A DNA stretch of 64,000 bases. It comes from an uncultured Christensenellaceae bacterium. Its GTDB lineage: Bacteria; Bacillota; Clostridia; Christensenellales; UBA3700. Of the stretch, positions 1 through 64,000 are shown piece by piece. The DNA is taken from the NCBI GenBank assembly GCA_944383905.1, contig CALWRI010000005.1:1-64000 (forward strand), written 5' to 3'. Below the pieces are notes generated by a model, which worked only from the letters and a program-made list of their open reading frames with translations, searched no databases and was not told the origin of the DNA. Within the stretch, counting starts at the first letter, position 1. Each line of letters opens with the position of its first letter. The translations under genes and the position numbers were made by a program.

Positions 1-318
1 CGGTCGTGTGGCGACGGCAAAAGCAGTAGCTTGCGCGTGGCGACAGCTTGATTATGCTTCCGTCACACGGGCGCGGTTGGAAGGGGGTACGGTTATGCGC
101 AGAGAACAGTTGAGAGAATATCCCTCTCTCTGCGCTCCCTCGCTATTCCGTCGCTCCGCTCATTTCGAACCCTCATCATAAGCGACAGCGGTCGCGTGGC
201 GACGGCAAAAGCAGTAGCTTGCGCGTGGCGACAGCTTGATTATGCTTCCGTCACACGGGCGCGGTCGGAAGGTAGTACGGTTATACGCAGAGAACAGTTG
301 AGCGAATATCCCTCTCTT
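1..318. repeat. 188-bp direct repeat, two copies (second partial)
   Basis: The sequence from 1 to about 129 returns at 189 to about 317, a period of 188 bp, with about six mismatches. The first copy continues to 188 and the second diverges after about 318. The window edge cuts the block, so further copies may lie to the left. Short open frames inside it (for example 196-378) have no protein character. No transposase or tRNA is next to it. It looks like a non-coding intergenic tandem repeat. Confidence 0.8.
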
Positions 319-597
319 CTATTTGCTTTGCCGCCGGCGCAGAGTTCGGGGCACCTAAAAACCTCTATTGACACATAGATATTATTAATTTATAATAATA
401 TCGTAAAGTGTTTCGAAGCTCAATAGCGAATAATCCCGCAGGAAGAAATTCTTTATCGTTTCACGGCAGTAAAGTGGCGATAATCAGAGGGCAAAGAATT
501 CAAGATTATTATATAAAACCTTCTGCCGATTTCTTTTTGACATATGGAATGGGGGTATAATTCGTTTGACGGACGTTTCGCTTGAGGAGGGGTAGAG
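319..597 (+). promoter_or_regulatory. non-coding leader with candidate promoter before the ABC pair
   Basis: This stretch is AT-rich and holds no convincing gene. A perfect TTGACA (537-542) and a perfect TATAAT (556-561) stand only 13 nt apart, well short of the normal 17, so the promoter may be weak or may need an activator. A strong ribosome-binding site (GAGGAGGGG, about 584-592) precedes the ATG at 598. Confidence 0.45.
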
Positions 598-2610
598 ATG
601 TTGGAAGTTGAAAATTTGTCAAAAAGTTTTGACGGCTTGTGCGTATTGAACGACATCAACCTGACTTTGCCTTCAAAAGGGCTTATTGCTTTGACAGGCG
701 CAAGCGGCAGCGGCAAAAGCACTCTGCTCAAATGCATCGGGCAAACGCTTAATCCTGACAGCGGAAAGATTATTTTTGACGGAAAGGATATATCTTTTCT
801 GCACGCAGCGGCAAAGGATAGGGCAAGAGGCAGAATATTCACTTATATCGCGCAGGAAACGGTTTTGCCCGAAGATATGACGGTTGAAGAAGGTCTGTCT
901 TTGTTTGAGAAAGACAAACAAAAAAGACTTTGCGCATTGAGCCGCGTCGGGATGAAGGAAAAAGCGGAAGAAAAGGCACGCAATCTCAGCGGAGGAGAAA
1001 GACAGCGCGTCGCAATAGCGAGAGCGCTTTTGAGAGACACCCCCGTAATACTCTGCGACGAGATCACGTCGAGTCTCGACGACGTTAATGCCGAAGCCGT
1101 GATGAAGGCGGTCAAAGAACTGTCTGAAAACAGACTTGTTATCTGCGTCGGACACAAAGTGGAAGAACTGCTTGCCGTTGCGGACGGAGTCATCGAGATG
1201 GATTGCGGAAAAACAGTAAAAATCTCCGTTCCCGGAAATGAGTCGGAAAGCCGTGAAGGCAAGGCAAAAATTTCGCTTGATTTTATCGATACTCTCAAAC
1301 TCTATTTCAACACTTTCAAAACGAAGGCCGTGCGGACTGTGTTTGCCGTATTGTTCGTGTTTATCGCTATGGCGAGTTTTATGTTTTCCACCACTCTCGT
1401 TGTGAACGACGATACCGACATAATGCGTGCAAACGCAAAAAATCAGGGCATCATACTTCTTTCGATGTCCAACAAGGATATTGCCACCGCTTACAGCGTC
1501 GGCATGAACAGCGGAATGGTCAACGGATGGCTCATCTTTGCCGACCTGGATAACGGAGACTTCGAGCTTTACGAAGGCGACTATCCGAAAAACAGCAAAG
1601 AAGTAATGATCCCACAGTTCATGCACCTTTTCGATCCGAACGGTTATTTCGTCGGGATGCAAATCATGCTTGACGGCAAAAACATCTATACCGTGTGCGG
1701 CATTTTCGAGACCGATACGTCCGCATACGATATCGGAGCGATCAAAAAAGATTATTCATATCTGTATCAGGTCAACGCTACGCTGTTTTCTTATTATGCG
1801 TCGATGGATTTTTACGATGAATATTGCGATTCGGTCAAATACGTCACGACGGTGGAAAACGAATATGTTGCAAGGTACGGAGACGAGCAGATTATAGCGG
1901 GCAAAGCTCCCGAAGGAGAGAACGAAGTGCTTATAAGCTCTCTGAAAATCGCAAGCAAATACGGCGTTTCCGCAGAAGAAGTCGCCGCTTCGCCCGACGT
2001 ATATTTCGAGAGAGAACAAAAGAGAGTCGTTCTTGCGGGAAAAACGTATGAGGTAAGCGGTATCTGCGCAAGCAATGTAAACGGCTGGCTGAAAAAAGGC
2101 GACGTGAGCAAACTTTCCAATATGCTCAGATACCTCGCGCCCGTAGACAGCGTTACAATAGAAGATTACAAAGGAACTTACAATGCTTCCAAACTCGACA
2201 ATTACGCAGAGGAAAGAGAGAAGATGACAATAATAAGTCTGATTTTGTTTGCCGTTTTCGCGGTTCTGGCTTTTGTCGTTTTCGTAAATACCAATCTTTT
2301 TGAAAAAGACGAGCGCAATACTCTGTTCGGAAGTTTACGCGAAGCAGGGTTCACCGCAAGTTCGCTTACGCTTTATTATGCCTTTGCACAGGCGTTTACG
2401 ACAGCGTGCGCTTTCGTACTTTTGTCGGCGGTCGGTATTCCGACGGTAATTAATTATCAGTTGATTAAAGATGCTCTGTGTTTTACCGAATATATCTATC
2501 TGTTCTCATGGTGGAGTGCGCCTGTGGCACTCGGCATAATGGCGGTTGTCGCTGCTTTGGCGTATGCGGTGACAGCGATAAAATCGTATAAGGAAATATA
2601 TAATGCTTGA
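598..2610 (+). CDS. ABC transporter, fused ATPase and permease (first of tandem pair)
   Basis: 670 aa. The N-terminal nucleotide-binding domain has Walker A GASGSGKST (residues 34-42), signature LSGGE (130-134), Walker B VILCDE (150-155) and the H-loop His near 186. A membrane segment follows at about 241-266, then a large extracytoplasmic loop and several C-terminal membrane helices from about 540. This is the MacB/FtsX-type architecture with the ATPase at the N-terminus. Such proteins usually export peptides or lipids, or give resistance to cell-wall antibiotics; the substrate here is unknown. A strong Shine-Dalgarno supports the ATG. The end overlaps the next gene by 8 bp, so the two products probably form one heterodimeric transporter. 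Confidence 0.85.
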   Translation: MLEVENLSKSFDGLCVLNDINLTLPSKGLIALTGASGSGKSTLLKCIGQTLNPDSGKIIFDGKDISFLHAAAKDRARGRIFTYIAQETVLPEDMTVEEGLSLFEKDKQKRLCALSRVGMKEKAEEKARNLSGGERQRVAIARALLRDTPVILCDEITSSLDDVNAEAVMKAVKELSENRLVICVGHKVEELLAVADGVIEMDCGKTVKISVPGNESESREGKAKISLDFIDTLKLYFNTFKTKAVRTVFAVLFVFIAMASFMFSTTLVVNDDTDIMRANAKNQGIILLSMSNKDIATAYSVGMNSGMVNGWLIFADLDNGDFELYEGDYPKNSKEVMIPQFMHLFDPNGYFVGMQIMLDGKNIYTVCGIFETDTSAYDIGAIKKDYSYLYQVNATLFSYYASMDFYDEYCDSVKYVTTVENEYVARYGDEQIIAGKAPEGENEVLISSLKIASKYGVSAEEVAASPDVYFEREQKRVVLAGKTYEVSGICASNVNGWLKKGDVSKLSNMLRYLAPVDSVTIEDYKGTYNASKLDNYAEEREKMTIISLILFAVFAVLAFVVFVNTNLFEKDERNTLFGSLREAGFTASSLTLYYAFAQAFTTACAFVLLSAVGIPTVINYQLIKDALCFTEYIYLFSWWSAPVALGIMAVVAALAYAVTAIKSYKEIYNA

Positions 2611-4660
2611 AGTAAAAGGGCTTAAAAAGACGTTCGGAAAGATCGTTGCGCTCGACGACGTTTCTTTCAATATCGGGGGAAGCGGGCTTTACGTCATTCT
2701 CGGCGAGAGCGGCAGCGGCAAGAGCACCGTTTTCAACATATTGACGGGTGCGCTGAAAGCAGACGCGGGAGAAGCGCTTTTCAACGGCAATAAATTGCGG
2801 GAAGGGATAAATCCTGACGGCATTTTCGGCGTCGTCTTTCAGGACGGCAATCTGCTGGGCGGTCTGACGGTGGAAGACAATCTGTCGATCGTTTCGTCTG
2901 ACGCAGAAAAAAACGACGCCATTCTCAAAAGGTTGGGAATATCCGCTTTAAGACAACGCAAGGCGGAAAAACTCAGCGGCGGTGAAAAACAGAGGGTCGC
3001 CATAGCTCGTGCGCTTGCAAGCGACTGCAAAATATTGCTTGCGGACGAACCGACGGGAAGTCTCGACGGCAAAAACGCCGAAAACGTAATGCGGCTGCTA
3101 AAGGAAGTGTCGCAGGAAAAGCCCGTGCTCATGATAACGCACAACGTGGATTTCGCAAACCGTTACGCCGACGGAATAATGAGACTTAACAAGGGAAAAG
3201 CGGTTTTGTTTCAGGGGGCGTTCGAAAGCGACTGCATGGCAGGCGGAGAGAGTCGGGACAACGAGAGAAATGCCGCAGCGGACAGCGTCGGGGACGAGAA
3301 GAACAAAGAAAAAGCCCATTCTGAAAGACGCCTGCATAGCAGAATAGCAGCGCGCTTTTCTTTTTGGAAAACCTATGACAAGATACTCAAAAATATCACA
3401 TCCGTGTTGATTTTGAGCATAATTTTTATTTTGATCGCACTGTCGGTCTCGGTGTCTGCTCTCGACGTGAACGGCATATATGTCAGTTTTTTGCAGGGCT
3501 ATGGCAACGCGGTGATAGAGTCGGGACGTGATTTTTGCGAATTCAGAGAAATAATGAAAGAAAAAAGCAAAGAGGGGCTTGATACCGTATTCGTTTACAG
3601 GTGGAACCAGGGCGGTTCTCGTTATATCGTTGTCGACGATTCTGTGACGGACGGGGAGATCAGACTCGGTTACGGTGTTGCGGAGAAGTACAATTCGACG
3701 TTGCTTACCGACGTCAAAAAAGGCGATACCGTCGATTTTGACGGTACGCCGTTTGTTGTGGCGGACGTTGAGGCAAAGGGCAATTTCAGCAGGTCTTACG
3801 ATTTCGATTATGCCGTATATCTTAACTATGCCGCTGCGGTGAGTTTTCTCGATTCGCAACCTTTGAGAATAACCGACGACAATTTGTCGGAAAAGATCTC
3901 GGTTTTCAAAGACGTTTCGCTCGAAGACGATCAATGCGTTCTCGGGTTTAATCTTTACTATCTGTTGGGTTCCCGAGACTCCGACTATATCGGTCTTGCA
4001 AAGACTGAATTCGATCTACGGTTGATGAACGGAAATACATATATGGGGACTGTCGCCCTCGATATCTCAAACGTGGTACCGAGCACGGACGAGTTCACAT
4101 TCGAATTGTACGTTTCGGAGAAAAAATACGAGGAGATACTCGATCTGTCGCGGTACTATATGTATTCTCTCGATCCTTCCGACGAGGAGACCGTCGGGTA
4201 TTGGATAGCAAACGGAATTATGCCGAAAGGGGAGTATTACGAAAACTACGAGATTTCCAGGGAACTCGAAGACAGGCTGTATCCGCTTTGTTCGGTAGCT
4301 TCGGCAATCTTTGCCCTTCTTGCGGCGCTGTATGCTTTCGCGGTTGCGGGACACGTCTGCAAGATAAACGGAAAGGAGCTTTTTGTACTCAAGACGTTCA
4401 GGGTGAATTCTCGTGATCTGACGTTGCTCATAATTCTGCAGACAATCCCCGTCGCGCTTGTTTCAATGATATTCGGCAGTATCGCTTCGTTTGGGATAAT
4501 GCAGATCGTGATAAAAAGCGCGGAGAGGTTCTTTGAGCCGCCGTCATGGGTCGGGATACTCGTTTCCATGGGGATATCGGCGGTATCGATCGCGATAGCG
4601 AGCGCGGTGAGGACGTACAGACTCAACAAAAAATTCAGTCCGGATATTATCAGAGACTGA
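2603..4660 (+). CDS. ABC transporter, fused ATPase and permease (second of tandem pair)
   Basis: 685 aa, with the same layout as the gene before it, whose stop it overlaps by 8 bp (translational coupling). Walker A is GESGSGKST (34-42); the signature is LSGGEKQRVA and Walker B is ILLADEP, followed by TGSLD. A charged linker with many Lys, Glu and Asp residues leads into a membrane segment (around FILIALSVSVSAL), a large outer domain, and three or four C-terminal helices with FtsX-like character. This ATPase half is closer to the canonical LolD/MacB type than the first, which has CDEITSSLD. That divergence suggests two unequal halves of one heterodimer rather than a recent duplication. A hairpin terminator follows. 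Confidence 0.85.
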   Translation: MLEVKGLKKTFGKIVALDDVSFNIGGSGLYVILGESGSGKSTVFNILTGALKADAGEALFNGNKLREGINPDGIFGVVFQDGNLLGGLTVEDNLSIVSSDAEKNDAILKRLGISALRQRKAEKLSGGEKQRVAIARALASDCKILLADEPTGSLDGKNAENVMRLLKEVSQEKPVLMITHNVDFANRYADGIMRLNKGKAVLFQGAFESDCMAGGESRDNERNAAADSVGDEKNKEKAHSERRLHSRIAARFSFWKTYDKILKNITSVLILSIIFILIALSVSVSALDVNGIYVSFLQGYGNAVIESGRDFCEFREIMKEKSKEGLDTVFVYRWNQGGSRYIVVDDSVTDGEIRLGYGVAEKYNSTLLTDVKKGDTVDFDGTPFVVADVEAKGNFSRSYDFDYAVYLNYAAAVSFLDSQPLRITDDNLSEKISVFKDVSLEDDQCVLGFNLYYLLGSRDSDYIGLAKTEFDLRLMNGNTYMGTVALDISNVVPSTDEFTFELYVSEKKYEEILDLSRYYMYSLDPSDEETVGYWIANGIMPKGEYYENYEISRELEDRLYPLCSVASAIFALLAALYAFAVAGHVCKINGKELFVLKTFRVNSRDLTLLIILQTIPVALVSMIFGSIASFGIMQIVIKSAERFFEPPSWVGILVSMGISAVSIAIASAVRTYRLNKKFSPDIIRD

Positions 4661-4686
4661 TACCCTTTCGAAAGAATTTTCAATGC

Positions 4687-4725
4687 AACCGATGCAGATG
4701 CCAGCGCTGTTTGCATCGGTTTTCC
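4687..4725 (+). terminator. terminator after the ABC pair
   Basis: A perfect 10-bp stem has left arm AACCGATGCA (4687-4696) and right arm TGCATCGGTT (4712-4721), followed by a short T-rich stretch. It lies 27 bp after the stop of the second ABC gene. Confidence 0.6.
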
Positions 4726-4949
4726 GCTGTACGATTTAACCATAGCAAATTCGGGTCCTATCGGAGTTAAACGATTTTTTTTGCATAAAATTTCTTGGAG
4801 GTTATCCGTTCGCAAGAAGAAGAGTGACGCTCTCATAGGGCACGCGCTTTGAAAAATTTCACTCTCCGATTGGGGGCGCCTTAAAGTCGGCACGGCATAA
4901 AAACCGCAACAAAGGAGATAATAACAAAAAAAACGGAGGTCTGTATTGT

Positions 4950-5390
4950 ATGGACGGACAGAGTTATAAACTTGCGACAAACTGCTCAAAGGGAGTAAAG
5001 ATGGGCGTTACCGCGCTCACGAATATGGCGAGATTCTGCGAGGACGGAAAGGCAAAAGACGTCATTCTCGACTATGCGCATAAGCACGAGGAGCTTGCAA
5101 AGGAGATCGACACCGCGATTCGCGCGCAGGGCATGCAACCGAAAGAAGCGGGAAAGATCGCGTCCTGGTTTGCGGTCAAGGGCATAGAATTCAAATTCGC
5201 AGGCGAGCACGACACTTCTGAAGTGGTCAGGTCGGCGGTGTCCGGCGCAGACAAGGCAATCGCCGCTCTCGAACGGGACGCGAGGACGTATTCTCTCGCG
5301 AAGTCCGAAATAGCAGAGTTCGTGCGTCGCACGATAGAGCTTGAACGCAAGTTTAAGAACGACGTCGTCGAGGCGTGCGGTAAAGATTGA
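4950..5390 (+). CDS. small helix-bundle protein of unknown function
   Basis: 146 aa, almost entirely predicted alpha-helix, with no signal peptide or membrane segment. The spacing of helices and acidic residues recalls ferritin-like four-helix-bundle proteins such as DUF2383. The Glu/His pairs of a di-iron site are not clearly in place, so this is only a fold-level guess. A GGAGGT ribosome-binding site (4935-4940) lies 9 nt before the ATG. The next gene has its own strong promoter, so this is probably a single-gene unit. Codon use matches the neighbours. Function not recognised. Confidence 0.7.
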   Translation: MDGQSYKLATNCSKGVKMGVTALTNMARFCEDGKAKDVILDYAHKHEELAKEIDTAIRAQGMQPKEAGKIASWFAVKGIEFKFAGEHDTSEVVRSAVSGADKAIAALERDARTYSLAKSEIAEFVRRTIELERKFKNDVVEACGKD

Positions 5391-5411
5391 GCCAAAGCGG
5401 TCAGGCTCACA

Positions 5412-5440
5412 TTGACAACGGCTTCGCAATCAGTTATAAT
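5412..5440 (+). promoter_or_regulatory. consensus sigma-A promoter for the HD gene
   Basis: Perfect TTGACA (5412-5417) and perfect TATAAT (5435-5440), 17 nt apart. A Shine-Dalgarno (GAGAGGA, about 5455-5461) and the ATG at 5470 follow, giving a leader of about 23 nt. Confidence 0.8.
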
Positions 5441-5469
5441 AAAATTTAACGAAAGAGAGGAGTATCACA

Positions 5470-6078
5470 ATGGATTGCGAAGACAACAAGAAAGAGTTTA
5501 TCACCATCTTCAACAACTCCGTAAAGAGAGCGGGAGCGGACAAACTGCTCGAGTGGCTTGTCAAAACGGATTTCTTTTACGCGCCCGCGAGTTCCAAATT
5601 TCACAACGCGTTTGAGGGCGGGCTTTGCGAACACAGTATAAACGTCTGCAAGCGCCTCAAAATGCTTGTCGAACAAGAAAAGAAACTGCATGCGGCAAAC
5701 GAGGCTATCTCTTCTATTACGGACGAAAGCATAGTAATCTGTGGACTTCTGCACGACGTGTGCAAAGCGAATTTCTACAAGGTAGAATATCGCAATCAGA
5801 AGAAAAACGACGTCTGGGAAAAGGTGCCATTTTTCGCAATAAACGAGGAGCTTCCTTACGGGCACGGAGAGAAGTCGGTTTATATAATAAACGGCTTTAT
5901 GCGTCTGACGAGGGAGGAAGCAATGGCGATAAATTGGCACATGGGAGGCTTTGATACGAGAGTCAGAGGCGGAGATTACAGCATATCCAAGGCTTACGAA
6001 AAATATCCGCTCGCGGTGCTCACTCACATTGCAGACATAACCGCTTCTTATCTCGACGAGAAGATAGGCAACAACTGA
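5470..6078 (+). CDS. HD-domain hydrolase
   Basis: 202 aa, soluble. It carries HD-superfamily metal-binding features: a His in the GLCEHSINV segment (about residue 55), the HD pair in GLLHDVCKA (about 95-103), a later GHGEKS and the Asp in HIADITAS near the C-terminus. Proteins of this size are usually metal-dependent phosphohydrolases acting on nucleotides or nucleic-acid ends (the YhaM/KptA-like HD group), but the exact substrate cannot be told. It starts the run that continues with trxB 12 bp downstream, so co-transcription from the promoter at 5412-5440 is likely. Confidence 0.8.
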   Translation: MDCEDNKKEFITIFNNSVKRAGADKLLEWLVKTDFFYAPASSKFHNAFEGGLCEHSINVCKRLKMLVEQEKKLHAANEAISSITDESIVICGLLHDVCKANFYKVEYRNQKKNDVWEKVPFFAINEELPYGHGEKSVYIINGFMRLTREEAMAINWHMGGFDTRVRGGDYSISKAYEKYPLAVLTHIADITASYLDEKIGNN

Positions 6079-6090
6079 AAGGAGACGGAA

Positions 6091-6996
6091 ATGAAGAATA
6101 CGGATATAGCGATAATAGGTGCGGGTACGGCTGGCATGAGCGCAGCGATATACGCAAAGCGCGCGGGAAAAGACGTCGTGATGTTTGAGGGTTATATGCC
6201 CGGCGGGCAGATCGTCGTGACTCCGGAGGTGGACAACTATCCTGCTCTCGGCAAGGTCAGCGGCGTGGATTTTGCGATGGGACTTCTCAATCAGGCGACG
6301 GAGCTCGGCGCGGAAATGATAAGTGCGGAGGTGACGAAAGTGTCGCGCAAAGACGGCGGTTTCGAGATAGTTTACGACGGCGGGGAAGTGCAGGCAAAAG
6401 CGCTTATAATCGCCACGGGTGCGAAAAATCGCAAACTTGACGTAGACAGAGAAGAAAACCTCACGGGATACGGCGTGTCCTATTGTGCGACTTGCGACGG
6501 CGCGTTCTACCGCGGCAAGACGGTGGCGGTCGTCGGCGGAGGAAACACCGCTTTCGAGGACGCGGAAGTGCTTGCTTCGATGTGCGCGAAAGTCTATCTC
6601 GTGCATCGCAGAGAGGGATTCAGGGCAGAGCCGGAAAAGGTGGCGAAGGTCAGGAATATGCCCAACGTGGAATTTTTGCTTAACGCAAAAGTCGTCTCTC
6701 TCAACGGGTCCGACAAGGTCGAAGGCATCACCGTCGAGGACGTCGTTACGGGCGAGAGGAAGGACGTTGCTCTCGACGGCGTTTTCGTCGCAGTCGGGCA
6801 GACTCCGACGACGGACGTGTTCGCGGGACTGGTCGAAAGAGACAAGGCGGGATATATAGTCGCCGGCGAGGACTGCGTTGCCGCGGACGGAATTTTCGTC
6901 GCGGGCGACTGTCGCACGAAAAAGGTCAGACAGCTTGTCACGGCGGCGGCGGATGGCAGCGTTGCGGCGCTTGCGGCGAGCGAATACTGCGGTTGA
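6091..6996 (+). CDS. trxB: thioredoxin reductase
   Basis: 301 aa flavoprotein that passes electrons from NADPH through FAD to thioredoxin in the cytosol. The N-terminal FAD-binding motif is GAGTAGMSAA. The redox-active CxxC is CATC (C132, C135) within the CATCDG signature of the low-molecular-weight class. A second dinucleotide motif, GGGNTAFEDA, follows, and FVAGDCR near the end is the usual FAD-contact signature. Length is slightly short of the usual 305-320. The GGAGACGG ribosome-binding site is good. It sits between an HD hydrolase and an ABC exporter with short gaps. Confidence 0.95.
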   Translation: MKNTDIAIIGAGTAGMSAAIYAKRAGKDVVMFEGYMPGGQIVVTPEVDNYPALGKVSGVDFAMGLLNQATELGAEMISAEVTKVSRKDGGFEIVYDGGEVQAKALIIATGAKNRKLDVDREENLTGYGVSYCATCDGAFYRGKTVAVVGGGNTAFEDAEVLASMCAKVYLVHRREGFRAEPEKVAKVRNMPNVEFLLNAKVVSLNGSDKVEGITVEDVVTGERKDVALDGVFVAVGQTPTTDVFAGLVERDKAGYIVAGEDCVAADGIFVAGDCRTKKVRQLVTAAADGSVAALAASEYCG

Positions 6997-7018
6997 AAGG
7001 AAAATACGAAAAAATTTT

Positions 7019-8791
7019 ATGATAAAGAGTTCTTCAAAAAAGACGAAGCGCAATCTGCTTGCATACTTCGTCTCATATTATAAACCTCACAAGACGACGT
7101 TTGCGCTGGATATGCTTGCGTCGCTTGTGTTTTCGCTGTGCGGGCTTTGTTATCCGATACTGACGAGGCAGATGCTAAACGACTTCATACCCAACGGAAT
7201 GATAAAGGAGATCGTTATCTTCGGCGTGGGGCTTATAGTCATATATCTGATCCGCGCGGGCATGAATTTTTACATAAACTACTGCGGGCACGTCATGGGC
7301 GTAAAAATGCAGGCTGCGATGAGGAGCGATCTTTTCAAACATCTGCAAAAACTGCCGTATTCTTTTTATGACGATCATGAGACGGGGCAGTTGATGGCGA
7401 GAATGACAAACGACCTTTTCAGCGTTTCCGAGCTTGCGCATCACGGTCCCGAAAATCTCTTTATATCCACATTTATGATCACGGGTTCTTTTGTGTATCT
7501 TTGCACGATAAACTGGCTGCTTGCGCTGATTGTGTTTGCGTTTTTGCCGATAATCGTCCTCGTGACGTGGAAGGCGCAGAACGATATGAACAACGCGTTT
7601 ACGAAGAGCAGGCAGGAGACGGGCAACATCAACGCGACTCTCGAAAACAGCATTTCCGGCATAAGGGTGACGAAGGCGTACGCCAATGACGGTTACGAGC
7701 AGAGCAAGTTTGAAAAGAACAACGAAGGGTACGTCTTCTGGCGTTCCAAGGCGTACAAGGCTATGGGCGCTTTTTCCGCAAGCATGAGCTTTACCACGCA
7801 GGTTTGCAATGCGGTGGTGCTTATCGCGGGCGGTCTGTTCTGCATAAAAGGCAAGCTGGACTACGGCGATCTCGCGGCGTTCATGCTTTCGATCTCTCTT
7901 TTCATATCTCCCGTCGAAAATCTCCTGATGTTCTCCGAGCAGTTGCAGGACGGCGTGACCGGCTTCAAACGCTATGTCGAGGTGATGGACGAGAAGATAG
8001 AAGAGGACGGTCCCGACGCGAAGGATATCAAAGATCCTGCGGGAGAACTGCGTTTTGAAAACGTTAGTTTTTCCTACGACGGAGAAAGGAAGGTGCTCGA
8101 CGACATAAACATAGAGATCCCCGCCGGCAAGATATACGCGCTCGTCGGATCGAGCGGCGGAGGAAAGACGACTTTGTGTCATCTGATACCCAAGTTTTAC
8201 AAATTGCAGGAAGGAATGATCTATATCGACGGCGTACCGATAAGCGAGATATCCAACAGATCGTTGAGACAAAACGTCGGCATCGTCCAGCAGGACGTAT
8301 TTCTTTTTACGGGCACGTTCAGAGAGAACATAGCTTACGGCGAGGTCGACGCGTCGGACGAAGACGTGATCAACGCGGCGAAAAAGGCGAATATACACGA
8401 CTATATAGAGGGACTTCCCAACGGCTACGACACGCAGATAGGCGAAAGGGGAATAAAGCTGTCGGGTGGTCAGAAGCAGAGGCTGAGCATTGCGAGGGTG
8501 TTTCTCAAAGATCCCGCGATACTCATACTCGACGAGGCGACGAGCGCGCTCGACAACGCGACGGAACTCGCCGTGCAAAAGGCGCTGTTCGAGCTGTGCA
8601 AGGGCAGGACGACGCTTATCGTCGCTCACAGATTGAGCACGATAAAAAGCGCCGACGAGATAATCGTCGTCGAAGAAGGCAGGATAAAGGAGCGCGGCAC
8701 GCATACGCAACTGCTCGAAAAGGGCGGTTTTTACAAGACGCTGTACGAGGCTCAATATAAGGAATACGACGAGGAAGGTGAGGTTGTATGA
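7019..8791 (+). CDS. ABC exporter, membrane domain fused to ATPase (MdlB/MsbA type)
   Basis: 590 aa. An N-terminal six-helix type I exporter domain (about 20-320) precedes a nucleotide-binding domain with Walker A GSSGGGKTT, signature LSGGQKQRLS and Walker B ILILDEATSALD. It works as a homodimer or heterodimer exporting lipids, drugs or peptides; no partner half-transporter lies next to it. The reading frame stays open upstream into trxB, but the first sensible start is ATG 7019. The AAAGG stretch at about 6996-7000 is rather far from it (18 nt), so reinitiation after the trxB stop is likely. It overlaps the next gene by ATGA. Confidence 0.88.
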   Translation: MIKSSSKKTKRNLLAYFVSYYKPHKTTFALDMLASLVFSLCGLCYPILTRQMLNDFIPNGMIKEIVIFGVGLIVIYLIRAGMNFYINYCGHVMGVKMQAAMRSDLFKHLQKLPYSFYDDHETGQLMARMTNDLFSVSELAHHGPENLFISTFMITGSFVYLCTINWLLALIVFAFLPIIVLVTWKAQNDMNNAFTKSRQETGNINATLENSISGIRVTKAYANDGYEQSKFEKNNEGYVFWRSKAYKAMGAFSASMSFTTQVCNAVVLIAGGLFCIKGKLDYGDLAAFMLSISLFISPVENLLMFSEQLQDGVTGFKRYVEVMDEKIEEDGPDAKDIKDPAGELRFENVSFSYDGERKVLDDINIEIPAGKIYALVGSSGGGKTTLCHLIPKFYKLQEGMIYIDGVPISEISNRSLRQNVGIVQQDVFLFTGTFRENIAYGEVDASDEDVINAAKKANIHDYIEGLPNGYDTQIGERGIKLSGGQKQRLSIARVFLKDPAILILDEATSALDNATELAVQKALFELCKGRTTLIVAHRLSTIKSADEIIVVEEGRIKERGTHTQLLEKGGFYKTLYEAQYKEYDEEGEVV

Positions 8792-9753
8792 AAGAAAAAC
8801 TCAAAATTGTCATTCTCGACGCAAACTGCGCAAATCCTGGAGATCTGTCGTGGGAGGAATTCGAGGAGCTTGGCGAAGTGACCGTATATCCGCATACCGA
8901 AGACGGACAGGTCGTAGAGAGGGCGAAGGACGCGGATATAATAATCGACAACAAGGTGAACATCACAGCGCAGACGATAAAGGCTTTGCCCAAACTCAAA
9001 TATATCGGATTGCTGTCCACGGGGTACAACGTCGTGGATATAGCATGCGCGAAAAAGGCGGGCATTCCCGTATGCAACGTGCCCGCGTATTCGACTATGA
9101 GCGTGGCGCAACACGCGGTAATGCTTATGACGGCGCTTGCGGCGAAACTGCCGGAACACGCGCAAGCGGTCGAGGCGGGAGAGTGGGGAGACTGCAAGAA
9201 CTTCTGCCTTTTCAAAGGAGAGGTGACGGAACTCTGGGGCAAGACTCTCGGTATAATAGGTTACGGCAGCATAGGCAGGGCGGTCGCAAAGATAGCGCTT
9301 GCCATGGGTATGAACGTGACGGCTTGCAGGAGACATACCTGCGCGGAGGACAAGGGAGTGAAACTCATTGTCGACCGCGACGAGCTGATCGCACAGGCGG
9401 ACGTGGTAACTCTGCATTGCGATCTCAACGCAGGCAACGCGAATATGGTCAACGGGGATTTCTTGTCAAAAGTCAAGAAAGGCGCGATCCTGATAAACAC
9501 CGCGAGAGGAGGACTCGTCGACGAAAAAGCGGTCGCGAAAGCTCTCGAAGACGGGGTTTTGTCGGGGTACGGCGCGGACGTGCTTGCGGAGGAGCCGCCG
9601 ACGCACGGCAGTCCGCTCATCGGCGCGAAAAACTGCATAATCACGCCGCACGTCGCGTGGGCGAGCAGAGAGGCGCGCGCAAGACTACTCAAGGCGGCGA
9701 AGAAAAACATCGACGCGTTTCTCGCGGGAGATCCGACGAATATAGTGTACTGA
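8788..9753 (+). CDS. D-isomer 2-hydroxyacid dehydrogenase (glycerate dehydrogenase-like)
   Basis: 321 aa, of typical family length. The NAD-binding motif is GYGSIGRAVAK (about 153-163). The catalytic triad is complete: Arg in NTARGGLVDE, Glu in VLAEEPP and His in ITPHVAWA. Family members reduce 2-oxoacids such as hydroxypyruvate, glyoxylate or pyruvate to D-2-hydroxyacids with NAD(P)H. Overall layout is closest to HprA/glycerate dehydrogenase, but substrate cannot be fixed from sequence alone. Its start overlaps the ABC exporter stop by 4 bp and a strong bidirectional terminator follows its stop. Confidence 0.88.
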   Translation: MKEKLKIVILDANCANPGDLSWEEFEELGEVTVYPHTEDGQVVERAKDADIIIDNKVNITAQTIKALPKLKYIGLLSTGYNVVDIACAKKAGIPVCNVPAYSTMSVAQHAVMLMTALAAKLPEHAQAVEAGEWGDCKNFCLFKGEVTELWGKTLGIIGYGSIGRAVAKIALAMGMNVTACRRHTCAEDKGVKLIVDRDELIAQADVVTLHCDLNAGNANMVNGDFLSKVKKGAILINTARGGLVDEKAVAKALEDGVLSGYGADVLAEEPPTHGSPLIGAKNCIITPHVAWASREARARLLKAAKKNIDAFLAGDPTNIVY

Positions 9754-9763
9754 AAAAGGCAAA

Positions 9764-9797
9764 AAAAGCGCGCCCGGAAGGGCGCGTTTCGTTTTTC
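9764..9797. terminator. bidirectional terminator
   Basis: Stem CGCGCCC (9769-9775) and GGGCGCG (9780-9786) with a GGAA loop. It has seven A residues on the left and a T-rich tail on the right, so it can end both the dehydrogenase (+) and the convergent thioesterase (-). Confidence 0.8.
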
Positions 9798-9806
9798 TTA
9801 TCGGAG

Positions 9807-10301
9807 TCAGGGCAGAGCTATTTCCTTTACGTCGTCGGGCACGAACATATCCAACTCTTCGTGCATATCGGCGTCCGTGATCTTGCCGGCGGGCATCTTG
9901 TAATATGTAGCGACGCCTTCGGCGAGAACGGTACCGTTTTCGTCCTTGATCCACGCCTGACCTGTGTATGCGCGCGCTCCGCTTTTTACGATCTTGCCTA
10001 TGCCGACGAGCTTCGTATCGTACGGGACGGGTTTGCGGAACTTCACGTTGATGTCGAGCGTCACCGCGAGGACTTCGGGGTCTGTTACCCATATGACTCT
10101 GCCGATCAGCTCGTCAAGCATACAGGTTATCATGCCGCCGTGCACTCTGCCGGGATAGCTCTGATGTTCGGAAGAATAGGAAAACAGAGTGACGACGCTG
10201 CCGTCCTCCATTTCGTAGAAGGGCGCTTTCACGCCGGCGGGATTGTTCATGCCGCAGATTATGCAGTTTTTGCTGTTGGTTTGCTTTTTCAAGACTTTCA
10301 T
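9807..10301 (-). CDS. PaaI-family hotdog thioesterase
   Basis: 164 aa, soluble. The hotdog-fold thioesterase signature is visible: VHGGMITCMLDEL holds the conserved HGG and the acidic residue on the central helix, and VKFRKPVPYD is the typical following strand. Such enzymes hydrolyse acyl-CoA thioesters, often aromatic or medium-chain. A CxxC near the N-terminus (CIICGMNNPAG) matches the NCxxCG lead seen in many family members. A GAGGTGATA ribosome-binding site precedes the ATG. It is a single-gene unit with its own promoter at 10320-10348. Confidence 0.88.
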   Translation of the reverse strand: MKVLKKQTNSKNCIICGMNNPAGVKAPFYEMEDGSVVTLFSYSSEHQSYPGRVHGGMITCMLDELIGRVIWVTDPEVLAVTLDINVKFRKPVPYDTKLVGIGKIVKSGARAYTGQAWIKDENGTVLAEGVATYYKMPAGKITDADMHEELDMFVPDDVKEIALP

Positions 10302-10319
10302 ATTATCACCTCGTTTTTC

Positions 10320-10348
10320 ATTTTAGCACCGTCTGCGCGTTAAGTAAA
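10320..10348 (-). promoter_or_regulatory. promoter of the thioesterase gene
   Basis: On the - strand, TTTACT (10348-10343) and TAAAAT (10325-10320) are separated by 17 nt, about 19 nt before the ATG at 10301. Confidence 0.55.
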
Positions 10349-10438
10349 CAAAATGCGGCAAAACGCGACGCAAAAAGCCTTTCGTCGACGTGGGAAGGAT
10401 ATATATGTATATATATTGCGCGAGCAAGGAAAAGCAAA

Positions 10439-10467
10439 TTGACAAATAACGGAAAAAGAGGTATACT
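10439..10467 (+). promoter_or_regulatory. promoter of the alcohol dehydrogenase operon
   Basis: TTGACA (10439-10444) and TATACT (10462-10467), 17 nt apart. The ribosome-binding site GAGGTG and the ATG at 10509 follow. It should drive the dehydrogenase, thiN and HAD genes, which overlap one another. Confidence 0.75.
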
Positions 10468-10508
10468 GATTAAAAACGTGCGATAAGTATTGAGTTACGA
10501 GGTGTTTT

Positions 10509-11714
10509 ATGAATTCCTTTCAAAAGATATGGTGCAGGACTTTTCAGACTGTGATGAAGCTGGCGACTCCGCTTTTACCGTGGAGAGAGCCCGAGATACT
10601 CGAATTTGAAAACGGCACCCGCGGTCTGGGCGCTTTCGCAAAGGGTAAAGGTTACGCGAAAATTTTCGTCGTGACGGGACCCAACGTCTACAAAAAAGGG
10701 CTGGCGGACGAGCTTCTCAAAGGCTTTGAGGAGAACGGCGTTTCGTACGCGCTTTTCAACAGAGTAGTCAACAATCCCACCATCGACAACATAGAAGAAG
10801 CGTTCGCGCTCTATAAAGCCGAAGGTTGCGACGCGATAGTCGCGCTCGGCGGGGGCTCTCCTATGGACCTCGCGAAAGTAGTAGGCGCGCGCGCGGCGAA
10901 GCCCGGTAAACCGGTCAAGAAGATGAAAGGACTTCTCAAGATAATGAAGAGGATCCCCGACCTTTACGCGATACCCACGACGGCGGGCAGCGGAAGCGAG
11001 ACGACGATCGCCGCAGTCGTGAGCGACTCGAAAACGCACGAAAAATATGCGATCAACGACCTCAGTCTCATCCCGAGATACGCGATACTCGACCCGAGAC
11101 TTACGGCGGCGCTTCCTCCGCAGACGACGGCGACCACGGGTATGGACGCGCTCACGCACGCCGTCGAAGCGTATATCGGAAGAAGCAATACGAAGAAGAC
11201 GAAAGAATGTGCGGAAAAGGCAGTCAAGCTGATTTTCGACAATCTCGAGACGGCATACAGGCACGGCGACGATCTCACGGCGAGAGCGAATATGCAAAAG
11301 GCTTCATATTTCGCCGGCGTCGCGTTTACGAGGGCATACGTCGGTTACGTTCACGCGCTCGCGCACGCTCTCGGCGGATTTTACGGCACTCCTCACGGAC
11401 TCGCCAACAGCGTGCTTCTGCCCGTCGTGCTTGAGTTTTACGGCGAAAGTGCGCACAAGCCGCTTGCGAGACTCGCGGATATAACAGGGGTATGCAAAGA
11501 TGGCGACGACGACGCTGCAAAGGCGGCGAAATTCATCGCCCGCATAAAAGAGATGAATTTCGATATGGACATTCCCGCGACGATAGACGGCATAAGACCC
11601 GAAGATATACCCGAAATGGCAAAACGCGCCGCGGCGGAGGGAAATCCTCTGTATCCCGTTCCAAGACTCATGGGCGCGGACGAACTTGAAAAGATCTACG
11701 GGCTGATAGTCTGA
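10509..11714 (+). CDS. iron-containing alcohol dehydrogenase
   Basis: 401 aa, of typical type III alcohol dehydrogenase length. The NAD(P)-binding signature is GGGSPMDLAK (about 116-125) and a TTAGSGSE motif follows. The metal-binding set is present: Asp in PQTTATTGMDALTH, then the His cluster in AHALAHALGGF and TPHGLANS. These enzymes interconvert aldehydes or ketones and alcohols using NAD(P)H and Fe2+, often as the last step of fermentation. Substrate is not determinable here; butanol, propanediol and lactaldehyde dehydrogenases share the pattern. The stop overlaps the thiN start by one base. Confidence 0.9.
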   Translation: MNSFQKIWCRTFQTVMKLATPLLPWREPEILEFENGTRGLGAFAKGKGYAKIFVVTGPNVYKKGLADELLKGFEENGVSYALFNRVVNNPTIDNIEEAFALYKAEGCDAIVALGGGSPMDLAKVVGARAAKPGKPVKKMKGLLKIMKRIPDLYAIPTTAGSGSETTIAAVVSDSKTHEKYAINDLSLIPRYAILDPRLTAALPPQTTATTGMDALTHAVEAYIGRSNTKKTKECAEKAVKLIFDNLETAYRHGDDLTARANMQKASYFAGVAFTRAYVGYVHALAHALGGFYGTPHGLANSVLLPVVLEFYGESAHKPLARLADITGVCKDGDDDAAKAAKFIARIKEMNFDMDIPATIDGIRPEDIPEMAKRAAAEGNPLYPVPRLMGADELEKIYGLIV

Positions 11715-12340
11715 TGAAGGCGTTTATTGTCGGAGCCGCCGACGATTTCTGTACGCGCGGGCTCAAAAAAGAAAAGGGAGATCTGCTTATTGCCGCGGAC
11801 GCCGGATACGGAAAGATAGAGGACAAGAGCCTCGTCGACGCGGTGATCGGAGACTTCGATTCTCTCGGCTACGTCCCGAAAGCGGACAAGGTGATAAGGC
11901 TGAAATGCGAAAAGGACGACACCGATACCGACAGCGCGGCGGAATACGCTGTAAAAGCGGGAGCGGACGAGATCGTCTTTTATGCGTGCCTCGGCGGAAA
12001 GCTGGATCACGCTATAGCCAATCTGCAACTCGGGGTCAGGCTCGTCAGGCGCGGCGTCGGGGTTCGTTTCGAAAGCAGAGACTGTACGGTATATTATGTC
12101 TACGGAGGAGAACTTCGCCTGCCCGCGAGAAGAAGCGGCAGAGTTTCGGTTTTTTCTCCCGACGAGACGCAAGGGGTCACGATAAGGGGACTCAAATACG
12201 AGGTTGGAGGGATAACTCTGACAAACGCGGTCGCGCTCGGCGTGAGCAACGAATTCGTCGGCAGGGACGCGCTTATTTCGGCAGAAAAAGGAGTGTTGAT
12301 GGTTTTCGTATATGAAGAAACTGATAATATTCGATCTTGA
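11714..12340 (+). CDS. thiN: thiamine pyrophosphokinase
   Basis: 208 aa. It transfers pyrophosphate from ATP to thiamine, making the cofactor thiamine diphosphate. Family signatures seen are ADAGYGKIED, the catalytic GDFDSLG (about 38-44), the acidic DDTDTDSAAEYA motif and GGKLDHAIANL. The C-terminal thiamine-binding beta domain (SVFSPDE, GITLTNA, GVSNEF) is complete. Its start codon shares a base with the stop of the upstream dehydrogenase, and its 3' end overlaps the HAD gene by 29 bp. No TPP riboswitch is seen upstream of the operon. Confidence 0.93.
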   Translation: MKAFIVGAADDFCTRGLKKEKGDLLIAADAGYGKIEDKSLVDAVIGDFDSLGYVPKADKVIRLKCEKDDTDTDSAAEYAVKAGADEIVFYACLGGKLDHAIANLQLGVRLVRRGVGVRFESRDCTVYYVYGGELRLPARRSGRVSVFSPDETQGVTIRGLKYEVGGITLTNAVALGVSNEFVGRDALISAEKGVLMVFVYEETDNIRS

Positions 12341-12959
12341 CGGCACGTTGCTCAATTCTCTGAAAGACCTCTGGGCGGCGCTCAACGGCGCTCTGTGGGA
12401 ATGCGGACTTCCTTACCGCAGCGAAGACGAGGTCAGGAGCTTCGTCGGGGACGGAGTGGATATGCTGATAAGGCGCGCGCTCGATGACGCGCAGGATAAA
12501 TTTGACGTCTGCAAGGCGGCGTTCAAAAGGCTGTACGACAGGGATATGCAAAATCAGACCCGCCCGTACGACGGAGTGAACAAGGCTCTTACCGGCATAA
12601 AGGCGAAAGGGCTCGCGATCGCCGTGCTGTCCAACAAGTACGACAGCGCGGTGAAAAAGCTATGCTCTTATTATTTCGGCGACAAAATAGACTTTGCCGT
12701 CGGGCAGAAGGACGGAGTAAAGGTCAAACCCGACCCCGCCGCGCTTCTCGCGTTGCTGAAAGACGCGGGTTGCGACGCGGGCGAGGCGTTGTACTGCGGC
12801 GACGGAGAGGCGGACGTGCTGTGCGCGAAGGCGGCGGGCGTCGACTTTATCGCGGCGACGTGGGGATTCAGGCGGTACGACGTGCTCGAAAAGGCGGGGG
12901 CAAAGGTATTTGCTCAAAGTCCGGCGGATCTCACGGGACTCGTCGATACGTTTTGTTGA
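12312..12959 (+). CDS. HAD-family phosphatase (phosphoglycolate phosphatase-like)
   Basis: 215 aa. The nucleophile motif FDLDGTLLNS lies at residues 6-15. Motif II is in VLSNKYDS, the Lys motif is in KVKPDPAALL, and the motif III acidic pair sits in CGDGEADV. The helical cap between motifs I and II marks subclass IA, which includes Gph and pyrophosphatase PpaX. The ATG lies inside thiN, a 29-bp overlap in another frame, so it is translated by coupling. The probable role is clearing a phosphorylated metabolite; exact substrate unknown. Confidence 0.87.
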   Translation: MKKLIIFDLDGTLLNSLKDLWAALNGALWECGLPYRSEDEVRSFVGDGVDMLIRRALDDAQDKFDVCKAAFKRLYDRDMQNQTRPYDGVNKALTGIKAKGLAIAVLSNKYDSAVKKLCSYYFGDKIDFAVGQKDGVKVKPDPAALLALLKDAGCDAGEALYCGDGEADVLCAKAAGVDFIAATWGFRRYDVLEKAGAKVFAQSPADLTGLVDTFC

Positions 12960-13004
12960 TAAGCGCGCAAGCGCACAATAAAGTAAAAGAGGAGAGGTGT
13001 TGTT

Positions 13005-15482
13005 ATGAAAAAAGCAAAGTACGGCAGCGGTTTCAAGCTGTTCGATTACTACAAGACGGTCGCGCGCGTAGGCGGCGTCTTTTCCGCATTGTCGCTGTCC
13101 GCGATGATCTATGTGATCTACTACATGTTCTACAATTACATGCTCGGGTCTCTCAAAGCGGAACTGTCGACCAACAACGGGCTCAAATATACCCTGATCG
13201 CGGTCGGCGTAGTGCTCGCGCTGATGATAATTGTGTTCGTCGCGTTCAAGATAGCTTCAAAGAGGACGAGCGCGCTTGACGTCGCGCTGATAGTCGTCGG
13301 GATAGCGGACATAGTTATAATGGTCAAGAAATTCTCGATAGACGCCAACGTCCGCAACAATACCGAAGCGTTCGTATACGCCGTTCCGCTCGTCTGCTCG
13401 GTCATACTCGCGGTGGTAAGATGGATAGTCTTTTCGCCGAGGCGAAACAAGCTGATCTCCACGCACAGGGAAAAGCCCAACGGCAACTTCAAGGACTATT
13501 ACGTCGCGCTTTTCAAAAAGCCGTCCACATGGTTTGTGTTCGTGGTTTCCGTCGTCGTGTCGCTGATGTTCGTGCTCGCGCAGTCGCAGGGCTGGCTCGA
13601 CGTATTCGATCTCAACGAAAGCGCGAAGAAGGAGATGATCGCCAACTGCGCCGCTATGGGCGGTGTCGCGGGCGTGATGTTCGCGGCGGGGCTCGTCGTC
13701 AGATTCTACAACAAGACTATGAACTTTATGGACGCCTATTCGTTCGCGATAGCTCCCGCGGGACTCGTGCTCGTGATAGGCTACATAATCGCGCCGCACA
13801 CCGCGACGCTCATACTCGCCATCGGGGCGATAGTCGTATCCGTCGCGCTTCAGTTGATTTACGCAAAGACGACGTATCATATCGACAGCATCGTATGCGA
13901 CGAAGAAGAGATCGTCGAGGAAGAAGTTGCCGTTGTCGAGAGCGCGGAAAAATGCGACGCCGACGAATGCAGACAAGAGGTGATCGGCTCCGTCGCTTCG
14001 GTCGCGGAAGAACACGAGGATTACGGCGCCGTGCTCGAAGCGGTGCAAAGCACGCTCGACAGGCTTTATAAACAGAACGAGGAGCTCGAAGAAAGACTCG
14101 CGAAAGCCGAAGAAGCATTAAAAGCGCAGACCGAAAAAACCGCGAAGCTCGAAGAAGAAGTCGGATCGCTCAAAAATTCTTACCGCTTCGTGCTTCTCGA
14201 TATAGAAAAACTCATGTCCAGGCTGTCTTACCTCGAGACGAGGACGGGCGCGGAAGCAAAGCCTGCGGCGGTTGCGGACAGAGGCGACGACGCGTTCGTG
14301 ATGAGAGCGATCGAAAACATATATTCGAGACTCTCCTATGCGGAGTGCCTGATAGCGGGGCAGCCGCAGGAAGACGAGCCTTGCGTTGCGGAGGAAAATT
14401 ATCCGTTCGTCATGCTCACTCTCGAAAAACTGCTGTCGAGACTTACTTATGCCGAAGCTCTGCTCGCAAAGGGAGTCGTTCCCGCCAAAGAGAGCGAGGA
14501 AGAACAGGTCGAAAAGGTCTCGGAAGAGCCCGTCGCGGAACCCGAAGAAGAACAGGTTGAAGAACCCGTCGGAGAGAGCGACGAGGAAGCGGACGAGGAA
14601 GAAGAGGAAGACGTCGTCGGAGAGGAGAGCGCTCCCGCAGGAGAGATAACCTGGGAAGAAGTCGCTTCCAACAAACGCCGCGCAAAGCCGAGATACACCT
14701 TCGATATGAAGCTGCGCATAGCGGACGACAACGTAAAGAGGTTTTACAGCGACATCAAAAACGCGCTGTTGTCATACGGTATGCACGCGAGAATGTCGCG
14801 TCACAAGGAAAACTTCAACAAGGGCAGGATCAATATCGCGCGTATGGCGATAAACGGCAAGACCCTCAAAATATATCTCGCGATAAATCCTTCGGAGATA
14901 GATCCCAAATACTATCATCACCGCGACGTGAGCGACAAAAAGGGCGTGGCGGAATTGCCGACCATGATAAACGTGCGCTCCAAGGTGGCGGTCAAGAAGG
15001 TCAAAATGCTGATAGACAGGATCGCGGAAGAACTCGTGATCTTCCCCAAGAAGTACACGCCGCAGGATTTTGCGGAGCAGCTTACCGCAGACGGCTTCAC
15101 GACCGTCGAGCGCAAGGGTTACGGCTATCTCGTCAACCCCGAAGGCGTTGCGAAGAAAGAGGAGGTGGACAAAATCCCCGACGACTTCGCGACTAACGCG
15201 GTCGAATACGTCTATGCTCCGCAAAAGGCGAGCCGCTTCATAAAGGCGGAGCTGTCTCTCAAGGAGATAAGCGACAACTTCAAGGACGGAGACGTCGTGG
15301 ACATCGAGCAAGTGCGCGGCAAGGGACTTTGCGCCGTAAACGCAAATTATCTGTCGGTCACGGAGAGCGCGTCGCTCAAAAAGAAGCTGCACGTTTACGC
15401 CGACGAATACACGGTCGCGGCGGCAAAGATGATATGCGTGGCGGGCGGCGAAGCCTATATGATAATACAGCCTGCGGAATAA
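13005..15482 (+). CDS. membrane protein with short helical repeats, acidic linker and L15-like C-terminal domain
   Basis: 825 aa with a good GGAGAGG site before ATG 13005. About eight membrane segments occupy residues 20-295. A coiled coil (about 345-385) follows. A 36-37-residue motif, approximately F-V-x3-I-E-x-hydrophobic2-S-R-L-S/T-Y-x-E, then occurs at about 395, 431 and 468, with a weaker copy near 340. Next come a very acidic stretch (about 495-545), a basic conserved-looking domain from about 563, and a final domain (about 732-825). The final domain (VVDIEQVRGKGL, then LHVYADEYTVAAAKMI and a GGEA turn) resembles the ribosomal L15/L18e fold. Function is unknown; the L15 link is my pattern match. 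It stands 45 bp after the HAD gene and 32 bp before GH20. Confidence 0.85.
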   Translation: MKKAKYGSGFKLFDYYKTVARVGGVFSALSLSAMIYVIYYMFYNYMLGSLKAELSTNNGLKYTLIAVGVVLALMIIVFVAFKIASKRTSALDVALIVVGIADIVIMVKKFSIDANVRNNTEAFVYAVPLVCSVILAVVRWIVFSPRRNKLISTHREKPNGNFKDYYVALFKKPSTWFVFVVSVVVSLMFVLAQSQGWLDVFDLNESAKKEMIANCAAMGGVAGVMFAAGLVVRFYNKTMNFMDAYSFAIAPAGLVLVIGYIIAPHTATLILAIGAIVVSVALQLIYAKTTYHIDSIVCDEEEIVEEEVAVVESAEKCDADECRQEVIGSVASVAEEHEDYGAVLEAVQSTLDRLYKQNEELEERLAKAEEALKAQTEKTAKLEEEVGSLKNSYRFVLLDIEKLMSRLSYLETRTGAEAKPAAVADRGDDAFVMRAIENIYSRLSYAECLIAGQPQEDEPCVAEENYPFVMLTLEKLLSRLTYAEALLAKGVVPAKESEEEQVEKVSEEPVAEPEEEQVEEPVGESDEEADEEEEEDVVGEESAPAGEITWEEVASNKRRAKPRYTFDMKLRIADDNVKRFYSDIKNALLSYGMHARMSRHKENFNKGRINIARMAINGKTLKIYLAINPSEIDPKYYHHRDVSDKKGVAELPTMINVRSKVAVKKVKMLIDRIAEELVIFPKKYTPQDFAEQLTADGFTTVERKGYGYLVNPEGVAKKEEVDKIPDDFATNAVEYVYAPQKASRFIKAELSLKEISDNFKDGDVVDIEQVRGKGLCAVNANYLSVTESASLKKKLHVYADEYTVAAAKMICVAGGEAYMIIQPAE

Positions 15483-15514
15483 CGCAGACGCATTTCAGAT
15501 AAGCAAGGAGATTT

Positions 15515-17083
15515 ATGTACGGAAAGATCAGACTGATACCTTATCCGAAAAAGGCGGAAACAAAAGATGGAGTCCTGCGTTGCGGGACTCTGCGCCTTTG
15601 CGGTGACGCGACGGCTTTCGGCTCGGAACTGAAAGGTTTTTTTGAAAAATACGGGATAAAGACGGCGGAAGACGGCGTCGAGACCCGTTTTGTCCGCGAC
15701 GCGGGCATTCCCGACGACGAAAGCTATTGCTTGAAAGTGACCGAGCGGGCGATCGAGGCGAGAGCGGGAGGAGACGCGGGCGCGTTTTACGCCGCGGTCT
15801 CTCTCGTACAGCTTTTGCACAATTACGACGGAGAGTTGCCCCTCTGCGAGATCGCGGACGCACCCGAATTACGTTACAGGAGTTTCATGCTCGACAGCGG
15901 CAGGTATTTTTTCCCGAAAGAGGACGTCTTCAAAATAGTCGACCTTTGCGCGTTGCACAAGATAAACGCGTTTCATTGGCATCTGACCGAAGATCAGGGC
16001 TGGAGGATAGAGATCGACAAATATCCGTTGCTCACTCAAAAAGGGAGCAGGAGGAGTCATACCAACTTCGGGGTGAGACCGCACGGCGGCTATTATACGA
16101 AAAGCGACGTCAGAGAGATAGTCGCATACTGCAACGCGCGCAATATTCAGGTGATACCGGAGTTTGACGTCCCCGGGCACTCGCAGGCGGCGCTCGCGTG
16201 CTATCCGTGGCTGGGTTGCTTCGGCAGGAAGCTCTGCGTCGCAACTCACAGCGGAGTCAAACACGACGTCATGTGCGCGGGAAAGGAGAGCACTTTCGCG
16301 TTTGTCTTCGACGTGCTCGACGAGCTGATCGACCTTTTCGGAGAGAATACCCGCTATATACATATCGGAGGAGACGAGGTCGTCAAAAAGCGTTGGGAGA
16401 TATGTCCCGATTGCAGAAAGAGGATGGAAGAAAACGGTATAGAGACCGCGGAAGGACTGCATGCGTATTTTATAAACAGGGTCGCGCAATATGTCGTCGA
16501 CAAGGGTTTCGTTCCCGTGATCTGGAATCCGACCCGGCTTTCTCTGCCCTGGCATGAAAAGGCGGTGTGGCAGGTGTGGACAGCGGGGGAAGAGGTCGGC
16601 ACCGAAGAGCTCGCAAAGGCGGCGTGCAAGGCGGGCGGACTCGTCAACAGCGACAGCGGCTACGCTTATCTCGACCTTCCTTATTCGGACATCAGTCTGA
16701 AAAAGAGTTACGAGTTCGTTCCGTTGCCCGCAGGCGCGGATGCAGGATCGTTCGTCGGCGCGGAGGCGGCGCTGTGGAGCGAATATGTTCCCGATTTCGG
16801 GACCGCGTGTAAAAGGATGCTCCCGAGGTTGAGCGCGCTTTCCGAAAAGATGTGGGGCAGCAGCGACGACTTCGACGGGTTTTGCAAAAGAGAAGAATAT
16901 ACGCGAAAATTCCTGTCCGACAACGGATACGTCGGCGCGACGTATCCGCAGGCAATGCCGGGGAAGGCGCGGGCGTTTTTTCAAAAGATTGTCTTCGAGC
17001 GCAGACAACTGCATTGGCAGGGATTGCGCAATCTCGTAGACGACGCTTTCGTGAGATTAAAACACGGTTGTAAAAAGAGGTGA
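15515..17083 (+). CDS. beta-N-acetylhexosaminidase, GH20
   Basis: 522 aa. It releases terminal beta-linked GlcNAc or GalNAc by substrate-assisted catalysis. An N-terminal GH20b-like domain precedes the barrel, which has HWHLTEDQGWRIEI and the catalytic Asp-Glu pair in HIGGDEV (D287, E288). No signal peptide is present, so the enzyme is cytosolic and must act on imported oligosaccharides. The AAGGAG site lies at the right distance from ATG 15515. It sits 4 bp before a GH36 gene, making a two-gene glycosidase unit. A second GH20 lies at 52099. Confidence 0.93.
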   Translation: MYGKIRLIPYPKKAETKDGVLRCGTLRLCGDATAFGSELKGFFEKYGIKTAEDGVETRFVRDAGIPDDESYCLKVTERAIEARAGGDAGAFYAAVSLVQLLHNYDGELPLCEIADAPELRYRSFMLDSGRYFFPKEDVFKIVDLCALHKINAFHWHLTEDQGWRIEIDKYPLLTQKGSRRSHTNFGVRPHGGYYTKSDVREIVAYCNARNIQVIPEFDVPGHSQAALACYPWLGCFGRKLCVATHSGVKHDVMCAGKESTFAFVFDVLDELIDLFGENTRYIHIGGDEVVKKRWEICPDCRKRMEENGIETAEGLHAYFINRVAQYVVDKGFVPVIWNPTRLSLPWHEKAVWQVWTAGEEVGTEELAKAACKAGGLVNSDSGYAYLDLPYSDISLKKSYEFVPLPAGADAGSFVGAEAALWSEYVPDFGTACKRMLPRLSALSEKMWGSSDDFDGFCKREEYTRKFLSDNGYVGATYPQAMPGKARAFFQKIVFERRQLHWQGLRNLVDDAFVRLKHGCKKR

Positions 17084-17087
17084 AATC

Positions 17088-18734
17088 ATGCTGGGACAGT
17101 CAAAACTCAAATTCGCTTTCAGGTGCGGCGACGACATTCTGACCGCTACCGCTTCGCGCGACGAGGCGGAATTTACCTGCGAATATTCGGAGAACGGTTA
17201 CAAGCTCTGGGTGCTCGCGCACAAGGATATTATTCCGCTTATCTGCGAATTGAGGTACAAATATCCTTATCCGTCCGGCTCGACTGTATTCGCGGGAGGT
17301 TATCAGTCCTGGACGCATACGAGGGAGTACGGCGAAAAAGACGTGCAGAAAGGATTGCGCCTGCCCGTGCGCTACGGCGTCGCGAGGAAGTACGCGAGCG
17401 TTTTCGGAGATTACGATTTTGCAAAATACAGCATGAAAGAGGGCGACTGCCACTCGTTCTATTATACTTACGTCAGGAGCGGAGACGAATTCACGTTCGC
17501 AGGGAGTCTTGACGAGAGCCGCGGTTATACGGTGTTCTATCACAGCCGCGACCGCAAGGAGATGAGGGTCGTCAAAGATCTCGAAGGTCTCGTCATACGC
17601 GCGGGTGAGAGGTACAAGCTGTTCGATCTCTGTTTTCTTAAAGGCACGAAGGATGAAGTCTTCGACGGCTATTTCGATAGGCTCGGAATAGAAAAACCCC
17701 GCGAAAAAAAGATGTGCGGATATACGAGCTGGTACAACCTTTTCGGCAAGATAGACGAAACCAGCGTCATGAGAGATCTCGACGGGCTTGCAAAAGCCGA
17801 TCTCGGCGCGACCGTGTTCCAGATAGACGACGGGTATCAGGCAGCGGTAGGAGACTGGCTTGAGACCGACTCTGAAAAGTTCCCTTCGGGGATGAAAAAA
17901 CTTTGCGACGAGATACATGCGAGGGGGTTCAAAGCCGGGTTGTGGCTCGCTCCCTATCTGTGCGCGAAAAAAAGCCGCGTTGCTGCGGAGCACCCCGATT
18001 GGCTGTTGAAGAAGGACGGCAGACCGGTGACGGGTAACGTCGGCTGGGGCGGGGCTTACGTCCTCGATTCCACGCTTTCCGAAGTAAACGAATATCTCGC
18101 GAAAGTGTTTGACGTCGTGCTCGGAGAGTGGGGTTACGATATGGTCAAGCTGGACTTCCTCTATGCGGCGGCTCTTTTCCCGAAAGACGGAAAGACGAGA
18201 GGAGAGCTTATGACCAACGCGATGAAATTTTTGCGTGCCCGTGTAGGTAAAAAGCTGTTATTAGGCTGTGGAGTTCCTCTTTTTCCCGCGTTTGGGACCT
18301 GCGATTTCTGCAGAGTGGGAAGCGACGTTGATCTGAATTTCAGAGAAAGGTTGTTCTCGCGATTTACAAACAACGAGATCGTCTCGACATACAACGCGAT
18401 GACCTCGTCCGCGTTCAGACACCACCTTGACGGCAGGGCGTTCACCTGTGATCCCGATGTGTTCTTTTTGCGCGACAACAACATAAAATTTACTCAAGGA
18501 CAAAAGGAGCTGCTCGCCATTTTCAATTCTCTCGTCGGCGGAGTGCTGTTCGTCTCGGACAACGCCGGAGATTATGATGAAAACAAAAAGGAGATCGCGA
18601 GACGTTGTTTCGCCCGCGATGCGAGGGTCGCAGACGTCCGCTATTGCGCAAAAGACGTCATCAATATAGTTTACGAGGAAGAGGGAGAAGTAGGAGAGCT
18701 GAAGTTCAACGTCAGGACCGGCAAAGTATTCTGA
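17088..18734 (+). CDS. alpha-galactosidase, GH36-type
   Basis: 548 aa. It is expected to cleave alpha-1,6-galactosides such as raffinose or melibiose. The clan GH-D barrel is visible: GYTSWYNLF, the substrate-binding FQIDDGYQAAVGDWL, the nucleophile Asp in MVKLDFLYAA (about residue 355) and the acid/base Asp in VGSDVDLN (about 413). It is shorter than the usual 700-730-aa GH36 enzymes because the N-terminal beta domain is reduced. No signal peptide, so cytosolic. An AAAGAGGTGA site overlaps the GH20 stop, so the two genes are translated together. Confidence 0.88.
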   Translation: MLGQSKLKFAFRCGDDILTATASRDEAEFTCEYSENGYKLWVLAHKDIIPLICELRYKYPYPSGSTVFAGGYQSWTHTREYGEKDVQKGLRLPVRYGVARKYASVFGDYDFAKYSMKEGDCHSFYYTYVRSGDEFTFAGSLDESRGYTVFYHSRDRKEMRVVKDLEGLVIRAGERYKLFDLCFLKGTKDEVFDGYFDRLGIEKPREKKMCGYTSWYNLFGKIDETSVMRDLDGLAKADLGATVFQIDDGYQAAVGDWLETDSEKFPSGMKKLCDEIHARGFKAGLWLAPYLCAKKSRVAAEHPDWLLKKDGRPVTGNVGWGGAYVLDSTLSEVNEYLAKVFDVVLGEWGYDMVKLDFLYAAALFPKDGKTRGELMTNAMKFLRARVGKKLLLGCGVPLFPAFGTCDFCRVGSDVDLNFRERLFSRFTNNEIVSTYNAMTSSAFRHHLDGRAFTCDPDVFFLRDNNIKFTQGQKELLAIFNSLVGGVLFVSDNAGDYDENKKEIARRCFARDARVADVRYCAKDVINIVYEEEGEVGELKFNVRTGKVF

Positions 18735-18796
18735 CGAGAGCGTTTGCGTAAACCGAAAGCGTGTTTATGTAATTTTTAAGATAGAACGCGCTATTG

Positions 18797-18827
18797 TTTG
18801 CGCAAATACGCATGCGTATGTTATTAT
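18797..18827 (+). promoter_or_regulatory. promoter of the P-type ATPase overlapping two palindromes
   Basis: TTGCGC (18798-18803) and TATTAT (18822-18827), 18 nt apart. The ATG begins only 10 nt after the -10 element and no Shine-Dalgarno is present. Two perfect palindromes lie on the promoter: TTTGCGCAAA (18797-18806) and ATACGCATGCGTAT (18806-18819). These are candidate repressor sites. Confidence 0.5.
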
Positions 18828-18836
18828 TAAGTCGAT

Positions 18837-21395
18837 ATGAAAGAGATCAGAGACCTCAAAAGACTCCAACGAGCGCGCAAAAAGAAAAAACACGACAGTC
18901 ACAAGTTGAAAAACGCGGACAGGTTTTTCCCCACCGTAGAGGAGGGATTGACTTCCGCGCAGGTCGGTCAGCGCATACAGGAAGGTCTTGTCAACAAAAA
19001 AACCGACAACAGCAGCAAGTCCTATTTCAGGATAATTTTTGAAAATATCTTCAATTTCTGCAATACGATTTCGATAATTCTCGTGATTCTTCTCATCGCC
19101 ATCGGCGCGTGGGACTATACCATTTCTTCTTGTATTATCATCATCAACATCGCGATAGGAATAGGTCAGGAGATCAAAGCCAAGTGGACGGTGCAGAAGC
19201 TTTCGCTCGTCGCGCAGTCGAAATGCGACGTAGTACGCGACGGAAAGAGGGTGAACGTCAACACCGCAGATCTTGTTTTCGAGGACGTATTCTATATTCA
19301 TGCGGGAGCGCAGGTTCCGGTCGACGCCGTGGTGCGGAGCGGATATATCGAGGTGGACGAATCCATAATCAGCGGGGAGTCGCGACCGGTACACAAAGAG
19401 GCGGGCGCCGATATTCTCGCCGGAAGCAACGTCCATGAAGGAGAGGCGTGCTGTATCGCGATGAGAGTGGGCAAGGACAGGTATATCGAAGGCGTGTCCA
19501 AAGTCGCAAAAAGAGTGAGCAAGCCCAAGAGCAGGATCTTTTCTGTACTCGACTCTCTGATAAAAGGGATCTCGGTCGTGCTTGTGATACTTGCGGGATT
19601 TTTGCTCGCGGCGGACAGGATAACGGTCGGCGGAGACTGGAAAAACACGATAATATCCGTGTCCAGCAGTATTCTCGGCATGATACCGATAGGAATGTTC
19701 CTTCTCACGTCGACGGCGCTTGCGGCAAGCGTGCTCAAATTGTCCAAAAAGCACGCGCTCGCGCAGGACTTGTCCGGCATAGAGATGCTTGCGCTCACGG
19801 ATACTCTTCTTCTCGACAAGACGGGTACGATAACGGACGGCAAGCTGGAGCTTGTCGAGACGGTCAAAGTCGGAGATGTAGAAAGTCCCGTGGATCTTCT
19901 CAATACTATAATGAACGCGACTCACGACAGCAAATCCACCGCGCTTGCGCTTTTGCAGGGAGTGGGGGAAGGCGAGATAATGCCCGTAAGCGACGTGATG
20001 AGCTTCAACAGCGCGAGAAAGTACAGTGCGGTGACGCTTGAAGGAGGGGCGACTTACGTTCTTGGCGCTCCCGATTTCGTCGGCGTGCCCGAGGGTAAAG
20101 TCAAAGAGGCGATCGCTGCAAATTCGTCAAAGGGCAGGAGAAGCATCCTTCTTTCCCGTTTCGACGGCGCGATAGCGGATATAGACAAGACGAAAACGGT
20201 GCCTTGTTTCGTTTTCGCGCTCGAAGATACGTTGCGTCCCAACATACGCAAGACCCTCGAGTGGTTTTACGAAAACGAAGTGGATATAAAGATCATTTCG
20301 GGAGACGATCCGGAGACCGTCGCCAACATAGCAGGCAAAGCCGGGCTCCGCAGCAGCGATCACGCCGTCAACTGCGCGAAGCTGGGCGAGGACGAACTAA
20401 AAAAGGTCGTGGCGGACACGGCGGTATTCGGCAGAGTGTCGCCCGAACAGAAAGCGGTAATAGTCAGACAGCTTCAGTGCGAAGGCAGGACTGTCGGAAT
20501 GATCGGCGACGGTGTCAACGACGTCCAGGCTCTCAAAGAAGCGGATTGCTCTATATCGTTCGCAAGCGCAAACGACGTGGCGAGGAATATATCCAGAATA
20601 ATCCTAATGGACAACGACTTCGCTTCCATGCCCGACATCGTCAGAGAGGGCAGGCAGGTTATAGGCAACATCGAAAAGGTCTCCTCTCTTTACATAATGA
20701 AAAACATCTTCGTCATGTTCATGACTCTGCTCTATGCGATAATCACGATCGTCACAAAGGAGAACAGCTATCCGTTCGACACCAAAAAGATGCTGATGAT
20801 AGAGTTTTTCGTCATCGGCGTGCCGACATTCCTTTTTGCGTTGCAGCCGACGAAATCGAGGCCGAAAGGCAATTTCCTGCGCAACGTGCTGAAATCCTCT
20901 CTTTCCGCCGCGATAGCGCTTATCGTCGCAACGGGATTCATAATGATAATGAACGGCGTGATAGATTACGGCGTTACGGGCGAGGAGCTTCAACAGACGA
21001 AAGCGGTCATGGCGACGTTTGCTCTGACGATGGCAGGATTTGTCTGTCTGACCGTGATAAGTATGCCTCCCAACAAATTCAGGATTGCGATAATAATCAG
21101 TATGTTCGCCGTTTCACTGCTCGCGATATGGGCGGACAACGCGCTTATGAGCGGGACCTTTCTCGGCATGGACTTCGTCCCGATGAAATACGCGTGGTGG
21201 ATAATAGTGAGCTCGGTCATTGCGCTCGTCGTCGTACTCGTCACGAGATGGATAATATCTTCTCTCGACAAACGCTACGGAAAGCAGATAGCAGACGGAG
21301 TGGACGAGAGAGTGCGCAGATTCAGACAAAAGAGGCTTGACAGATACAACGAAAGAGAAAAGAAGAAGGAAGAGAAGGGTGGAGAAAAAGATTAA
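18837..21395 (+). CDS. cation-transporting P-type ATPase
   Basis: 852 aa. It uses an aspartyl-phosphate intermediate to move cations across the membrane. Motifs are ISGESRP (actuator TGES loop), DKTGTITDG (phosphorylated D327) and MIGDGVNDVQALKEAD (hinge, D558 region). About ten helices are seen, including a C-terminal group. The helix-4 motif, GMIPIGMFLLTS, lacks the CPC of heavy-metal pumps and the PEGL of Ca2+ pumps. It is closer to the CtpE-like/HAD-IC group; Ca2+, Mg2+ or Mn2+ are possible. The N- and C-termini are strongly basic. The radC gene begins inside its 3' end. Confidence 0.88.
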   Translation: MKEIRDLKRLQRARKKKKHDSHKLKNADRFFPTVEEGLTSAQVGQRIQEGLVNKKTDNSSKSYFRIIFENIFNFCNTISIILVILLIAIGAWDYTISSCIIIINIAIGIGQEIKAKWTVQKLSLVAQSKCDVVRDGKRVNVNTADLVFEDVFYIHAGAQVPVDAVVRSGYIEVDESIISGESRPVHKEAGADILAGSNVHEGEACCIAMRVGKDRYIEGVSKVAKRVSKPKSRIFSVLDSLIKGISVVLVILAGFLLAADRITVGGDWKNTIISVSSSILGMIPIGMFLLTSTALAASVLKLSKKHALAQDLSGIEMLALTDTLLLDKTGTITDGKLELVETVKVGDVESPVDLLNTIMNATHDSKSTALALLQGVGEGEIMPVSDVMSFNSARKYSAVTLEGGATYVLGAPDFVGVPEGKVKEAIAANSSKGRRSILLSRFDGAIADIDKTKTVPCFVFALEDTLRPNIRKTLEWFYENEVDIKIISGDDPETVANIAGKAGLRSSDHAVNCAKLGEDELKKVVADTAVFGRVSPEQKAVIVRQLQCEGRTVGMIGDGVNDVQALKEADCSISFASANDVARNISRIILMDNDFASMPDIVREGRQVIGNIEKVSSLYIMKNIFVMFMTLLYAIITIVTKENSYPFDTKKMLMIEFFVIGVPTFLFALQPTKSRPKGNFLRNVLKSSLSAAIALIVATGFIMIMNGVIDYGVTGEELQQTKAVMATFALTMAGFVCLTVISMPPNKFRIAIIISMFAVSLLAIWADNALMSGTFLGMDFVPMKYAWWIIVSSVIALVVVLVTRWIISSLDKRYGKQIADGVDERVRRFRQKRLDRYNEREKKKEEKGGEKD

Positions 21396-22125
21396 TCCTC
21401 ACGAAGATCACAGGGAGAGAATGCGCGCGAGAGTAAGAGAAAATTCTCTCGACTCGCTCAACGAACACGAAGTTCTCGAATATCTCCTTTATCCGTTTAT
21501 ACCGCGCAAGGATACAAACGGGATGGCGCACGATCTGATCGCGCGCTTCGGGTCACTTGCCGCCGTGCTCGACAGCGATTGCAACGCGCTTGCCGCAGTC
21601 AAAGGAATGACTGCCAACGCCGCGCTTTATCTCAGCAGTATGTCCTCTCTCGCGAGGCGTTACAATACCGGCAAAATAGGCGAAAAGCCAAAACTTGAGA
21701 CAAGAGAGCAGATACTTCAATATCTCAAAAGTTTTATGAGCACTCTCGAAGAGGAGAGGATTTACGCGATTTGCGTTGACAGTGCCGGCAGACTCAAGGA
21801 GCGTTGCGAGCTGGGAAAAGGCAGCAGTGACGACTGCAAGTTGCGAGTCAAGGAACTTGTGATGCTGTGCCAGAATTCGCAGACGAAATACGTTTATCTT
21901 GCGCACAATCACCCGTCCGGCATAGCAAAGCCTTCGCAGGAAGACGTCGATTTTACGAAGTGGGCGGTCACGGCGTGCGAGATAATGGACGTGCTTCTCA
22001 TCGACCACATAATAATCGCAAAGGACGGTCATTACAGTTTTCTGCAGGACGGCAAGCTGGACGAATTCCGCAAGTCGTATCTGAGATTTGTGGACGAGAG
22101 CAGGATCTCCGACAGGAGGCACTGA
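21379..22125 (+). CDS. radC: RadC-family JAB/MPN-domain protein
   Basis: About 248 aa. An N-terminal helix-hairpin-helix-like segment (HEVLEYLLYPFIPRKDTN, then KGMTANAA) leads to a JAB metalloprotease-like domain with the JAMM signature HNHPSG and a following Asp. RadC proteins are linked historically to DNA repair, but their biochemical role is unsettled. I choose GTG 21379, because AAGGA lies 8 nt before it. This overlaps the ATPase end by 17 bp. An in-frame TTG at 21337 would add 14 basic residues but has no ribosome-binding site. The stop overlaps the next start. Confidence 0.85.
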   Translation: MEKKINPHEDHRERMRARVRENSLDSLNEHEVLEYLLYPFIPRKDTNGMAHDLIARFGSLAAVLDSDCNALAAVKGMTANAALYLSSMSSLARRYNTGKIGEKPKLETREQILQYLKSFMSTLEEERIYAICVDSAGRLKERCELGKGSSDDCKLRVKELVMLCQNSQTKYVYLAHNHPSGIAKPSQEDVDFTKWAVTACEIMDVLLIDHIIIAKDGHYSFLQDGKLDEFRKSYLRFVDESRISDRRH

Positions 22126-22775
22126 TGGCTCCTCGCGTTTACCGCCTTTCGGCGGGAGATATTTCTTTTACGGTGATAAAAAAGGCGGTAAGAAACTGCA
22201 CCTTGCGCATTAAGGGCGGGGAGCTTGTCGTCACCGCTCCTTCGTCGATGAGCGACAGTCAGGTTATCCTTGCGGTGCAGAGACATACCCGCTGGGCGGA
22301 AAAGCATCTCGCGAGGGCGGAACAGGCGAAAGGTAAGGTGTTTTTGCTCGGGCAGGCTTACGATTTGAAGGAGGAGTATGCGGCGAGGGGCGGCGTTGTC
22401 TTTGCGGACGGAATCTGCGTTCTGAAAGGCAAGGACGACAAGCACCGTGAAAAAGCGCTTCTCGACAATTACAAGAAGACGATGAAGGAAACGCTTCCCG
22501 CGCTGTTCGACAAGTGGCAGAAGGAGACGGGACTTCGCGCGTCCGAAATCGTCGTCACATCGGCAAAATCCTATCTGGGCAGATGCGAGATCGCAGACCG
22601 CAGGATAAAGATAAGTTGCAGGCTCGCCCGAAAATCTCCCGACGTGATAGAATACGTCGTTCTGCACGAGCTGTGTCATCTGAAAATAAGCGGTCATCAA
22701 AAGAATTTTTACGCGCTCGTATCAAAATATATGCCCGATTACAAGGTCAGGATAAAGAAGATGAAAGCGGAGTAG
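22125..22775 (+). CDS. YgjP-like metal-dependent hydrolase (M48/DUF45)
   Basis: 216 aa. The zinc-peptidase motif HELCH (181-185) with His191 six residues later matches the YgjP/WLM (DUF45) metallopeptidase group. Upstream basic beta-strands (NCTLRIK, ELVVTAPS) are typical of that family. No signal peptide or membrane helix is present, so it is cytosolic. The physiological substrate of the family is not well established. ATG 22125 shares a base with the radC stop and is preceded by GACAGGAGG. The reading frame is open further upstream, but that part lies in radC and is not used. Confidence 0.87.
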   Translation: MAPRVYRLSAGDISFTVIKKAVRNCTLRIKGGELVVTAPSSMSDSQVILAVQRHTRWAEKHLARAEQAKGKVFLLGQAYDLKEEYAARGGVVFADGICVLKGKDDKHREKALLDNYKKTMKETLPALFDKWQKETGLRASEIVVTSAKSYLGRCEIADRRIKISCRLARKSPDVIEYVVLHELCHLKISGHQKNFYALVSKYMPDYKVRIKKMKAE

Positions 22776-22821
22776 AGCGCGTTGCACAAAACGGGAAAAG
22801 CATACGAAAAACGGTGTGTTG

Positions 22822-22850
22822 TCCGTCCTTTACGGGGACGGATTTTTTGT
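22822..22850 (+). terminator. terminator after the YgjP-like gene
   Basis: Stem TCCGTCC (22822-22828) and GGACGGA (22836-22842), followed by a run of six T. Confidence 0.75.
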
Positions 22851-22875
22851 CGTTCGTTTAGGGTAATAATGCGCT

Positions 22876-22967
22876 TTATCCACACATATAAATGATATTG
22901 CCTACGTTGTTTTTTTGACGAAGTTATCCACAAGAACGGATGTTTTTGTGGATAGGTCTGTGGATAA
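22876..22967. promoter_or_regulatory. cluster of four DnaA-box-like sequences
   Basis: TTATCCACA occurs at 22876-22884 and 22924-22932 on the + strand and at 22967-22959 on the - strand. A one-mismatch copy, CTATCCACA, lies at 22955-22947 (-). That is four 9-mers in 92 bp, three of them exact matches to the bacterial DnaA-box consensus. The two central boxes form a 13-bp imperfect inverted repeat (22925-22937 and 22942-22954, loop GGAT, one mismatch). An AT-rich stretch lies at 22885-22920. No dnaA, dnaN or recF gene is in the window, so this may be a DnaA titration or regulatory site rather than the origin. Confidence 0.65.
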
Positions 22968-23037
22968 CTCTGCCTTTTCAAAGGTTTTCGCAAAAAAATG
23001 CGCGTTTGCGACATTTTTTGCATTCGGAGAAAACGAT

Positions 23038-23724
23038 ATGATTTTTATAGGAAAAAAAACATTACTTTGCTCTCTTGCGGCGCTTCTCGTCACGGCGTTT
23101 GCTTTCTTCGGAGCGGCAACCGTCGTCGACGACGTTGCGCACTCCTATCCGCCTCTCGGAGCCGTTGTCGTCATAGACGCAGGTCACGGCGGAATGGACG
23201 GAGGCGTCGTCGGCGTAAACGGTACGAGGGAGAGCGAGCTAAACCTCGAGATAGCCCTCCTTCTCGGAGAGATACTGACGGCGCGCGGCGTTGCGGTAGT
23301 ATATACGCGTACGAGTGACGACGCGTTGTCCGACATAAAGCGGGAGGACATGAATATGCGCGCCGAAATAATAAGGGACAGTCGCCCCGATTGTGTGATA
23401 AGTATACATCTAAACAGCTATCCGCGCGACGCTTCGCGCCGCGGCGTGCAGGTGTTTTACGACGATACGGGCAGGGGCGGGGCGTTTGCCGCTCTTATGC
23501 AGGAGAGACTCAACGCGACGGTAAATTACAGGTACAGCAAGAGGACGGATCTCGCGCCGCAGTCGGGCGACTTTTTCATCACGAAATGCGCTTCCGTTCC
23601 TTCGATAATAATAGAATGCGGATTTTTGTCCAACGAACAGGACGAAAAACTGCTCAAAACGCAGGCGTTCCGCAAGGAACTTTGCAAAGAGATTGCAGAA
23701 ACCGTTATATTCGCGGTTTCATGA
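23038..23724 (+). CDS. N-acetylmuramoyl-L-alanine amidase (CwlD-like)
   Basis: 228 aa. It cleaves the bond between muramic acid and L-alanine in peptidoglycan. An N-terminal hydrophobic segment (about 8-28) exports or anchors it. The amidase_3 domain has VVIDAGHGGMDGG (zinc His50), the Glu in GTRESELN, SIHLNSY (second His) and the catalytic Glu in IIIECGFLSN. Length and layout match sporulation-type CwlD. I start at ATG 23038, which follows GGAGA; the open frame upstream runs through the DnaA-box cluster and has no ribosome-binding site. A hairpin lies at the stop. Confidence 0.9.
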   Translation: MIFIGKKTLLCSLAALLVTAFAFFGAATVVDDVAHSYPPLGAVVVIDAGHGGMDGGVVGVNGTRESELNLEIALLLGEILTARGVAVVYTRTSDDALSDIKREDMNMRAEIIRDSRPDCVISIHLNSYPRDASRRGVQVFYDDTGRGGAFAALMQERLNATVNYRYSKRTDLAPQSGDFFITKCASVPSIIIECGFLSNEQDEKLLKTQAFRKELCKEIAETVIFAVS

Positions 23725-23751
23725 AAAAGCCCTCCGCGAAAAGCGGAGGGC
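23725..23751 (-). terminator. terminator of the NlpC/P60 gene
   Basis: Stem CCCTCCGC (23730-23737) and GCGGAGGG (23743-23750). On the - strand a run of T follows, so it ends the NlpC/P60 gene. It also abuts the amidase stop. Confidence 0.75.
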
Positions 23752-23766
23752 AGCTGTGAAAATGCG

Positions 23767-24594
23767 TCAGCCGAGCACTCGACGTGCTTCTATGAAATAC
23801 GACCAGCGTTTTGCCGAAATCTGCTCGATGACCGCATGGTCGCTTGCGGTGTGCAGAATATAGTTGTCTCCGAGATATATCGCGACGTGTCCGACCCGCG
23901 CCGTGCCGGTGAGGTTGTAGCGCGACGAGTTGGTGAAGAACATCAGATCGCCGCGTTTGAGGTTTTCCCTCGTAACTTTGGTGCCCTGAAGGACCTGCGT
24001 TCTCGTGGTGACGTCGAGGATGACTCCCGCGCCCTTGTAGTAGGCATACTGCGTCAGCGCGGAGCAGTCGAATTCTCCCGCCTTGAAGTTGGGGTTGAGC
24101 ACGCCGTTGCCCCAGTGGTATCGCTGGCTTCCCCAGACGTAGGGATAGCCGAGCAGGGATTTTCCCACCGCGATAACGCTTTCGACCTTTTCTCCCGCTG
24201 TATCCATGCGGTATATTGTCGCATAGTCGCTGTTTGCCGAAACATAAGCGACTCTTTCTTTGTATATCGTCTTGTACCATCCGTCTTCGAGAGCGACGAA
24301 AGAGACCATGTCTCCTTTGTCGAGAGTGCCCAGAGAAGCGTAGGACGAGCCCTTGCCGCTGCGCACGTTCAGACCGTCGGTCAGGGAAACGACGAGAGTG
24401 TCCTTGCCTGTCGTTGACGGGGATTGAGAGTTGCCGCCCTGATTCTGACCGATGTAATTGCCATAGATCAGCGCGTCGATCTTGTCTGCGATAGAAAAGG
24501 TGAGTTTGTCCGTAGGCGACTGCGCGCACGCAGTTATCGCGAACAGAGAAACGGCTACCATGGCTATTGCGACGATGATCGTTACAGTCTTCAT
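23767..24594 (-). CDS. NlpC/P60 peptidoglycan hydrolase lipoprotein with SH3 domain
   Basis: 275 aa. The N-terminus is a lipoprotein signal with Cys23 in FAITAC. A bacterial SH3 domain follows (about 66-128, containing GLNVRSGKGSSY). A C-terminal NlpC/P60 cysteine peptidase comes next (about 138-275), with catalytic Cys177 in DCSALTQYAYY and His236 in VGHVAIYLGD. Such enzymes cut D-gamma-glutamyl-diaminopimelate links in stem peptides outside the cell. A GGAGGC site precedes the ATG. It is transcribed convergently with the amidase, so two cell-wall hydrolases are neighbours. Confidence 0.92.
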   Translation of the reverse strand: MKTVTIIVAIAMVAVSLFAITACAQSPTDKLTFSIADKIDALIYGNYIGQNQGGNSQSPSTTGKDTLVVSLTDGLNVRSGKGSSYASLGTLDKGDMVSFVALEDGWYKTIYKERVAYVSANSDYATIYRMDTAGEKVESVIAVGKSLLGYPYVWGSQRYHWGNGVLNPNFKAGEFDCSALTQYAYYKGAGVILDVTTRTQVLQGTKVTRENLKRGDLMFFTNSSRYNLTGTARVGHVAIYLGDNYILHTASDHAVIEQISAKRWSYFIEARRVLG

Positions 24595-24767
24595 TTTCCT
24601 GCCTCCTTTGAATTATTGCAGTTTTTTCTGCAAGCACATTGTACATTAATGCAAGGAGCGGGGTCAACGCACAAATTTTTCCAATAATTCGAAAAAACGC
24701 TTGTCCGTGTTCGTTATACGGCATACAGAGAATATGGGCGTTGAAAAACGAAAAGACCTTGTCGGTA

Positions 24768-24796
24768 TTGAAAACGTGCGTGCGGTATGATATAAT
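24768..24796 (+). promoter_or_regulatory. promoter of the GH27 gene
   Basis: TTGAAA (24768-24773) and perfect TATAAT (24791-24796), 17 nt apart, with a leader of about 35 nt to the ATG at 24837. The site GGGAGG lies before the start. Confidence 0.75.
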
Positions 24797-24836
24797 AAAG
24801 AACGGAAGTCGAAAATCGGCTTCGCGGGAGGAAATC

Positions 24837-26486
24837 ATGAAGCGCAATTCTATGTGTCCGATATGCTTTTTGAGGACGGTATTTACGCGTCCGTCAAAAG
24901 TGGGCGACGTCTATCCGAAAACCAAGTACGACGACGGCAAAGTCGTTGCGCCCCCTATGGGCTGGTCAAGCTGGAACACGTTCAAGAACAATATCGACGA
25001 AGATCTGATATACGAGACCGCGGTCGCGATGAAAGAAAAGGGTCTGCTTGCGGCAGGGTACGACAGGATAAACATGGACGACTGCTGGCACAGCTCTCTG
25101 CGTAACGAAAACGGAGACCTTCAGGGTGATCTGACGAGATTCAGGAGCGGCATAGGGGAACTCGTTTCAAAGATAAACGCTCTCGGGATCAAGGTCGGCA
25201 TATATTCCTCAAACGGCACGCTTACCTGCGAAGATCTGCCTGCAAGCCTCGGCAACGAATACCGCGACGCGTATACGTTCGCAAAATGGGGGATAGAGTT
25301 TTTCAAATACGACTTTTGTCACAACGTCCCGCTCCCGTCGTATGCGCCGCTCGTCTACGGCATAGAGGTGACGGAAAGAGGAAAAAAAGAGGGGACTTTC
25401 TATCCGTGCACGGACGCAAAGACGGAGGGTCTCGCCAAGCTCATGCCGTGCGGAAAACTTCCCACGGGGTATTTCGTAAGCGGTATGGACAGGTGCCGCG
25501 GCGCAATGGAATTTGACAACGTATACAGCGAGGAAGGCGGAGAGTACGTCCTCACGCTCTGCTGCAAAAAGACGAACAGTCAATACGAAAAACTCGCGAT
25601 GATCACGATCGGAGACGACGACTATCTCTGCAATATCCCGCCGCAGAAATTCTGGAACGTGACTTCGCGCTTCCAGACCGTCGTAAAGCTCAAAAAAGGT
25701 GTCAACAGGGTCAGGATATTCAATCCCGTCGCAACGCGCGCGGACAGCGCGATGCTGCAATATCTGAAAATGGGCAGGGCGTTGAAAGCGGCGACCGCGA
25801 GAGTAGCCGCGGAGAGCGGAAAAGTGGAAAAGCCGATATTGTACTCGATCTGCGAATGGGGAAAGAATCAGCCGTGGAAATGGGGCGCGCTCGCCGGCAA
25901 TATGTGGCGCACGACGCCGGACATAATACCGCGCTGGTTCTGGATAAAGATGATATACGACAAGACGGTCGGATTATATAAATACGCTTCGCAGGGGGCG
26001 TACAACGACCCCGATATGCTCGAGGTCGGCAACGGAAAACTGACGGCGGAGCAAAACAGATCGCATTTCGCGCTGTGGTGTATGATGGCGGCGCCGCTTA
26101 TTCTCGGCAACGATCTGAGGACGATGAGCGACGAAGTGCTTGGGATCGTCACAAACGAGGACCTGATCTCGATAGACGGGGACGCGCTCGGAAAGGCGGC
26201 AAAGCGCATACGTCGCGGCAGGACGGACGTGCTTGTCAGACCTCTTTCGGGAGGGGGAGCGGCGATATGTCTTTTCAACAGGACGGGAAGACAAAGGAAG
26301 GCAGAGATTTCTCTGAAAGCCGTGATTGACGACGGATACGCCGGGCTTGAAAATGGAAAAAAGTACGTTTGCAAAGAAGTGTATTCAGGGAAGACCTATG
26401 AGGTCGGCGACAGCCTCTGCGCGCTTCTCGCAGGCGACGGATGCGAAGTCTTCGTCCTTGGAAAAAATAGGAAAGCAAGAGATTAA
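24837..26486 (+). CDS. alpha-galactosidase, GH27, with an inserted module
   Basis: 549 aa. GH27 motifs are APPMGWSSWN (38-47), NMDDCW (79-84), the nucleophile Asp159 in FKYDFC, ICEWGKNQPWKWG (about 338-350) and the acid/base Asp in YNDPDMLEVG. Between the nucleophile and the second half of the barrel, roughly residues 165-315 are an insertion that looks like a beta-sandwich carbohydrate-binding module. The C-terminal beta domain completes the family. There is no signal peptide, and an odd 37-residue N-terminal extension contains CPIC. The GGGAGGAAATC site supports ATG 24837. It is a single-gene unit. Confidence 0.88.
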   Translation: MKRNSMCPICFLRTVFTRPSKVGDVYPKTKYDDGKVVAPPMGWSSWNTFKNNIDEDLIYETAVAMKEKGLLAAGYDRINMDDCWHSSLRNENGDLQGDLTRFRSGIGELVSKINALGIKVGIYSSNGTLTCEDLPASLGNEYRDAYTFAKWGIEFFKYDFCHNVPLPSYAPLVYGIEVTERGKKEGTFYPCTDAKTEGLAKLMPCGKLPTGYFVSGMDRCRGAMEFDNVYSEEGGEYVLTLCCKKTNSQYEKLAMITIGDDDYLCNIPPQKFWNVTSRFQTVVKLKKGVNRVRIFNPVATRADSAMLQYLKMGRALKAATARVAAESGKVEKPILYSICEWGKNQPWKWGALAGNMWRTTPDIIPRWFWIKMIYDKTVGLYKYASQGAYNDPDMLEVGNGKLTAEQNRSHFALWCMMAAPLILGNDLRTMSDEVLGIVTNEDLISIDGDALGKAAKRIRRGRTDVLVRPLSGGGAAICLFNRTGRQRKAEISLKAVIDDGYAGLENGKKYVCKEVYSGKTYEVGDSLCALLAGDGCEVFVLGKNRKARD

Positions 26487-26496
26487 ATATCGTTTT

Positions 26497-26538
26497 ACCG
26501 ACACGGACACGAAAAATTTGTCTGTGTCGGTTTTTGTT
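26497..26538 (+). terminator. terminator after the GH27 gene
   Basis: A 12-bp stem (26497-26508 with 26520-26531, one G-T pair), then a T-rich run. Confidence 0.8.
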
Positions 26539-26570
26539 TAATATTGCCGTCGATTGTCAATAATCGGTGT

Positions 26571-26852
26571 ATGACAAGAGGTTGCGGATGCGGCGGAGGC
26601 TGCTTATCGAAAATAGTGCTCGCGGCGGTGCTTGTCGTCGTCGCGGTATATTGGGGTTATTCTTCTCTCACTCTCGAAAAGCTGGGCAAAGCGGACGAGA
26701 CAGGAATGTTCGGCTTTCTCGGCGAGAGGTATGAGGACAAGTCTCCACGCGATCTCGGCATTGAGGATCTGACGATAAGGGAGATCGTAGAGTGGTTTTT
26801 CGGCGACAATAGAGCCGCCTGCAATGAGGCGGCAAAAGTCTATTCGAAATAG
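26571..26852 (+). CDS. small membrane protein with Cys/Gly-rich N-terminus
   Basis: 93 aa. The N-terminus TRGCGCGGGCL carries three Cys and is followed by one membrane helix (about 14-33) and a charged C-terminal domain. No Shine-Dalgarno precedes ATG 26571, and a weak -10-like AATAAT (26559-26564) sits just before it, so it may be leaderless or weakly translated. The frame stays open to a TTG at 26544. Its 3' end overlaps the convergent 46-aa gene by 13 bp. Function not recognised. Confidence 0.55.
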   Translation: MTRGCGCGGGCLSKIVLAAVLVVVAVYWGYSSLTLEKLGKADETGMFGFLGERYEDKSPRDLGIEDLTIREIVEWFFGDNRAACNEAAKVYSK

Positions 26853-26980
26853 TCTTCGAGTTCTTCTTCGAAATTGTAAAATCCGTCGTCTTCGTCTTTG
26901 AGACTCATTTCGAGATTCGCGACGTCTTTTGCCGTCGCTTTTGACGGATTCTTCTTTTTGGTTTTTTCTTTCTTTTTCAT
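26840..26980 (-). CDS. very small charged protein (46 aa)
   Basis: 46 aa. The first half is Lys-rich (MKKKEKTKKKN) and the second half is Asp/Glu-rich, ending EEELEDYFE. An excellent ribosome-binding site, GGAGGTGAT, precedes the ATG, which is the main reason to believe it is translated. It has no membrane segment. The ends are shared with the 93-aa gene on the other strand. The charge segregation suggests a disordered nucleic-acid- or ribosome-associated peptide, which is a guess. Confidence 0.6.
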   Translation of the reverse strand: MKKKEKTKKKNPSKATAKDVANLEMSLKDEDDGFYNFEEELEDYFE

Positions 26981-27033
26981 AACATCACCTCCGTACTTAT
27001 TTTGCGCGGACTGTCGGTTATTATTCTCAACTG

Positions 27034-27063
27034 TTGCGCGTGCAGACGGCGTTGTGATACAAT
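27034..27063 (+). promoter_or_regulatory. promoter of the RNA methyltransferase gene
   Basis: TTGCGC (27034-27039) and TACAAT (27058-27063), 18 nt apart. The ATG at 27070 falls at the expected transcription start, and no Shine-Dalgarno is present. Confidence 0.5.
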
Positions 27064-27069
27064 ATAGGC

Positions 27070-28461
27070 ATGAAAAAGGGAGATATACTCGATCTTGAAA
27101 TAACTTCCGCTGGCATGGAAGGAGAAGGAGTCGCACGGGCGGACGGCATGGTCGTTTTCGTGCCTCTTTGTATGCAGGGAGAAAAGGTGCGCGTCACCGT
27201 CAAAGAGGTGAACAAAAAATTCGCGCGCGCAACCGTGATAAAGGTGCTGGAGGCGAGCAAAGACAGGATCGCTCCGCTGTGTCCGATATTTTACCGTTGC
27301 GGCTGCTGTGATATGCAGCATATCGCATACGAAAAGCAGCTCGCGATAAAGAAAGCCAACGTCGAGGCGTGTCTCTACAAAGCGCTCGGCAGACGCGTCG
27401 ACGTGGGAGACGTCCTCGGGGACGGCAAGATATTCGGTTACCGCAACAAGATCCAGGTGCCGCTCACACGGGTCGGAGGCAAGGTGGTCGCGGGATATTT
27501 CAGAGGAAACACGCACAAAGTCGTGCCTTTCGGCGAAAAGGTCAGAGAGGATCTCGGCGCGTGCGTCATGTACGAGCGCGGTATGCAGGATATGCTCGAC
27601 GCTTTTCTTAAATACGCAAACGAGGCGGGGCTCGACTGTTACGACGAGGAGAAGCACAGCGGATTTCTGAGGCATTTCGTCGCGAGACGCGTCGGGGACA
27701 AGTATGCGGTCACGATAGTGGCAAACGGCAAAAAACTTCCGCTCGAAAAGAAGCTGATAAAGGAGCTTATCGACACGGGCATGGAATTTTCTCTGTATTT
27801 CGACAGCAATACGAAAAAGACGAACGTGATCATGTCGGACGACATCCGCACCGTTTACGGAGAGGCGAGACTCGACGCGGAGATATGCGGCGTGCACGCA
27901 AAAGTCAGTCCGTTGTCGTTCATGCAGATAAACGACGGGGTAAGGGATATGATCTATGCCGCGGCGGCAGACGCAATTGCAAAATGCGGCGTCAGAGCCG
28001 TGATAGATGCTTACAGCGGCGCTGGCGTGCTCACAAACGTACTTGCGAAAAGCGCGGACGAAGTGTACGGCATAGAGATAGTAAAAGACGCTGTCGCCGA
28101 CGCGGACGAACTGACGGCTTCCTGCGGCAACGCCGACAAGGTCAGGAATATATGCGGAGATTGCGCGAAAGAACTGCCCGCGCTCGCGTCGCGACTGAGG
28201 GGAGAAGGCAAGGCGTTTTCCGTAGTGCTCGACCCTCCGCGCAAAGGTTGCGACCGCAAGGTGCTCGACGCCATTCTTTCGTCTATGCCGGACGCGGTGA
28301 TCTACATATCCTGCAATCCCGCAACTCTTGCGCGGGATCTTGCGGTGCTCGACGGCAATTACGATATTGTCTCCGTCGATCCGTACGATATGTTTCCGCA
28401 GACGAAGCATGTTGAGACTCTGGTTTTGCTTTCTCGTAAAAACCGAGAGAAAAGAGACTGA
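27070..28461 (+). CDS. rlmD: 23S rRNA (uracil-5-)-methyltransferase, RumA/RlmD family
   Basis: 463 aa. It methylates C5 of specific uridines in 23S rRNA using S-adenosylmethionine. An N-terminal TRAM domain (about 1-60) leads to an iron-sulfur motif C71-x5-C77-x2-C80. The SAM-binding site follows in DAYSGAGVLTN and YGIEIVKDAV, then DPPRKGCD. The catalytic Cys is in YISCNPATLARDL. In Firmicutes, homologues may modify U747 and U1939 (RlmCD); which sites apply here cannot be told. The gene appears to lack a leader, since the promoter -10 lies 7 nt before the ATG. Confidence 0.9.
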   Translation: MKKGDILDLEITSAGMEGEGVARADGMVVFVPLCMQGEKVRVTVKEVNKKFARATVIKVLEASKDRIAPLCPIFYRCGCCDMQHIAYEKQLAIKKANVEACLYKALGRRVDVGDVLGDGKIFGYRNKIQVPLTRVGGKVVAGYFRGNTHKVVPFGEKVREDLGACVMYERGMQDMLDAFLKYANEAGLDCYDEEKHSGFLRHFVARRVGDKYAVTIVANGKKLPLEKKLIKELIDTGMEFSLYFDSNTKKTNVIMSDDIRTVYGEARLDAEICGVHAKVSPLSFMQINDGVRDMIYAAAADAIAKCGVRAVIDAYSGAGVLTNVLAKSADEVYGIEIVKDAVADADELTASCGNADKVRNICGDCAKELPALASRLRGEGKAFSVVLDPPRKGCDRKVLDAILSSMPDAVIYISCNPATLARDLAVLDGNYDIVSVDPYDMFPQTKHVETLVLLSRKNREKRD

Positions 28462-28535
28462 ACGGGCGTGCGTTTTGAGGAAAAGGAAAGACGTTATATG
28501 CAGCATTGACAAACAACGGGGCGGACAAGAGAAAA

Positions 28536-28566
28536 CGGGGACCAATCAGAAAATCGGTCCCCGTAT
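28536..28566. terminator. hairpin between convergent genes
   Basis: Stem CGGGGACC (28536-28543) and GGTCCCCG (28556-28563). On the - strand a T-rich tail follows, so it could end read-through in both directions. The LRR gene stop lies 80 bp away. Confidence 0.5.
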
Positions 28567-28642
28567 CTCGTTCGTATGAATTTTTTAAAACCGTTTGGTG
28601 TTTTGCTTTGCCGCGCTTGCCGGTCGGCGTTCGTTTATCGTT

Positions 28643-30376
28643 TTATTTTATAAACGGATAAATTCTGGATAAAAACACGCCCTTTATTATTCCTTTTTTG
28701 AACAGTATTGCGCAGACGGCGTATGCGATGACGACCGCGCCGACAACCGATCCAATCACTATGCCCGCGATCGCGCCGCCCGACAAGCCTTCGGGTTCGA
28801 CGGAAGGCGTTTCGGCATCTCCTTCGGGGTCGGAAGGAGGATTTTCGGGGTCGGTAGGCGGGTCGTCGGTTCCTTCAGGAGGGTCGTCGGTTCCCGGAAT
28901 AGTAGTCGGGGTTTCTGAATAAACCGCCTTGAGCGCCGTATTTGACGCTGCTGTAAACGTATAAGTAGGCTCTGTGCTGATTATCGTTTCTCCTCCGTCG
29001 ACGCTCCAACCTTCGAAAACGCTCCCCTCGGGGGGTTGAGCCGTTACGGTGACGGTTTCGTTTTCCGCAACAGACGTGGAAGATCCGTCGATCCCGTCGA
29101 TAATCCCGCCTTCGACAGTAATTCTGAATCCGTGCGAAAGAGTAAGAGAGATGACAACGGTTCTTTGTCCGAAACCCGTTGCGTATGAATAATCGACGAC
29201 GGCGGATTCTCCGTCGAAAGTCACCGTTTTGCCGTCGCTCTCCAGAGTTCCGTCGGTCACGTTGATTATTCTTACTTTGTCCCAATCGGTCAGGAGTGCG
29301 GACAGATCGAGCTGCCAGACGTCGCCGTTCCGCGGCGCGGCATATTCCGCTTTCTGACTGTTGCAGTCCAATCTCGTTAGATTTGTGCACATGGATACGT
29401 CAAGTGCGAAAAGTTTGTTTTTTGCGCAGTAGAGAGAGGTGAGACGTGTGCTGTCGGACAGGTCGAGCGTCTTCAGTTGATTATTATAGCAGGTTACGCT
29501 GAAAAGATCGGAGCACCCCGTCAGAATCAATTCCGTAAGATCGTTGTCTCTGCAATCGAGAGAGTTGAGTTCGATGCAATCCGTCAGATCCAACTCCGTA
29601 AGACGGTTGCCTGTGCAATTGAGAACGCGCAGAGTGGCGTATCCTTTCAGATCGAGGGACGATATGTCGTTGTTCGAACAATCGAGGGTATCGAGCGCGA
29701 CGTTTTCCGAGAGGTCGAGCTCTGTCAACAGATTGTTTGCGCAATATACATATTTCAATGCTGGGTTTTTCGTGAGATCGAGTTTGGATATGCCGTTTGA
29801 GTCGCATCTGAAATAAGTTAGTTTCGGATATCCCGACACATCGATTTCGGACAGATTGTTTGATTCGCAGTGCAGCTGTTCAAGCGATGTTCCGTTTATT
29901 TTGAGTGTATAAAGTTTGTTTTTGGAGCAATTGAGTTCTTTCAAAGAAGGAAGTGCGGAAAGGTCGAGCGACGACAGATTGTTGCTGTAACACGATACGA
30001 CTTCAAGTGCGGTATTCTCGGACAAATCGATTGACCAGAGATTGTTTTCATAACAGTACAGGCTTTTGAGCGAGGTGAAATATTCTATGCCTTGGAGACT
30101 GCTGATGTTCATTTTTGTGACGAAAATGCTTGTCACGGCATTGAGCTCTTCATCGGACAAACTGCCGTTTCCGTCCGTATCCGCTTTTTCCGAAACGTAC
30201 TGACGGAAAGTTGTGTCGGGGAAGTTGGTCTTGTCTATGACTATCTCAACCGTATCCGCTATTGCGACCGTGTCGGAAAAAGGATTTGTGGGATAAGCGG
30301 CAAAAAGGACAATCGCAGGGCACAGCAATACGGTGATGGCAACAAGGTTGAAGAATAATTTTTTCATTGCACTCAT
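28643..30376 (-). CDS. surface leucine-rich-repeat protein with EF-hand-like loop and C-terminal anchor
   Basis: 577 aa. Signal peptide about 4-27. DTDGNGSLSDEE (66-77) is a textbook EF-hand/dockerin calcium loop. From about 102 to 335 there are eleven complete 21-residue leucine-rich repeats plus one partial, of the form L-x2-L-x-C-x2-N-x-L-x2-L-D-L-S, with Cys at the same place in nearly every repeat. A beta-rich domain and a bacterial repeat of InlB-B type (about 400-475, FEGWSVDGGE) follow. Next are a Pro/Asp/Glu spacer with DDPPEGTDDPP and a membrane helix with a short basic tail. It is probably an adhesin or ligand-binding surface protein. A strong consensus promoter precedes it. Confidence 0.87.
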   Translation of the reverse strand: MSAMKKLFFNLVAITVLLCPAIVLFAAYPTNPFSDTVAIADTVEIVIDKTNFPDTTFRQYVSEKADTDGNGSLSDEELNAVTSIFVTKMNISSLQGIEYFTSLKSLYCYENNLWSIDLSENTALEVVSCYSNNLSSLDLSALPSLKELNCSKNKLYTLKINGTSLEQLHCESNNLSEIDVSGYPKLTYFRCDSNGISKLDLTKNPALKYVYCANNLLTELDLSENVALDTLDCSNNDISSLDLKGYATLRVLNCTGNRLTELDLTDCIELNSLDCRDNDLTELILTGCSDLFSVTCYNNQLKTLDLSDSTRLTSLYCAKNKLFALDVSMCTNLTRLDCNSQKAEYAAPRNGDVWQLDLSALLTDWDKVRIINVTDGTLESDGKTVTFDGESAVVDYSYATGFGQRTVVISLTLSHGFRITVEGGIIDGIDGSSTSVAENETVTVTAQPPEGSVFEGWSVDGGETIISTEPTYTFTAASNTALKAVYSETPTTIPGTDDPPEGTDDPPTDPENPPSDPEGDAETPSVEPEGLSGGAIAGIVIGSVVGAVVIAYAVCAILFKKGIIKGVFLSRIYPFIK

Positions 30377-30460
30377 GACTTTTCTCCTCTTTTAAATTTA
30401 TTTTCCAAAACTCCGTTTATGTTGGCGCAACGTATGATATACGACTTGTTTTACATAAAT

Positions 30461-30489
30461 ATTATACAATTGCGGATAAATCGTGTCAA
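30461..30489 (-). promoter_or_regulatory. consensus promoter of the LRR gene
   Basis: On the - strand, perfect TTGACA (30489-30484) and perfect TATAAT (30466-30461), 17 nt apart. The leader to ATG 30376 is about 79 nt, with AGGAG just before the start. Confidence 0.8.
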
Positions 30490-30672
30490 TACGGCAGTTT
30501 CGGCGACGACTGTGCCGGAATTGTACAAAAACCTTCAGGGACAGACTAAAAGAGAAAAAGATACGACGACGGTCGGACTGCAATTCAACGGTTTTTCGCT
30601 CCCTACAAGGTGACGAAAAGAGTCGAAAAATCACTATTTTGCTCGCAAACTGAAAATACCGCAAAAAAAGCG

Positions 30673-30701
30673 TTGCGCTCAACTTTGAGTGATAATATAA
30701 T
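30673..30701 (+). promoter_or_regulatory. promoter of the 69-aa gene
   Basis: TTGCGC (30673-30678) and perfect TATAAT (30696-30701), 17 nt apart. The rest of 30490-30672 holds no gene that I can support. Confidence 0.65.
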
Positions 30702-30728
30702 GCTGTTTGTGTGATTGGGAGGTAGGAT

Positions 30729-30938
30729 ATGCAAATAGTCGATCTGAGCAAAGCCGCGCGTGAAGCAAACGCGAGGAGGGAAACTTTGAGCTGTGCAAAC
30801 GAAAGAGAAGGCGCAATGCTTTTGCACATAGCCAGGCTCAAACGTTCTTTGGACGAAGGAGAAAGCGGCAGACAGGAAAATCTTTCGGCGAGAGCGAAGA
30901 TGTGCGGGCTGATAATGGCTCTTCTTTCGCAGGGTTGA
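30729..30938 (+). CDS. small soluble protein of unknown function (69 aa)
   Basis: 69 aa, helical and charged, with no membrane segment or signal. It has its own promoter at 30673-30701, a GGGAGGTAGG ribosome-binding site just before the ATG and its own terminator at 30955-30988. That makes a complete, independent transcription unit and is good evidence that it is real. Arg, Ala and Glu are abundant and a pair of Cys is present. No family recognised. Confidence 0.7.
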   Translation: MQIVDLSKAAREANARRETLSCANEREGAMLLHIARLKRSLDEGESGRQENLSARAKMCGLIMALLSQG

Positions 30939-30954
30939 AGAAATCTTCAAGAGA

Positions 30955-30988
30955 AAATCAAGCGCAATGTATCGCGCTTGATTTTTTT
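30955..30988 (+). terminator. terminator of the 69-aa gene
   Basis: An 11-bp perfect stem, AAATCAAGCGC (30955-30965) and GCGCTTGATTT (30974-30984), followed by T residues. Confidence 0.85.
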
Positions 30989-31147
30989 GCGGTTTGCGCG
31001 TTTTTTAGCTTATATTGTCGAAAAAATGTAGACGATATTGATGGTTTTATAAAAAAAATGCCGATTCTCCGTTTTGGCGACTCCAAAATCGCGCCCCGTT
31101 TTCGGGCGTGTGTTATAATATTTTCAATACAGAAAGGAGAAAAAATT

Positions 31148-32365
31148 ATGGAATACTCAAAACAGAAGAGTTTTACCGTCAAAGCGACGGCGATGATAAT
31201 GATATTGCTTGCGGCAATCGTATTGCTTGCGAATACCACGGTTTTCGCAGAGGAGCAGCATGTTGCCGAATATTTTGACGAGGATATGCTGGACGACCTT
31301 TCTTCCTATCCCGTTCTCGTGGCGACGGAAGGACAGTATGCGCTTTATGCCGAAGAACTTGACGGTTACGTCGAAGACGGAGGACAGCTCCTTGTGACAG
31401 CGACGTCGGGAAACAATCTCGGCACGAGGTATTATTTCGACGGAGAGGAGATACAGGCTGTGCCCGTAATGGCGCTTACGGAAAACGAGGAAATCGTGGA
31501 TTCGTCCGGGATCGATTTTCTTTCCGTAGCGGACGATTTCGCTCTGCTCCCGGCAACAAGAACGTCGTCGGTCAACGCGGGTAATATGTGGCTCGGAGTG
31601 AATTATCTCGTTTATGCGAACAATTTTGAAAACCATATCGCTCTCGCCGGCATATACACTTACGTCGATTATTTCGAGAGTATGTATTACGGCGTCAGAT
31701 ATTACAACGTATATGCGGAAGTGTCGTTCATGCCGACGACAGGTCGATACAGGATCGACAGCTTCGACGTAAATTTCAACGCTCTTACGGAGGGAGATCT
31801 TACCGTTGAGTCGAGGACGGTAAACCACAACCTCAGCGGCTCATCCATTACGTCGATTAGTCACAATATGGGTTCGCGTGCCGCGTCGGAACTCTATCCC
31901 GGCACCCCGACGACGTACAGCTACGATTCCTATATCGGTTTCGACATCACGCACGTTGCGATGGCCGGAGGAACTCCCGTAAATGCGGATACCGACGGAG
32001 ACGGAGTCGTCGATCAGATAAAATCGGCATATCAGGTCGTGACGTCCAAGAGCTACGGCAGAGCGTATACAACTTTGTTCGTTCATACATACAGAACTGC
32101 CAACAGCAAGCCTGCCGGTTATTATATCGACGTTCGGTCGCTGAAAATTTCGGGGTACTTACAGCCCGATTTTGAAGAAAGCAACAAGGATATGACAATT
32201 ATTGCGGGAACGTGGCAGTATCCGTTCAACAATAAATCCTATATAGTAATGTATACCGACGATTCGGACAGCAATACTTCAGACTATTTCGACGGATTCG
32301 CGTTTGTCAGCGGACTTCCCGGGCAGGGATCTCTGAACGGGGTCGCGATATTCGAAGAGGAGTGA
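31148..32365 (+). CDS. exported protein of unknown function
   Basis: 405 aa. A signal peptide (about 1-34, ending TTVFAEE) is followed by an acidic domain and a large Tyr/Ser/Thr-rich beta domain. NADTDGDGVVDQI in the second half is a calcium-binding-type loop. There is no Cys in the mature part and no C-terminal anchor, so it is secreted or held by another protein. AGAAAGGAG precedes ATG 31148, and TATAAT (31114-31119) without a clear -35 lies upstream. One base separates its stop from the XRE regulator gene, so the two are co-expressed. No family recognised. Confidence 0.82.
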   Translation: MEYSKQKSFTVKATAMIMILLAAIVLLANTTVFAEEQHVAEYFDEDMLDDLSSYPVLVATEGQYALYAEELDGYVEDGGQLLVTATSGNNLGTRYYFDGEEIQAVPVMALTENEEIVDSSGIDFLSVADDFALLPATRTSSVNAGNMWLGVNYLVYANNFENHIALAGIYTYVDYFESMYYGVRYYNVYAEVSFMPTTGRYRIDSFDVNFNALTEGDLTVESRTVNHNLSGSSITSISHNMGSRAASELYPGTPTTYSYDSYIGFDITHVAMAGGTPVNADTDGDGVVDQIKSAYQVVTSKSYGRAYTTLFVHTYRTANSKPAGYYIDVRSLKISGYLQPDFEESNKDMTIIAGTWQYPFNNKSYIVMYTDDSDSNTSDYFDGFAFVSGLPGQGSLNGVAIFEEE

Positions 32366-32366
32366 T

Positions 32367-33440
32367 ATGAACAGATTTTCGAACAATTTGTATCATATGA
32401 GAGTCAAAGCCGGCATGAGTCAGAAAGAACTCGCCGACAAACTCTATATATCGAACAAGACGATAAGCAAATGGGAGAGAGGAGTCAGCGAACCCGATTT
32501 GCAGATGTTGAGCGCCGTTGCGGAGTGTTTTAACGTGTCGATCGACGATCTCGTCACGAAAAACCCCGATGTCGAAGACCTTGCAAAAGAGCCGCTTCAA
32601 AAGGACGAAAGCCTTTTTAAGAAAGCGGTGGCGCTTTGCGTCGCGCTTGTCGCGGGATATATTGTTTCGGTAGTGCTCTATTGCACTGTGGGCACCGTTT
32701 ACAATTATGTCAACGTCGGCAAGGTGGTCGGTATGTGCATTTATTTCGCGACGGCGGTGAGCTGCTGCGTTGCGGCATACAGACATTTCACGTCTTTCGG
32801 TCTGATTGCGAGAAAAGCGGCGGACAGATCGCTAAAGCGGGAGTTTTTGTGTACGCTGTTTATGTTTTCAGGACTGTTGTTGTTCACTTTAGGCGTAACG
32901 ATATTGGGTATGTACGACATCTTCAGTATAGTGCGTAACGTCGAATCGCTCTTCGCTTTGGCATTGCTTATCGGCATCGCCCTGGCTAAACCGTTGATTG
33001 AAACGTACATATATCTTGCTTACAGAGGCGTGGAAAATACGGTCAGGACCGACGGAGGGGTCACGGCTATACAATGGTGCTGCTCCATACCGTTTCTGAT
33101 CGTGTTGACAATAATTTATTCGAAATCGATCGAAAACGGCACCGAAGCGTTGTTATACGTTTTGTATTCGCTGTTTGCGGCAGGTGCGCTCGTAGCTCCG
33201 TTCGTATACATTGCCGTCAGGAGAACGGGATTCCAAAAGCCTGTGACGATAATCAATTACGTCGTAAACGTCGCGACCTGCGCAATGCTTGCGCCGATAC
33301 CGTATCTGTTGATCTGCGAAAACAACGACAGTGCGGCGATAACGCTGTCTGCAACGGCGCTTGCGGCAACCGTAATATTCGGTCTTATAAAATGCATTCG
33401 TCTGAAGATAAAAGCCGAAGACGAAGATATAAAAAGATAA
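32367..33440 (+). CDS. XRE-family regulator with C-terminal membrane domain
   Basis: 357 aa. The N-terminal helix-turn-helix (about 6-62, MSQKELADKLYISNKTISKW) is a classic Cro/CI-type DNA-binding domain. A short linker leads to about eight membrane helices (about 88-345) that I cannot assign to a transporter family. This makes a membrane-tethered transcription regulator, expected to respond to a signal at the membrane. It starts 1 bp after the exported-protein gene, with GAAGAGGA as ribosome-binding site, and is followed 22 bp later by the Cys-rich small gene. Its target promoter is unknown. Confidence 0.87.
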   Translation: MNRFSNNLYHMRVKAGMSQKELADKLYISNKTISKWERGVSEPDLQMLSAVAECFNVSIDDLVTKNPDVEDLAKEPLQKDESLFKKAVALCVALVAGYIVSVVLYCTVGTVYNYVNVGKVVGMCIYFATAVSCCVAAYRHFTSFGLIARKAADRSLKREFLCTLFMFSGLLLFTLGVTILGMYDIFSIVRNVESLFALALLIGIALAKPLIETYIYLAYRGVENTVRTDGGVTAIQWCCSIPFLIVLTIIYSKSIENGTEALLYVLYSLFAAGALVAPFVYIAVRRTGFQKPVTIINYVVNVATCAMLAPIPYLLICENNDSAAITLSATALAATVIFGLIKCIRLKIKAEDEDIKR

Positions 33441-33462
33441 ACAAATTCAGAAGGGGACGAGT

Positions 33463-33693
33463 ATGTTGAACAGAAAAAGGAGATGCGCCGATTTTCGCAA
33501 GACGCATTTCTGTGACGATCTATGCGATAATTGCGCTTTGGAGCGCATCACGGGTCTCAAAAAGAGGACGGAAGCAAACGCCGCCCGCAGAGACGAAAAG
33601 GGTTATTTTGCTTGCAGAAGGGAATTAAATTGCCTGATGTTCGCCTATATGGCAAAGGACGTCGGGCGTAAAGTCGGAGGTAGGCGAGGATAA
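33463..33693 (+). CDS. Cys-rich small protein (76 aa), possible zinc binder
   Basis: 76 aa, basic. Cys residues occur as C-x8-C-x3-C-x2-C in the first 30 residues and as C-x5-C later (in YFACRRELNC), a spacing that fits metal binding. No membrane segment. An AAGGGG site precedes ATG 33463. It is the last gene of the exported-protein/XRE operon, ended by the terminator at 33713-33745. No family recognised. Confidence 0.65.
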   Translation: MLNRKRRCADFRKTHFCDDLCDNCALERITGLKKRTEANAARRDEKGYFACRRELNCLMFAYMAKDVGRKVGGRRG

Positions 33694-33712
33694 AAATCCC
33701 CAAAGTGCAAGC

Positions 33713-33745
33713 AAAAAGCGGCTTCGAAAGAAGCCGCTTTTTTTG
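33713..33745. terminator. bidirectional terminator between the XRE operon and rnf
   Basis: Stem AAGCGGCTT (33716-33724) and AAGCCGCTT (33731-33739), with A residues on one side and T residues on the other. It serves both convergent operons. Confidence 0.85.
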
Positions 33746-33759
33746 TCGGATTTTGTCTT

Positions 33760-34575
33760 TTAATGTTCTTTTATGATCTTTCTCGGACATTTTTTGAGAC
33801 ATTCCATACAGCCCGTGCATTTCGAGTAATCGAAGACGGGGAGATTGTTCACCATCGTGATCGCGCCGTTGGGGCAGGTCCTCGCGCACAGTCCGCAACC
33901 TATGCAACCGACTTTGCACACGGACATCGTCTCTTTGCCTTTGCAGGTGGTCGAGCACGCGCAGTATACTTTTGCGGACGCGGGGATGCGTTCGATTATC
34001 AGTTGCGGGCATTTCTGCATGCAGGCGCCGCAGGAAGTGCACAGAGTCTTGTCCACAAACGCGACCCCGTCTTTGACTTTGATAGCGCCCACGGGGCACA
34101 CTTCGGCGCACGTTCCGCCGCCCAGACAGCCGTGCGGACACATCTTGCAACCGCCGAGGTACATCTTTTTGTTGAGGCACCCTTCGTTGCCGATATATTC
34201 GTATTTGTCGGTGCAGTTTATGCCGCCGTTGCACTTGACGACCGCGACGGTGGGTTCGCTGGAAGAGAATTCGATCCCGGCAAGCTCCGCAATGATCTTC
34301 TTTTCTTCGTCGGACGTGACTTTGCAATCGTTGAGAGACGCTTTGCCGCAGGCGAGGCATTTTGCAAAACCTTCGCAACCGCTGTGTCCGCAACCGCCGC
34401 AGTTGGCGCCGGCGAGATGTTCGAGTATCTTGACGACTTTTTCGTCCTCCTCGATATGGCACACCTTGGTGACGATCAGGATGAGAACGGCAAAGACGAC
34501 GGCAAGCGCGGCGATTATTCCCAGCACCAGACCGACTTTGTTCCATTGGATAGTAGCACTTAATATATTATACAT
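33760..34575 (-). CDS. rnfB: Rnf complex subunit B (iron-sulfur protein)
   Basis: 271 aa. RnfB takes electrons from ferredoxin into the Rnf membrane complex. It has one N-terminal membrane helix (about 10-32), a 4Fe-4S domain with CGGCGHSGC, a Cys-rich region typical of clostridial RnfB (CKMCPHGCLGGGTC) and three more CxxCxxC clusters (CTSCGACMQKCP, CIGCGLCARTCP, CTGCMECLKKCP). It is longer than proteobacterial RnfB because of the extra clusters. Last gene of the operon rnfCDGEAB. GAGGAGGATAAA precedes the ATG. Confidence 0.95.
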   Translation of the reverse strand: MYNILSATIQWNKVGLVLGIIAALAVVFAVLILIVTKVCHIEEDEKVVKILEHLAGANCGGCGHSGCEGFAKCLACGKASLNDCKVTSDEEKKIIAELAGIEFSSSEPTVAVVKCNGGINCTDKYEYIGNEGCLNKKMYLGGCKMCPHGCLGGGTCAEVCPVGAIKVKDGVAFVDKTLCTSCGACMQKCPQLIIERIPASAKVYCACSTTCKGKETMSVCKVGCIGCGLCARTCPNGAITMVNNLPVFDYSKCTGCMECLKKCPRKIIKEH

Positions 34576-34590
34576 ACCGTTTTATCCTCC

Positions 34591-35196
34591 TCAACCTATC
34601 ATATTGAAAACGTAAAAGCCCATTGCCATAAAGCAAGCCGCCATCATCGTGATCGGGAAGCCTTTCATCGGACCCGGCATTCTGAGGTGGTCTATCTTTT
34701 CGCGCAGACCGCTCATTATCACTATGGAGACTGTGAAGCCGACGCCTGCGAACAGACCGTAGAGCACCGCGTAGCCGAGGTTCATCGAAGTTATACCCAA
34801 AAGGCTCATCATCTGCGCCTTGTCGATAACGAGCTCCGCGACGCCGAGCACCGCGCAGTTTGTCGTGATCAGCGGCAGATATATGCCCATTGCCTTGTAA
34901 AGTGCGGGGGAGAACCTTTTGATCGCGCGTTCGATCATCTGGACGAGAGCCGCAATGACGAATATGAACACGATTATTTCGAGATATTCGAGTCCGTTCG
35001 GGACGAGGAGATACTCGTAGATCGGGTATGTTATGAGACAGGTTATCGTCATGACGAGCGTGACCGCAATGCCCATGCCGAGCGCGTTGTTCGTCTTTTT
35101 GGATACGCCGAGGAAGGGGCAGATACCGAGGAACTGCACGACGACGAAGTTGTTGACGAATACCGCGATTATGATTATCGAAAAGAAAGTACCCAT
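34591..35196 (-). CDS. rnfA: Rnf complex subunit A
   Basis: 201 aa, six membrane helices. RnfA and RnfE form a symmetric pair in the membrane that holds an iron-sulfur centre and helps drive ion transport. Typical family stretches are FLGICPFLGVS near the N-terminus, GVYLPLI-like IYLPLITTNCAVLG in the middle, and the paired Cys in these segments that are thought to bind the cluster. GGAGGTAAAG precedes the ATG. It is separated from rnfE by a single base and from rnfB by 15 bp. Confidence 0.95.
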   Translation of the reverse strand: MGTFFSIIIIAVFVNNFVVVQFLGICPFLGVSKKTNNALGMGIAVTLVMTITCLITYPIYEYLLVPNGLEYLEIIVFIFVIAALVQMIERAIKRFSPALYKAMGIYLPLITTNCAVLGVAELVIDKAQMMSLLGITSMNLGYAVLYGLFAGVGFTVSIVIMSGLREKIDHLRMPGPMKGFPITMMAACFMAMGFYVFNMIG

Positions 35197-35197
35197 A

Positions 35198-35929
35198 TCA
35201 CTTTACCTCCTTTGCGGTCGCTTCCGCAGTCGCGTTTGCGTTCTCCTCGTTGCCCGCGTCGGGGTCGAGGTTGTCGGGAGCAGAGACGTCGGGCTTTGGC
35301 ATTATACGCAAAGCGAACGTCTTGCTGCGGCGCACGTTTTCTATCTTGGAGTACACCGCGTTGAAGATCGCGATCGAAAGTCCGTAAACGAAGAACGCGC
35401 CAGCGGACGACGTGAAGAACTCGATCTTGAAATCCCAGAGCGTATATCCGAAGATCGCGCCCGCGCCGAGGATCTCTCTGATTGCGCCGATAAGAGTCAG
35501 CGCGCAGGTGAAGCCGAGACCCGTGAACAGACCGTCGCACGCGGAGTCGAGCACCTTGTTTTTGCTTGCAAATGATTCCGCTCTGCCGAGGATTATGCAG
35601 TTGACGACGATAAGCGGCAGATACACGCCCATTGAGTCGTACAGAGAAGGAATGAATTTGTCAAGCACCATTCTGACTATCGTGACAAAAGTCGCGATTA
35701 TTATGACAAACGCAGGTATGCGCACCGCGTTGGGGATCGTCTTGCGCAGCAGAGAAATGAGCACGTTGGAGCAGATCAGGATAAAAGTGACCGCAAGACC
35801 CATTCCTATGCCGTTGAACGCCGCCGTCGAAAGTGCGAGAGTGGGGCAGGTGCCCAGCACGAGGCGGAGAGTCGGATTGTTTTTGAGAAGCCCGTCAAAG
35901 GCTATCGTTTTGAATCTTTTTCCTGTCAT
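35198..35929 (-). CDS. rnfE: Rnf complex subunit E
   Basis: 243 aa, about six membrane helices plus a charged Asp/Ala/Glu-rich C-terminal tail of about 45 residues. Family signatures are NPTLRLVLGTCPTLA and GVYLPLIVVNCIILGRAES, mirroring RnfA. I start at ATG 35929, where MTGKRF begins and GAGGAGGTG lies upstream. The frame is open to 35980, but that part overlaps rnfG and has no ribosome-binding site. The rnfG stop is one base before this start. Confidence 0.93.
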   Translation of the reverse strand: MTGKRFKTIAFDGLLKNNPTLRLVLGTCPTLALSTAAFNGIGMGLAVTFILICSNVLISLLRKTIPNAVRIPAFVIIIATFVTIVRMVLDKFIPSLYDSMGVYLPLIVVNCIILGRAESFASKNKVLDSACDGLFTGLGFTCALTLIGAIREILGAGAIFGYTLWDFKIEFFTSSAGAFFVYGLSIAIFNAVYSKIENVRRSKTFALRIMPKPDVSAPDNLDPDAGNEENANATAEATAKEVK

Positions 35930-35930
35930 A

Positions 35931-36527
35931 TCAAGCCACCTCCTCGTCGGCAGACGCAACGAACAGAACTTCGCGCGCAAACTTCAAAGCGCAGTCAACC
36001 GAGTTGTTGAGCGCGTTGGTCGAATAAGTCGCGCCGCTTATCAGCACCTTGATGCCGTCGCCGCTCGTGGTGAAATATACGTCGCCCGTTATTTCATCGT
36101 TGTGAGCGGAGTAGACGTCATAAGAGAGTTTTGACATAAGCGTCTGTTTTTCGTAGCTCTCGAGCACGACTTTTTCTATTCCGCTGAATTCGCCGTCAGC
36201 CGAAGTAAGCACGACCCAGACGGTTATCGTGCCGCCCTTGTAGCCTTCGCCGCCCGTTGACTGTACGAGATAGTTGCCGTTCTCGAGCAGATAGACTTTG
36301 GAGATCGAGCCGTAGTCGTTTTTGAGCTCTTCTGCCGAAAATTCGAGCTCTTCGTATTTCATTTCTTTGCCGTAGACCTTTTCGATCGCTCTCATCGTGC
36401 GTTCTTCTTCGGAGACGTAAAGCACGTCGTTTAGGATCGCGAGGAGACCGCCGGAGATCAAGGCTATGACGAGCAGGACGATTATGCATTTGAACGCCTG
36501 ACTTTTGAAAAACTGTTTGACCGTCAT
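35931..36527 (-). CDS. rnfG: Rnf complex subunit G (FMN-binding)
   Basis: 198 aa. One N-terminal membrane helix (about 13-33) anchors an extracytoplasmic FMN-binding domain. The flavinylation motif SGATYST is near the C-terminus; its second Thr is expected to carry covalently bound FMN added by ApbE, which is not in this window. The start overlaps the rnfD stop by 4 bp and the stop lies 1 bp before rnfE. Confidence 0.94.
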   Translation of the reverse strand: MTVKQFFKSQAFKCIIVLLVIALISGGLLAILNDVLYVSEEERTMRAIEKVYGKEMKYEELEFSAEELKNDYGSISKVYLLENGNYLVQSTGGEGYKGGTITVWVVLTSADGEFSGIEKVVLESYEKQTLMSKLSYDVYSAHNDEITGDVYFTTSGDGIKVLISGATYSTNALNNSVDCALKFAREVLFVASADEEVA

Positions 36528-37558
36528 TGTTTCCCGCCCTCCTCTTTGTTTGCGGCTTTCGCCTTTTTCTCCGCCATCTTGGTGCGGATACGCTCAACGA
36601 AGCCGGGCGCGCCGAACGGACGCGGACGGACATAAGCGTTGATGAGCGGAACGATAAGGTTCATCAGCAGGATCACAAAGGAGACGACCTCTATGCCCGT
36701 CGCCTTGCGGAGCACCGCCGTGAGCACGCCCAGCGCGACGAAATAGACATAATTGCCCGCCGTGCTGTTGGGGCTTGTGACGTAGTCGGTCGCCATGAAG
36801 ATCGCGCCGAGGAAGAGACCGCCCGACAGTATCGAAGGCATGAAGTACGAAAAATCGAATTTTTCCAGACATACCGCGACAAAGCCGGTCAGAACGATAT
36901 AGATGACGGGGTATTGCCACTTGATGACCTTGCGGACGACCAGATAAATGCCCCCGATCAGGAGCGCGAGTTTGCAGGTCTCGCCGATACAGCCCGCCAT
37001 GCCCGTGCCGAGAAACATATCCGCGAGACTGACAGAATAGCCGTTGCCGCCGAGCATCGAAGTGAGTTGCGTCGCGCCCGAAGTCACGCTGCCGTCGAGG
37101 GCGGAGATAGTCGGAGCGACCCAGCCGGATACCATTGCGGACTGGAACGCGATAAACGCGAAAATTCTGCCCGTAATAGCGGGGTTGACGATGTTTTTGC
37201 CCGTGCCGCCGAACAGCATTTTGACCACCGCGATTGCGAATACCGCAGAAATGAGCGGGACGTACCACGCGACGTGAGACGGCAGGCACATTGCGAGCAA
37301 AAGACCGGTAACGACGCTTGTGAAGTCAAAGGATTTCACAATTTCCAAAGGCTTCTTTTTCAGGCACAGGCTGTATACGAATTCGGTTGCCACGCTTGCG
37401 ACGACGCTTATAAGGATCGTCAGGAAGGCTTTGACTCCGAAGTATACGCAGCCCATCACCGCCGCAGGGAGCAGGGCGATGACGACGTCCAGCATAATGC
37501 CTCTCGTCGTGCGTTTTCCTCTTATATGAGGGCTGTCGGATACTATGACTTTTTCCAT
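36524..37558 (-). CDS. rnfD: Rnf complex subunit D
   Basis: 344 aa. An integral membrane subunit of about nine to ten helices that carries a covalently bound FMN. The flavinylation site is in SVTSGATQL, and MATDYVTSPN late in the protein is a conserved family stretch. The C-terminus is Lys/Glu-rich and short. Belongs to the NqrB/RnfD family, which forms the ion-translocating core. It is coupled to rnfG by a 4-bp overlap and follows rnfC by 15 bp. Confidence 0.95.
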   Translation of the reverse strand: MEKVIVSDSPHIRGKRTTRGIMLDVVIALLPAAVMGCVYFGVKAFLTILISVVASVATEFVYSLCLKKKPLEIVKSFDFTSVVTGLLLAMCLPSHVAWYVPLISAVFAIAVVKMLFGGTGKNIVNPAITGRIFAFIAFQSAMVSGWVAPTISALDGSVTSGATQLTSMLGGNGYSVSLADMFLGTGMAGCIGETCKLALLIGGIYLVVRKVIKWQYPVIYIVLTGFVAVCLEKFDFSYFMPSILSGGLFLGAIFMATDYVTSPNSTAGNYVYFVALGVLTAVLRKATGIEVVSFVILLMNLIVPLINAYVRPRPFGAPGFVERIRTKMAEKKAKAANKEEGGKQ

Positions 37559-37573
37559 TTTCCTTTATCCCTC

Positions 37574-38875
37574 CTATTTCATCTCGCGAAGTTTTTGTTT
37601 GCAAAGCTGTACGCTCTGAACGAGCGCGCGGTTTGCAGGGCAGACGTAAGCGCAACTGCCGCATTCGATGCAGTTTAGCACGCCGCCGCGTTCTTTTGCC
37701 ATGACGTAATCTCCCGCCTGCGTGTAGAAGTCGATATCCATCGGCATCAGGTGCATCGGGCACGCTCTCGCGCAGCTTCCGCAGCTTATGCAGGGGGTCG
37801 GATTTTTCAGAGAGACTTCGGTTTTGGGCAGGAGAAGCAGTCCGCTGTCCGTCTTGCGGGTGTAGTAATTGGTGGAGAGCATCGTCGCGCCCATCATCGG
37901 ACCGCCGTCGATTATCATGCCGATATCGCCCTTTATGCCGCCGCAATGGTCGAGTATGTAGTCAAAACTCGTGCCGAATCTCACGATGATGTTTGCGGGG
38001 TTTTCGACGCATTGACCGGAGACGGTGACGACGCGTTCGAAAAGCGGCTTGTTGAGTTCGACCGCTTCGTATACCGCATAGGAGGTAGCCACGTTCTGCA
38101 CGACGCAGCCTGCGTCCGCGGGGAGTTTTCCCGGCGGGACCCTGCGCCCGGTGCAGCAGTAGATCAGATGTTTTTCGCTTCCCATCGGGTAACGCTTGCG
38201 GAGCAATACCACGTCGAGGTCGTCGTACTTTTCAAACAGCGCGACGGCGTCGGGTTTGTTTTTTTCGACGCCGACGATGATGTGAGTCACGCCGAGCGCC
38301 GTTGCGAGAAGTCTGAAACCCTGCACAAGCTCATCCGTCTTTTCTATCATCAGACGGTAGTCGCAGGTCAGATAGGGTTCGCATTCCGCCGCGTTGATTA
38401 TGAGAGTGTCGACGGGAGTTTTCGGAGACAGTTTTACCGAAGTGGGGAAGCCCGCGCCGCCCATGCCGACGATGCCCGCTTCCGCGATCCTTGCTATCAC
38501 GGTCTCCTTTGTCTTTTCTTTGAGAGGCTCGAGCGGTACAAAGTCGTCGCTCGCAGTCTCGTCGCGTTTGATCACGACGTGCGTATCAAGACCTCCGCGC
38601 GGATTAGCGCGCTTTTCGATCGCGATAACGCTTCCTGCCACGCTGCTGTAAATATTTGCGCTGACAAAGCCATCCGCTTTTGCAATCAGTTGCCCGCATT
38701 TTACCGTGTCGCCTACCGCGACAACGGGACTTGCGGGTTTGCCGATGTGTTGTTGCAAAGCTATCGAAACGATGCCGGGCGCTTCCAGCCTGCTTATAGG
38801 GCAGTCCTTGCTTATGAATTTCATATCGCGGAAATGCACGCCGCGACTGAAAAACTTGCCGTTTCTTGCTTTCAC
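37574..38875 (-). CDS. rnfC: Rnf complex subunit C (NADH-binding)
   Basis: 433 aa. RnfC carries FMN, the NAD(H) site and two 4Fe-4S clusters. The N-terminal RnfC barrel-sandwich domain is followed by an NADH/FMN domain (GMGGAGFPTSVKL, then INAAECEPYL), a SLBB-like part and two CxxCxxC-type clusters (CISCGSCARACP, CIECGSCAYVCP). Start is GTG 38875 with GGAGGT immediately upstream; the next Met lies 18 codons in. It follows the Gx-transporter gene by 55 bp in the same transcript. Confidence 0.95.
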   Translation of the reverse strand: MKARNGKFFSRGVHFRDMKFISKDCPISRLEAPGIVSIALQQHIGKPASPVVAVGDTVKCGQLIAKADGFVSANIYSSVAGSVIAIEKRANPRGGLDTHVVIKRDETASDDFVPLEPLKEKTKETVIARIAEAGIVGMGGAGFPTSVKLSPKTPVDTLIINAAECEPYLTCDYRLMIEKTDELVQGFRLLATALGVTHIIVGVEKNKPDAVALFEKYDDLDVVLLRKRYPMGSEKHLIYCCTGRRVPPGKLPADAGCVVQNVATSYAVYEAVELNKPLFERVVTVSGQCVENPANIIVRFGTSFDYILDHCGGIKGDIGMIIDGGPMMGATMLSTNYYTRKTDSGLLLLPKTEVSLKNPTPCISCGSCARACPMHLMPMDIDFYTQAGDYVMAKERGGVLNCIECGSCAYVCPANRALVQSVQLCKQKLREMK

Positions 38876-38930
38876 AGTTACCTCCGATGTGTTTTTTCGT
38901 TATATGCCTGCCGCTTTGCGCGGCAAAGTT

Positions 38931-39464
38931 TCATGACAAGGCGACGTTTGCGCCGACCTTCGCAAACATACGCGACGGTATACGCTTGACGACGAGTACG
39001 CTTGCAAGCCCGACCGCAAAACCGCTTATCGCGCCGAGCAGTACGAGATAGGGCAGATATACCACGGCTTGCCAGGTCTCCGAAATAGCGCAGAAAACCA
39101 GGCATTGCACGATATTGTGCACTACCGCCGCCGATACGCTTATGCAGACGAGCGTCACTTTCGGGAAAGCGAATTGCCACAGCAGGATGCTCAAAGTAAT
39201 GCTTGCCGCGCCCGCGCAAAGTCCGAATATCATAGAAGAAAGAGAACCCGCGATCAGGTTGCCGATCACGCAACGCAATACCACCACGAGGATCGCGGCA
39301 TAAGGGGAATAGAGGACGAGGGCGAGCAGAGAAAACGCGTTGCCGAGACCAAGCTTCGCGCCGGGGATAAACATCGGCGGCAAAAAGTTTTCGAGCATGA
39401 ACGCTATAAGACTCATTGCGAGCAACAGAGAGACGCCCGCGATTTTCCTTGTTCCCAAACCCAT
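38931..39464 (-). CDS. Gx-transporter family membrane protein (HepS-like)
   Basis: 177 aa with five or six membrane helices. The LENFLPPMFIPGAKLGLGN stretch is the signature of the small Gx-transporter family, often mis-annotated as heptaprenyl diphosphate synthase component I. Genes of this type commonly lie next to rnf or to ApbE-dependent flavoprotein systems in Firmicutes, and this one precedes rnfC with nothing between. Its role is unproved; riboflavin- or quinone-related transport are guesses. A perfect promoter lies 32 bp upstream. Confidence 0.85.
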   Translation of the reverse strand: MGLGTRKIAGVSLLLAMSLIAFMLENFLPPMFIPGAKLGLGNAFSLLALVLYSPYAAILVVVLRCVIGNLIAGSLSSMIFGLCAGAASITLSILLWQFAFPKVTLVCISVSAAVVHNIVQCLVFCAISETWQAVVYLPYLVLLGAISGFAVGLASVLVVKRIPSRMFAKVGANVALS

Positions 39465-39496
39465 AATAAAAGCCTTTTACAAATGTGGATATATAT

Positions 39497-39525
39497 ATTA
39501 TAAAATAAATATAATGACTTGTCAA
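39497..39525 (-). promoter_or_regulatory. consensus promoter of the Gx-rnfCDGEAB operon
   Basis: On the - strand, perfect TTGACA (39525-39520) and perfect TATAAT (39502-39497), 17 nt apart. The leader to ATG 39464 is about 25 nt. No other promoter of this quality is seen inside the operon. Confidence 0.85.
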
Positions 39526-39691
39526 TTTTGCTTGAAAAAAGTCGTTTTATCAACATTTTTTTAACAAACTTGCCTTTCCGCGGTAAAACAGGGTGTTTTT
39601 TTGCGGTTTCGGAGCGCGACAAACCAAAAAAAGAATGTTTTTATCCCGAAAGACCGTGTCGGGCACAAAAAATCCTTATTATACGAAGGAT

Positions 39692-39720
39692 AAAAAATCC
39701 TCCCGCTTTATACGGGAGGA
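39692..39720 (-). terminator. terminator of the GH18-like lipoprotein gene
   Basis: Stem CCTCCCG (39699-39705) and CGGGAGG (39713-39719). The - strand continues into a T-run. Confidence 0.75.
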
Positions 39721-39740
39721 AGGTGAAGTGACGTTTCGTC

Positions 39741-41072
39741 TTATTTTATCGCGGACTGTATCGCGCTTGCGAGAGACAGGTCTCCCGACACGTCGTAATG
39801 AGGACATACGGAGAGAAGTCCCGCAATGCCGTAATCGTAACAGAACGCAGCCATATCTCTCACGGCAGAGTAACCGTTGAAACGCACTTTAACGCCGTCC
39901 GAGGTTGTCGCGAAGTTGTTGAATTTGCCGAGTTGAGAAGCATAATCGCAATACTTGTACAGCGTTTCGCTCTCGCTGTCATAGCTATAGAAGGGCACCG
40001 TCAGATAGGTTTTTGCCTTGGGCAGATCGCTGTCCTTTACCGTTTCGAGAGCCTTGCACACCGTTTTGGAGAACACGGATTGCGTATTGTCGTCGAGGTT
40101 GGGCGTGATGATATAAAAGTTGTCGATGTACTGCTTTGATTGTTTGTTGAATATTCTCGCGTCGGGATTGATGAATACGCCTATTTCGTAAGGCGACATG
40201 ATCTTTCCGCGCAGCGTTTCGATAAACTCGTTGTAAACGCCGTAATCGAACAGGTTTTCGCCAAACGAAAAGTCAAAGCCGAAAACCACGCCGTCGAAAG
40301 AGGAGTTTTTGAGCAAAGAAGCTACGTTTGAGGAAAGCTGTTGCGCATAGTCCTTGAACGCGCTGTGGCGCACGTCGTTTTCGTCTTCGTCCGCACCGGG
40401 AGCGGGCAGGATGACGAGGTGTATCTTTGCCGAATAATTGAAAGAGCGGATCTTTCTCGAAACCGCCGCGAGATCTGCTCCGTTTACGTTGAGATTGCCT
40501 TGGGAGTCAAACGTGACGAGCGGATAGAGTATATAGTCGCTATAATTCTTGATAAGCGATGTGTCAACGCCGTCAAACGGATCGCCGTTTTCGTTGAGCC
40601 GGACGAACGCCGTCGAGTGGAAAGTGCGGTTGCGTTGCAGATTGTAAATGCCTATATCGGTCAGTTTGTAACTGCCTTTGCAGGAAGTCACTTTGAGAGT
40701 GACCGAAGTTGCCGTCGTGTTGCCGAGATAGACGTTTCTCATCTTGCCGATCTCGTTTTGCGAGTAGCACAATACGTCGTTGACGTAGATCTCAAAACCC
40801 GTTACGTTGTCGCCGCTTTCGTAAAGGAAAATCTCGTTGAAAACGACGGCGCTGTCCCACGATATTCTGACCCACGCTTCGTCTGACGACTTGAGAGAGA
40901 AGTTGATTTTGCTTTCGCCGTTGCTGTATGTGTATTTCGCATAGTCGGCGAGATTGGTAGCGTTGACTTCAAACAGATTTTTGATATTGCTGCAGCCTGC
41001 AAGTACGCCGCAGAGCAATGCGAGCGTAAAGACGACGACTGTTAAGAGCAATACGATTCTTCTTTTTCCCAT
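39741..41072 (-). CDS. lipoprotein with sugar-binding-like and GH18-like domains
   Basis: 443 aa. Lipoprotein signal with Cys27 in GVLAGC. Residues about 35-150 look like a discoidin/F5/8C beta-sandwich, often a carbohydrate-binding fold. Residues about 150-443 resemble a GH18-type barrel: the FDGVVFGFDFSFG strand (259-271) sits where chitinases have DGxDxDxE. The terminal catalytic Glu is replaced here, so it may bind glycan rather than cut it. The GH18 match is a pattern-level guess. It is a single gene facing away from the Gx-rnf promoter region. Confidence 0.75.
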   Translation of the reverse strand: MGKRRIVLLLTVVVFTLALLCGVLAGCSNIKNLFEVNATNLADYAKYTYSNGESKINFSLKSSDEAWVRISWDSAVVFNEIFLYESGDNVTGFEIYVNDVLCYSQNEIGKMRNVYLGNTTATSVTLKVTSCKGSYKLTDIGIYNLQRNRTFHSTAFVRLNENGDPFDGVDTSLIKNYSDYILYPLVTFDSQGNLNVNGADLAAVSRKIRSFNYSAKIHLVILPAPGADEDENDVRHSAFKDYAQQLSSNVASLLKNSSFDGVVFGFDFSFGENLFDYGVYNEFIETLRGKIMSPYEIGVFINPDARIFNKQSKQYIDNFYIITPNLDDNTQSVFSKTVCKALETVKDSDLPKAKTYLTVPFYSYDSESETLYKYCDYASQLGKFNNFATTSDGVKVRFNGYSAVRDMAAFCYDYGIAGLLSVCPHYDVSGDLSLASAIQSAIK

Positions 41073-41249
41073 AGCATATTTATTATATCATATTTATCTG
41101 CGAAAACGCGTAAAAAAATTGTAAAAACAAATTATAATGATAAAAAAATAACCGACAAATCGCAGGGTTATATCAAGAGTGCCGAGCCACAACTTGTTCG
41201 ACGCGGAATCTTCACAACGGTTTAGGCTTAAATAGGCGTGGCAAGCGGC

Positions 41250-41280
41250 AAAAAGCAGACGACGCGTTGTGATCGCGTCG
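41250..41280 (-). terminator. candidate terminator of the rubrerythrin gene
   Basis: Stem CGACGCG (41260-41266) and CGCGTCG (41274-41280), with five A at 41250-41254 that read as T on the - strand. The rest of 41073-41331 holds no supported gene. Confidence 0.5.
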
Positions 41281-41331
41281 CCTGTGTGTGAGGGGGATTT
41301 GTGTGCTTTAACGCACACGGGTATGAAAAAA

Positions 41332-41928
41332 TCAGTTGTTGTCATTGAGTTTGAGCATGACTGCGCCCTGCTTTGCCTGACAGAGCGGGCAGACCTTCCA
41401 CGCCTCTTTGGACGTAGCCTCATAGCCGCAGTCTGCGCACTTCCACTTGACCGCGGTCGGGCGGCTGTACAGCTTGCCCTGCGAAAGCTGTTCGTAGAGA
41501 TCGGAGAACAGTTTGTTGTGGCAGGTCTCCACCTGCACGACGTTTTCAAACAGCCCCGCGATATCTTTGAAGCCTTCTTCGCGCGCTATTCTCGCAAACT
41601 CGGGGTATATACGCGTCGCTTCTTCGTTTTCGTCCTCCGCCGCGAATTTGAGATTGTCGACGAGATTCCACTTTTCCTTGAACGGATATTCCGCGCATAT
41701 CTCCACAGAATTTATCGCCGCGTTCTTGTCTGCGGTCTGGATAAAGGAATAGAACATTCTCGAGTGGTGGAATTCCTGATTGGCTACCTGTTTGACCATC
41801 TTCGCAAGTTCGGTATATCCTTCCTGTTTTGCGCCGTATACGATATAGTCGTAACGCGCCTTTGCCATACACTCGCCCGCAAAAGCGCGGGCAAGATTCT
41901 TGAAAGTTTCGCTGTTTTTGAGTTGCAT
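41332..41928 (-). CDS. rbr: rubrerythrin
   Basis: 198 aa, of typical length. A four-helix ferritin-like domain with the Glu/His ligands of the di-iron centre (FAGECMAKARYDY, NQEFHHSRMFY, then EDENEEATRIYPEFA and VVQVETCHNKLF) is followed by a C-terminal rubredoxin-type domain with two CxxC (CADCGYE and CPLCQ). It reduces hydrogen peroxide in anaerobes. I start at ATG 41928 with the GGAGGT site. The frame runs back to an ATG at 42072, but those 48 residues do not look like rubrerythrin. A double palindrome upstream may be its operator. Confidence 0.93.
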   Translation of the reverse strand: MQLKNSETFKNLARAFAGECMAKARYDYIVYGAKQEGYTELAKMVKQVANQEFHHSRMFYSFIQTADKNAAINSVEICAEYPFKEKWNLVDNLKFAAEDENEEATRIYPEFARIAREEGFKDIAGLFENVVQVETCHNKLFSDLYEQLSQGKLYSRPTAVKWKCADCGYEATSKEAWKVCPLCQAKQGAVMLKLNDNN

Positions 41929-42078
41929 AATTACCTCCGTGAGATGAGTATTGACCGAAACGGTGATATTATTCAAAACCAAAGACATCAAAGGAGCTTT
42001 TTGCAGAAAGGCAAGCTGCGTTTTCAATATTGATTGCAAATTTATCAAAAACATAGGCACTAAAAAACTCATTTTGCT

Positions 42079-42120
42079 TTATTATGCATAATAACTGTTT
42101 TCAGGTCAAAAGACCTGAAA
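42079..42120 (-). promoter_or_regulatory. rubrerythrin promoter with two nested palindromes
   Basis: On the - strand, TTGACC (42109-42104) and CATAAT (42086-42081), 17 nt apart. A perfect 16-bp palindrome, TTATTATGCATAATAA (42079-42094), covers the -10. A perfect 9-4-9 inverted repeat (42099-42107 and 42112-42120, arms TTTCAGGTC and GACCTGAAA) covers the -35. The first resembles AT-rich PerR/Fur-type boxes. The leader to ATG 41928 is about 145 nt. Confidence 0.6.
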
Positions 42121-42282
42121 CCCGCTATCTGTCAACCGAATACGGATAAGATAAGGAAATGTGACGTTAGTCAATTAATGTATTTCGCTTTTAACAAAAA
42201 ATCACGGTATAAGCAATCCGTCTAATTATACCGGGAAATGTCGTGGTAATATAAAATGATATGACAAATATTCATTCTTTTG

Positions 42283-42690
42283 GCAAAAACGACGCTTTTT
42301 GTGAAAAGTACCTTGCAAAACGGCGAGTCGGGGGGAGTTGTCTTGTTGGATGGGATAGCATAAGGGGAAACTAATTTTTCTTTTGGGAAAAACCACGCTT
42401 TTTGCCGAAAGTACTTAATGAGACCGAAAGCCGTAGGGTGAGGTCGAAGCACGGAGGGGATAACATAAGGGGAAACTATTTTTTCTTTTAACAAAAACCA
42501 CGCTTTTTGTGAAAAGTACCTTATGAGACCGAAAGCCGTAGGGTGAGGTCGAAGCAAGGAGGGGATAAAGTAAGGGGAAACTATTTTTTCTTTTCACAAA
42601 AACCACGCTTTTTGTGAAAAGTACTTTATGAGACCGAAAGCCGCAGGGTGAGGTCGAAGCAAGGAGGGGATAAAGTAAGGGGAAACAAAA
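42283..42690. repeat. tandem repeat block, about four units of about 105 bp
   Basis: Units anchored on the motif ACCACGCTTTTT begin near 42288 (degenerate), 42391, 42496 and 42601, with a spacing of 103-105 bp. The last three units agree at about 95%. Each includes a hairpin in the form CACAAAAA-ccacgc-TTTTTGTG, most complete in the last unit, where both arms extend to 12 bp. 105 is divisible by 3, so a repetitive open frame runs through on the - strand (42222-42557) but it has no start site or family. I call the block non-coding. Confidence 0.8.
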
Positions 42691-42702
42691 AATCTGCGTA
42701 TA

Positions 42703-42735
42703 TAAAACAGCCGCCCATTTTGGCGGCTGTTGATT
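42703..42735 (-). terminator. terminator of the PFL/ACT/lepB operon
   Basis: Perfect 9-bp stem ACAGCCGCC (42707-42715) and GGCGGCTGT (42722-42730), with a T-rich end on the - strand. It lies 37 bp after the PFL-family stop. Confidence 0.75.
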
Positions 42736-42766
42736 TAGCAGTAAATTTTTTGGTGCCCCTTACTAA

Positions 42767-44116
42767 CTAATTCTTGTTGCTATGCAACGGCGCAGGTATC
42801 CTTCCGCCTCTGTTGACGAACTTGGACGGATCGCTGCGGTTTATCGGCATGATCGGCGCTTCGCCGAGCAGTCCGCCGAAAGTCGCGGTGTCGCCCTCTT
42901 TCTTGCCGTATACGGGTATGACTCTGACGGCGGTCGTCTTGGTGTTGACGACGCCGATCGCGATCTCGTCGGCAATGAGCGCGGAGATTATTTCGGGAGA
43001 GACGTCGCCCGGGATAGCTATCATATCGAGACCGACGGAGCAGACCGCGGTCATCGCTTCGAGCTTTTCGAGGGAGAGCAGTCCGCTCTCTGCGGCTTTT
43101 ATCATGCCTGCGTCTTCGGATACGGGGATAAATGCGCCCGATAGCCCGCCGACGTGATTGCTTGCCATGATGCCGCCTTTCTTTACCGCGTCGTTTAGGA
43201 GCGCGAGGGTAGCGGTCGTGCCGCAGGCACCGACGCTTTCAAGTCCTATTTCTTCGAGGATATGAGCCACGCTGTCGCCGACGACGGGAGTCGGTGCGAG
43301 CGAGAGGTCTACTATGCCGTAGCTTACGCCGAGGCGGTTTGCCGCTTCGCGCGCGACGAGCTGACCGACTCGGGTTATTTTGAAAGCGGTTTGCTTTATC
43401 ACTTCCGCGACTTCGGTGAGGTCGCCGTCGACCTGTTCGAGCGCGACTTTGACGACGCCGGGCCCGGATACGCCGACGTTTACTACCGCGTCGTCCTCGC
43501 CGCTGCCGAGGAAGGCTCCCGCCATGAACGGATTGTCTTCGACCGCGTTTGCGAATACGACGAGTTTAGCGCAAGCCAAGCTGTCCTGATCGCGGGTGAG
43601 GTATGCGCAGTCCTTGACGATCTTGCCCATAAGCTTTACCGCGTCCATATTGATGCCGGCTTTCGAGGTCGCGACGTTGACGGAGGAGCATATCTTCTTG
43701 GTCGTGGAGAGCGCTTCGGGAATGCTGAGGAGGAACTCTCTTTCATAAGGCGTCATAGCCTTGTGCACGAGCGCGGAGTAGCCGCCGAGGAAGTCTATCC
43801 CGATCTCGTCCGCGACTTTGTCGAGCGTGCGGATTATCTCGAGGTGTCCTTTGCTCGAAGCGGCGACGAGACTGACGGGGGTGACGGCAATGCGCTTGTT
43901 GACTATAGGCACGCCTATCTCGCCCGAGATGTCGTTGCCGATCTTGACGAGGTTGCCCGCCTTTTTCATCAGTTTGTCGTATATCTTGTCGCAGGTGCGC
44001 CTGGGGCTGTCGGTTATGCAGTCGAACAGCGATACGCCGAGGGTTATCGTCCTGACGTCGAGGTGCTGGTGCGACACCATGTTTATGGTTTCTAAAATTT
44101 CGCTTGTAGAATACAT
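42767..44116 (-). CDS. PFL-family protein, UPF0210 (DUF711)
   Basis: 449 aa. It belongs to the UPF0210/DUF711 family, whose fold is related to pyruvate formate-lyase and ribonucleotide reductase. It lacks an obvious glycyl-radical loop and has no agreed function. The family's opening [22 protein letters not shown] and MNCD-like [11 protein letters not shown] segments are present. In many Firmicutes this gene follows an ACT-domain gene (UPF0237), exactly as here (10-bp gap). It is the last gene of an operon that also encodes signal peptidase I. Confidence 0.92.
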
Positions 44117-44125
44117 AATAGCTCC

Positions 44126-44413
44126 TCAGTTGGATTTTGAAACGGAGACGTTGTGCATACTGTCGAAAATGCTTTTGAGCTGTATCTGTATCTGCACGCC
44201 TATCTTTTCGCCGAGTTTGTTCAGGTTTTCTTTTATCACGTCGAAACGGGGCGCGTTTTCGCATATTTCGACCGCCATGATCATCGTGAAGTATTCCTGC
44301 AGAATGGTCTGCGAGATGTCTTCGATATTGACGTCCATGTCATAGAGCGCGTTGGACACCTTTGCGATAATGCCTTTTTTGTCCTTTCCGATAACGGAAA
44401 CGATAGCTTTCAT
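44126..44413 (-). CDS. ACT-domain protein, UPF0237
   Basis: 95 aa, a single ACT domain of UPF0237 type (VIGKDKKGIIAKVSNALYDMDVNIEDI). ACT domains bind small ligands, often amino acids, and act as sensors. The gene directly precedes the PFL-family gene, a pairing widely conserved in Firmicutes and suggesting a shared but unknown pathway. It lies 10 bp after lepB. Confidence 0.92.
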   Translation of the reverse strand: MKAIVSVIGKDKKGIIAKVSNALYDMDVNIEDISQTILQEYFTMIMAVEICENAPRFDVIKENLNKLGEKIGVQIQIQLKSIFDSMHNVSVSKSN

Positions 44414-44423
44414 ATTGTACCTC

Positions 44424-44978
44424 TCAATATTGTAATATTACTTTTCCTACGATCCAATCCTGACTGATGCAACCGTAGACGTGGCTGTCTTTTGAGATAT
44501 TGCGGTTGTCGCCGAGCACGAAAAATTCGTTTTCGCCGACGGTGATACCCGTTGTCGTGAGTGCGGAATAGACTTCGCGTTCGCTCGTCTCGAAGTAGCT
44601 TGCCGAATAGCCCGTATCCGTACCGAACGAGTCGAGCGGTTTGCCGTTGACGGTATAATCCATCTTGTTGACGTCGAAGAACACGATGTCTCCGGGAAGT
44701 CCTATGACGCGTTTGATGGGCGGGGAGTCGTTGCCCGGGATTTTGAACACGATCACGTCGCCCGCCCGGACCGTATACAGCACTTTTGTAAGCAGGACCT
44801 TGTCCCCGTCGTGGTAAGTTGGGTACATCGACTGCCCCGACACGCTCATCGGAGTAACGAAAAAGAGCAGCGTTACGATCACAAGCACGAGCAGTACTAT
44901 GATAACGCTGAGGATCGTGTTGAGTATATCCGAGCCGCGTCTGCCGCGGACCTCTCTTTCGTCGAGCAAACCGTTCAT
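44424..44978 (-). CDS. lepB: signal peptidase I
   Basis: 184 aa. Cleaves N-terminal signal peptides of exported proteins at the outer face of the membrane. One membrane helix (about 19-45) precedes the catalytic Ser50 in SVSGQSMYPTY and the Lys89 in PPIKRVIGLPGD, with GDNRNISKDSHVYG near the end. All signature boxes of the Gram-positive type are present. The ATG overlaps the DUF951 stop by 4 bp. Confidence 0.95.
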   Translation of the reverse strand: MNGLLDEREVRGRRGSDILNTILSVIIVLLVLVIVTLLFFVTPMSVSGQSMYPTYHDGDKVLLTKVLYTVRAGDVIVFKIPGNDSPPIKRVIGLPGDIVFFDVNKMDYTVNGKPLDSFGTDTGYSASYFETSEREVYSALTTTGITVGENEFFVLGDNRNISKDSHVYGCISQDWIVGKVILQY

Positions 44979-45163
44979 TCTGAATCGCCTCCGACGATCT
45001 TCTTTACGCTTTTTTCAAATTTGAGCGCGTCGAGCATAACGCTTCTTCCGCATTTGTCGCAGACGATCCTGACGTCGGCGCCCGTACGGGTTATCGTCCA
45101 GACGTCGCAGCCGCACGGGTGCGCTTTTTTCGTTACGACCTTGTCTCCGACCTTGTACTGCAT
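44975..45163 (-). CDS. DUF951-family zinc-binding-like protein
   Basis: 62 aa. The small DUF951 pattern is present: VGDKVVTKKAHPCGCDVW, then VCDKCGRSVML, which provide two Cys pairs likely to bind zinc. The family is widespread in Firmicutes, often near ychF or parB-region genes, and lacks a known function. The start is ATG 45163. The ribosome-binding site is poor, but the preceding stop is only 5 bp away, so coupling is likely. Confidence 0.88.
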   Translation of the reverse strand: MQYKVGDKVVTKKAHPCGCDVWTITRTGADVRIVCDKCGRSVMLDALKFEKSVKKIVGGDSE

Positions 45164-45168
45164 GACGT

Positions 45169-46827
45169 TTACACCCACAGAATGTTTTTGAACAACACGC
45201 CGTTGATCTTGTGGAAGGACAGGCTCTTTATATTGCTCCAGCCTTTGAGCGGGGCGAGTGTCTGCGTTTTGAAAGAGGCGGGTGAGAGGGTGCATTTGGT
45301 CCATTCTCCGTCGCCGCCCACCGTGCATACCGCGGTATAGAAGACCTTTTTGCCGTTTTCCTTGTTGCAGACTCTGACTTCGACCGACGTAGAGACTTCG
45401 CTGTACGCGTCGAATTGGAGCAGGCTTTCGTCTGTGCGGATATATTTGTCCTCGCCGACGCTGTAAGTGGTTATGTCGGCGTCGTCGCAGGTTACTCCGA
45501 GGATGTCGTAAGCTCCCGCTTTAAGGAAGGGAGCGGTGCACGAGAGATAGTGAGAAGAATTGTCGGCGACAAAGCAGCCGGTGCCGTTCTTGCGCTCGTA
45601 TATTATATGGGTCCTTCTCGTGAGCACTCTCGAAATAGCTTCCGGAATCTTGAAGAAGTCTTCATAGGACGAAAGCACCGTACCGTCGTCGTATTCTGCG
45701 TTTGCGAACGCGAACGCGCATTGTGCGTTTTCGGCGACCGGGATCTCGCAGCGTTTGCAACCGTTTTGAGGAAGGATTATCTTGTTCCAATTTCTGATCG
45801 TGCTGTCAAGCTCGTTGAACGCATACCAGACGGCAATCTCTTTTGTTGCGAGGGGAGCGTCGACCGTGAGGCAGGCGACGAGTTTGTCGTCTTCCGTTTT
45901 GAGTTCGAGCGCGGGCGGTTTTTTGAGAAAAGGCGCCTTGTTGTCGTAATATTCGACGAAATTGAGTTGTGTGGACAGAGAATACTGCGGGAGCAACAAC
46001 CCGGTATTCGGACTTATGGAGCAATATACTCGCGGATTATCCACAAGCGTCAGAGTGCTTTCTGCTCTGTCTATGCTCGTGATCGGGTTGTTGGATCCGC
46101 ATACGAGGAGGCAGGGGCACTCGACGTATCTCGCATAGGTCTGGCTCGCGCAACCGGCAAACCACCTTTCGCGTTCGTCTGTCATCTGCAGAGGTTCCGC
46201 GTTTTCGTCAAACCTGAAAAGCTCGTCGTATTCTCTCCAACCCGCGTTGTTGATCGCAATCGCCGCGTCTATCCTCTTGTCCATCGCCGCGGTCTGCCAG
46301 AGCATATCCGCGCCTTCGCGCGCGCCGACGAGAATTATTTTGCATTCCGGGCAAAGAGATCTGACAAGGGTGACGATCCTGCGCGTGACTGTCGTCCAGA
46401 GGTACTGACAGCTGTCCTTCGCCGTCGGCTCCGCCGAGGAAAGATGACCTTCGCTGTGCGCCGCTTCTCCGTAAACGATGTTTTCGGGGTAGCGGGAGCG
46501 CTTTGTAGGGTCGGTATTGTCGGCGTTGTAATCGAATTGAATAAAACCGAAACCGCGATCAATAAAAGCATTGACGAAGTTGGACGGAGGGGGAGTGCCC
46601 TCGCCGTCTTTGATATATACGATGATTTTGGGAGACGTCTCCGCAGGGTAAGAGCCGCTTACGAATATTCTCGGAGCGTTGCCGTCAAAATCGTCGCCGT
46701 TGAAATACGCTTCGAAAGATATGCGGCCGTTCTGCTTTTGAAAATCCGTAAACGAAATGCGCAGATGAGCCGCCTGTGGATCGTAGTCCTGCCATATCTG
46801 CAAAGGCGTCAGTATCTTGTTTTCCAT
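45169..46827 (-). CDS. alpha/beta-hydrolase-like protein lacking the nucleophile Ser
   Basis: 552 aa, no signal peptide. Residues about 55-290 look like an alpha/beta hydrolase core: a strand-turn with IILVGAREGADML sits where the GxSxG elbow should be, but Arg170 replaces Ser. SNNPITSIDRA and later segments fit a degenerate hydrolase. The second half (about 300-552) is beta-rich with many Cys and looks like two appended sandwich domains. The function is therefore open, and it may be a non-catalytic binding protein. ATG 46827 has no Shine-Dalgarno and lies about 9 nt after the promoter -10, so the mRNA appears leaderless. Confidence 0.72.
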   Translation of the reverse strand: MENKILTPLQIWQDYDPQAAHLRISFTDFQKQNGRISFEAYFNGDDFDGNAPRIFVSGSYPAETSPKIIVYIKDGEGTPPPSNFVNAFIDRGFGFIQFDYNADNTDPTKRSRYPENIVYGEAAHSEGHLSSAEPTAKDSCQYLWTTVTRRIVTLVRSLCPECKIILVGAREGADMLWQTAAMDKRIDAAIAINNAGWREYDELFRFDENAEPLQMTDERERWFAGCASQTYARYVECPCLLVCGSNNPITSIDRAESTLTLVDNPRVYCSISPNTGLLLPQYSLSTQLNFVEYYDNKAPFLKKPPALELKTEDDKLVACLTVDAPLATKEIAVWYAFNELDSTIRNWNKIILPQNGCKRCEIPVAENAQCAFAFANAEYDDGTVLSSYEDFFKIPEAISRVLTRRTHIIYERKNGTGCFVADNSSHYLSCTAPFLKAGAYDILGVTCDDADITTYSVGEDKYIRTDESLLQFDAYSEVSTSVEVRVCNKENGKKVFYTAVCTVGGDGEWTKCTLSPASFKTQTLAPLKGWSNIKSLSFHKINGVLFKNILWV

Positions 46828-46835
46828 ATAAAGAT

Positions 46836-46864
46836 ATTATAATATAGTATGTCCGAAAAAGCAA
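46836..46864 (-). promoter_or_regulatory. promoter of the hydrolase-like/lepB/ACT/PFL operon
   Basis: On the - strand, TTGCTT (46864-46859) and perfect TATAAT (46841-46836), 17 nt apart. The expected transcription start is within 2-3 nt of the ATG. Confidence 0.7.
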
Positions 46865-46957
46865 GTGCTTGCGCCCCGCAGTTGCAAAACGCGGGAATGA
46901 GGCTTTCGGGGCATAAATTTAACTGCGCGCGAGTATCATAGAGTAGCGGAGGCGAAT

Positions 46958-47437
46958 ATGGCAGATTACGATGACGAAAAGCTGGCAAACGAAGAAGAGA
47001 CGGCGAAAATGAATGAGGAGTACGAGGCGCAGGATGCCAAAAAAGCGAGAAACGAAATTCTCAAAGGCTTGCCCGTATATCTGACCGACGAGGCGGCAAA
47101 AGCCGCCGAAAGTTGCGGGAAAGCGGCTCAGGGCTGTCTTTTTCTGCTCGATTACGCAACCACTCCCGACGAGAAAAAACTTTTGCGTTTTGCCGCGGAC
47201 AGGACGGACGGTCTTTGCGCCGCGCTCGGCAGAAAGACTTTTCGGAAGGAGGAGAGATTCGGCGCGTCGGGAGTCAAAAAAGCGCTTGAAAAGACCTTCC
47301 TTTTCAGCAACTACGCCGCGATGAAACTGTGCGCTCTCGCGGAGGCTTCGGGAGGGGACGCAAGACTCAAAGATGCGGCAATGAGCGCCGTCGTCGCGAC
47401 GCAAGCGCTGTTTGCAGTGTGTCTGTTGCAAATTTAG
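46958..47437 (+). CDS. soluble helical protein of unknown function
   Basis: 159 aa, Ala/Lys/Glu-rich and almost all helical. The first 40 residues are very charged; the last 30 (AMSAVVATQALFAVCLLQI) are hydrophobic and could form one membrane or packing helix. GCGGAGGCGA is a good ribosome-binding site before ATG 46958. A terminator follows 40 bp after the stop, so it is a single-gene unit. No family recognised. Confidence 0.72.
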   Translation: MADYDDEKLANEEETAKMNEEYEAQDAKKARNEILKGLPVYLTDEAAKAAESCGKAAQGCLFLLDYATTPDEKKLLRFAADRTDGLCAALGRKTFRKEERFGASGVKKALEKTFLFSNYAAMKLCALAEASGGDARLKDAAMSAVVATQALFAVCLLQI

Positions 47438-47474
47438 GTGCCCGTGTAGGTTAAAAGCATAAAACAATAATAAA

Positions 47475-47512
47475 AAACGCCGTTCTACGATCTTCGAAGA
47501 GCGGCGTTTTCC
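47475..47512 (+). terminator. terminator of the 159-aa gene
   Basis: Stem AACGCCG (47476-47482) and CGGCGTT (47502-47508), with an A-run before it and a T-run after it. Confidence 0.6.
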
Positions 47513-47535
47513 TCTGCGTCGGCGCGTCGAAGAGG

Positions 47536-47563
47536 ACAAAAATATCCCGCCTTCCGGCGGGAG
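47536..47563 (-). terminator. terminator of the DUF378 gene
   Basis: Stem TCCCGCC (47545-47551) and GGCGGGA (47556-47562), with a T-run on the - strand. A second palindrome (AAAACGGCGCGCCGTTTT, 47564-47581) overlaps the gene's stop. Confidence 0.65.
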
Positions 47564-47579
47564 AAAACGGCGCGCCGTT

Positions 47580-47825
47580 TTACTCGTGGTCACGGGATCT
47601 GGTGCCCTGTTCGATGGCGTTGATCCTCTTGGGGTTGAACTTGTTGTATATCAGATATACGATAGTCCATATACCCGCGATGCCCACGATCGCGTACAGG
47701 ATACGCGCGCCGACGTACGCTTCGGAAGTGAATATCCAATTTACGAAGTTGAAGTTGAATATTCCCACGCTCAACCAGTTGAGCGCGCCGACTACGAGAA
47801 GCAATAAAGCGATTACGGTGATCAT
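47580..47825 (-). CDS. DUF378-family small membrane protein
   Basis: 81 aa with two membrane helices (about 3-22 and 39-60). The GALNWLSVGIFNFNFV opening with a later IVGIAGIW segment marks DUF378 (YuzA-like). The family is found in many Firmicutes and has no known function. AAAGGAGGC precedes ATG 47825. The frame is open to 47888, but the site is at 47825. Confidence 0.88.
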   Translation of the reverse strand: MITVIALLLLVVGALNWLSVGIFNFNFVNWIFTSEAYVGARILYAIVGIAGIWTIVYLIYNKFNPKRINAIEQGTRSRDHE

Positions 47826-47906
47826 GAAAGCCTCCTTTTGAAGTATTAGGCAATGCGCCTTACCGGTAGTTTGTATATTAGCGCACAAAATATCCGCGCA
47901 AAAAGA

Positions 47907-47935
47907 TTGAAAACCGTCTTGCTTTGGTATATAAT
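47907..47935 (+). promoter_or_regulatory. promoter of the two-gene membrane/zinc-ribbon unit
   Basis: TTGAAA (47907-47912) and perfect TATAAT (47930-47935), 17 nt apart. The leader to ATG 48001 is about 59 nt. Confidence 0.75.
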
Positions 47936-48000
47936 TTTTATAGTGCGCTCCCGCGGCTCATGCCCGGGACGAAAAAATAACACGACAAGGTACAAACGAT

Positions 48001-48729
48001 ATGGCAAGCAGAGGAAAGAAAAAGACACAGGCGAGAGGCGGGCAGGTTGCCGTCGTCGAAGTTGCGAAAGTCGCTACAGACAACCGCTGGGTCGCCGTCA
48101 CGGCGGTCGTGCTCGTTTTGCTTACCGTATTTCTCTTTTTCAATTCTTTTACGGTACAGGCTGATCTGGAATACGAAGACGAGGACGGCAACAATCTTCT
48201 CGAGGATCTCGATCCCGATCAGCTCAGATTTGGCAAAAGCGCGATAACGGTCATATTCGCTCCCGTGGGCGGATACGACGGCGCGATCGAATTCACTTTA
48301 CAAAATCTTCCTCTGTCCAAGGACAGCACGATAGTGCAGGATATTGCAAAGCAGCTCGTCGCGGATTATCCGCAAAGCAAGCTGGAACTTCTCGACACCG
48401 CTTATCTGACGATATACGTTACGGAGACGGTCTATCTCGCGGCAACGATCGCGTTTATTGTGGCGGCGATAGTATTGCTCGTCCGCAGGAAGAAGGGTGA
48501 CGACGTCGCTGCGCTCGTCGCGTGTTCGGTCATGACCTTGCTGGGGATCGTCAGACTTGTCCTGGGACTCGTGATGTGTCTCAACAGTACAAAGGAATTT
48601 GTAATTACGGCGGGAGGAGCGCCCTGGCTCGCGCTCGTCGCGTCGGTTGCGGCGACGGTACTCCTTTCCGTTTTCGTTGCCGGACGCATAAAGAAAGAAA
48701 AGACTCAAAACCCGGAGAAAATCAAATGA
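48001..48729 (+). CDS. membrane protein of unknown function
   Basis: 242 aa. A basic cytosolic N-terminus (RGKKKTQARGG) leads to a helix at about 31-50, an acidic outer loop of about 85 residues (EYEDEDGNNLLEDLDPDQL), and then three helices (about 140-160, 171-195 and 205-225) with a basic tail. No family recognised. The next gene begins inside its stop (ATGA), so the two products are made together. The ribosome-binding site is weak (AAGG). Confidence 0.72.
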   Translation: MASRGKKKTQARGGQVAVVEVAKVATDNRWVAVTAVVLVLLTVFLFFNSFTVQADLEYEDEDGNNLLEDLDPDQLRFGKSAITVIFAPVGGYDGAIEFTLQNLPLSKDSTIVQDIAKQLVADYPQSKLELLDTAYLTIYVTETVYLAATIAFIVAAIVLLVRRKKGDDVAALVACSVMTLLGIVRLVLGLVMCLNSTKEFVITAGGAPWLALVASVAATVLLSVFVAGRIKKEKTQNPEKIK

Positions 48730-49613
48730 AGTGCAGAGTATGCGGCAAAGAAATAGAAGAAGGGTCTGAATTTTGCAAATTCTGCGGCACCTCACAGAAA
48801 AAAAAGCGCAAACCTTCTTGGAGGGAGCGCAAGGCGGCGCGTGAACGCGAGACCGAAGAAATCATAAAAAAGTCCTATCTGACCGAACAGGACGTATTGC
48901 TCGCCGTGCCGAGAGGAACGGAAGGACTTGAATTGAGATACGTCGGAGAGACGCAAAAGGTGTTTGTCAAAAGCATACTTTTTAGCATAGTTTACGCGCT
49001 CGCTTCGGCAGCGGCTGTCGCGGGACTCGTGCTGATGATGAGGATAAGCTCCGACGCGCTCGACAGGACTTTGCGCGCGGCGATATGTTTTGCGCTTCTC
49101 CTCGTGCTTGCCGGGTTCGGCGGCGCGCTTGCGGACAAGATATATTGCTCGAGGACTTTTGCTTCTATGAAAAAGAGTGAGAGAGCGGTCAAAAAGATAA
49201 GTTACGGCAAGGCTCCTTATCTGACAAACGACGGCAAGCTGTATCAGCTCGTCTGCAACGCCAGGTGCATAGCGTGCGGCGCTCCTTGCCACATAGAGGA
49301 GTTTGCGGGCAGGATGTATACCGTCTGCGATCTCGACAGGACTCATCTGTGCGTGCTTTCCACGGACAAGATATACAAAGATCTGCTCGGAGCGGATACA
49401 GGCGAAGATGAAGCCGCCGTCAGGGCGGAAAAAACCGAAGAACAAAGGCAAGGACCGGCTGCTCCGCAGGCGGAGGGAGAGTCGGTCGCTGCGGAAGCGC
49501 CTGAAAATACGGCAGAGGAAAGCGGGCAGGATAAAAAGACTTCGTCGGGCAGCGAAGTCGACGACACGACAAACGGAGAAAAAGAAGGAGCGGAGGCGCA
49601 AGACAACGCGTAA
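48726..49613 (+). CDS. zinc-ribbon membrane protein of unknown function
   Basis: 295 aa. The N-terminus is a zinc ribbon, CRVCGKEIEEGSEFCKFCG, followed by a basic stretch, two membrane helices (about 78-100 and 110-130), and a second Cys-rich part (CNARCIACGAPCHIEEF, then VCDLDRTHLC). The last 85 residues are Glu/Ala/Thr-rich and look disordered. ATG 48726 overlaps the previous stop by 4 bp. No family recognised. Confidence 0.75.
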   Translation: MKCRVCGKEIEEGSEFCKFCGTSQKKKRKPSWRERKAARERETEEIIKKSYLTEQDVLLAVPRGTEGLELRYVGETQKVFVKSILFSIVYALASAAAVAGLVLMMRISSDALDRTLRAAICFALLLVLAGFGGALADKIYCSRTFASMKKSERAVKKISYGKAPYLTNDGKLYQLVCNARCIACGAPCHIEEFAGRMYTVCDLDRTHLCVLSTDKIYKDLLGADTGEDEAAVRAEKTEEQRQGPAAPQAEGESVAAEAPENTAEESGQDKKTSSGSEVDDTTNGEKEGAEAQDNA

Positions 49614-49700
49614 AGACGTTTTCTTGCACCGTTTTTTGTCTGCGGACGGCTTCATCGACGCAAAGAGATCTGCTTCGGACGGAATTTGACAAAAGCGGTA

Positions 49701-49729
49701 TTTACAAGGCGTTGCGCGTGGTGTATAAT
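49701..49729 (+). promoter_or_regulatory. promoter of the GPH transporter/lipoprotein/GH20 operon
   Basis: TTTACA (49701-49706) and perfect TATAAT (49724-49729), 17 nt apart. A further TTGACA (49686-49691) lies 15 nt upstream of this -35 but is too far from the -10 to pair with it. Confidence 0.7.
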
Positions 49730-49769
49730 ATACGAGGCGGCTTTTTGAAAAATAGCGAGGGGAGAAAAT

Positions 49770-51371
49770 ATGAACATAATCAACAAGGCAGGTACGGTTG
49801 TCAAAGACTTCTTCCGATATTGGAAAAAGCCTGCAAGCGGCAATTACGTCTCCAACAAAGAAGTGATCGCATACTCCGTCGGAGGCATGGGCGTACAGTT
49901 TATCGTCGCTGTGTCTTCGCAGATACTGCTTCAGGCAAACTGCCTGCTCATAGGTTCGGTCTACGGACTCAAACCTACGGATCTTGCGCTCCTCCTTATG
50001 ATCAATACGATCATTTCCATCGTGATACAGCCCTTCAAGAGCTGGCTCATCGACAATACGCCGGGCAAGCAAGGCAAGGCGAGGCCGTGGCTTCTCTGGC
50101 TGGGACCTCCGTGCGCGATCCTCATGTCTCTTACGGCGTTCATTCCTCTTTCGTGGAGCAAGCAGAAGATTCTGATATGTGTCGGCGTGCTTTACACGGT
50201 AATGAATTTCATATACCAGTTTTATCTCGGTATGTACACGCAGCTTGTTCAGCTTGAAACCCCCAACACCAACGAGCGCGCGAAGATAATTTCGATAAGC
50301 TCGATAATTTACAGCATGGCGCCGACCATTACCGGTGCGGCGTTTCCGCTGATAGCGTCTTTCTTCGATCTGGGGCAGGTCGATCAGAATTTTTACAGAG
50401 TTATATTCCCCGTGTTCTCGTTCCTCGGTTGCGGTCTCGGATTCTTCGCTTATTTCGGCACGAAAGAACGCATAATCCTGCCGCGCAGACAGGTGCAGAA
50501 AGTCAAGTTTTTCGACGGTTTTGTCAAGATCTGCAAGAACAGGTATTTCTGGATAAACAACATATCCACATGGTTCACGTTTGCGAGGACGGCGATCACC
50601 GGCAGCATGATGTGGGCGTATGTCTATATGCTTCAGAACGAGGGCATTCAGGCTGTCGCAAGCGTGGTAATAGGCACGGCGTCGCTCGTCGGCATGGTCA
50701 TGGGTCCGTTTATGATAAAAAAGATGGGCAAGAGAAATACCGTGCTGATCACGGACGTGGTTTTTGCCGCTTCCATGATACCGCTGATATTCTACAACGA
50801 CAACTTCTATATGTTCGCCGCGATGTGTTACATAGCGTTCTGGAGCTCGGCGGTGCAGATAATCACGACTCCCGCGATGAGCGCGGACGCTCTCGACTAT
50901 CAACAGTGGAAGACTGGCGACCGTCTCGAGGGCTTCTCGCAGAACTTTGCGATAATCAATTCGCTCGTCGCGATCGGCACCAACTATATACTGCCGTTTA
51001 TTTACGAATATTACGGACTTATAAACGACAAGGACGTTTTGTATGACGCCGCGGTGCGCTCGCCGTTGCTGTCCGCTATGGCGCTGCTTGCCGTTATAGG
51101 CGGCGTGATGCACGCGATCCCGTTTATTTTCTGGAATATGACCGAAAAGGATCAGGCGAGAATGATAGAAGATCTCAAGCGCCGCGCTCACGAACAGAAC
51201 GTGCTCGACGGCTGTGCGGAGGCAAGTCTTCTTTCGAGTGACGAACATCTGAACGAAGAAGGTTTCGTCGATATCCCCGCAGAGAGCAAAGGAGCCGTCT
51301 GTGCCGACGAGACAAGCGTTTTCGACTCTCAAGACGAAGCGGCGGCGTCTGAAGACGCAAAGGAGGATTGA
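49770..51371 (+). CDS. sugar transporter, glycoside-pentoside-hexuronide (GPH) family
   Basis: 533 aa with about 12 membrane helices. The DYQQWKTGDRLEGF motif is the hallmark of the GPH cation-sugar symporters (MelB/YicJ group), and MTEKDQARMIEDLKRR near the C-terminus is typical. The C-terminal 60 residues are acidic and unlike the family core. Next to a lipoprotein and GH20 it probably imports a GlcNAc-containing oligosaccharide; this substrate is inference. The stop is one base before the lipoprotein ATG. Confidence 0.88.
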   Translation: MNIINKAGTVVKDFFRYWKKPASGNYVSNKEVIAYSVGGMGVQFIVAVSSQILLQANCLLIGSVYGLKPTDLALLLMINTIISIVIQPFKSWLIDNTPGKQGKARPWLLWLGPPCAILMSLTAFIPLSWSKQKILICVGVLYTVMNFIYQFYLGMYTQLVQLETPNTNERAKIISISSIIYSMAPTITGAAFPLIASFFDLGQVDQNFYRVIFPVFSFLGCGLGFFAYFGTKERIILPRRQVQKVKFFDGFVKICKNRYFWINNISTWFTFARTAITGSMMWAYVYMLQNEGIQAVASVVIGTASLVGMVMGPFMIKKMGKRNTVLITDVVFAASMIPLIFYNDNFYMFAAMCYIAFWSSAVQIITTPAMSADALDYQQWKTGDRLEGFSQNFAIINSLVAIGTNYILPFIYEYYGLINDKDVLYDAAVRSPLLSAMALLAVIGGVMHAIPFIFWNMTEKDQARMIEDLKRRAHEQNVLDGCAEASLLSSDEHLNEEGFVDIPAESKGAVCADETSVFDSQDEAAASEDAKED

Positions 51372-51372
51372 C

Positions 51373-52083
51373 ATGAAAAAGACGGCAAAACGAATTTGCG
51401 CGGTATTGACAGCGGTGGTTTTGGTCGCGTTTACGCTCGCGTTCGCCGGGTGTCAGACGACTCTCACGGAAAAGGAAGGCAGAGATCTTCTTTACAAAAG
51501 CATAAGCAACGCTGCCGAAAGTCAGACTTATTATATAAAATACAAATTCAACGACAACAGCTCGGAAAACGGCAAATTCGTGCAGTATTCGCTAAACGTT
51601 CAGGGTGAAACGGCAAAGTTTACCGAAGCCAACGGCGACGTGCTCAAGACGACTTACGACGATACCTATTACGGCAAGAGCCTGAAAAAGGGCGTCGAAA
51701 GCAAGAAAGCCAAAGAAGGCGACTACGTCACGGGCAAGTTGTTCTGGAGCGAAGGCGACTGGGCGGTGACGCAGTGTTCTCTCGAAGACTTCATTTCGGG
51801 CGAAAAGATTTCGACTTACAATATGGACAGCGTCGTCGCTCTTTTTGAGGGACTGACCGAAGACGAGCTCGAAATTTCCGAAGTCACCCGTACGGGCAAG
51901 GTCACATATATAACTGCGAAAGTGACGAAAGAGGGACACACGCTTGCAAAATACAAGCAGCTTGAGATCAGGATTTTGTATGACAAGATCGCGTTCGTGG
52001 GAGACAAGGCGGAGACTTTTTCGCTCGACGTTTTTTACGACGGACCGAAAATCTCAATACCCGCTTGGAAATATGTGAAATAA
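51373..52083 (+). CDS. lipoprotein of unknown function
   Basis: 236 aa. The signal has Cys27 in TLAFAGC. The mature protein is a beta-rich, LolA-like or YceI-like fold by composition only (alternating strands such as ITAKVTKEGHTLAKYKQLEI). It starts 1 bp after the GPH transporter and ends 15 bp before GH20, so it belongs to that operon. A role in binding an oligosaccharide outside the membrane is plausible but unproved. Confidence 0.78.
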   Translation: MKKTAKRICAVLTAVVLVAFTLAFAGCQTTLTEKEGRDLLYKSISNAAESQTYYIKYKFNDNSSENGKFVQYSLNVQGETAKFTEANGDVLKTTYDDTYYGKSLKKGVESKKAKEGDYVTGKLFWSEGDWAVTQCSLEDFISGEKISTYNMDSVVALFEGLTEDELEISEVTRTGKVTYITAKVTKEGHTLAKYKQLEIRILYDKIAFVGDKAETFSLDVFYDGPKISIPAWKYVK

Positions 52084-52098
52084 AAAGGAGAAAACGAG

Positions 52099-53706
52099 AT
52101 GAAAGAGATCATACCGAGACCGCAATCGGTCATACCGGCGAAGAAAGGCGGGACTTACGACTTCACGAAAGTCGATTCCGTCGTCGTCGATCCCAAGCTG
52201 TCGAGCTCGGAAAAGTTGATTTTTTCCCTGCTCGAAAAGGGGCTCGGCAAAAAACTCGCAAAGGAGGGTACCGCTCCGATCAAAATAGATTTTGCGGCGG
52301 AACTGTCGCCGCAGAGCTATCGCATAGAAGTCGACGAAGACGGGATAAAGATCTCGGCGGGAGACGCAATCGGCGCGCTGTACGCGGTGCAGACCCTGAG
52401 GGTCGGCTCGATGATGGGCACGGACAAATTCGACAAAGAGGTGCCGTGCGGAAAGGTCAACGATTACCCGAGGTACAAGTGGCGCGGCATACTGCTTGAC
52501 GAAGCCCGTCATTTCTTCGGAGAAGACGAAGTCAAAAAACTGCTCGACGTGATGTGCATGCACAAGCTCAACGTGTTGCATTGGCATCTTTCGGACGATC
52601 AGGGCTGGAGAATTGAAATCAAGAAATATCCGCTTCTCACCGAGGTCGGCTCGAGCCGCGACAAGTCGCAGATACACGGCTGGCTTTCCACCGACGTGGA
52701 CGACGTTCCCGTCAGCGGATTCTATACGCAGGAAAAGATAAAGGAGATAGTCGCTTATGCGGCGGAGAGAGGCATTTCGGTAATACCCGAAATAGATATG
52801 CCTGCGCATCTCGCGGCGGCGATGGCGGCGTATCCGTGGCTCGGTTGCAGAGAGCTCAAGCGCGATCCCCATTATTATTTCGGCAGCAGGATACCCCTTT
52901 CGCAGGGGATCAAGGATTGGAACAGGAGCGCCTGCATAGGCAAGCCGACGACTCTCGAATTCATACGCGGGGTCATCGACGAGGTCTGCGAGCTATTCCC
53001 CGCGCCCTACTTCCATATCGGCGGCGACGAGGCGCCGAAAGACGAGTGGAAAAACTGTCCCGCTTGTCAGCAACTGATGCAGTCTCTCGGTCTCAAAAAC
53101 GAAAAACAGCTTCAGGGCTGGTTCATCAACGAAGTCGCGCAGTACGTCAAAAGCAAGGGAAAGAGGCTCATCGGCTGGAACGAGGTGCTCGAAGGCAACA
53201 ATCTCGATAGAGACGTCGTGGTGCAGTATTGGACTCCGCAGCGCGATTACAGGGTGATAAAGCACGTCAAAAAGGGCGGAAACGTCGTGATAAGCAAACA
53301 CAAATATTTCTATTTCGATATGCCTTACGCGCAGTATCCTCTGAAGAACACATATATGTTCAATCCGTATTTCGAAGGCTTCACGTCGATGTACGACAAT
53401 AAGGTGAAGGGCATAGAAGGCGCGCTGTGGACCGAATGGATATCTACGCCGTCCAAGCTCGAATTTCAGCTTTTCCCGCGCATGGAAGCGCTTGCGGAAG
53501 CGTCATGGTACGGCGGTCCCAAAAATTTCAAGAAATTCCTGCAAAGGGTGAAGGATTACACTCCGTTGCTCGATATGTACGGGCTCAATTATGCAAAGGA
53601 GGAGATATACCGTCCGACCAACCCGTTTGCCCGCGTAAAGACGATACGCACCTGGTACGGCGGCAACGAAAACGTGGAATACGAAAAAAACGACAACAAA
53701 CATTGA
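52099..53706 (+). CDS. beta-N-acetylhexosaminidase, GH20
   Basis: 535 aa. The same reaction as the GH20 at 15515. HWHLSDDQGWRIEI, WLGCRELKRDPHYYFG and the catalytic pair in HIGGDEAP (D310, E311) are seen, then WNEVLEGN and WTEW in the C-terminal half. No signal peptide, so cytosolic. AAAAGGAG precedes ATG 52099. Placed with a GPH transporter and lipoprotein, it is likely to hydrolyse the imported sugar. A strong terminator lies 60 bp after the stop. Confidence 0.92.
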   Translation: MKEIIPRPQSVIPAKKGGTYDFTKVDSVVVDPKLSSSEKLIFSLLEKGLGKKLAKEGTAPIKIDFAAELSPQSYRIEVDEDGIKISAGDAIGALYAVQTLRVGSMMGTDKFDKEVPCGKVNDYPRYKWRGILLDEARHFFGEDEVKKLLDVMCMHKLNVLHWHLSDDQGWRIEIKKYPLLTEVGSSRDKSQIHGWLSTDVDDVPVSGFYTQEKIKEIVAYAAERGISVIPEIDMPAHLAAAMAAYPWLGCRELKRDPHYYFGSRIPLSQGIKDWNRSACIGKPTTLEFIRGVIDEVCELFPAPYFHIGGDEAPKDEWKNCPACQQLMQSLGLKNEKQLQGWFINEVAQYVKSKGKRLIGWNEVLEGNNLDRDVVVQYWTPQRDYRVIKHVKKGGNVVISKHKYFYFDMPYAQYPLKNTYMFNPYFEGFTSMYDNKVKGIEGALWTEWISTPSKLEFQLFPRMEALAEASWYGGPKNFKKFLQRVKDYTPLLDMYGLNYAKEEIYRPTNPFARVKTIRTWYGGNENVEYEKNDNKH

Positions 53707-53765
53707 CAAAACGCGGGCGGTTTTGACGTTTTACGGCACAAAACGCTTTGCAAAGAGGATTATCG

Positions 53766-53794
53766 GACGCGCGGTATGACTGCGCGTCTTTTTA
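53766..53794 (+). terminator. terminator of the hexosaminidase operon
   Basis: Stem GACGCGC (53766-53772) and GCGCGTC (53782-53788), then five T. It lies 60 bp after the GH20 stop and just before the next promoter. Confidence 0.75.
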
Positions 53795-53798
53795 TATA

Positions 53799-53827
53799 TT
53801 GAATTCCTGTTTTGCGTGTGTTATAAT
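53799..53827 (+). promoter_or_regulatory. promoter of the glycerol operon
   Basis: TTGAAT (53799-53804) and perfect TATAAT (53822-53827), 17 nt apart. ATG 53855 follows after a leader of about 21 nt. Confidence 0.75.
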
Positions 53828-53854
53828 GAATTCAGTAAACCAAAGAGGCGGATT

Positions 53855-55282
53855 ATGAGCGAAATCATCATTATAGGCGCCGGCGTAATCGGCTGTTCGA
53901 TAGCAAGAGAACTCAGCCGTTACGACGCCAAAGTAACAGTGATCGAAAAAGCCGACGACGTCGCGTGCGGAACGACGAAAGCCAATTCCGGCGTCGTGCA
54001 CGGCGGATTCGACGCAAAGCCGGGCACTCTCAAGGCAAAATTCAACGTGGCGGGCAACGCCATGTTCGACAAGCTGTCCAAAGAGCTGGATTTTCCGTTC
54101 AGACGCAACGGCGCGTTTGTGCTTTGCTTCGACGACACGAAATGGGACGGTTTGAAAAGGCTGTACGATCAGGGCGTCGAGAACGGGGTCAAAGGACTCA
54201 AAGTCGTGACGGGAGACGAGGTCAGGAAGAAGGAGCCTTACGTCTCGCAGGAGGTCAAAGGCGCGCTCTGGTGTCCTTCGTCGGGCATAGTCAGTCCTTA
54301 CGAAATGACGATAGCGTATGCCGAAAACGCCGCCGCCAACTGCGTCAAGTTCATCTTTGAAAAGACGGTTTCGTCGATCAGGGAAGACGGCGAAAGGCTT
54401 GCGGTCGTCTGCGAGGACGGCGACGTGCTCAAAGCGGACGTAGTCGTCAACTGCGCGGGTCTTCACAGCGACGAGCTCAACAATTCGCTCTGCGAAAAGA
54501 AGTACAAAATCGTCCCGAGAAAAGGAGAATATATGCTGCTCGACAAGACGTCGGGTTATCTCGCGTCGACGACGCTGTTCCAGCTCCCGACCGCGATGGG
54601 CAAAGGAATTCTCGTCGTGCCCAGCGTGCACGGCAACATCCTGCTGGGGCCCACCGCCGTCGATATCGAGGACAAGGACTGCAAGGATACGACTTACGAC
54701 GGTCTTGCCGAAGCCTTTGCGAAGGCGAGCATAACCATGCCGTCTCTGACCAAAAAGACGGTCATCACGCAGTTTACGGGCTTGCGCGCTCACGCGGACG
54801 CGGGCGACTTCGTGATAGGATTTGCGGACGGAAAGCCGCTTTACAATCTGATAGGGATAGAGAGCCCGGGGCTCACCGCGGCGCCCGCGATAGCGGTGCA
54901 CGCTTCAAAGGAGATAGCCGCAAGACTCGGACTGCGAGAAAGGGCGGAATTCAATCCCGTCAGGATGGGCATTCCATGTTTTGCGACGATGACGGAGCGC
55001 GAAAGAGAGGAGATCATCAAAAAGAATCCGCTGTACGGCAGGATAGTATGTCGTTGCGAGGTGGTAACGGAAGGCGAGATCGTGGACAGCATAAACCGTC
55101 CTCTCGGCGCAAAGGACCTCGACGGAGTAAAGAGGCGAACGCGCGCCGGTATGGGCAGATGTCAGAGCGGATTTTGTTCGGAACGCGTGATGGAGATCAT
55201 TGCGAGAGAGCGCGGCATCGATATGACGGAGGTCACGAAGAGCGGCAAAGGCTCCGAGATCCTCGTGGGGAGGGTAGAATGA
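53855..55282 (+). CDS. GlpA-like FAD oxidoreductase with [2Fe-2S] C-terminal domain
   Basis: 475 aa. FAD-binding motif GAGVIGCSIARELS (about 8-21), a DAO fold and NSGVVHGGFD, as in anaerobic glycerol-3-phosphate dehydrogenase. The C-terminal domain is BFD-like with Cys at RIVCRCEVV and GRCQSGFC. It probably oxidises glycerol-3-phosphate to dihydroxyacetone phosphate at the membrane. I start at ATG 53855 (AAAGAGGCGG), not the upstream TTG. It is the first gene of the glycerol operon. Confidence 0.88.
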   Translation: MSEIIIIGAGVIGCSIARELSRYDAKVTVIEKADDVACGTTKANSGVVHGGFDAKPGTLKAKFNVAGNAMFDKLSKELDFPFRRNGAFVLCFDDTKWDGLKRLYDQGVENGVKGLKVVTGDEVRKKEPYVSQEVKGALWCPSSGIVSPYEMTIAYAENAAANCVKFIFEKTVSSIREDGERLAVVCEDGDVLKADVVVNCAGLHSDELNNSLCEKKYKIVPRKGEYMLLDKTSGYLASTTLFQLPTAMGKGILVVPSVHGNILLGPTAVDIEDKDCKDTTYDGLAEAFAKASITMPSLTKKTVITQFTGLRAHADAGDFVIGFADGKPLYNLIGIESPGLTAAPAIAVHASKEIAARLGLRERAEFNPVRMGIPCFATMTEREREEIIKKNPLYGRIVCRCEVVTEGEIVDSINRPLGAKDLDGVKRRTRAGMGRCQSGFCSERVMEIIARERGIDMTEVTKSGKGSEILVGRVE

Positions 55283-56544
55283 TGAGCGTTAAGAACCTTA
55301 TAATAATCGGCGGCGGACCCGCGGGTCTCGCGGCGGCAAAGAGCGCGTACGACGCGGGAGAAAGGGACATTCTCATTCTCGAAAGAGAAGACAAACTCGG
55401 AGGTATACTCAATCAGTGCATTCACAACGGATTCGGTCTGCATACGTTCAAGGAAGAACTGACGGGACCGGAATACGCCGCGAGATACGTCGACGAGGTC
55501 CTCGCAAGGAATATAGAATACAAGTTGGGTACGACGGTGCTCTCGATCGACCGCAAAAAGCGCGTTACCTGCGCCAACGAGACGGACGGTCTCCTCGTGT
55601 ACGAGGCAAAGGCGATCATACTCGCCTGCGGCTGCAGGGAGAGACCGAGAGGAGCGATAAACATCGCGGGCTGTCGCGCGGCGGGCATATTCAGTGCGGG
55701 CACGGCGCAGAAGCTCATCAATATAGACGGTTTCATGCCGGGCAAAGAGGTTGTGATCCTCGGCAGCGGCGACATCGGACTGATCATGGCGCGTCGCATG
55801 ACGTTTCAGGGCGCGAAGGTCAAAGCGGTCGTGGAACTTATGCCGTATTCTTCGGGGCTCAACAGAAACATCGTGCAATGCCTCAACGACTTTGACATTC
55901 CGCTCATGTTCTCTCACACCGTCGTCGAGATAAAAGGCAAGGGCAGGGTGTCGTCCGTCGTGATAGCGCAGGTAGACGAAAAACTCAATCCGATCAAGGG
56001 TACGGAGCAGGAGATAGCTTGCGACACTCTGTTGTTGAGCGTAGGACTTTTGCCCGAAAACGAGCTGTCGAAGATGGCGGACGTCAGACTTAGTCCCGTC
56101 ACGGGCGGCGCTGTGGTAGACGACGACATGATGACGGAAACGGACGGAATATTCGCCTGCGGCAACGTACTGCACGTCCACGACCTCGTAGACTTCGTCA
56201 GCGAAGAAAGCGAATGGGCGGGCAAGCGCGCGGCGGCATACGTCAGAGGAGAAAAGACGGTCTCGGACAAAGTGCAGGTCGACGCGAAGGACGGCGTGCG
56301 TTACGTCGTACCGCAATACGTCAACAGGACGGGCGACGAGCCGCTCAAACTCAAAATGCGCGTGGGCAACGTGTTCAAGGACGTCAGACTCTGCGTCATC
56401 GGAGACGGCGAGGAGATATATTCGAGGAAGTGCAGGGTCGTCACTCCGGGTGAGATGGAAACTGTCAATCTCAACGAAAAACAAACACGGGCGCTAAAAA
56501 ATTGCAGGCAGGTAACGGTTTGCCTGAAGGCGGTGGAAAGATGA
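55279..56544 (+). CDS. FAD/NAD-dependent oxidoreductase, partner of the GlpA-like protein
   Basis: 421 aa. The FAD-binding motif GGGPAGLAAAKSAYDAG lies at the N-terminus, and a second dinucleotide motif in GSGDIGLIMARRMT follows. CGCRERPRGA and FACGNVLHVHDLVD are typical of the glutamate-synthase-small-subunit-like partner of the anaerobic GlpA/GlpB system. The start (ATG 55279, overlapping the previous stop as ATGA) follows GGAGG; the in-frame ATG at 55282 is an alternative. It probably transfers electrons from the GlpA-like unit. Confidence 0.87.
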   Translation: MMSVKNLIIIGGGPAGLAAAKSAYDAGERDILILEREDKLGGILNQCIHNGFGLHTFKEELTGPEYAARYVDEVLARNIEYKLGTTVLSIDRKKRVTCANETDGLLVYEAKAIILACGCRERPRGAINIAGCRAAGIFSAGTAQKLINIDGFMPGKEVVILGSGDIGLIMARRMTFQGAKVKAVVELMPYSSGLNRNIVQCLNDFDIPLMFSHTVVEIKGKGRVSSVVIAQVDEKLNPIKGTEQEIACDTLLLSVGLLPENELSKMADVRLSPVTGGAVVDDDMMTETDGIFACGNVLHVHDLVDFVSEESEWAGKRAAAYVRGEKTVSDKVQVDAKDGVRYVVPQYVNRTGDEPLKLKMRVGNVFKDVRLCVIGDGEEIYSRKCRVVTPGEMETVNLNEKQTRALKNCRQVTVCLKAVER

Positions 56545-56900
56545 AAGAGATGATTTGCATTTGCTGTCCGATGGGGTGCAGGCTCACGGTCGACGACAGT
56601 GATCTCAACAACGTAAAGGTGAGCGGCAACACCTGCCCGAGAGGGGAAAAATACGGCAAAGAAGAGGTCGTATGCCCCAAGAGAATGGTCACGAGCGTCG
56701 TCCGCGTCAAGGACGGCGACGTCGCGATGGTCAGCGTGAAGACGAAAGAAGCGATAGAAAAATCAAAGATATTCGACGCTCTCGACGCTCTCAAAGGCGT
56801 TGTGGTCAAGGCACCCGTTTCGATCGGGGATACCGTCGTCGAAAACGTCGCGGGGACGGGAGTGGATTTCATAGCAACGAAAAACGTCGGCAGGATATGA
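56541..56900 (+). CDS. DUF1667-family protein
   Basis: 119 aa, with CICCPMGC near the N-terminus, then NTCPRGEKYG, giving a four-Cys set likely to hold a metal or cluster. DUF1667 genes regularly sit between GlpA-type oxidoreductases and glycerol kinase in Firmicutes, as here. ATG 56541 overlaps the previous stop by 4 bp. The family has no proven function, but context suggests an electron-transfer or stability partner of the oxidoreductases. Confidence 0.87.
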   Translation: MKEMICICCPMGCRLTVDDSDLNNVKVSGNTCPRGEKYGKEEVVCPKRMVTSVVRVKDGDVAMVSVKTKEAIEKSKIFDALDALKGVVVKAPVSIGDTVVENVAGTGVDFIATKNVGRI

Positions 56901-56924
56901 TAAACTCCGACAAGAGGTGAGATT

Positions 56925-58406
56925 ATGGGAAAGTACGTTATGTCGATAGATCAGGGAACGACGAGTTCGAGAGCTATCGTTTTTGACAAAAAGGGCAATA
57001 TTATAGCCAAGGCGCAAAAGGAATTCACGCAGATATATCCGCACGAGAGCTGGGTCGAACACGATCCCGAGGAGATAATCGCGGGGGTCAAAGAGGTAGT
57101 CGCCGCCGTTATCGGAAAGGTCGGGGCGGAAAACATCGACTGCATCGGCGTCACCAATCAGAGAGAGACCGTCGTGGTATGGGACAAGAATACGGGCAAA
57201 CCCGTATACAATGCGATCGTATGGCAGTGCAGGCGCACCGCGGATTATTGCGAGACCCTGAAGGCGGCGGGACTCGAGAAACTCATATATTCCAAGACGG
57301 GTCTGCAGGTCGACGCCTATTTCAGCGCGACCAAGATAAGATGGATACTCAAAAACGTCGAGGGCGCCAAGGAGCGCGCGGAAAACGGAGAGCTCGTGTT
57401 CGGCACGATGGATACATACGTCATGTGGTGTCTGTCCGGAGGCGCGATCTTCGCGACCGATTATACAAACGCCAGCCGCACGATGCTTTTCAACATTCAC
57501 GACATGGCTTGGGACGACGATCTGATCCAGATGTTTGACATACCTCAAAGCATGCTCCCAGCGGTATATCCGTCGGGTCACTTTTTCGGAGTTACGTCGG
57601 CGGAGATCACGGGCAGGGAGATCCCCGTATGCGGCGACGCGGGCGACCAGCAAGCGGCGCTTTACGGACACCTGTGCACGAAAAAGGGCAGCATCAAGAA
57701 TACATACGGCACGGGTTGCTTCGTGCTTATGAATACGGGGGACGAGCCGATTCGCTCCAAACGCGGACTCGTCACCACGGTTGCCGCAAGCAGGGACGGG
57801 CAAAAGCCGCAGTATGTGCTTGAGGGCAGCGTGTTTGTCGGAGGAGCGGTGATACAGTGGCTGCGCGACGAACTCAAAATCATAAATTCTTCGCCCGAGA
57901 CGGAGGAAATCGCGTTGAGCGTCAAGGATACGGGAGGAGTCTACCTCGTGCCTGCGTTCGTCGGACTCGGAGCTCCGCACTGGGACGCGAAGGCGAGAGG
58001 ACTCATCACGGGCATAACCCGCGGGACTTCGAGAGCGCACATCGTGCGCGCGGCGCTTGAATCAATAGCGTATCAGGTCGTCGACGTGATGCACGCGATG
58101 CAGAGCGACGCGGATTGCAGGATCACCTCTCTCGGCGTGGACGGCGGCGCGTGCGCAAACAATTTTCTGATGCAGTTTCAGGCGGACATTCTCGACTGCA
58201 ACGTCGTGAGACCTAAAATAATAGAGACGACTGCGCTGGGCGTAGCGTATCTTGCGGGACTCAATACGGGTTACTGGAAGGACGAGGACGAGATCAGAGA
58301 AAACGTGGGCGTGGAACGCGTGTTTACGCCCAATATGTCCAAAAAGAAGAGAAGCGATCTCCTCATGGGCTGGGCGGACAGCATAGCGAGGACGAAATTC
58401 CGCTGA
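56925..58406 (+). CDS. glpK: glycerol kinase
   Basis: 493 aa. It phosphorylates glycerol with ATP, giving the substrate for the GlpA-like dehydrogenase upstream. The FGGY-family motifs are present: MSIDQGTTSSRAIVFD (about 5-20), GVTNQRETVVVWD, the DAGDQQAALYG ATP site, GTGCFVLMN and WDAKARGLITGITRGTSR near the C-terminus. Length is typical. AGAGGTGAG precedes the ATG. No GlpF gene follows, so glycerol may enter by a channel encoded elsewhere. Confidence 0.95.
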   Translation: MGKYVMSIDQGTTSSRAIVFDKKGNIIAKAQKEFTQIYPHESWVEHDPEEIIAGVKEVVAAVIGKVGAENIDCIGVTNQRETVVVWDKNTGKPVYNAIVWQCRRTADYCETLKAAGLEKLIYSKTGLQVDAYFSATKIRWILKNVEGAKERAENGELVFGTMDTYVMWCLSGGAIFATDYTNASRTMLFNIHDMAWDDDLIQMFDIPQSMLPAVYPSGHFFGVTSAEITGREIPVCGDAGDQQAALYGHLCTKKGSIKNTYGTGCFVLMNTGDEPIRSKRGLVTTVAASRDGQKPQYVLEGSVFVGGAVIQWLRDELKIINSSPETEEIALSVKDTGGVYLVPAFVGLGAPHWDAKARGLITGITRGTSRAHIVRAALESIAYQVVDVMHAMQSDADCRITSLGVDGGACANNFLMQFQADILDCNVVRPKIIETTALGVAYLAGLNTGYWKDEDEIRENVGVERVFTPNMSKKKRSDLLMGWADSIARTKFR

Positions 58407-58448
58407 CGACAGCGATTTGCCGTCCGATTTCTTCAAAGAGCGTTTCGT

Positions 58449-58477
58449 TTGCATTATTTTTCAAATAGTGTTAAAAT
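58449..58477 (+). promoter_or_regulatory. promoter of the second GPH transporter
   Basis: TTGCAT (58449-58454) and TAAAAT (58472-58477), 17 nt apart, followed by AAGGAG (58493-58498) and the TTG start. Confidence 0.65.
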
Positions 58478-58505
58478 CAAACGGTACGCCGTAAGGAGAC
58501 GATAT

Positions 58506-59924
58506 TTGGAAAACAAACAGTATCTGACAAAGCTGGAAAAATCGGGTTACGGGCTCGCCGCTCTTGGGCAGGGAGCCATATACGCGATGATGACTTCGTG
58601 GTTGAGCAGGTTCTATACGGACGTGCTCGGTCTCGAACTGCTTTTCGTCATGGGACTGATGTGGGTCGCAAGGTTAGTTTTTGCAATCGGCGATCCGCTG
58701 ATGGGCATACTGGTCGACAATACGCGTTCAAAATACGGCAAGATGAGGCAGTATCTGCTTTTCGCGCCGTTCATAGTTTCGCTTTTGAGCGTTTTTCTTT
58801 TTATAGATTTCGGACTCGGGACGACGGGCAAAATGGTATACGCTTCCGTGACTTATATGGTGTGGGGCGTGGCTTATGCCGTCTGCGACGTGCCGTTCTG
58901 GGGTTTGCCATACGCGATGACTCCCAACGTCGGAGAGAGAGACAAATTTCTTTCTTTTGCCCGCACGCTCAACAGTATCGGCGGCGCGCTCCCCGTGGCG
59001 ATAGTCGCTCTGCTAATCGGCGACAACATACTCGGGCTTCGCAAAGGACTAATGGTCGGTGCGATACTCTTTGCCGCAGTGGCGATCGTACCGTTTTCGA
59101 TGACCTTCTTCTTTACGAGGGAGAGGATAGAGCCGCAAAAGGAAAAACTTTCGGTCAGACAGTCGTTTGCGGTGATCGGAAAATGCAAACCTTTAGTCCT
59201 CGTCATGCTCTTCGGATTTCTGAGCTTCGGCAGATACATGATCCAGGCGTCTTACACATACGCGGCGGATTATGTCTTCGCCTATTACGAGACGACCAAT
59301 TCGTTCACTGCGTTCGTTTACGACATGAGACAGATCATCGGCGCCGCGCTGATAGGTTTGGGAATGTTCCCGTCCATGCTGATAATGCCCAAGCTCCTCA
59401 AAAAGTACAATTCTCGAAAGATAGCGCTTGGCGCGGGCATTTTCTCCGGCGCGGTCCTCGGGCTGTTTTTCCTGATAGGATCTTTTACGAAATACAATTT
59501 TTACATTGCGTTGCCTTTCTTCTTTTTAAGCGGTCTGCCACTCGGCCTCTACAACGTGATAACCTTCTCGATGATCGGAGAGTGCATAGACTACCTGCAA
59601 TACAAGCTCGACATACGCGCCGAAGGACTTGCGTCGTCGTGCATATCCTTTGTCGGCAAGTTGAGCGCCGCGTTCTCCGCGGGCGCGATACCGCTCGTGC
59701 TCGAGATAGTCGGTTATGTCCAGCCGGTCACAGAAAACGGCACCACCGTGCTCCAACAGCAGACCACGGGTGCGCGCACCGCGATATTCATGCTGCTCAC
59801 TCTCATTCCCGCAGTGAGTCTGTTCGTGTCCACGCTGCCGCTGCTTGCTTACGACCTCGTCGGAAGAAAGAAAAAGGCGATAGAAGAGGCGCTCGAAAAG
59901 AAACGGGTAATAAAAGAAGACTGA
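58506..59924 (+). CDS. GPH-family sugar transporter, TTG start
   Basis: 472 aa with about 12 membrane helices. The GPH motif appears as CIDYLQYKLDIRAEG, a variant of the DYxxxKTGxRxEG box with Leu-Asp in place of the usual Thr-Gly. That suggests a divergent member. I start at TTG 58506: AAGGAG stands 7 nt before it, while the frame further upstream runs through the promoter elements. The C-terminus is Lys/Arg-rich. It is a single-gene unit between glpK and tetR; the substrate is unknown. Confidence 0.83.
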   Translation: MENKQYLTKLEKSGYGLAALGQGAIYAMMTSWLSRFYTDVLGLELLFVMGLMWVARLVFAIGDPLMGILVDNTRSKYGKMRQYLLFAPFIVSLLSVFLFIDFGLGTTGKMVYASVTYMVWGVAYAVCDVPFWGLPYAMTPNVGERDKFLSFARTLNSIGGALPVAIVALLIGDNILGLRKGLMVGAILFAAVAIVPFSMTFFFTRERIEPQKEKLSVRQSFAVIGKCKPLVLVMLFGFLSFGRYMIQASYTYAADYVFAYYETTNSFTAFVYDMRQIIGAALIGLGMFPSMLIMPKLLKKYNSRKIALGAGIFSGAVLGLFFLIGSFTKYNFYIALPFFFLSGLPLGLYNVITFSMIGECIDYLQYKLDIRAEGLASSCISFVGKLSAAFSAGAIPLVLEIVGYVQPVTENGTTVLQQQTTGARTAIFMLLTLIPAVSLFVSTLPLLAYDLVGRKKKAIEEALEKKRVIKED

Positions 59925-59933
59925 AACAAAAAG

Positions 59934-59964
59934 AAAAGCTCCCGGCAAAGGGAGCTTTTTTTAC
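59934..59964. terminator. bidirectional terminator between the transporter and tetR genes
   Basis: Stem AAAGCTCCC (59935-59943) and GGGAGCTTT (59950-59958), with A residues on the left and T residues on the right. The convergent genes share it. Confidence 0.85.
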
Positions 59965-59976
59965 GTTGTTTACGCG

Positions 59977-60531
59977 TCAGGCGCTGAATCCGCCCTTTAT
60001 CTGGTTTGTCAGAGACTGCATCAGATAAGCGCCTTTCGGGGTGTTGATGTCCTGCAGATTGTCGCATATCGTCTCCACAAGACCGGAGATCAGGAAGCAT
60101 ACCGAATATTCGAACATCGTCCTGTCGCGGTAGCGGTAGGAGTTTTCCTGCAATATTTTGTTTTCGAGAAGCCCTTTGAGCTTGCGGCGGAAATCGGAGT
60201 GGAAGTTGTTTTGCAGAAGATTGATATAAAGATCGATGTCTTTCTGCAAAAAATCGAATACATGTTTGAGAAATGGCTCCGGATTGGTCAGTATCGTCGC
60301 AAAATCGAACTTGTCCAGCACGTTGGTGATGTTGGCGATAATGTCGTTGTGCACCTGTTCGATAACGTCGGTGGCGTCGTAATAATGCAGATAAAAAGTG
60401 CTGCGGCTGACATCGGCGAGAGAGCAGATCTCTTTTATCGAAAGTTTGTTTATCGGGACCGTGTTGAGGAGCTGTACGGTCGCTGTGATTATGGCTCTTT
60501 GCGTTTTTCTGATTCTTCTGTCCTTTGGCAT
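59977..60531 (-). CDS. TetR-family transcriptional regulator
   Basis: 184 aa. The N-terminal helix-turn-helix (about 12-58, containing KLSIKEICSLADVSRSTFYLHY) is a TetR_N domain. The C-terminal ligand-binding part looks like the DhaS/TetR_C_8 group. AAGGAGTCG precedes ATG 60531. It is divergent from the DegV gene across a 9-1-9 palindrome, so it may repress itself and degV. The ligand is unknown. Confidence 0.9.
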   Translation of the reverse strand: MPKDRRIRKTQRAIITATVQLLNTVPINKLSIKEICSLADVSRSTFYLHYYDATDVIEQVHNDIIANITNVLDKFDFATILTNPEPFLKHVFDFLQKDIDLYINLLQNNFHSDFRRKLKGLLENKILQENSYRYRDRTMFEYSVCFLISGLVETICDNLQDINTPKGAYLMQSLTNQIKGGFSA

Positions 60532-60639
60532 AAAATCGACTCCTTGTTAAAAATTTTACAAATCGCGCATTTGTGTACGGTAGTGAGCAATAATCGTGTA
60601 AATATCCGCGCAAAATCATACGCGGTACGCGCCGTTTTG

Positions 60640-60678
60640 TTCTATAATTATTATAGAATAAAAATTTACACTTGTCTA
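60640..60678. promoter_or_regulatory. tetR/degV divergent region with candidate operator
   Basis: A perfect 9-1-9 palindrome (60640-60648 and 60650-60658; arms TTCTATAAT and ATTATAGAA). For tetR on the - strand, TAGACA (60678-60673) and TATAAT (60655-60650) are 17 nt apart, with the -10 inside the palindrome. On the + strand TATAAT (60643-60648) lies in the same palindrome and could serve degV, but no good -35 is seen. Confidence 0.65.
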
Positions 60679-60705
60679 TTATTTGACACGGTTTCAGGAG
60701 GCATT

Positions 60706-61593
60706 ATGATCCATATTGTTACAGATGCAACCACAGATTTCCCCAAACAGTTTTACGAAAAGGATTTCACCGTTCTTCCGATGGGTTTCATGCTCGACGA
60801 CGAAGATTTCGACGGCGAAACAAAGACCCTTTCCGCAAAAGAATTTTACGATTTTATGCGTGCCGGCAGAAAGACGAACACGCGCATGGTGGATGAAGCC
60901 ACGATAATAAAATACGTCGAGCCTCTTCTCAAAGAAGGCAAAGACGTGCTTTACGTCGTGTTCTCGTCCGGACTTTCGGGTACTTACGACAATGCGGTGC
61001 GTGTTTTCAAGGATCTGAAAGAGAAATATCCCAAGTGCAGGCTCGCCGCGGTAGACAGTTACAACGCGAGCATGGGAGAAGGGCTGCTTGTATGGTACAC
61101 TCTCAAAAAGAGAGCGGAAGGAGCCTCTTTCGAGGAGCTCTGCAAGTATGTCGAAGATACGCAGGCGCATCTGTGTTCTTATTTTACGGTCGACGATCTA
61201 AAACATCTCGCAAGACTCGGCAGAGTTACGAAGACGGCGGCGTTCATAGGTTCGCTCGCAAATATCAAACCCGTACTTTTCGTCAATACGAAGGGCAAGC
61301 TCATTCCGATCGGAAAAGTCGTATCCCGCAAGAAGTCTCTGAAAGCGCTCGTCGACAAGATGGAGGAGAAGATGCTCCCCGCAAGCGAGCAGAAAAAGAT
61401 ATTCATCGGACACGGCGATTGTTACGAAGACGCGGTGTACGTTAAAGAGGAGATCAAAAAGCGTTTCGGGCTTGACTGCGTGGTGATAGATTATATCGGA
61501 CCCGTCATCGGGGCGCACGCGGGAGCGGGCGTCGTCGCACTGTTCTTCCTCGGCAGCGACAAGGTCGAAAGGAACGATACGCAGGCAGATTGA
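60706..61593 (+). CDS. DegV-family fatty-acid-binding protein
   Basis: 295 aa. DegV proteins bind a fatty acid and some present acyl chains to the FakA kinase. TDATTDFPKQFY at the start, VFSSGLSGTYDNA (about 85-97) and LKHLARLGRVTKTAAFIGSL are family signatures. No fakA is adjacent. CAGGAGGCATT precedes ATG 60706; the open frame further up crosses the tetR gene and is not used. A strong terminator follows. Confidence 0.93.
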   Translation: MIHIVTDATTDFPKQFYEKDFTVLPMGFMLDDEDFDGETKTLSAKEFYDFMRAGRKTNTRMVDEATIIKYVEPLLKEGKDVLYVVFSSGLSGTYDNAVRVFKDLKEKYPKCRLAAVDSYNASMGEGLLVWYTLKKRAEGASFEELCKYVEDTQAHLCSYFTVDDLKHLARLGRVTKTAAFIGSLANIKPVLFVNTKGKLIPIGKVVSRKKSLKALVDKMEEKMLPASEQKKIFIGHGDCYEDAVYVKEEIKKRFGLDCVVIDYIGPVIGAHAGAGVVALFFLGSDKVERNDTQAD

Positions 61594-61598
61594 CGAAA

Positions 61599-61642
61599 AT
61601 GCCCCCGGTTTTTGCAAAATCGGGGGCATATTGTATTATTTT
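61599..61642 (+). terminator. terminator of the DegV gene
   Basis: Perfect 9-bp stem ATGCCCCCG (61599-61607) and CGGGGGCAT (61621-61629), then a T-rich stretch. Confidence 0.75.
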
Positions 61643-61723
61643 GCAAAGCGGTGTAGAAAAACAGTTGATTAGACGCGCGATTTATTGCAAAATAGAAGCA
61701 ATAAAACGTACGGGGGAAAACAG

Positions 61724-63034
61724 ATGTACGATTACAAGTCAAAGGTGATAGACCTCGACAAGGCGTTGTCGCTCGTAAAGGACGGTTGCAATATCGTCAC
61801 AGGCCTCGGCGCGGCGGAAGCGAGGGCATTTCTCGGTTCGTTGCATACGATAGCCGACAAGGTCAGGAACGTCAGAGTTTCCACTTGCCTTTCCGTTTGC
61901 GACCATGAGTACACCGATCCGAAATATTCCGATTCATTCAAAATAGAAAGCTGGTTTTATTCCGCAAAACAGCGGCAGGACCATTCTCACGGAAATCTTT
62001 CTTTTATACCGAACCATCTTCACCTTGCCGCGAGCAAAAGACTGTGGAGAGCGCACCCCGATATAGTCGTCGTAAACGCGAGTATGCCAGACAAACACGG
62101 ATTTATGTCGGTCGGATTGTCCAACGTCTACGAAAAGGCGATGATAGAGGCGGCGGATCTCGTGATAGTAGAGGTCAACCCGCACGTTCCGCGCGTGTTC
62201 GGGGATTGCGAAGTGCACGTCTCGCAGGTGGATTATATTCTGGAGACGGATTACGAATTGCCCGAGATCCCCGATATCTTGCCAAACGACAAGGACAGGG
62301 CGATAGGCAGGCTCGTAGCCGATTACGTCAACGACGGCGACTGTATACAGCTCGGGATAGGGGGCATACCCAACGCGTTTGCCGACGCGCTGATGAACAA
62401 ACGCGACCTCGGCATACATACCGAGATGCTCACTACGGGCATGGTGAAACTCATAGAGGAGGGCGTCGTCAACGGCAGCAGGAAACAGCGCAACAAAGGC
62501 AAAGTCGTCGCGGCGTTCGCACTGGGCAATAAAAAACTGTACGACTTCATGGACGACAATATCGGGATCGAGATCAGGAACTGCGCGGAGGTGAACGATC
62601 CTTACGTCATTGCGCAAAACGACAATCAGATCTCGGTAAACACAACTCTCGAAGTAGATCTGACGGGGCAGTGTTGCAGCGAGTCGCTCGGTTCCATGCA
62701 GTTCAGCGGTACGGGCGGACAGGCGGATACCGCGATAGGCGCGCAGATGTCGAAAAACGGCAAGTCGTTCATCGTGCTGTATTCCACTGCGATGGTAAAG
62801 AATCACCATACGGGAGAGAGGGAGGAGAAGTCCAAGATCGTGTGCCAGCTCAAGGCGGGAGCGGCGGTCTCCCTTTCGAGAAACGACATAGATTTTCTCG
62901 CCACGGAGTACGGCGTAGTGGCTTTGCGCGGTACTAATATAAGAGAGAGAGTTGAAAAGATAATTTCCGTCGCTCACCCGAAATTCAGGGAGCAGCTCCG
63001 CGCGGAAGCGAGAAAACACAGATTGATTTTTTAA
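61724..63034 (+). CDS. acyl-CoA:acetate CoA-transferase (acetyl-CoA hydrolase/transferase family)
   Basis: 436 aa. It belongs to the family of 4-hydroxybutyrate/butyryl-CoA transferases, which swap CoA between an acyl-CoA and acetate. The oxyanion-hole GIGGIPNAFADAL, the active-site Glu in LGIHTEMLTTGMV and GTGGQADTAIGAQMSKNG are present. The exact substrate (butyryl, propionyl, 4-hydroxybutyryl) cannot be told. I start at ATG 61724 with CGGGGGAAAA before it. A terminator follows. Confidence 0.88.
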   Translation: MYDYKSKVIDLDKALSLVKDGCNIVTGLGAAEARAFLGSLHTIADKVRNVRVSTCLSVCDHEYTDPKYSDSFKIESWFYSAKQRQDHSHGNLSFIPNHLHLAASKRLWRAHPDIVVVNASMPDKHGFMSVGLSNVYEKAMIEAADLVIVEVNPHVPRVFGDCEVHVSQVDYILETDYELPEIPDILPNDKDRAIGRLVADYVNDGDCIQLGIGGIPNAFADALMNKRDLGIHTEMLTTGMVKLIEEGVVNGSRKQRNKGKVVAAFALGNKKLYDFMDDNIGIEIRNCAEVNDPYVIAQNDNQISVNTTLEVDLTGQCCSESLGSMQFSGTGGQADTAIGAQMSKNGKSFIVLYSTAMVKNHHTGEREEKSKIVCQLKAGAAVSLSRNDIDFLATEYGVVALRGTNIRERVEKIISVAHPKFREQLRAEARKHRLIF

Positions 63035-63062
63035 GGTTTTTCAAAACAAATACCGTTATCGG

Positions 63063-63087
63063 ACGGGGCATAAGCCCCGTTTTTTTG
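63063..63087 (+). terminator. terminator of the CoA-transferase gene
   Basis: Stem ACGGGGC (63063-63069) and GCCCCGT (63074-63080), then seven T. Confidence 0.85.
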
Positions 63088-63638
63088 CGGTACGAACTCT
63101 CGACTCTCGGTTTTTCAAGCTTCAGCAGAGCTTTATTGCGTCATAGAGAAAATCCTTGCCGTCGGGACGCGCGTCGCCGTCGCCCGGCATTGCAATCGGA
63201 AACGCGTTTGTGCAAATAAAGGACAGACGTCGGATAACGTACAAAACCGCACTTGATGAAGCGCAAAGGGTAAATCGGGAAAGAAAATTTTACATTCATG
63301 CTTCAGTTGAAAATCGTGTATATAGCCGCAATCCGTCAAGCGCGTCCGGCGCAATAAAAAATGTGTATAAAATAAGAATGACGTTTTTCCCGCGTTGTAA
63401 GCAAGACGAGTCCTGCAGGCGGGGTTTTTCAGGGTAAGCGCGGAAATCGGACGAAAATTTCGCGGTAAAGAGCCGCGATCGATCCCGGCAACATCCTTAT
63501 AGCCGTCGGTATATATATGGACGAACGGGTTTTGTGAAAATATAAATATTAGAATAAAAATACCCATATCGTGCATAAAATTTTCATATAAAAGCGAAAT
63601 AATCCTGATTTTTCCTTATTTCATTGCCGAAAATACGT
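63088..63638. other. gene-free interval
   Basis: About 550 bp with no supported gene on either strand. The longest frame (63133-63576, -) has no ribosome-binding site, no domain and an erratic composition. No tRNA or riboswitch fold is recognised. The next promoter lies at its right edge. It may hold an untested small RNA or a decayed gene. Confidence 0.5.
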
Positions 63639-63667
63639 TTGTAATCGAAAAATCATTGTGTTATAAT
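63639..63667 (+). promoter_or_regulatory. promoter of the terminal lipoprotein gene
   Basis: TTGTAA (63639-63644) and perfect TATAAT (63662-63667), 17 nt apart, with AAGGAG before ATG 63745. Confidence 0.65.
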
Positions 63668-63744
63668 TAAATTGTATATATGCACGTATTATATACGCAC
63701 GCGCCCAAATGCGGCGCAAACCGAGGGAAATAAGGAGAAGAACT

Positions 63745-64000
63745 ATGAGCAGGTTCAAAAAATTAACGGCGACAATCGTGCTGGTCCTTGTTCTGTTGGC
63801 TGTATTATCGGCGGGACTTACCGCCTGCAACGAAGAGACGGTATCTTTGACGCTTGATTGCAACGGAGGCGATCTCGGAGGCCTTTCGGAATACACGTTG
63901 CAGCTGCTTCCCGGAGTGCAGGCCGACCTGAGCGGATATCTGCCCGAAAAGAAAGGTTACGTTTTCGCAGGCTGGACAGACGGAAATACCATGTACAGCA
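63745..64000 (+). CDS. surface lipoprotein with InlB B-type repeat (cut by window end)
   Basis: At least 85 codons, truncated at 64000. The lipoprotein signal places Cys26 in GLTAC. The mature part reads LTLDCNGGDLGGL, then GYVFAGWTDGN, which is the InlB B-repeat (Flg_new) pattern common in secreted proteins of gut Firmicutes. AAGGAG precedes the ATG. Probably a large cell-surface protein; size and further domains are unknown. Confidence 0.75.
   Translation, partial: MSRFKKLTATIVLVLVLLAVLSAGLTACNEETVSLTLDCNGGDLGGLSEYTLQLLPGVQADLSGYLPEKKGYVFAGWTDGNTMYS

Follow-up and report, generated by a model that had tools for sequence, protein, structure and literature searches.

A single-copy trio of DnaA boxes with a DARS-like layout, often upstream of a cwlD-type amidase gene in Christensenellales

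In Escherichia coli, the DARS loci share a core of three DnaA boxes in which box I is opposed to boxes II and III (PMC5742627), and they promote the release of ADP by means of DnaA molecules that sit head-to-head on boxes I and II (PMC8682772, PMC5742627). In vivo, DnaA of the same species prefers tandem boxes spaced 2-3 bp from each other (PMC11317965). Bacillus subtilis carries six clusters of DnaA boxes outside oriC that restrain initiation (PMC13220808), with 4-11 sites each, at sda, ywlC, ywcI, yydA, trmE, and gcp (PMC4447404). These clusters bind DnaA and delay initiation, and some of them are promoters (Okumura et al. 2012, as summarized in PMC13220808); at the promoter level, DnaA of this species is an activator of sda and a repressor of other genes (PMC4447404). 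According to a 2026 review, B. subtilis has neither datA nor DARS, and whether it keeps ADP-DnaA and ATP-DnaA in balance is not known; the species also lacks IHF (PMC13220808). In Clostridioides difficile, the intergenic region between rnpA/rpmH and dnaA is oriC1 (PMC7561715).

The locus described here lies in a stretch of 64,000 nucleotides (hereafter the window), which is C5:1-64000 of an assembly of 1.69 Mb in 31 contigs (G000). An earlier note on this DNA had reported four DnaA-box-like sites, two per strand, and all of them are found. The inverted repeat that it attributed to the middle pair of boxes spans 13 bp, 12 of which match in the DNA (arms TATCCACAAgAAC at 22925-22937 and GTTtTTGTGGATA at 22942-22954). 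The features of the locus are as follows.

22122-22775, plus strand: gene for a YgjP-like metallopeptidase (PF01863), the upstream neighbour, which varies between genera
22876-22884, plus strand: fourth DnaA box, TTATCCACA, 48 bp upstream of box I and confined to most of the genus
22883-22896, plus strand: promoter-like stretch CACATATAAATGAT (family form CACATATACATAAT), a putative function read from its sequence
22924-22967, plus strand: core module, i.e. box I, 14 bp, box II, 3 bp, box III, in single copy and with invariant spacing in 29 of 35 family genomes
22924-22932, plus strand: DnaA box I, TTATCCACA, TTWTCCACA in nearly all relatives
22934-22945, no strand: second palindrome, within the spacer between boxes I and II, GAAC-N4-GTTT (family form RAAY-N4-GTTY)
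22947-22955, minus strand: DnaA box II, CTATCCACA, which is TTATCCACA in most relatives in the box-anchored comparison
22959-22967, minus strand: DnaA box III, TTATCCACA, forming a tandem "double DnaA box" with box II across a gap of 3 bp
22968-23037, plus strand: AT-rich leader from box III to the amidase start
23038-23724, plus strand: gene for a CwlD-type N-acetylmuramoyl-L-alanine amidase (Amidase_3; PF01520, 3.1e-41)

DnaA boxes as such are not enriched in this genome, since exact TTATNCACA occurs 35 times in the whole 1.69-Mb assembly versus 30 times for the reversed control pattern. Three exact boxes within 92 bp are found at this place only in the whole assembly. Markov shuffles of the window give at most 2-3 boxes per cluster (one mismatch or fewer, 92 bp), versus four in the real sequence, and none of 100 window shuffles reaches the trio geometry at three mismatches or fewer, whereas the real trio has one mismatch. 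Further four-box clusters appear in the window once a single mismatch is tolerated (30401-30522, 39475-39558, 41969-42083, and 61610-61652), so the signal resides in the exact boxes and their geometry and not in loose density. These loose clusters are what speaks for a chance grouping with no function, a reading of negligible probability that we count as refuted because the geometry is conserved across the family and the order while control matches are zero. Another non-origin locus of the same assembly (C16:28004-28044) has three direct DnaA boxes, one of them TTTTCCACA, within 41 bp.

When upstream regions are aligned by anchoring on the boxes, what is conserved is box I(+) followed by 14 bp, then box II(-), a further 3 bp, and box III(-), with invariant spacing and diverging flanks. 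A pattern search of 59 genomes recovers it in single copy in each of 31, and the reversed control gives 0. These 31 comprise 29 of the 35 genomes of the family and two from other families (G042 and G049), both with the module upstream of cwlD. The same density at many loci had been named as an outcome that would count against a special role; the module occurs once per genome. Among 26 distinct sequences, 24 of the 44 module columns are invariant, and apart from box positions they include a spacer palindrome, AA-N5-GTT (columns A12, A13, G19, T20, and T21). This spacer palindrome, RAAY-N4-GTTY in its family form, does not vary within the family and is also present in a genome of another family (G079). 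Upstream of the module, the CACATATAAATGAT stretch is conserved across most of the family, and at the position of the fourth box other genera have a TTCGACACA-like sequence.

Transcribed into RNA, boxes I and II could form a stem of 13 bp, and the spacer holds the extra conserved palindrome; both features would suit an RNA element (hairpin, attenuator, or terminator) or, for the spacer, the site of another protein. We find that covariation of the I-II stem does not exceed that of shuffled columns (60 of 500 and 157 of 500 shuffles reach the observed values), and that the I-II pairs are mismatched in many species while each half is still a DnaA box. Box III is outside the stem and is conserved to an equal degree. 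Given the lack of covariation beyond shuffles and the position of box III, the RNA hairpin is dismissed and the module is read as DNA, which leaves a role as RNA or as another protein's site improbable.

The earlier note had also raised an origin of replication in an unusual setting, which the GC skew contradicts. The skew stays positive along the whole 64 kb of the window. In the same genome it flips on a separate contig, C8, at the dnaA-dnaN-parB-rnpA region, and that contig carries recF, dnaA, dnaN, parB, mnmG, mnmE, jag, yidC, and rnpA. G012 has amidase and dnaA on one contig; there, the skew minimum is at 369 kb beside dnaA, the module (170 kb) shows no skew sign change, and it lies about 185-200 kb from the dnaA-dnaN-parB-rnpA region. 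The skew of the window, of G012, and of contig C8 therefore rules out the site as oriC. A replication origin, or half of a bipartite one, displaced from dnaA could draw on the AT-rich flank of the boxes and on the similar trios that many Clostridia have between rpmH and dnaA (oriC1); with the sole-origin form refuted by the constant skew sign at the site in the window and in G012, we regard it as very improbable. The origin region itself is reorganised in these two genomes (G000 C8:17859-35775 and G012 C2:355-376 kb), with recF-dnaA-dnaN in a row and parB to rnpA on the opposite side. Further arrays of DnaA boxes are found beyond rnpA (G012 C2:355108-355406 and G000 C8:39284-39819), and these may be the true oriC.

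The gene downstream of the module has spore_cwlD (TIGR02883) as its best NCBIfam match, at 147.6 bits, although this is below the curated cut-off of 221.55 for that equivalog. Its closest matches in the species collection come from MAGs that bear the labels Christensenellaceae and Candidatus Ornithoclostridium. The finding of both Spo0A and SpoIVA makes sporulation probable for the lineage, and SpoIVA in 49 of 59 genomes points to an order in which most members sporulate. The module is upstream of a CwlD-type amidase in 27 of the 29 family genomes that carry it. Trios at four mismatches or fewer also precede cwlD in 11 of the 19 other families sampled and in G257 of family f28, mostly in the same orientation; in shuffled upstream regions (n = 600) the trio never falls below five mismatches. 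The array is linked to cwlD across many families. Upstream neighbours differ by genus (YgjP, GH20, a WYL regulator, SpoIIE-like, and rpsR; names partly from reading sequences) and downstream neighbours vary too, so no single gene explains the module. A search of the literature for DnaA together with cwlD returned nothing relevant.

These observations speak for an alternative of lower but appreciable probability, that the module serves the cwlD promoter above all, as an operator responding to DnaA, and would couple the replication state to cortex or wall remodelling in sporulation, in the manner of sda; copies without cwlD would then serve the next gene or be relics. The strongest point in its favor is that the place before cwlD persists while the upstream genes change. 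It also gains from the position upstream of cwlD in the 27 family genomes, from the trios in other families, from the largely sporulating order, and from the precedent of B. subtilis DnaA, which activates sda and represses other genes (PMC4447404). Against it, the module is flipped relative to cwlD in G168. Cases in which the amidase is kept and the boxes are lost, the other outcome the earlier note would have taken as adverse, are seen only in genus g5, where cwlD remains and the module is degraded, and in a few outer families; several families have no good module near cwlD.

The strongest objection to this operator as the only role comes from genomes in which module and cwlD have parted. G022 (98% complete) has neither Amidase_3/cwlD nor SpoIVA and yet keeps the module, which directly precedes the genes found downstream of cwlD in the congener G017 (47-73% identical at the protein level). 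G031 also lacks cwlD and SpoIVA and keeps the module, on a contig that ends 89 bp past it. In G359 and G350, cwlD is on another contig and is box-free, while the module stays beside a WYL gene; between these two genomes the module is identical at 44 of 44 bp, the flanks at 77-79%, and the neighbouring proteins at 83-85%. If the array were simply a cwlD promoter, it should be missing where cwlD is absent or elsewhere, and in these four genomes it is present. The module is therefore under selection that cwlD does not explain, and an array kept without an adjoining cwlD cannot serve cwlD only. Of the earlier idea of a DnaA-controlled amidase promoter, the position upstream of cwlD in many families stands, while retention where cwlD is lost or elsewhere contradicts a sole cwlD operator. 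Within genus g6, four genomes (G022, G026, G029, and G031) are without SpoIVA and cwlD while their congener G017 has both, an apparent loss of sporulation within the genus.

Beyond the family, the distance between boxes I and II is confined to a few values. Across the order (396 genomes, gaps of 3-20 bp allowed) only 3, 4, 5, 13, and 14 bp are found, and across the class (391 genomes, 2-24 bp allowed) 2, 3, 13, and 16 bp and one case of 23 bp; reversed controls are 0 in both. The gap groups in Clostridia are about one helical turn apart, and such phasing is what protein-protein contacts across the spacer would be expected to need. Almost all class-wide trios with a gap of 2-3 bp stand between rnpA/rpmH and dnaA, and they do so in many families, which marks the trio as a general DnaA module of Clostridia. 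In families whose dnaA locus is conventional, the trio tends to be at dnaA instead of cwlD. The present trio occupies a non-origin locus. Two genomes show further arrangements, i.e. a palindromic double trio just ahead of a recG-like gene (G107), and two trio loci, neither at cwlD nor at dnaA in the stretches examined (G227).

The interpretation that we favor, with roughly even confidence, is that of a dedicated non-origin DnaA-pool locus, acting by titration and/or DARS-like reactivation, with a possible side effect on cwlD. Genome comparison speaks for it through the single copy, the fixed geometry, selection that persists without cwlD, and the location away from oriC, and the genome encodes DnaA with an oriC region of its own. 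Two points count against it: the position before cwlD in about 12 other families of the order with changing upstream genes fits control of cwlD in cis better than a purely trans role, and genus g5 and several families have no good module near cwlD. A dual role, in the DnaA pool and at cwlD, is quite possible.

We infer occupancy by DnaA, an action in trans, and whatever nucleotide exchange there may be, in the following form. A DnaA dimer would sit on the tandem boxes II and III, which are predicted to be occupied given the in vivo preference for tandem boxes in E. coli, with an opposed protomer on box I. At 14 bp, the spacer exceeds that of E. coli DARS by about one helical turn and would place box I on nearly the same face of the DNA. 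The complex would act mainly on DnaA itself, by sequestration, by stimulating the release of ADP in the manner of DARS, or by both, and its effect on the DnaA pool would help to set the timing of initiation. Where lineages sporulate, transcription of the downstream cwlD is probably influenced by this complex as well.

A narrower proposal, that this is a DARS-type DnaA-reactivating locus of Clostridia in which DnaA opposed on boxes I and II(-III) releases ADP, we consider unlikely, if considerably less so than an origin; the gap 2-3 bp trios upstream of dnaA suggest that the geometry is that of a general DnaA module and so no proof of DARS. If true, it would give Bacillota a control of DnaA nucleotide exchange thought confined to E. 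coli and its relatives. The module, in single copy, with the layout of a DARS core and persistent after loss of the neighbouring gene, offers a concrete 44-bp sequence with which the question of ADP-/ATP-DnaA balance in Bacillota can be tested. Its ancestral position before a sporulation amidase also suggests a possible direct link from replication state to spore-wall enzymes.

Among the known systems, datA is likewise a non-origin cluster of DnaA boxes and regulates initiation. It differs in needing IHF and in geometry, i.e. when E. coli MG1655 loci are scanned with the same script, oriC, datA, and the dnaA promoter have no trio at three mismatches or fewer, and the datA region has none at five or fewer. 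The sda promoter also has DnaA boxes upstream of a sporulation-related gene, but the gene and the box arrangement are different, and regulation has been demonstrated for sda. Clostridia oriC1 shares the I(+) II(-) III(-) trio with a II-III gap of 3 bp; there, the I-II gap is mostly 2-3 bp and the trio is beside dnaA and the origin, whereas here its place is next to cwlD and away from the point where the skew changes sign.

The B. subtilis clusters are likewise dedicated groups of DnaA boxes that lie outside oriC in a member of the Bacillota, and the present locus, with several boxes clustered outside oriC, belongs with clusters of this type. Those clusters are at other loci, none at cwlD, and the accounts consulted (PMC13220808, PMC4447404) do not describe a fixed 14/3 trio. 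The titration cluster suggested earlier is therefore supported in kind, as a dedicated non-oriC cluster with a rigid geometry like that of the DARS core, and titration itself would be its predicted activity.

The closest layout is that of E. coli DARS1 (boxes at 813107+, 813121-, and 813133-) and DARS2 (2969135+, 2969149-, and 2969161-), both I(+) II(-) III(-) with gaps of 5 and 3 bp. A second trio, with a gap of 15 bp and two mismatches, is found inside the DARS2 region (NC_000913.3 2969441). In Clostridia, gaps of 4 and 3 bp (G021, with a degenerate box III) and of 5 and 3 bp (G344) also occur. The present locus differs from DARS1 and DARS2 in its I-II gap (14 bp versus 5), so that the gaps are 14 and 3 bp and not the identical 5 and 3, in its near-consensus boxes (versus one-mismatch boxes in E. 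coli), and in its phylum, where the same trio is also used near dnaA. Because the spacing is not identical and any DARS activity is putative, our claim is limited to a locus that would work like a DnaA-pool locus with a DARS-like layout, and not one that is a DARS. The likeness comprises three boxes with box I opposed to II and III, a II-III gap of 3 bp in both, and an intergenic location away from oriC, between oriC and the terminus.
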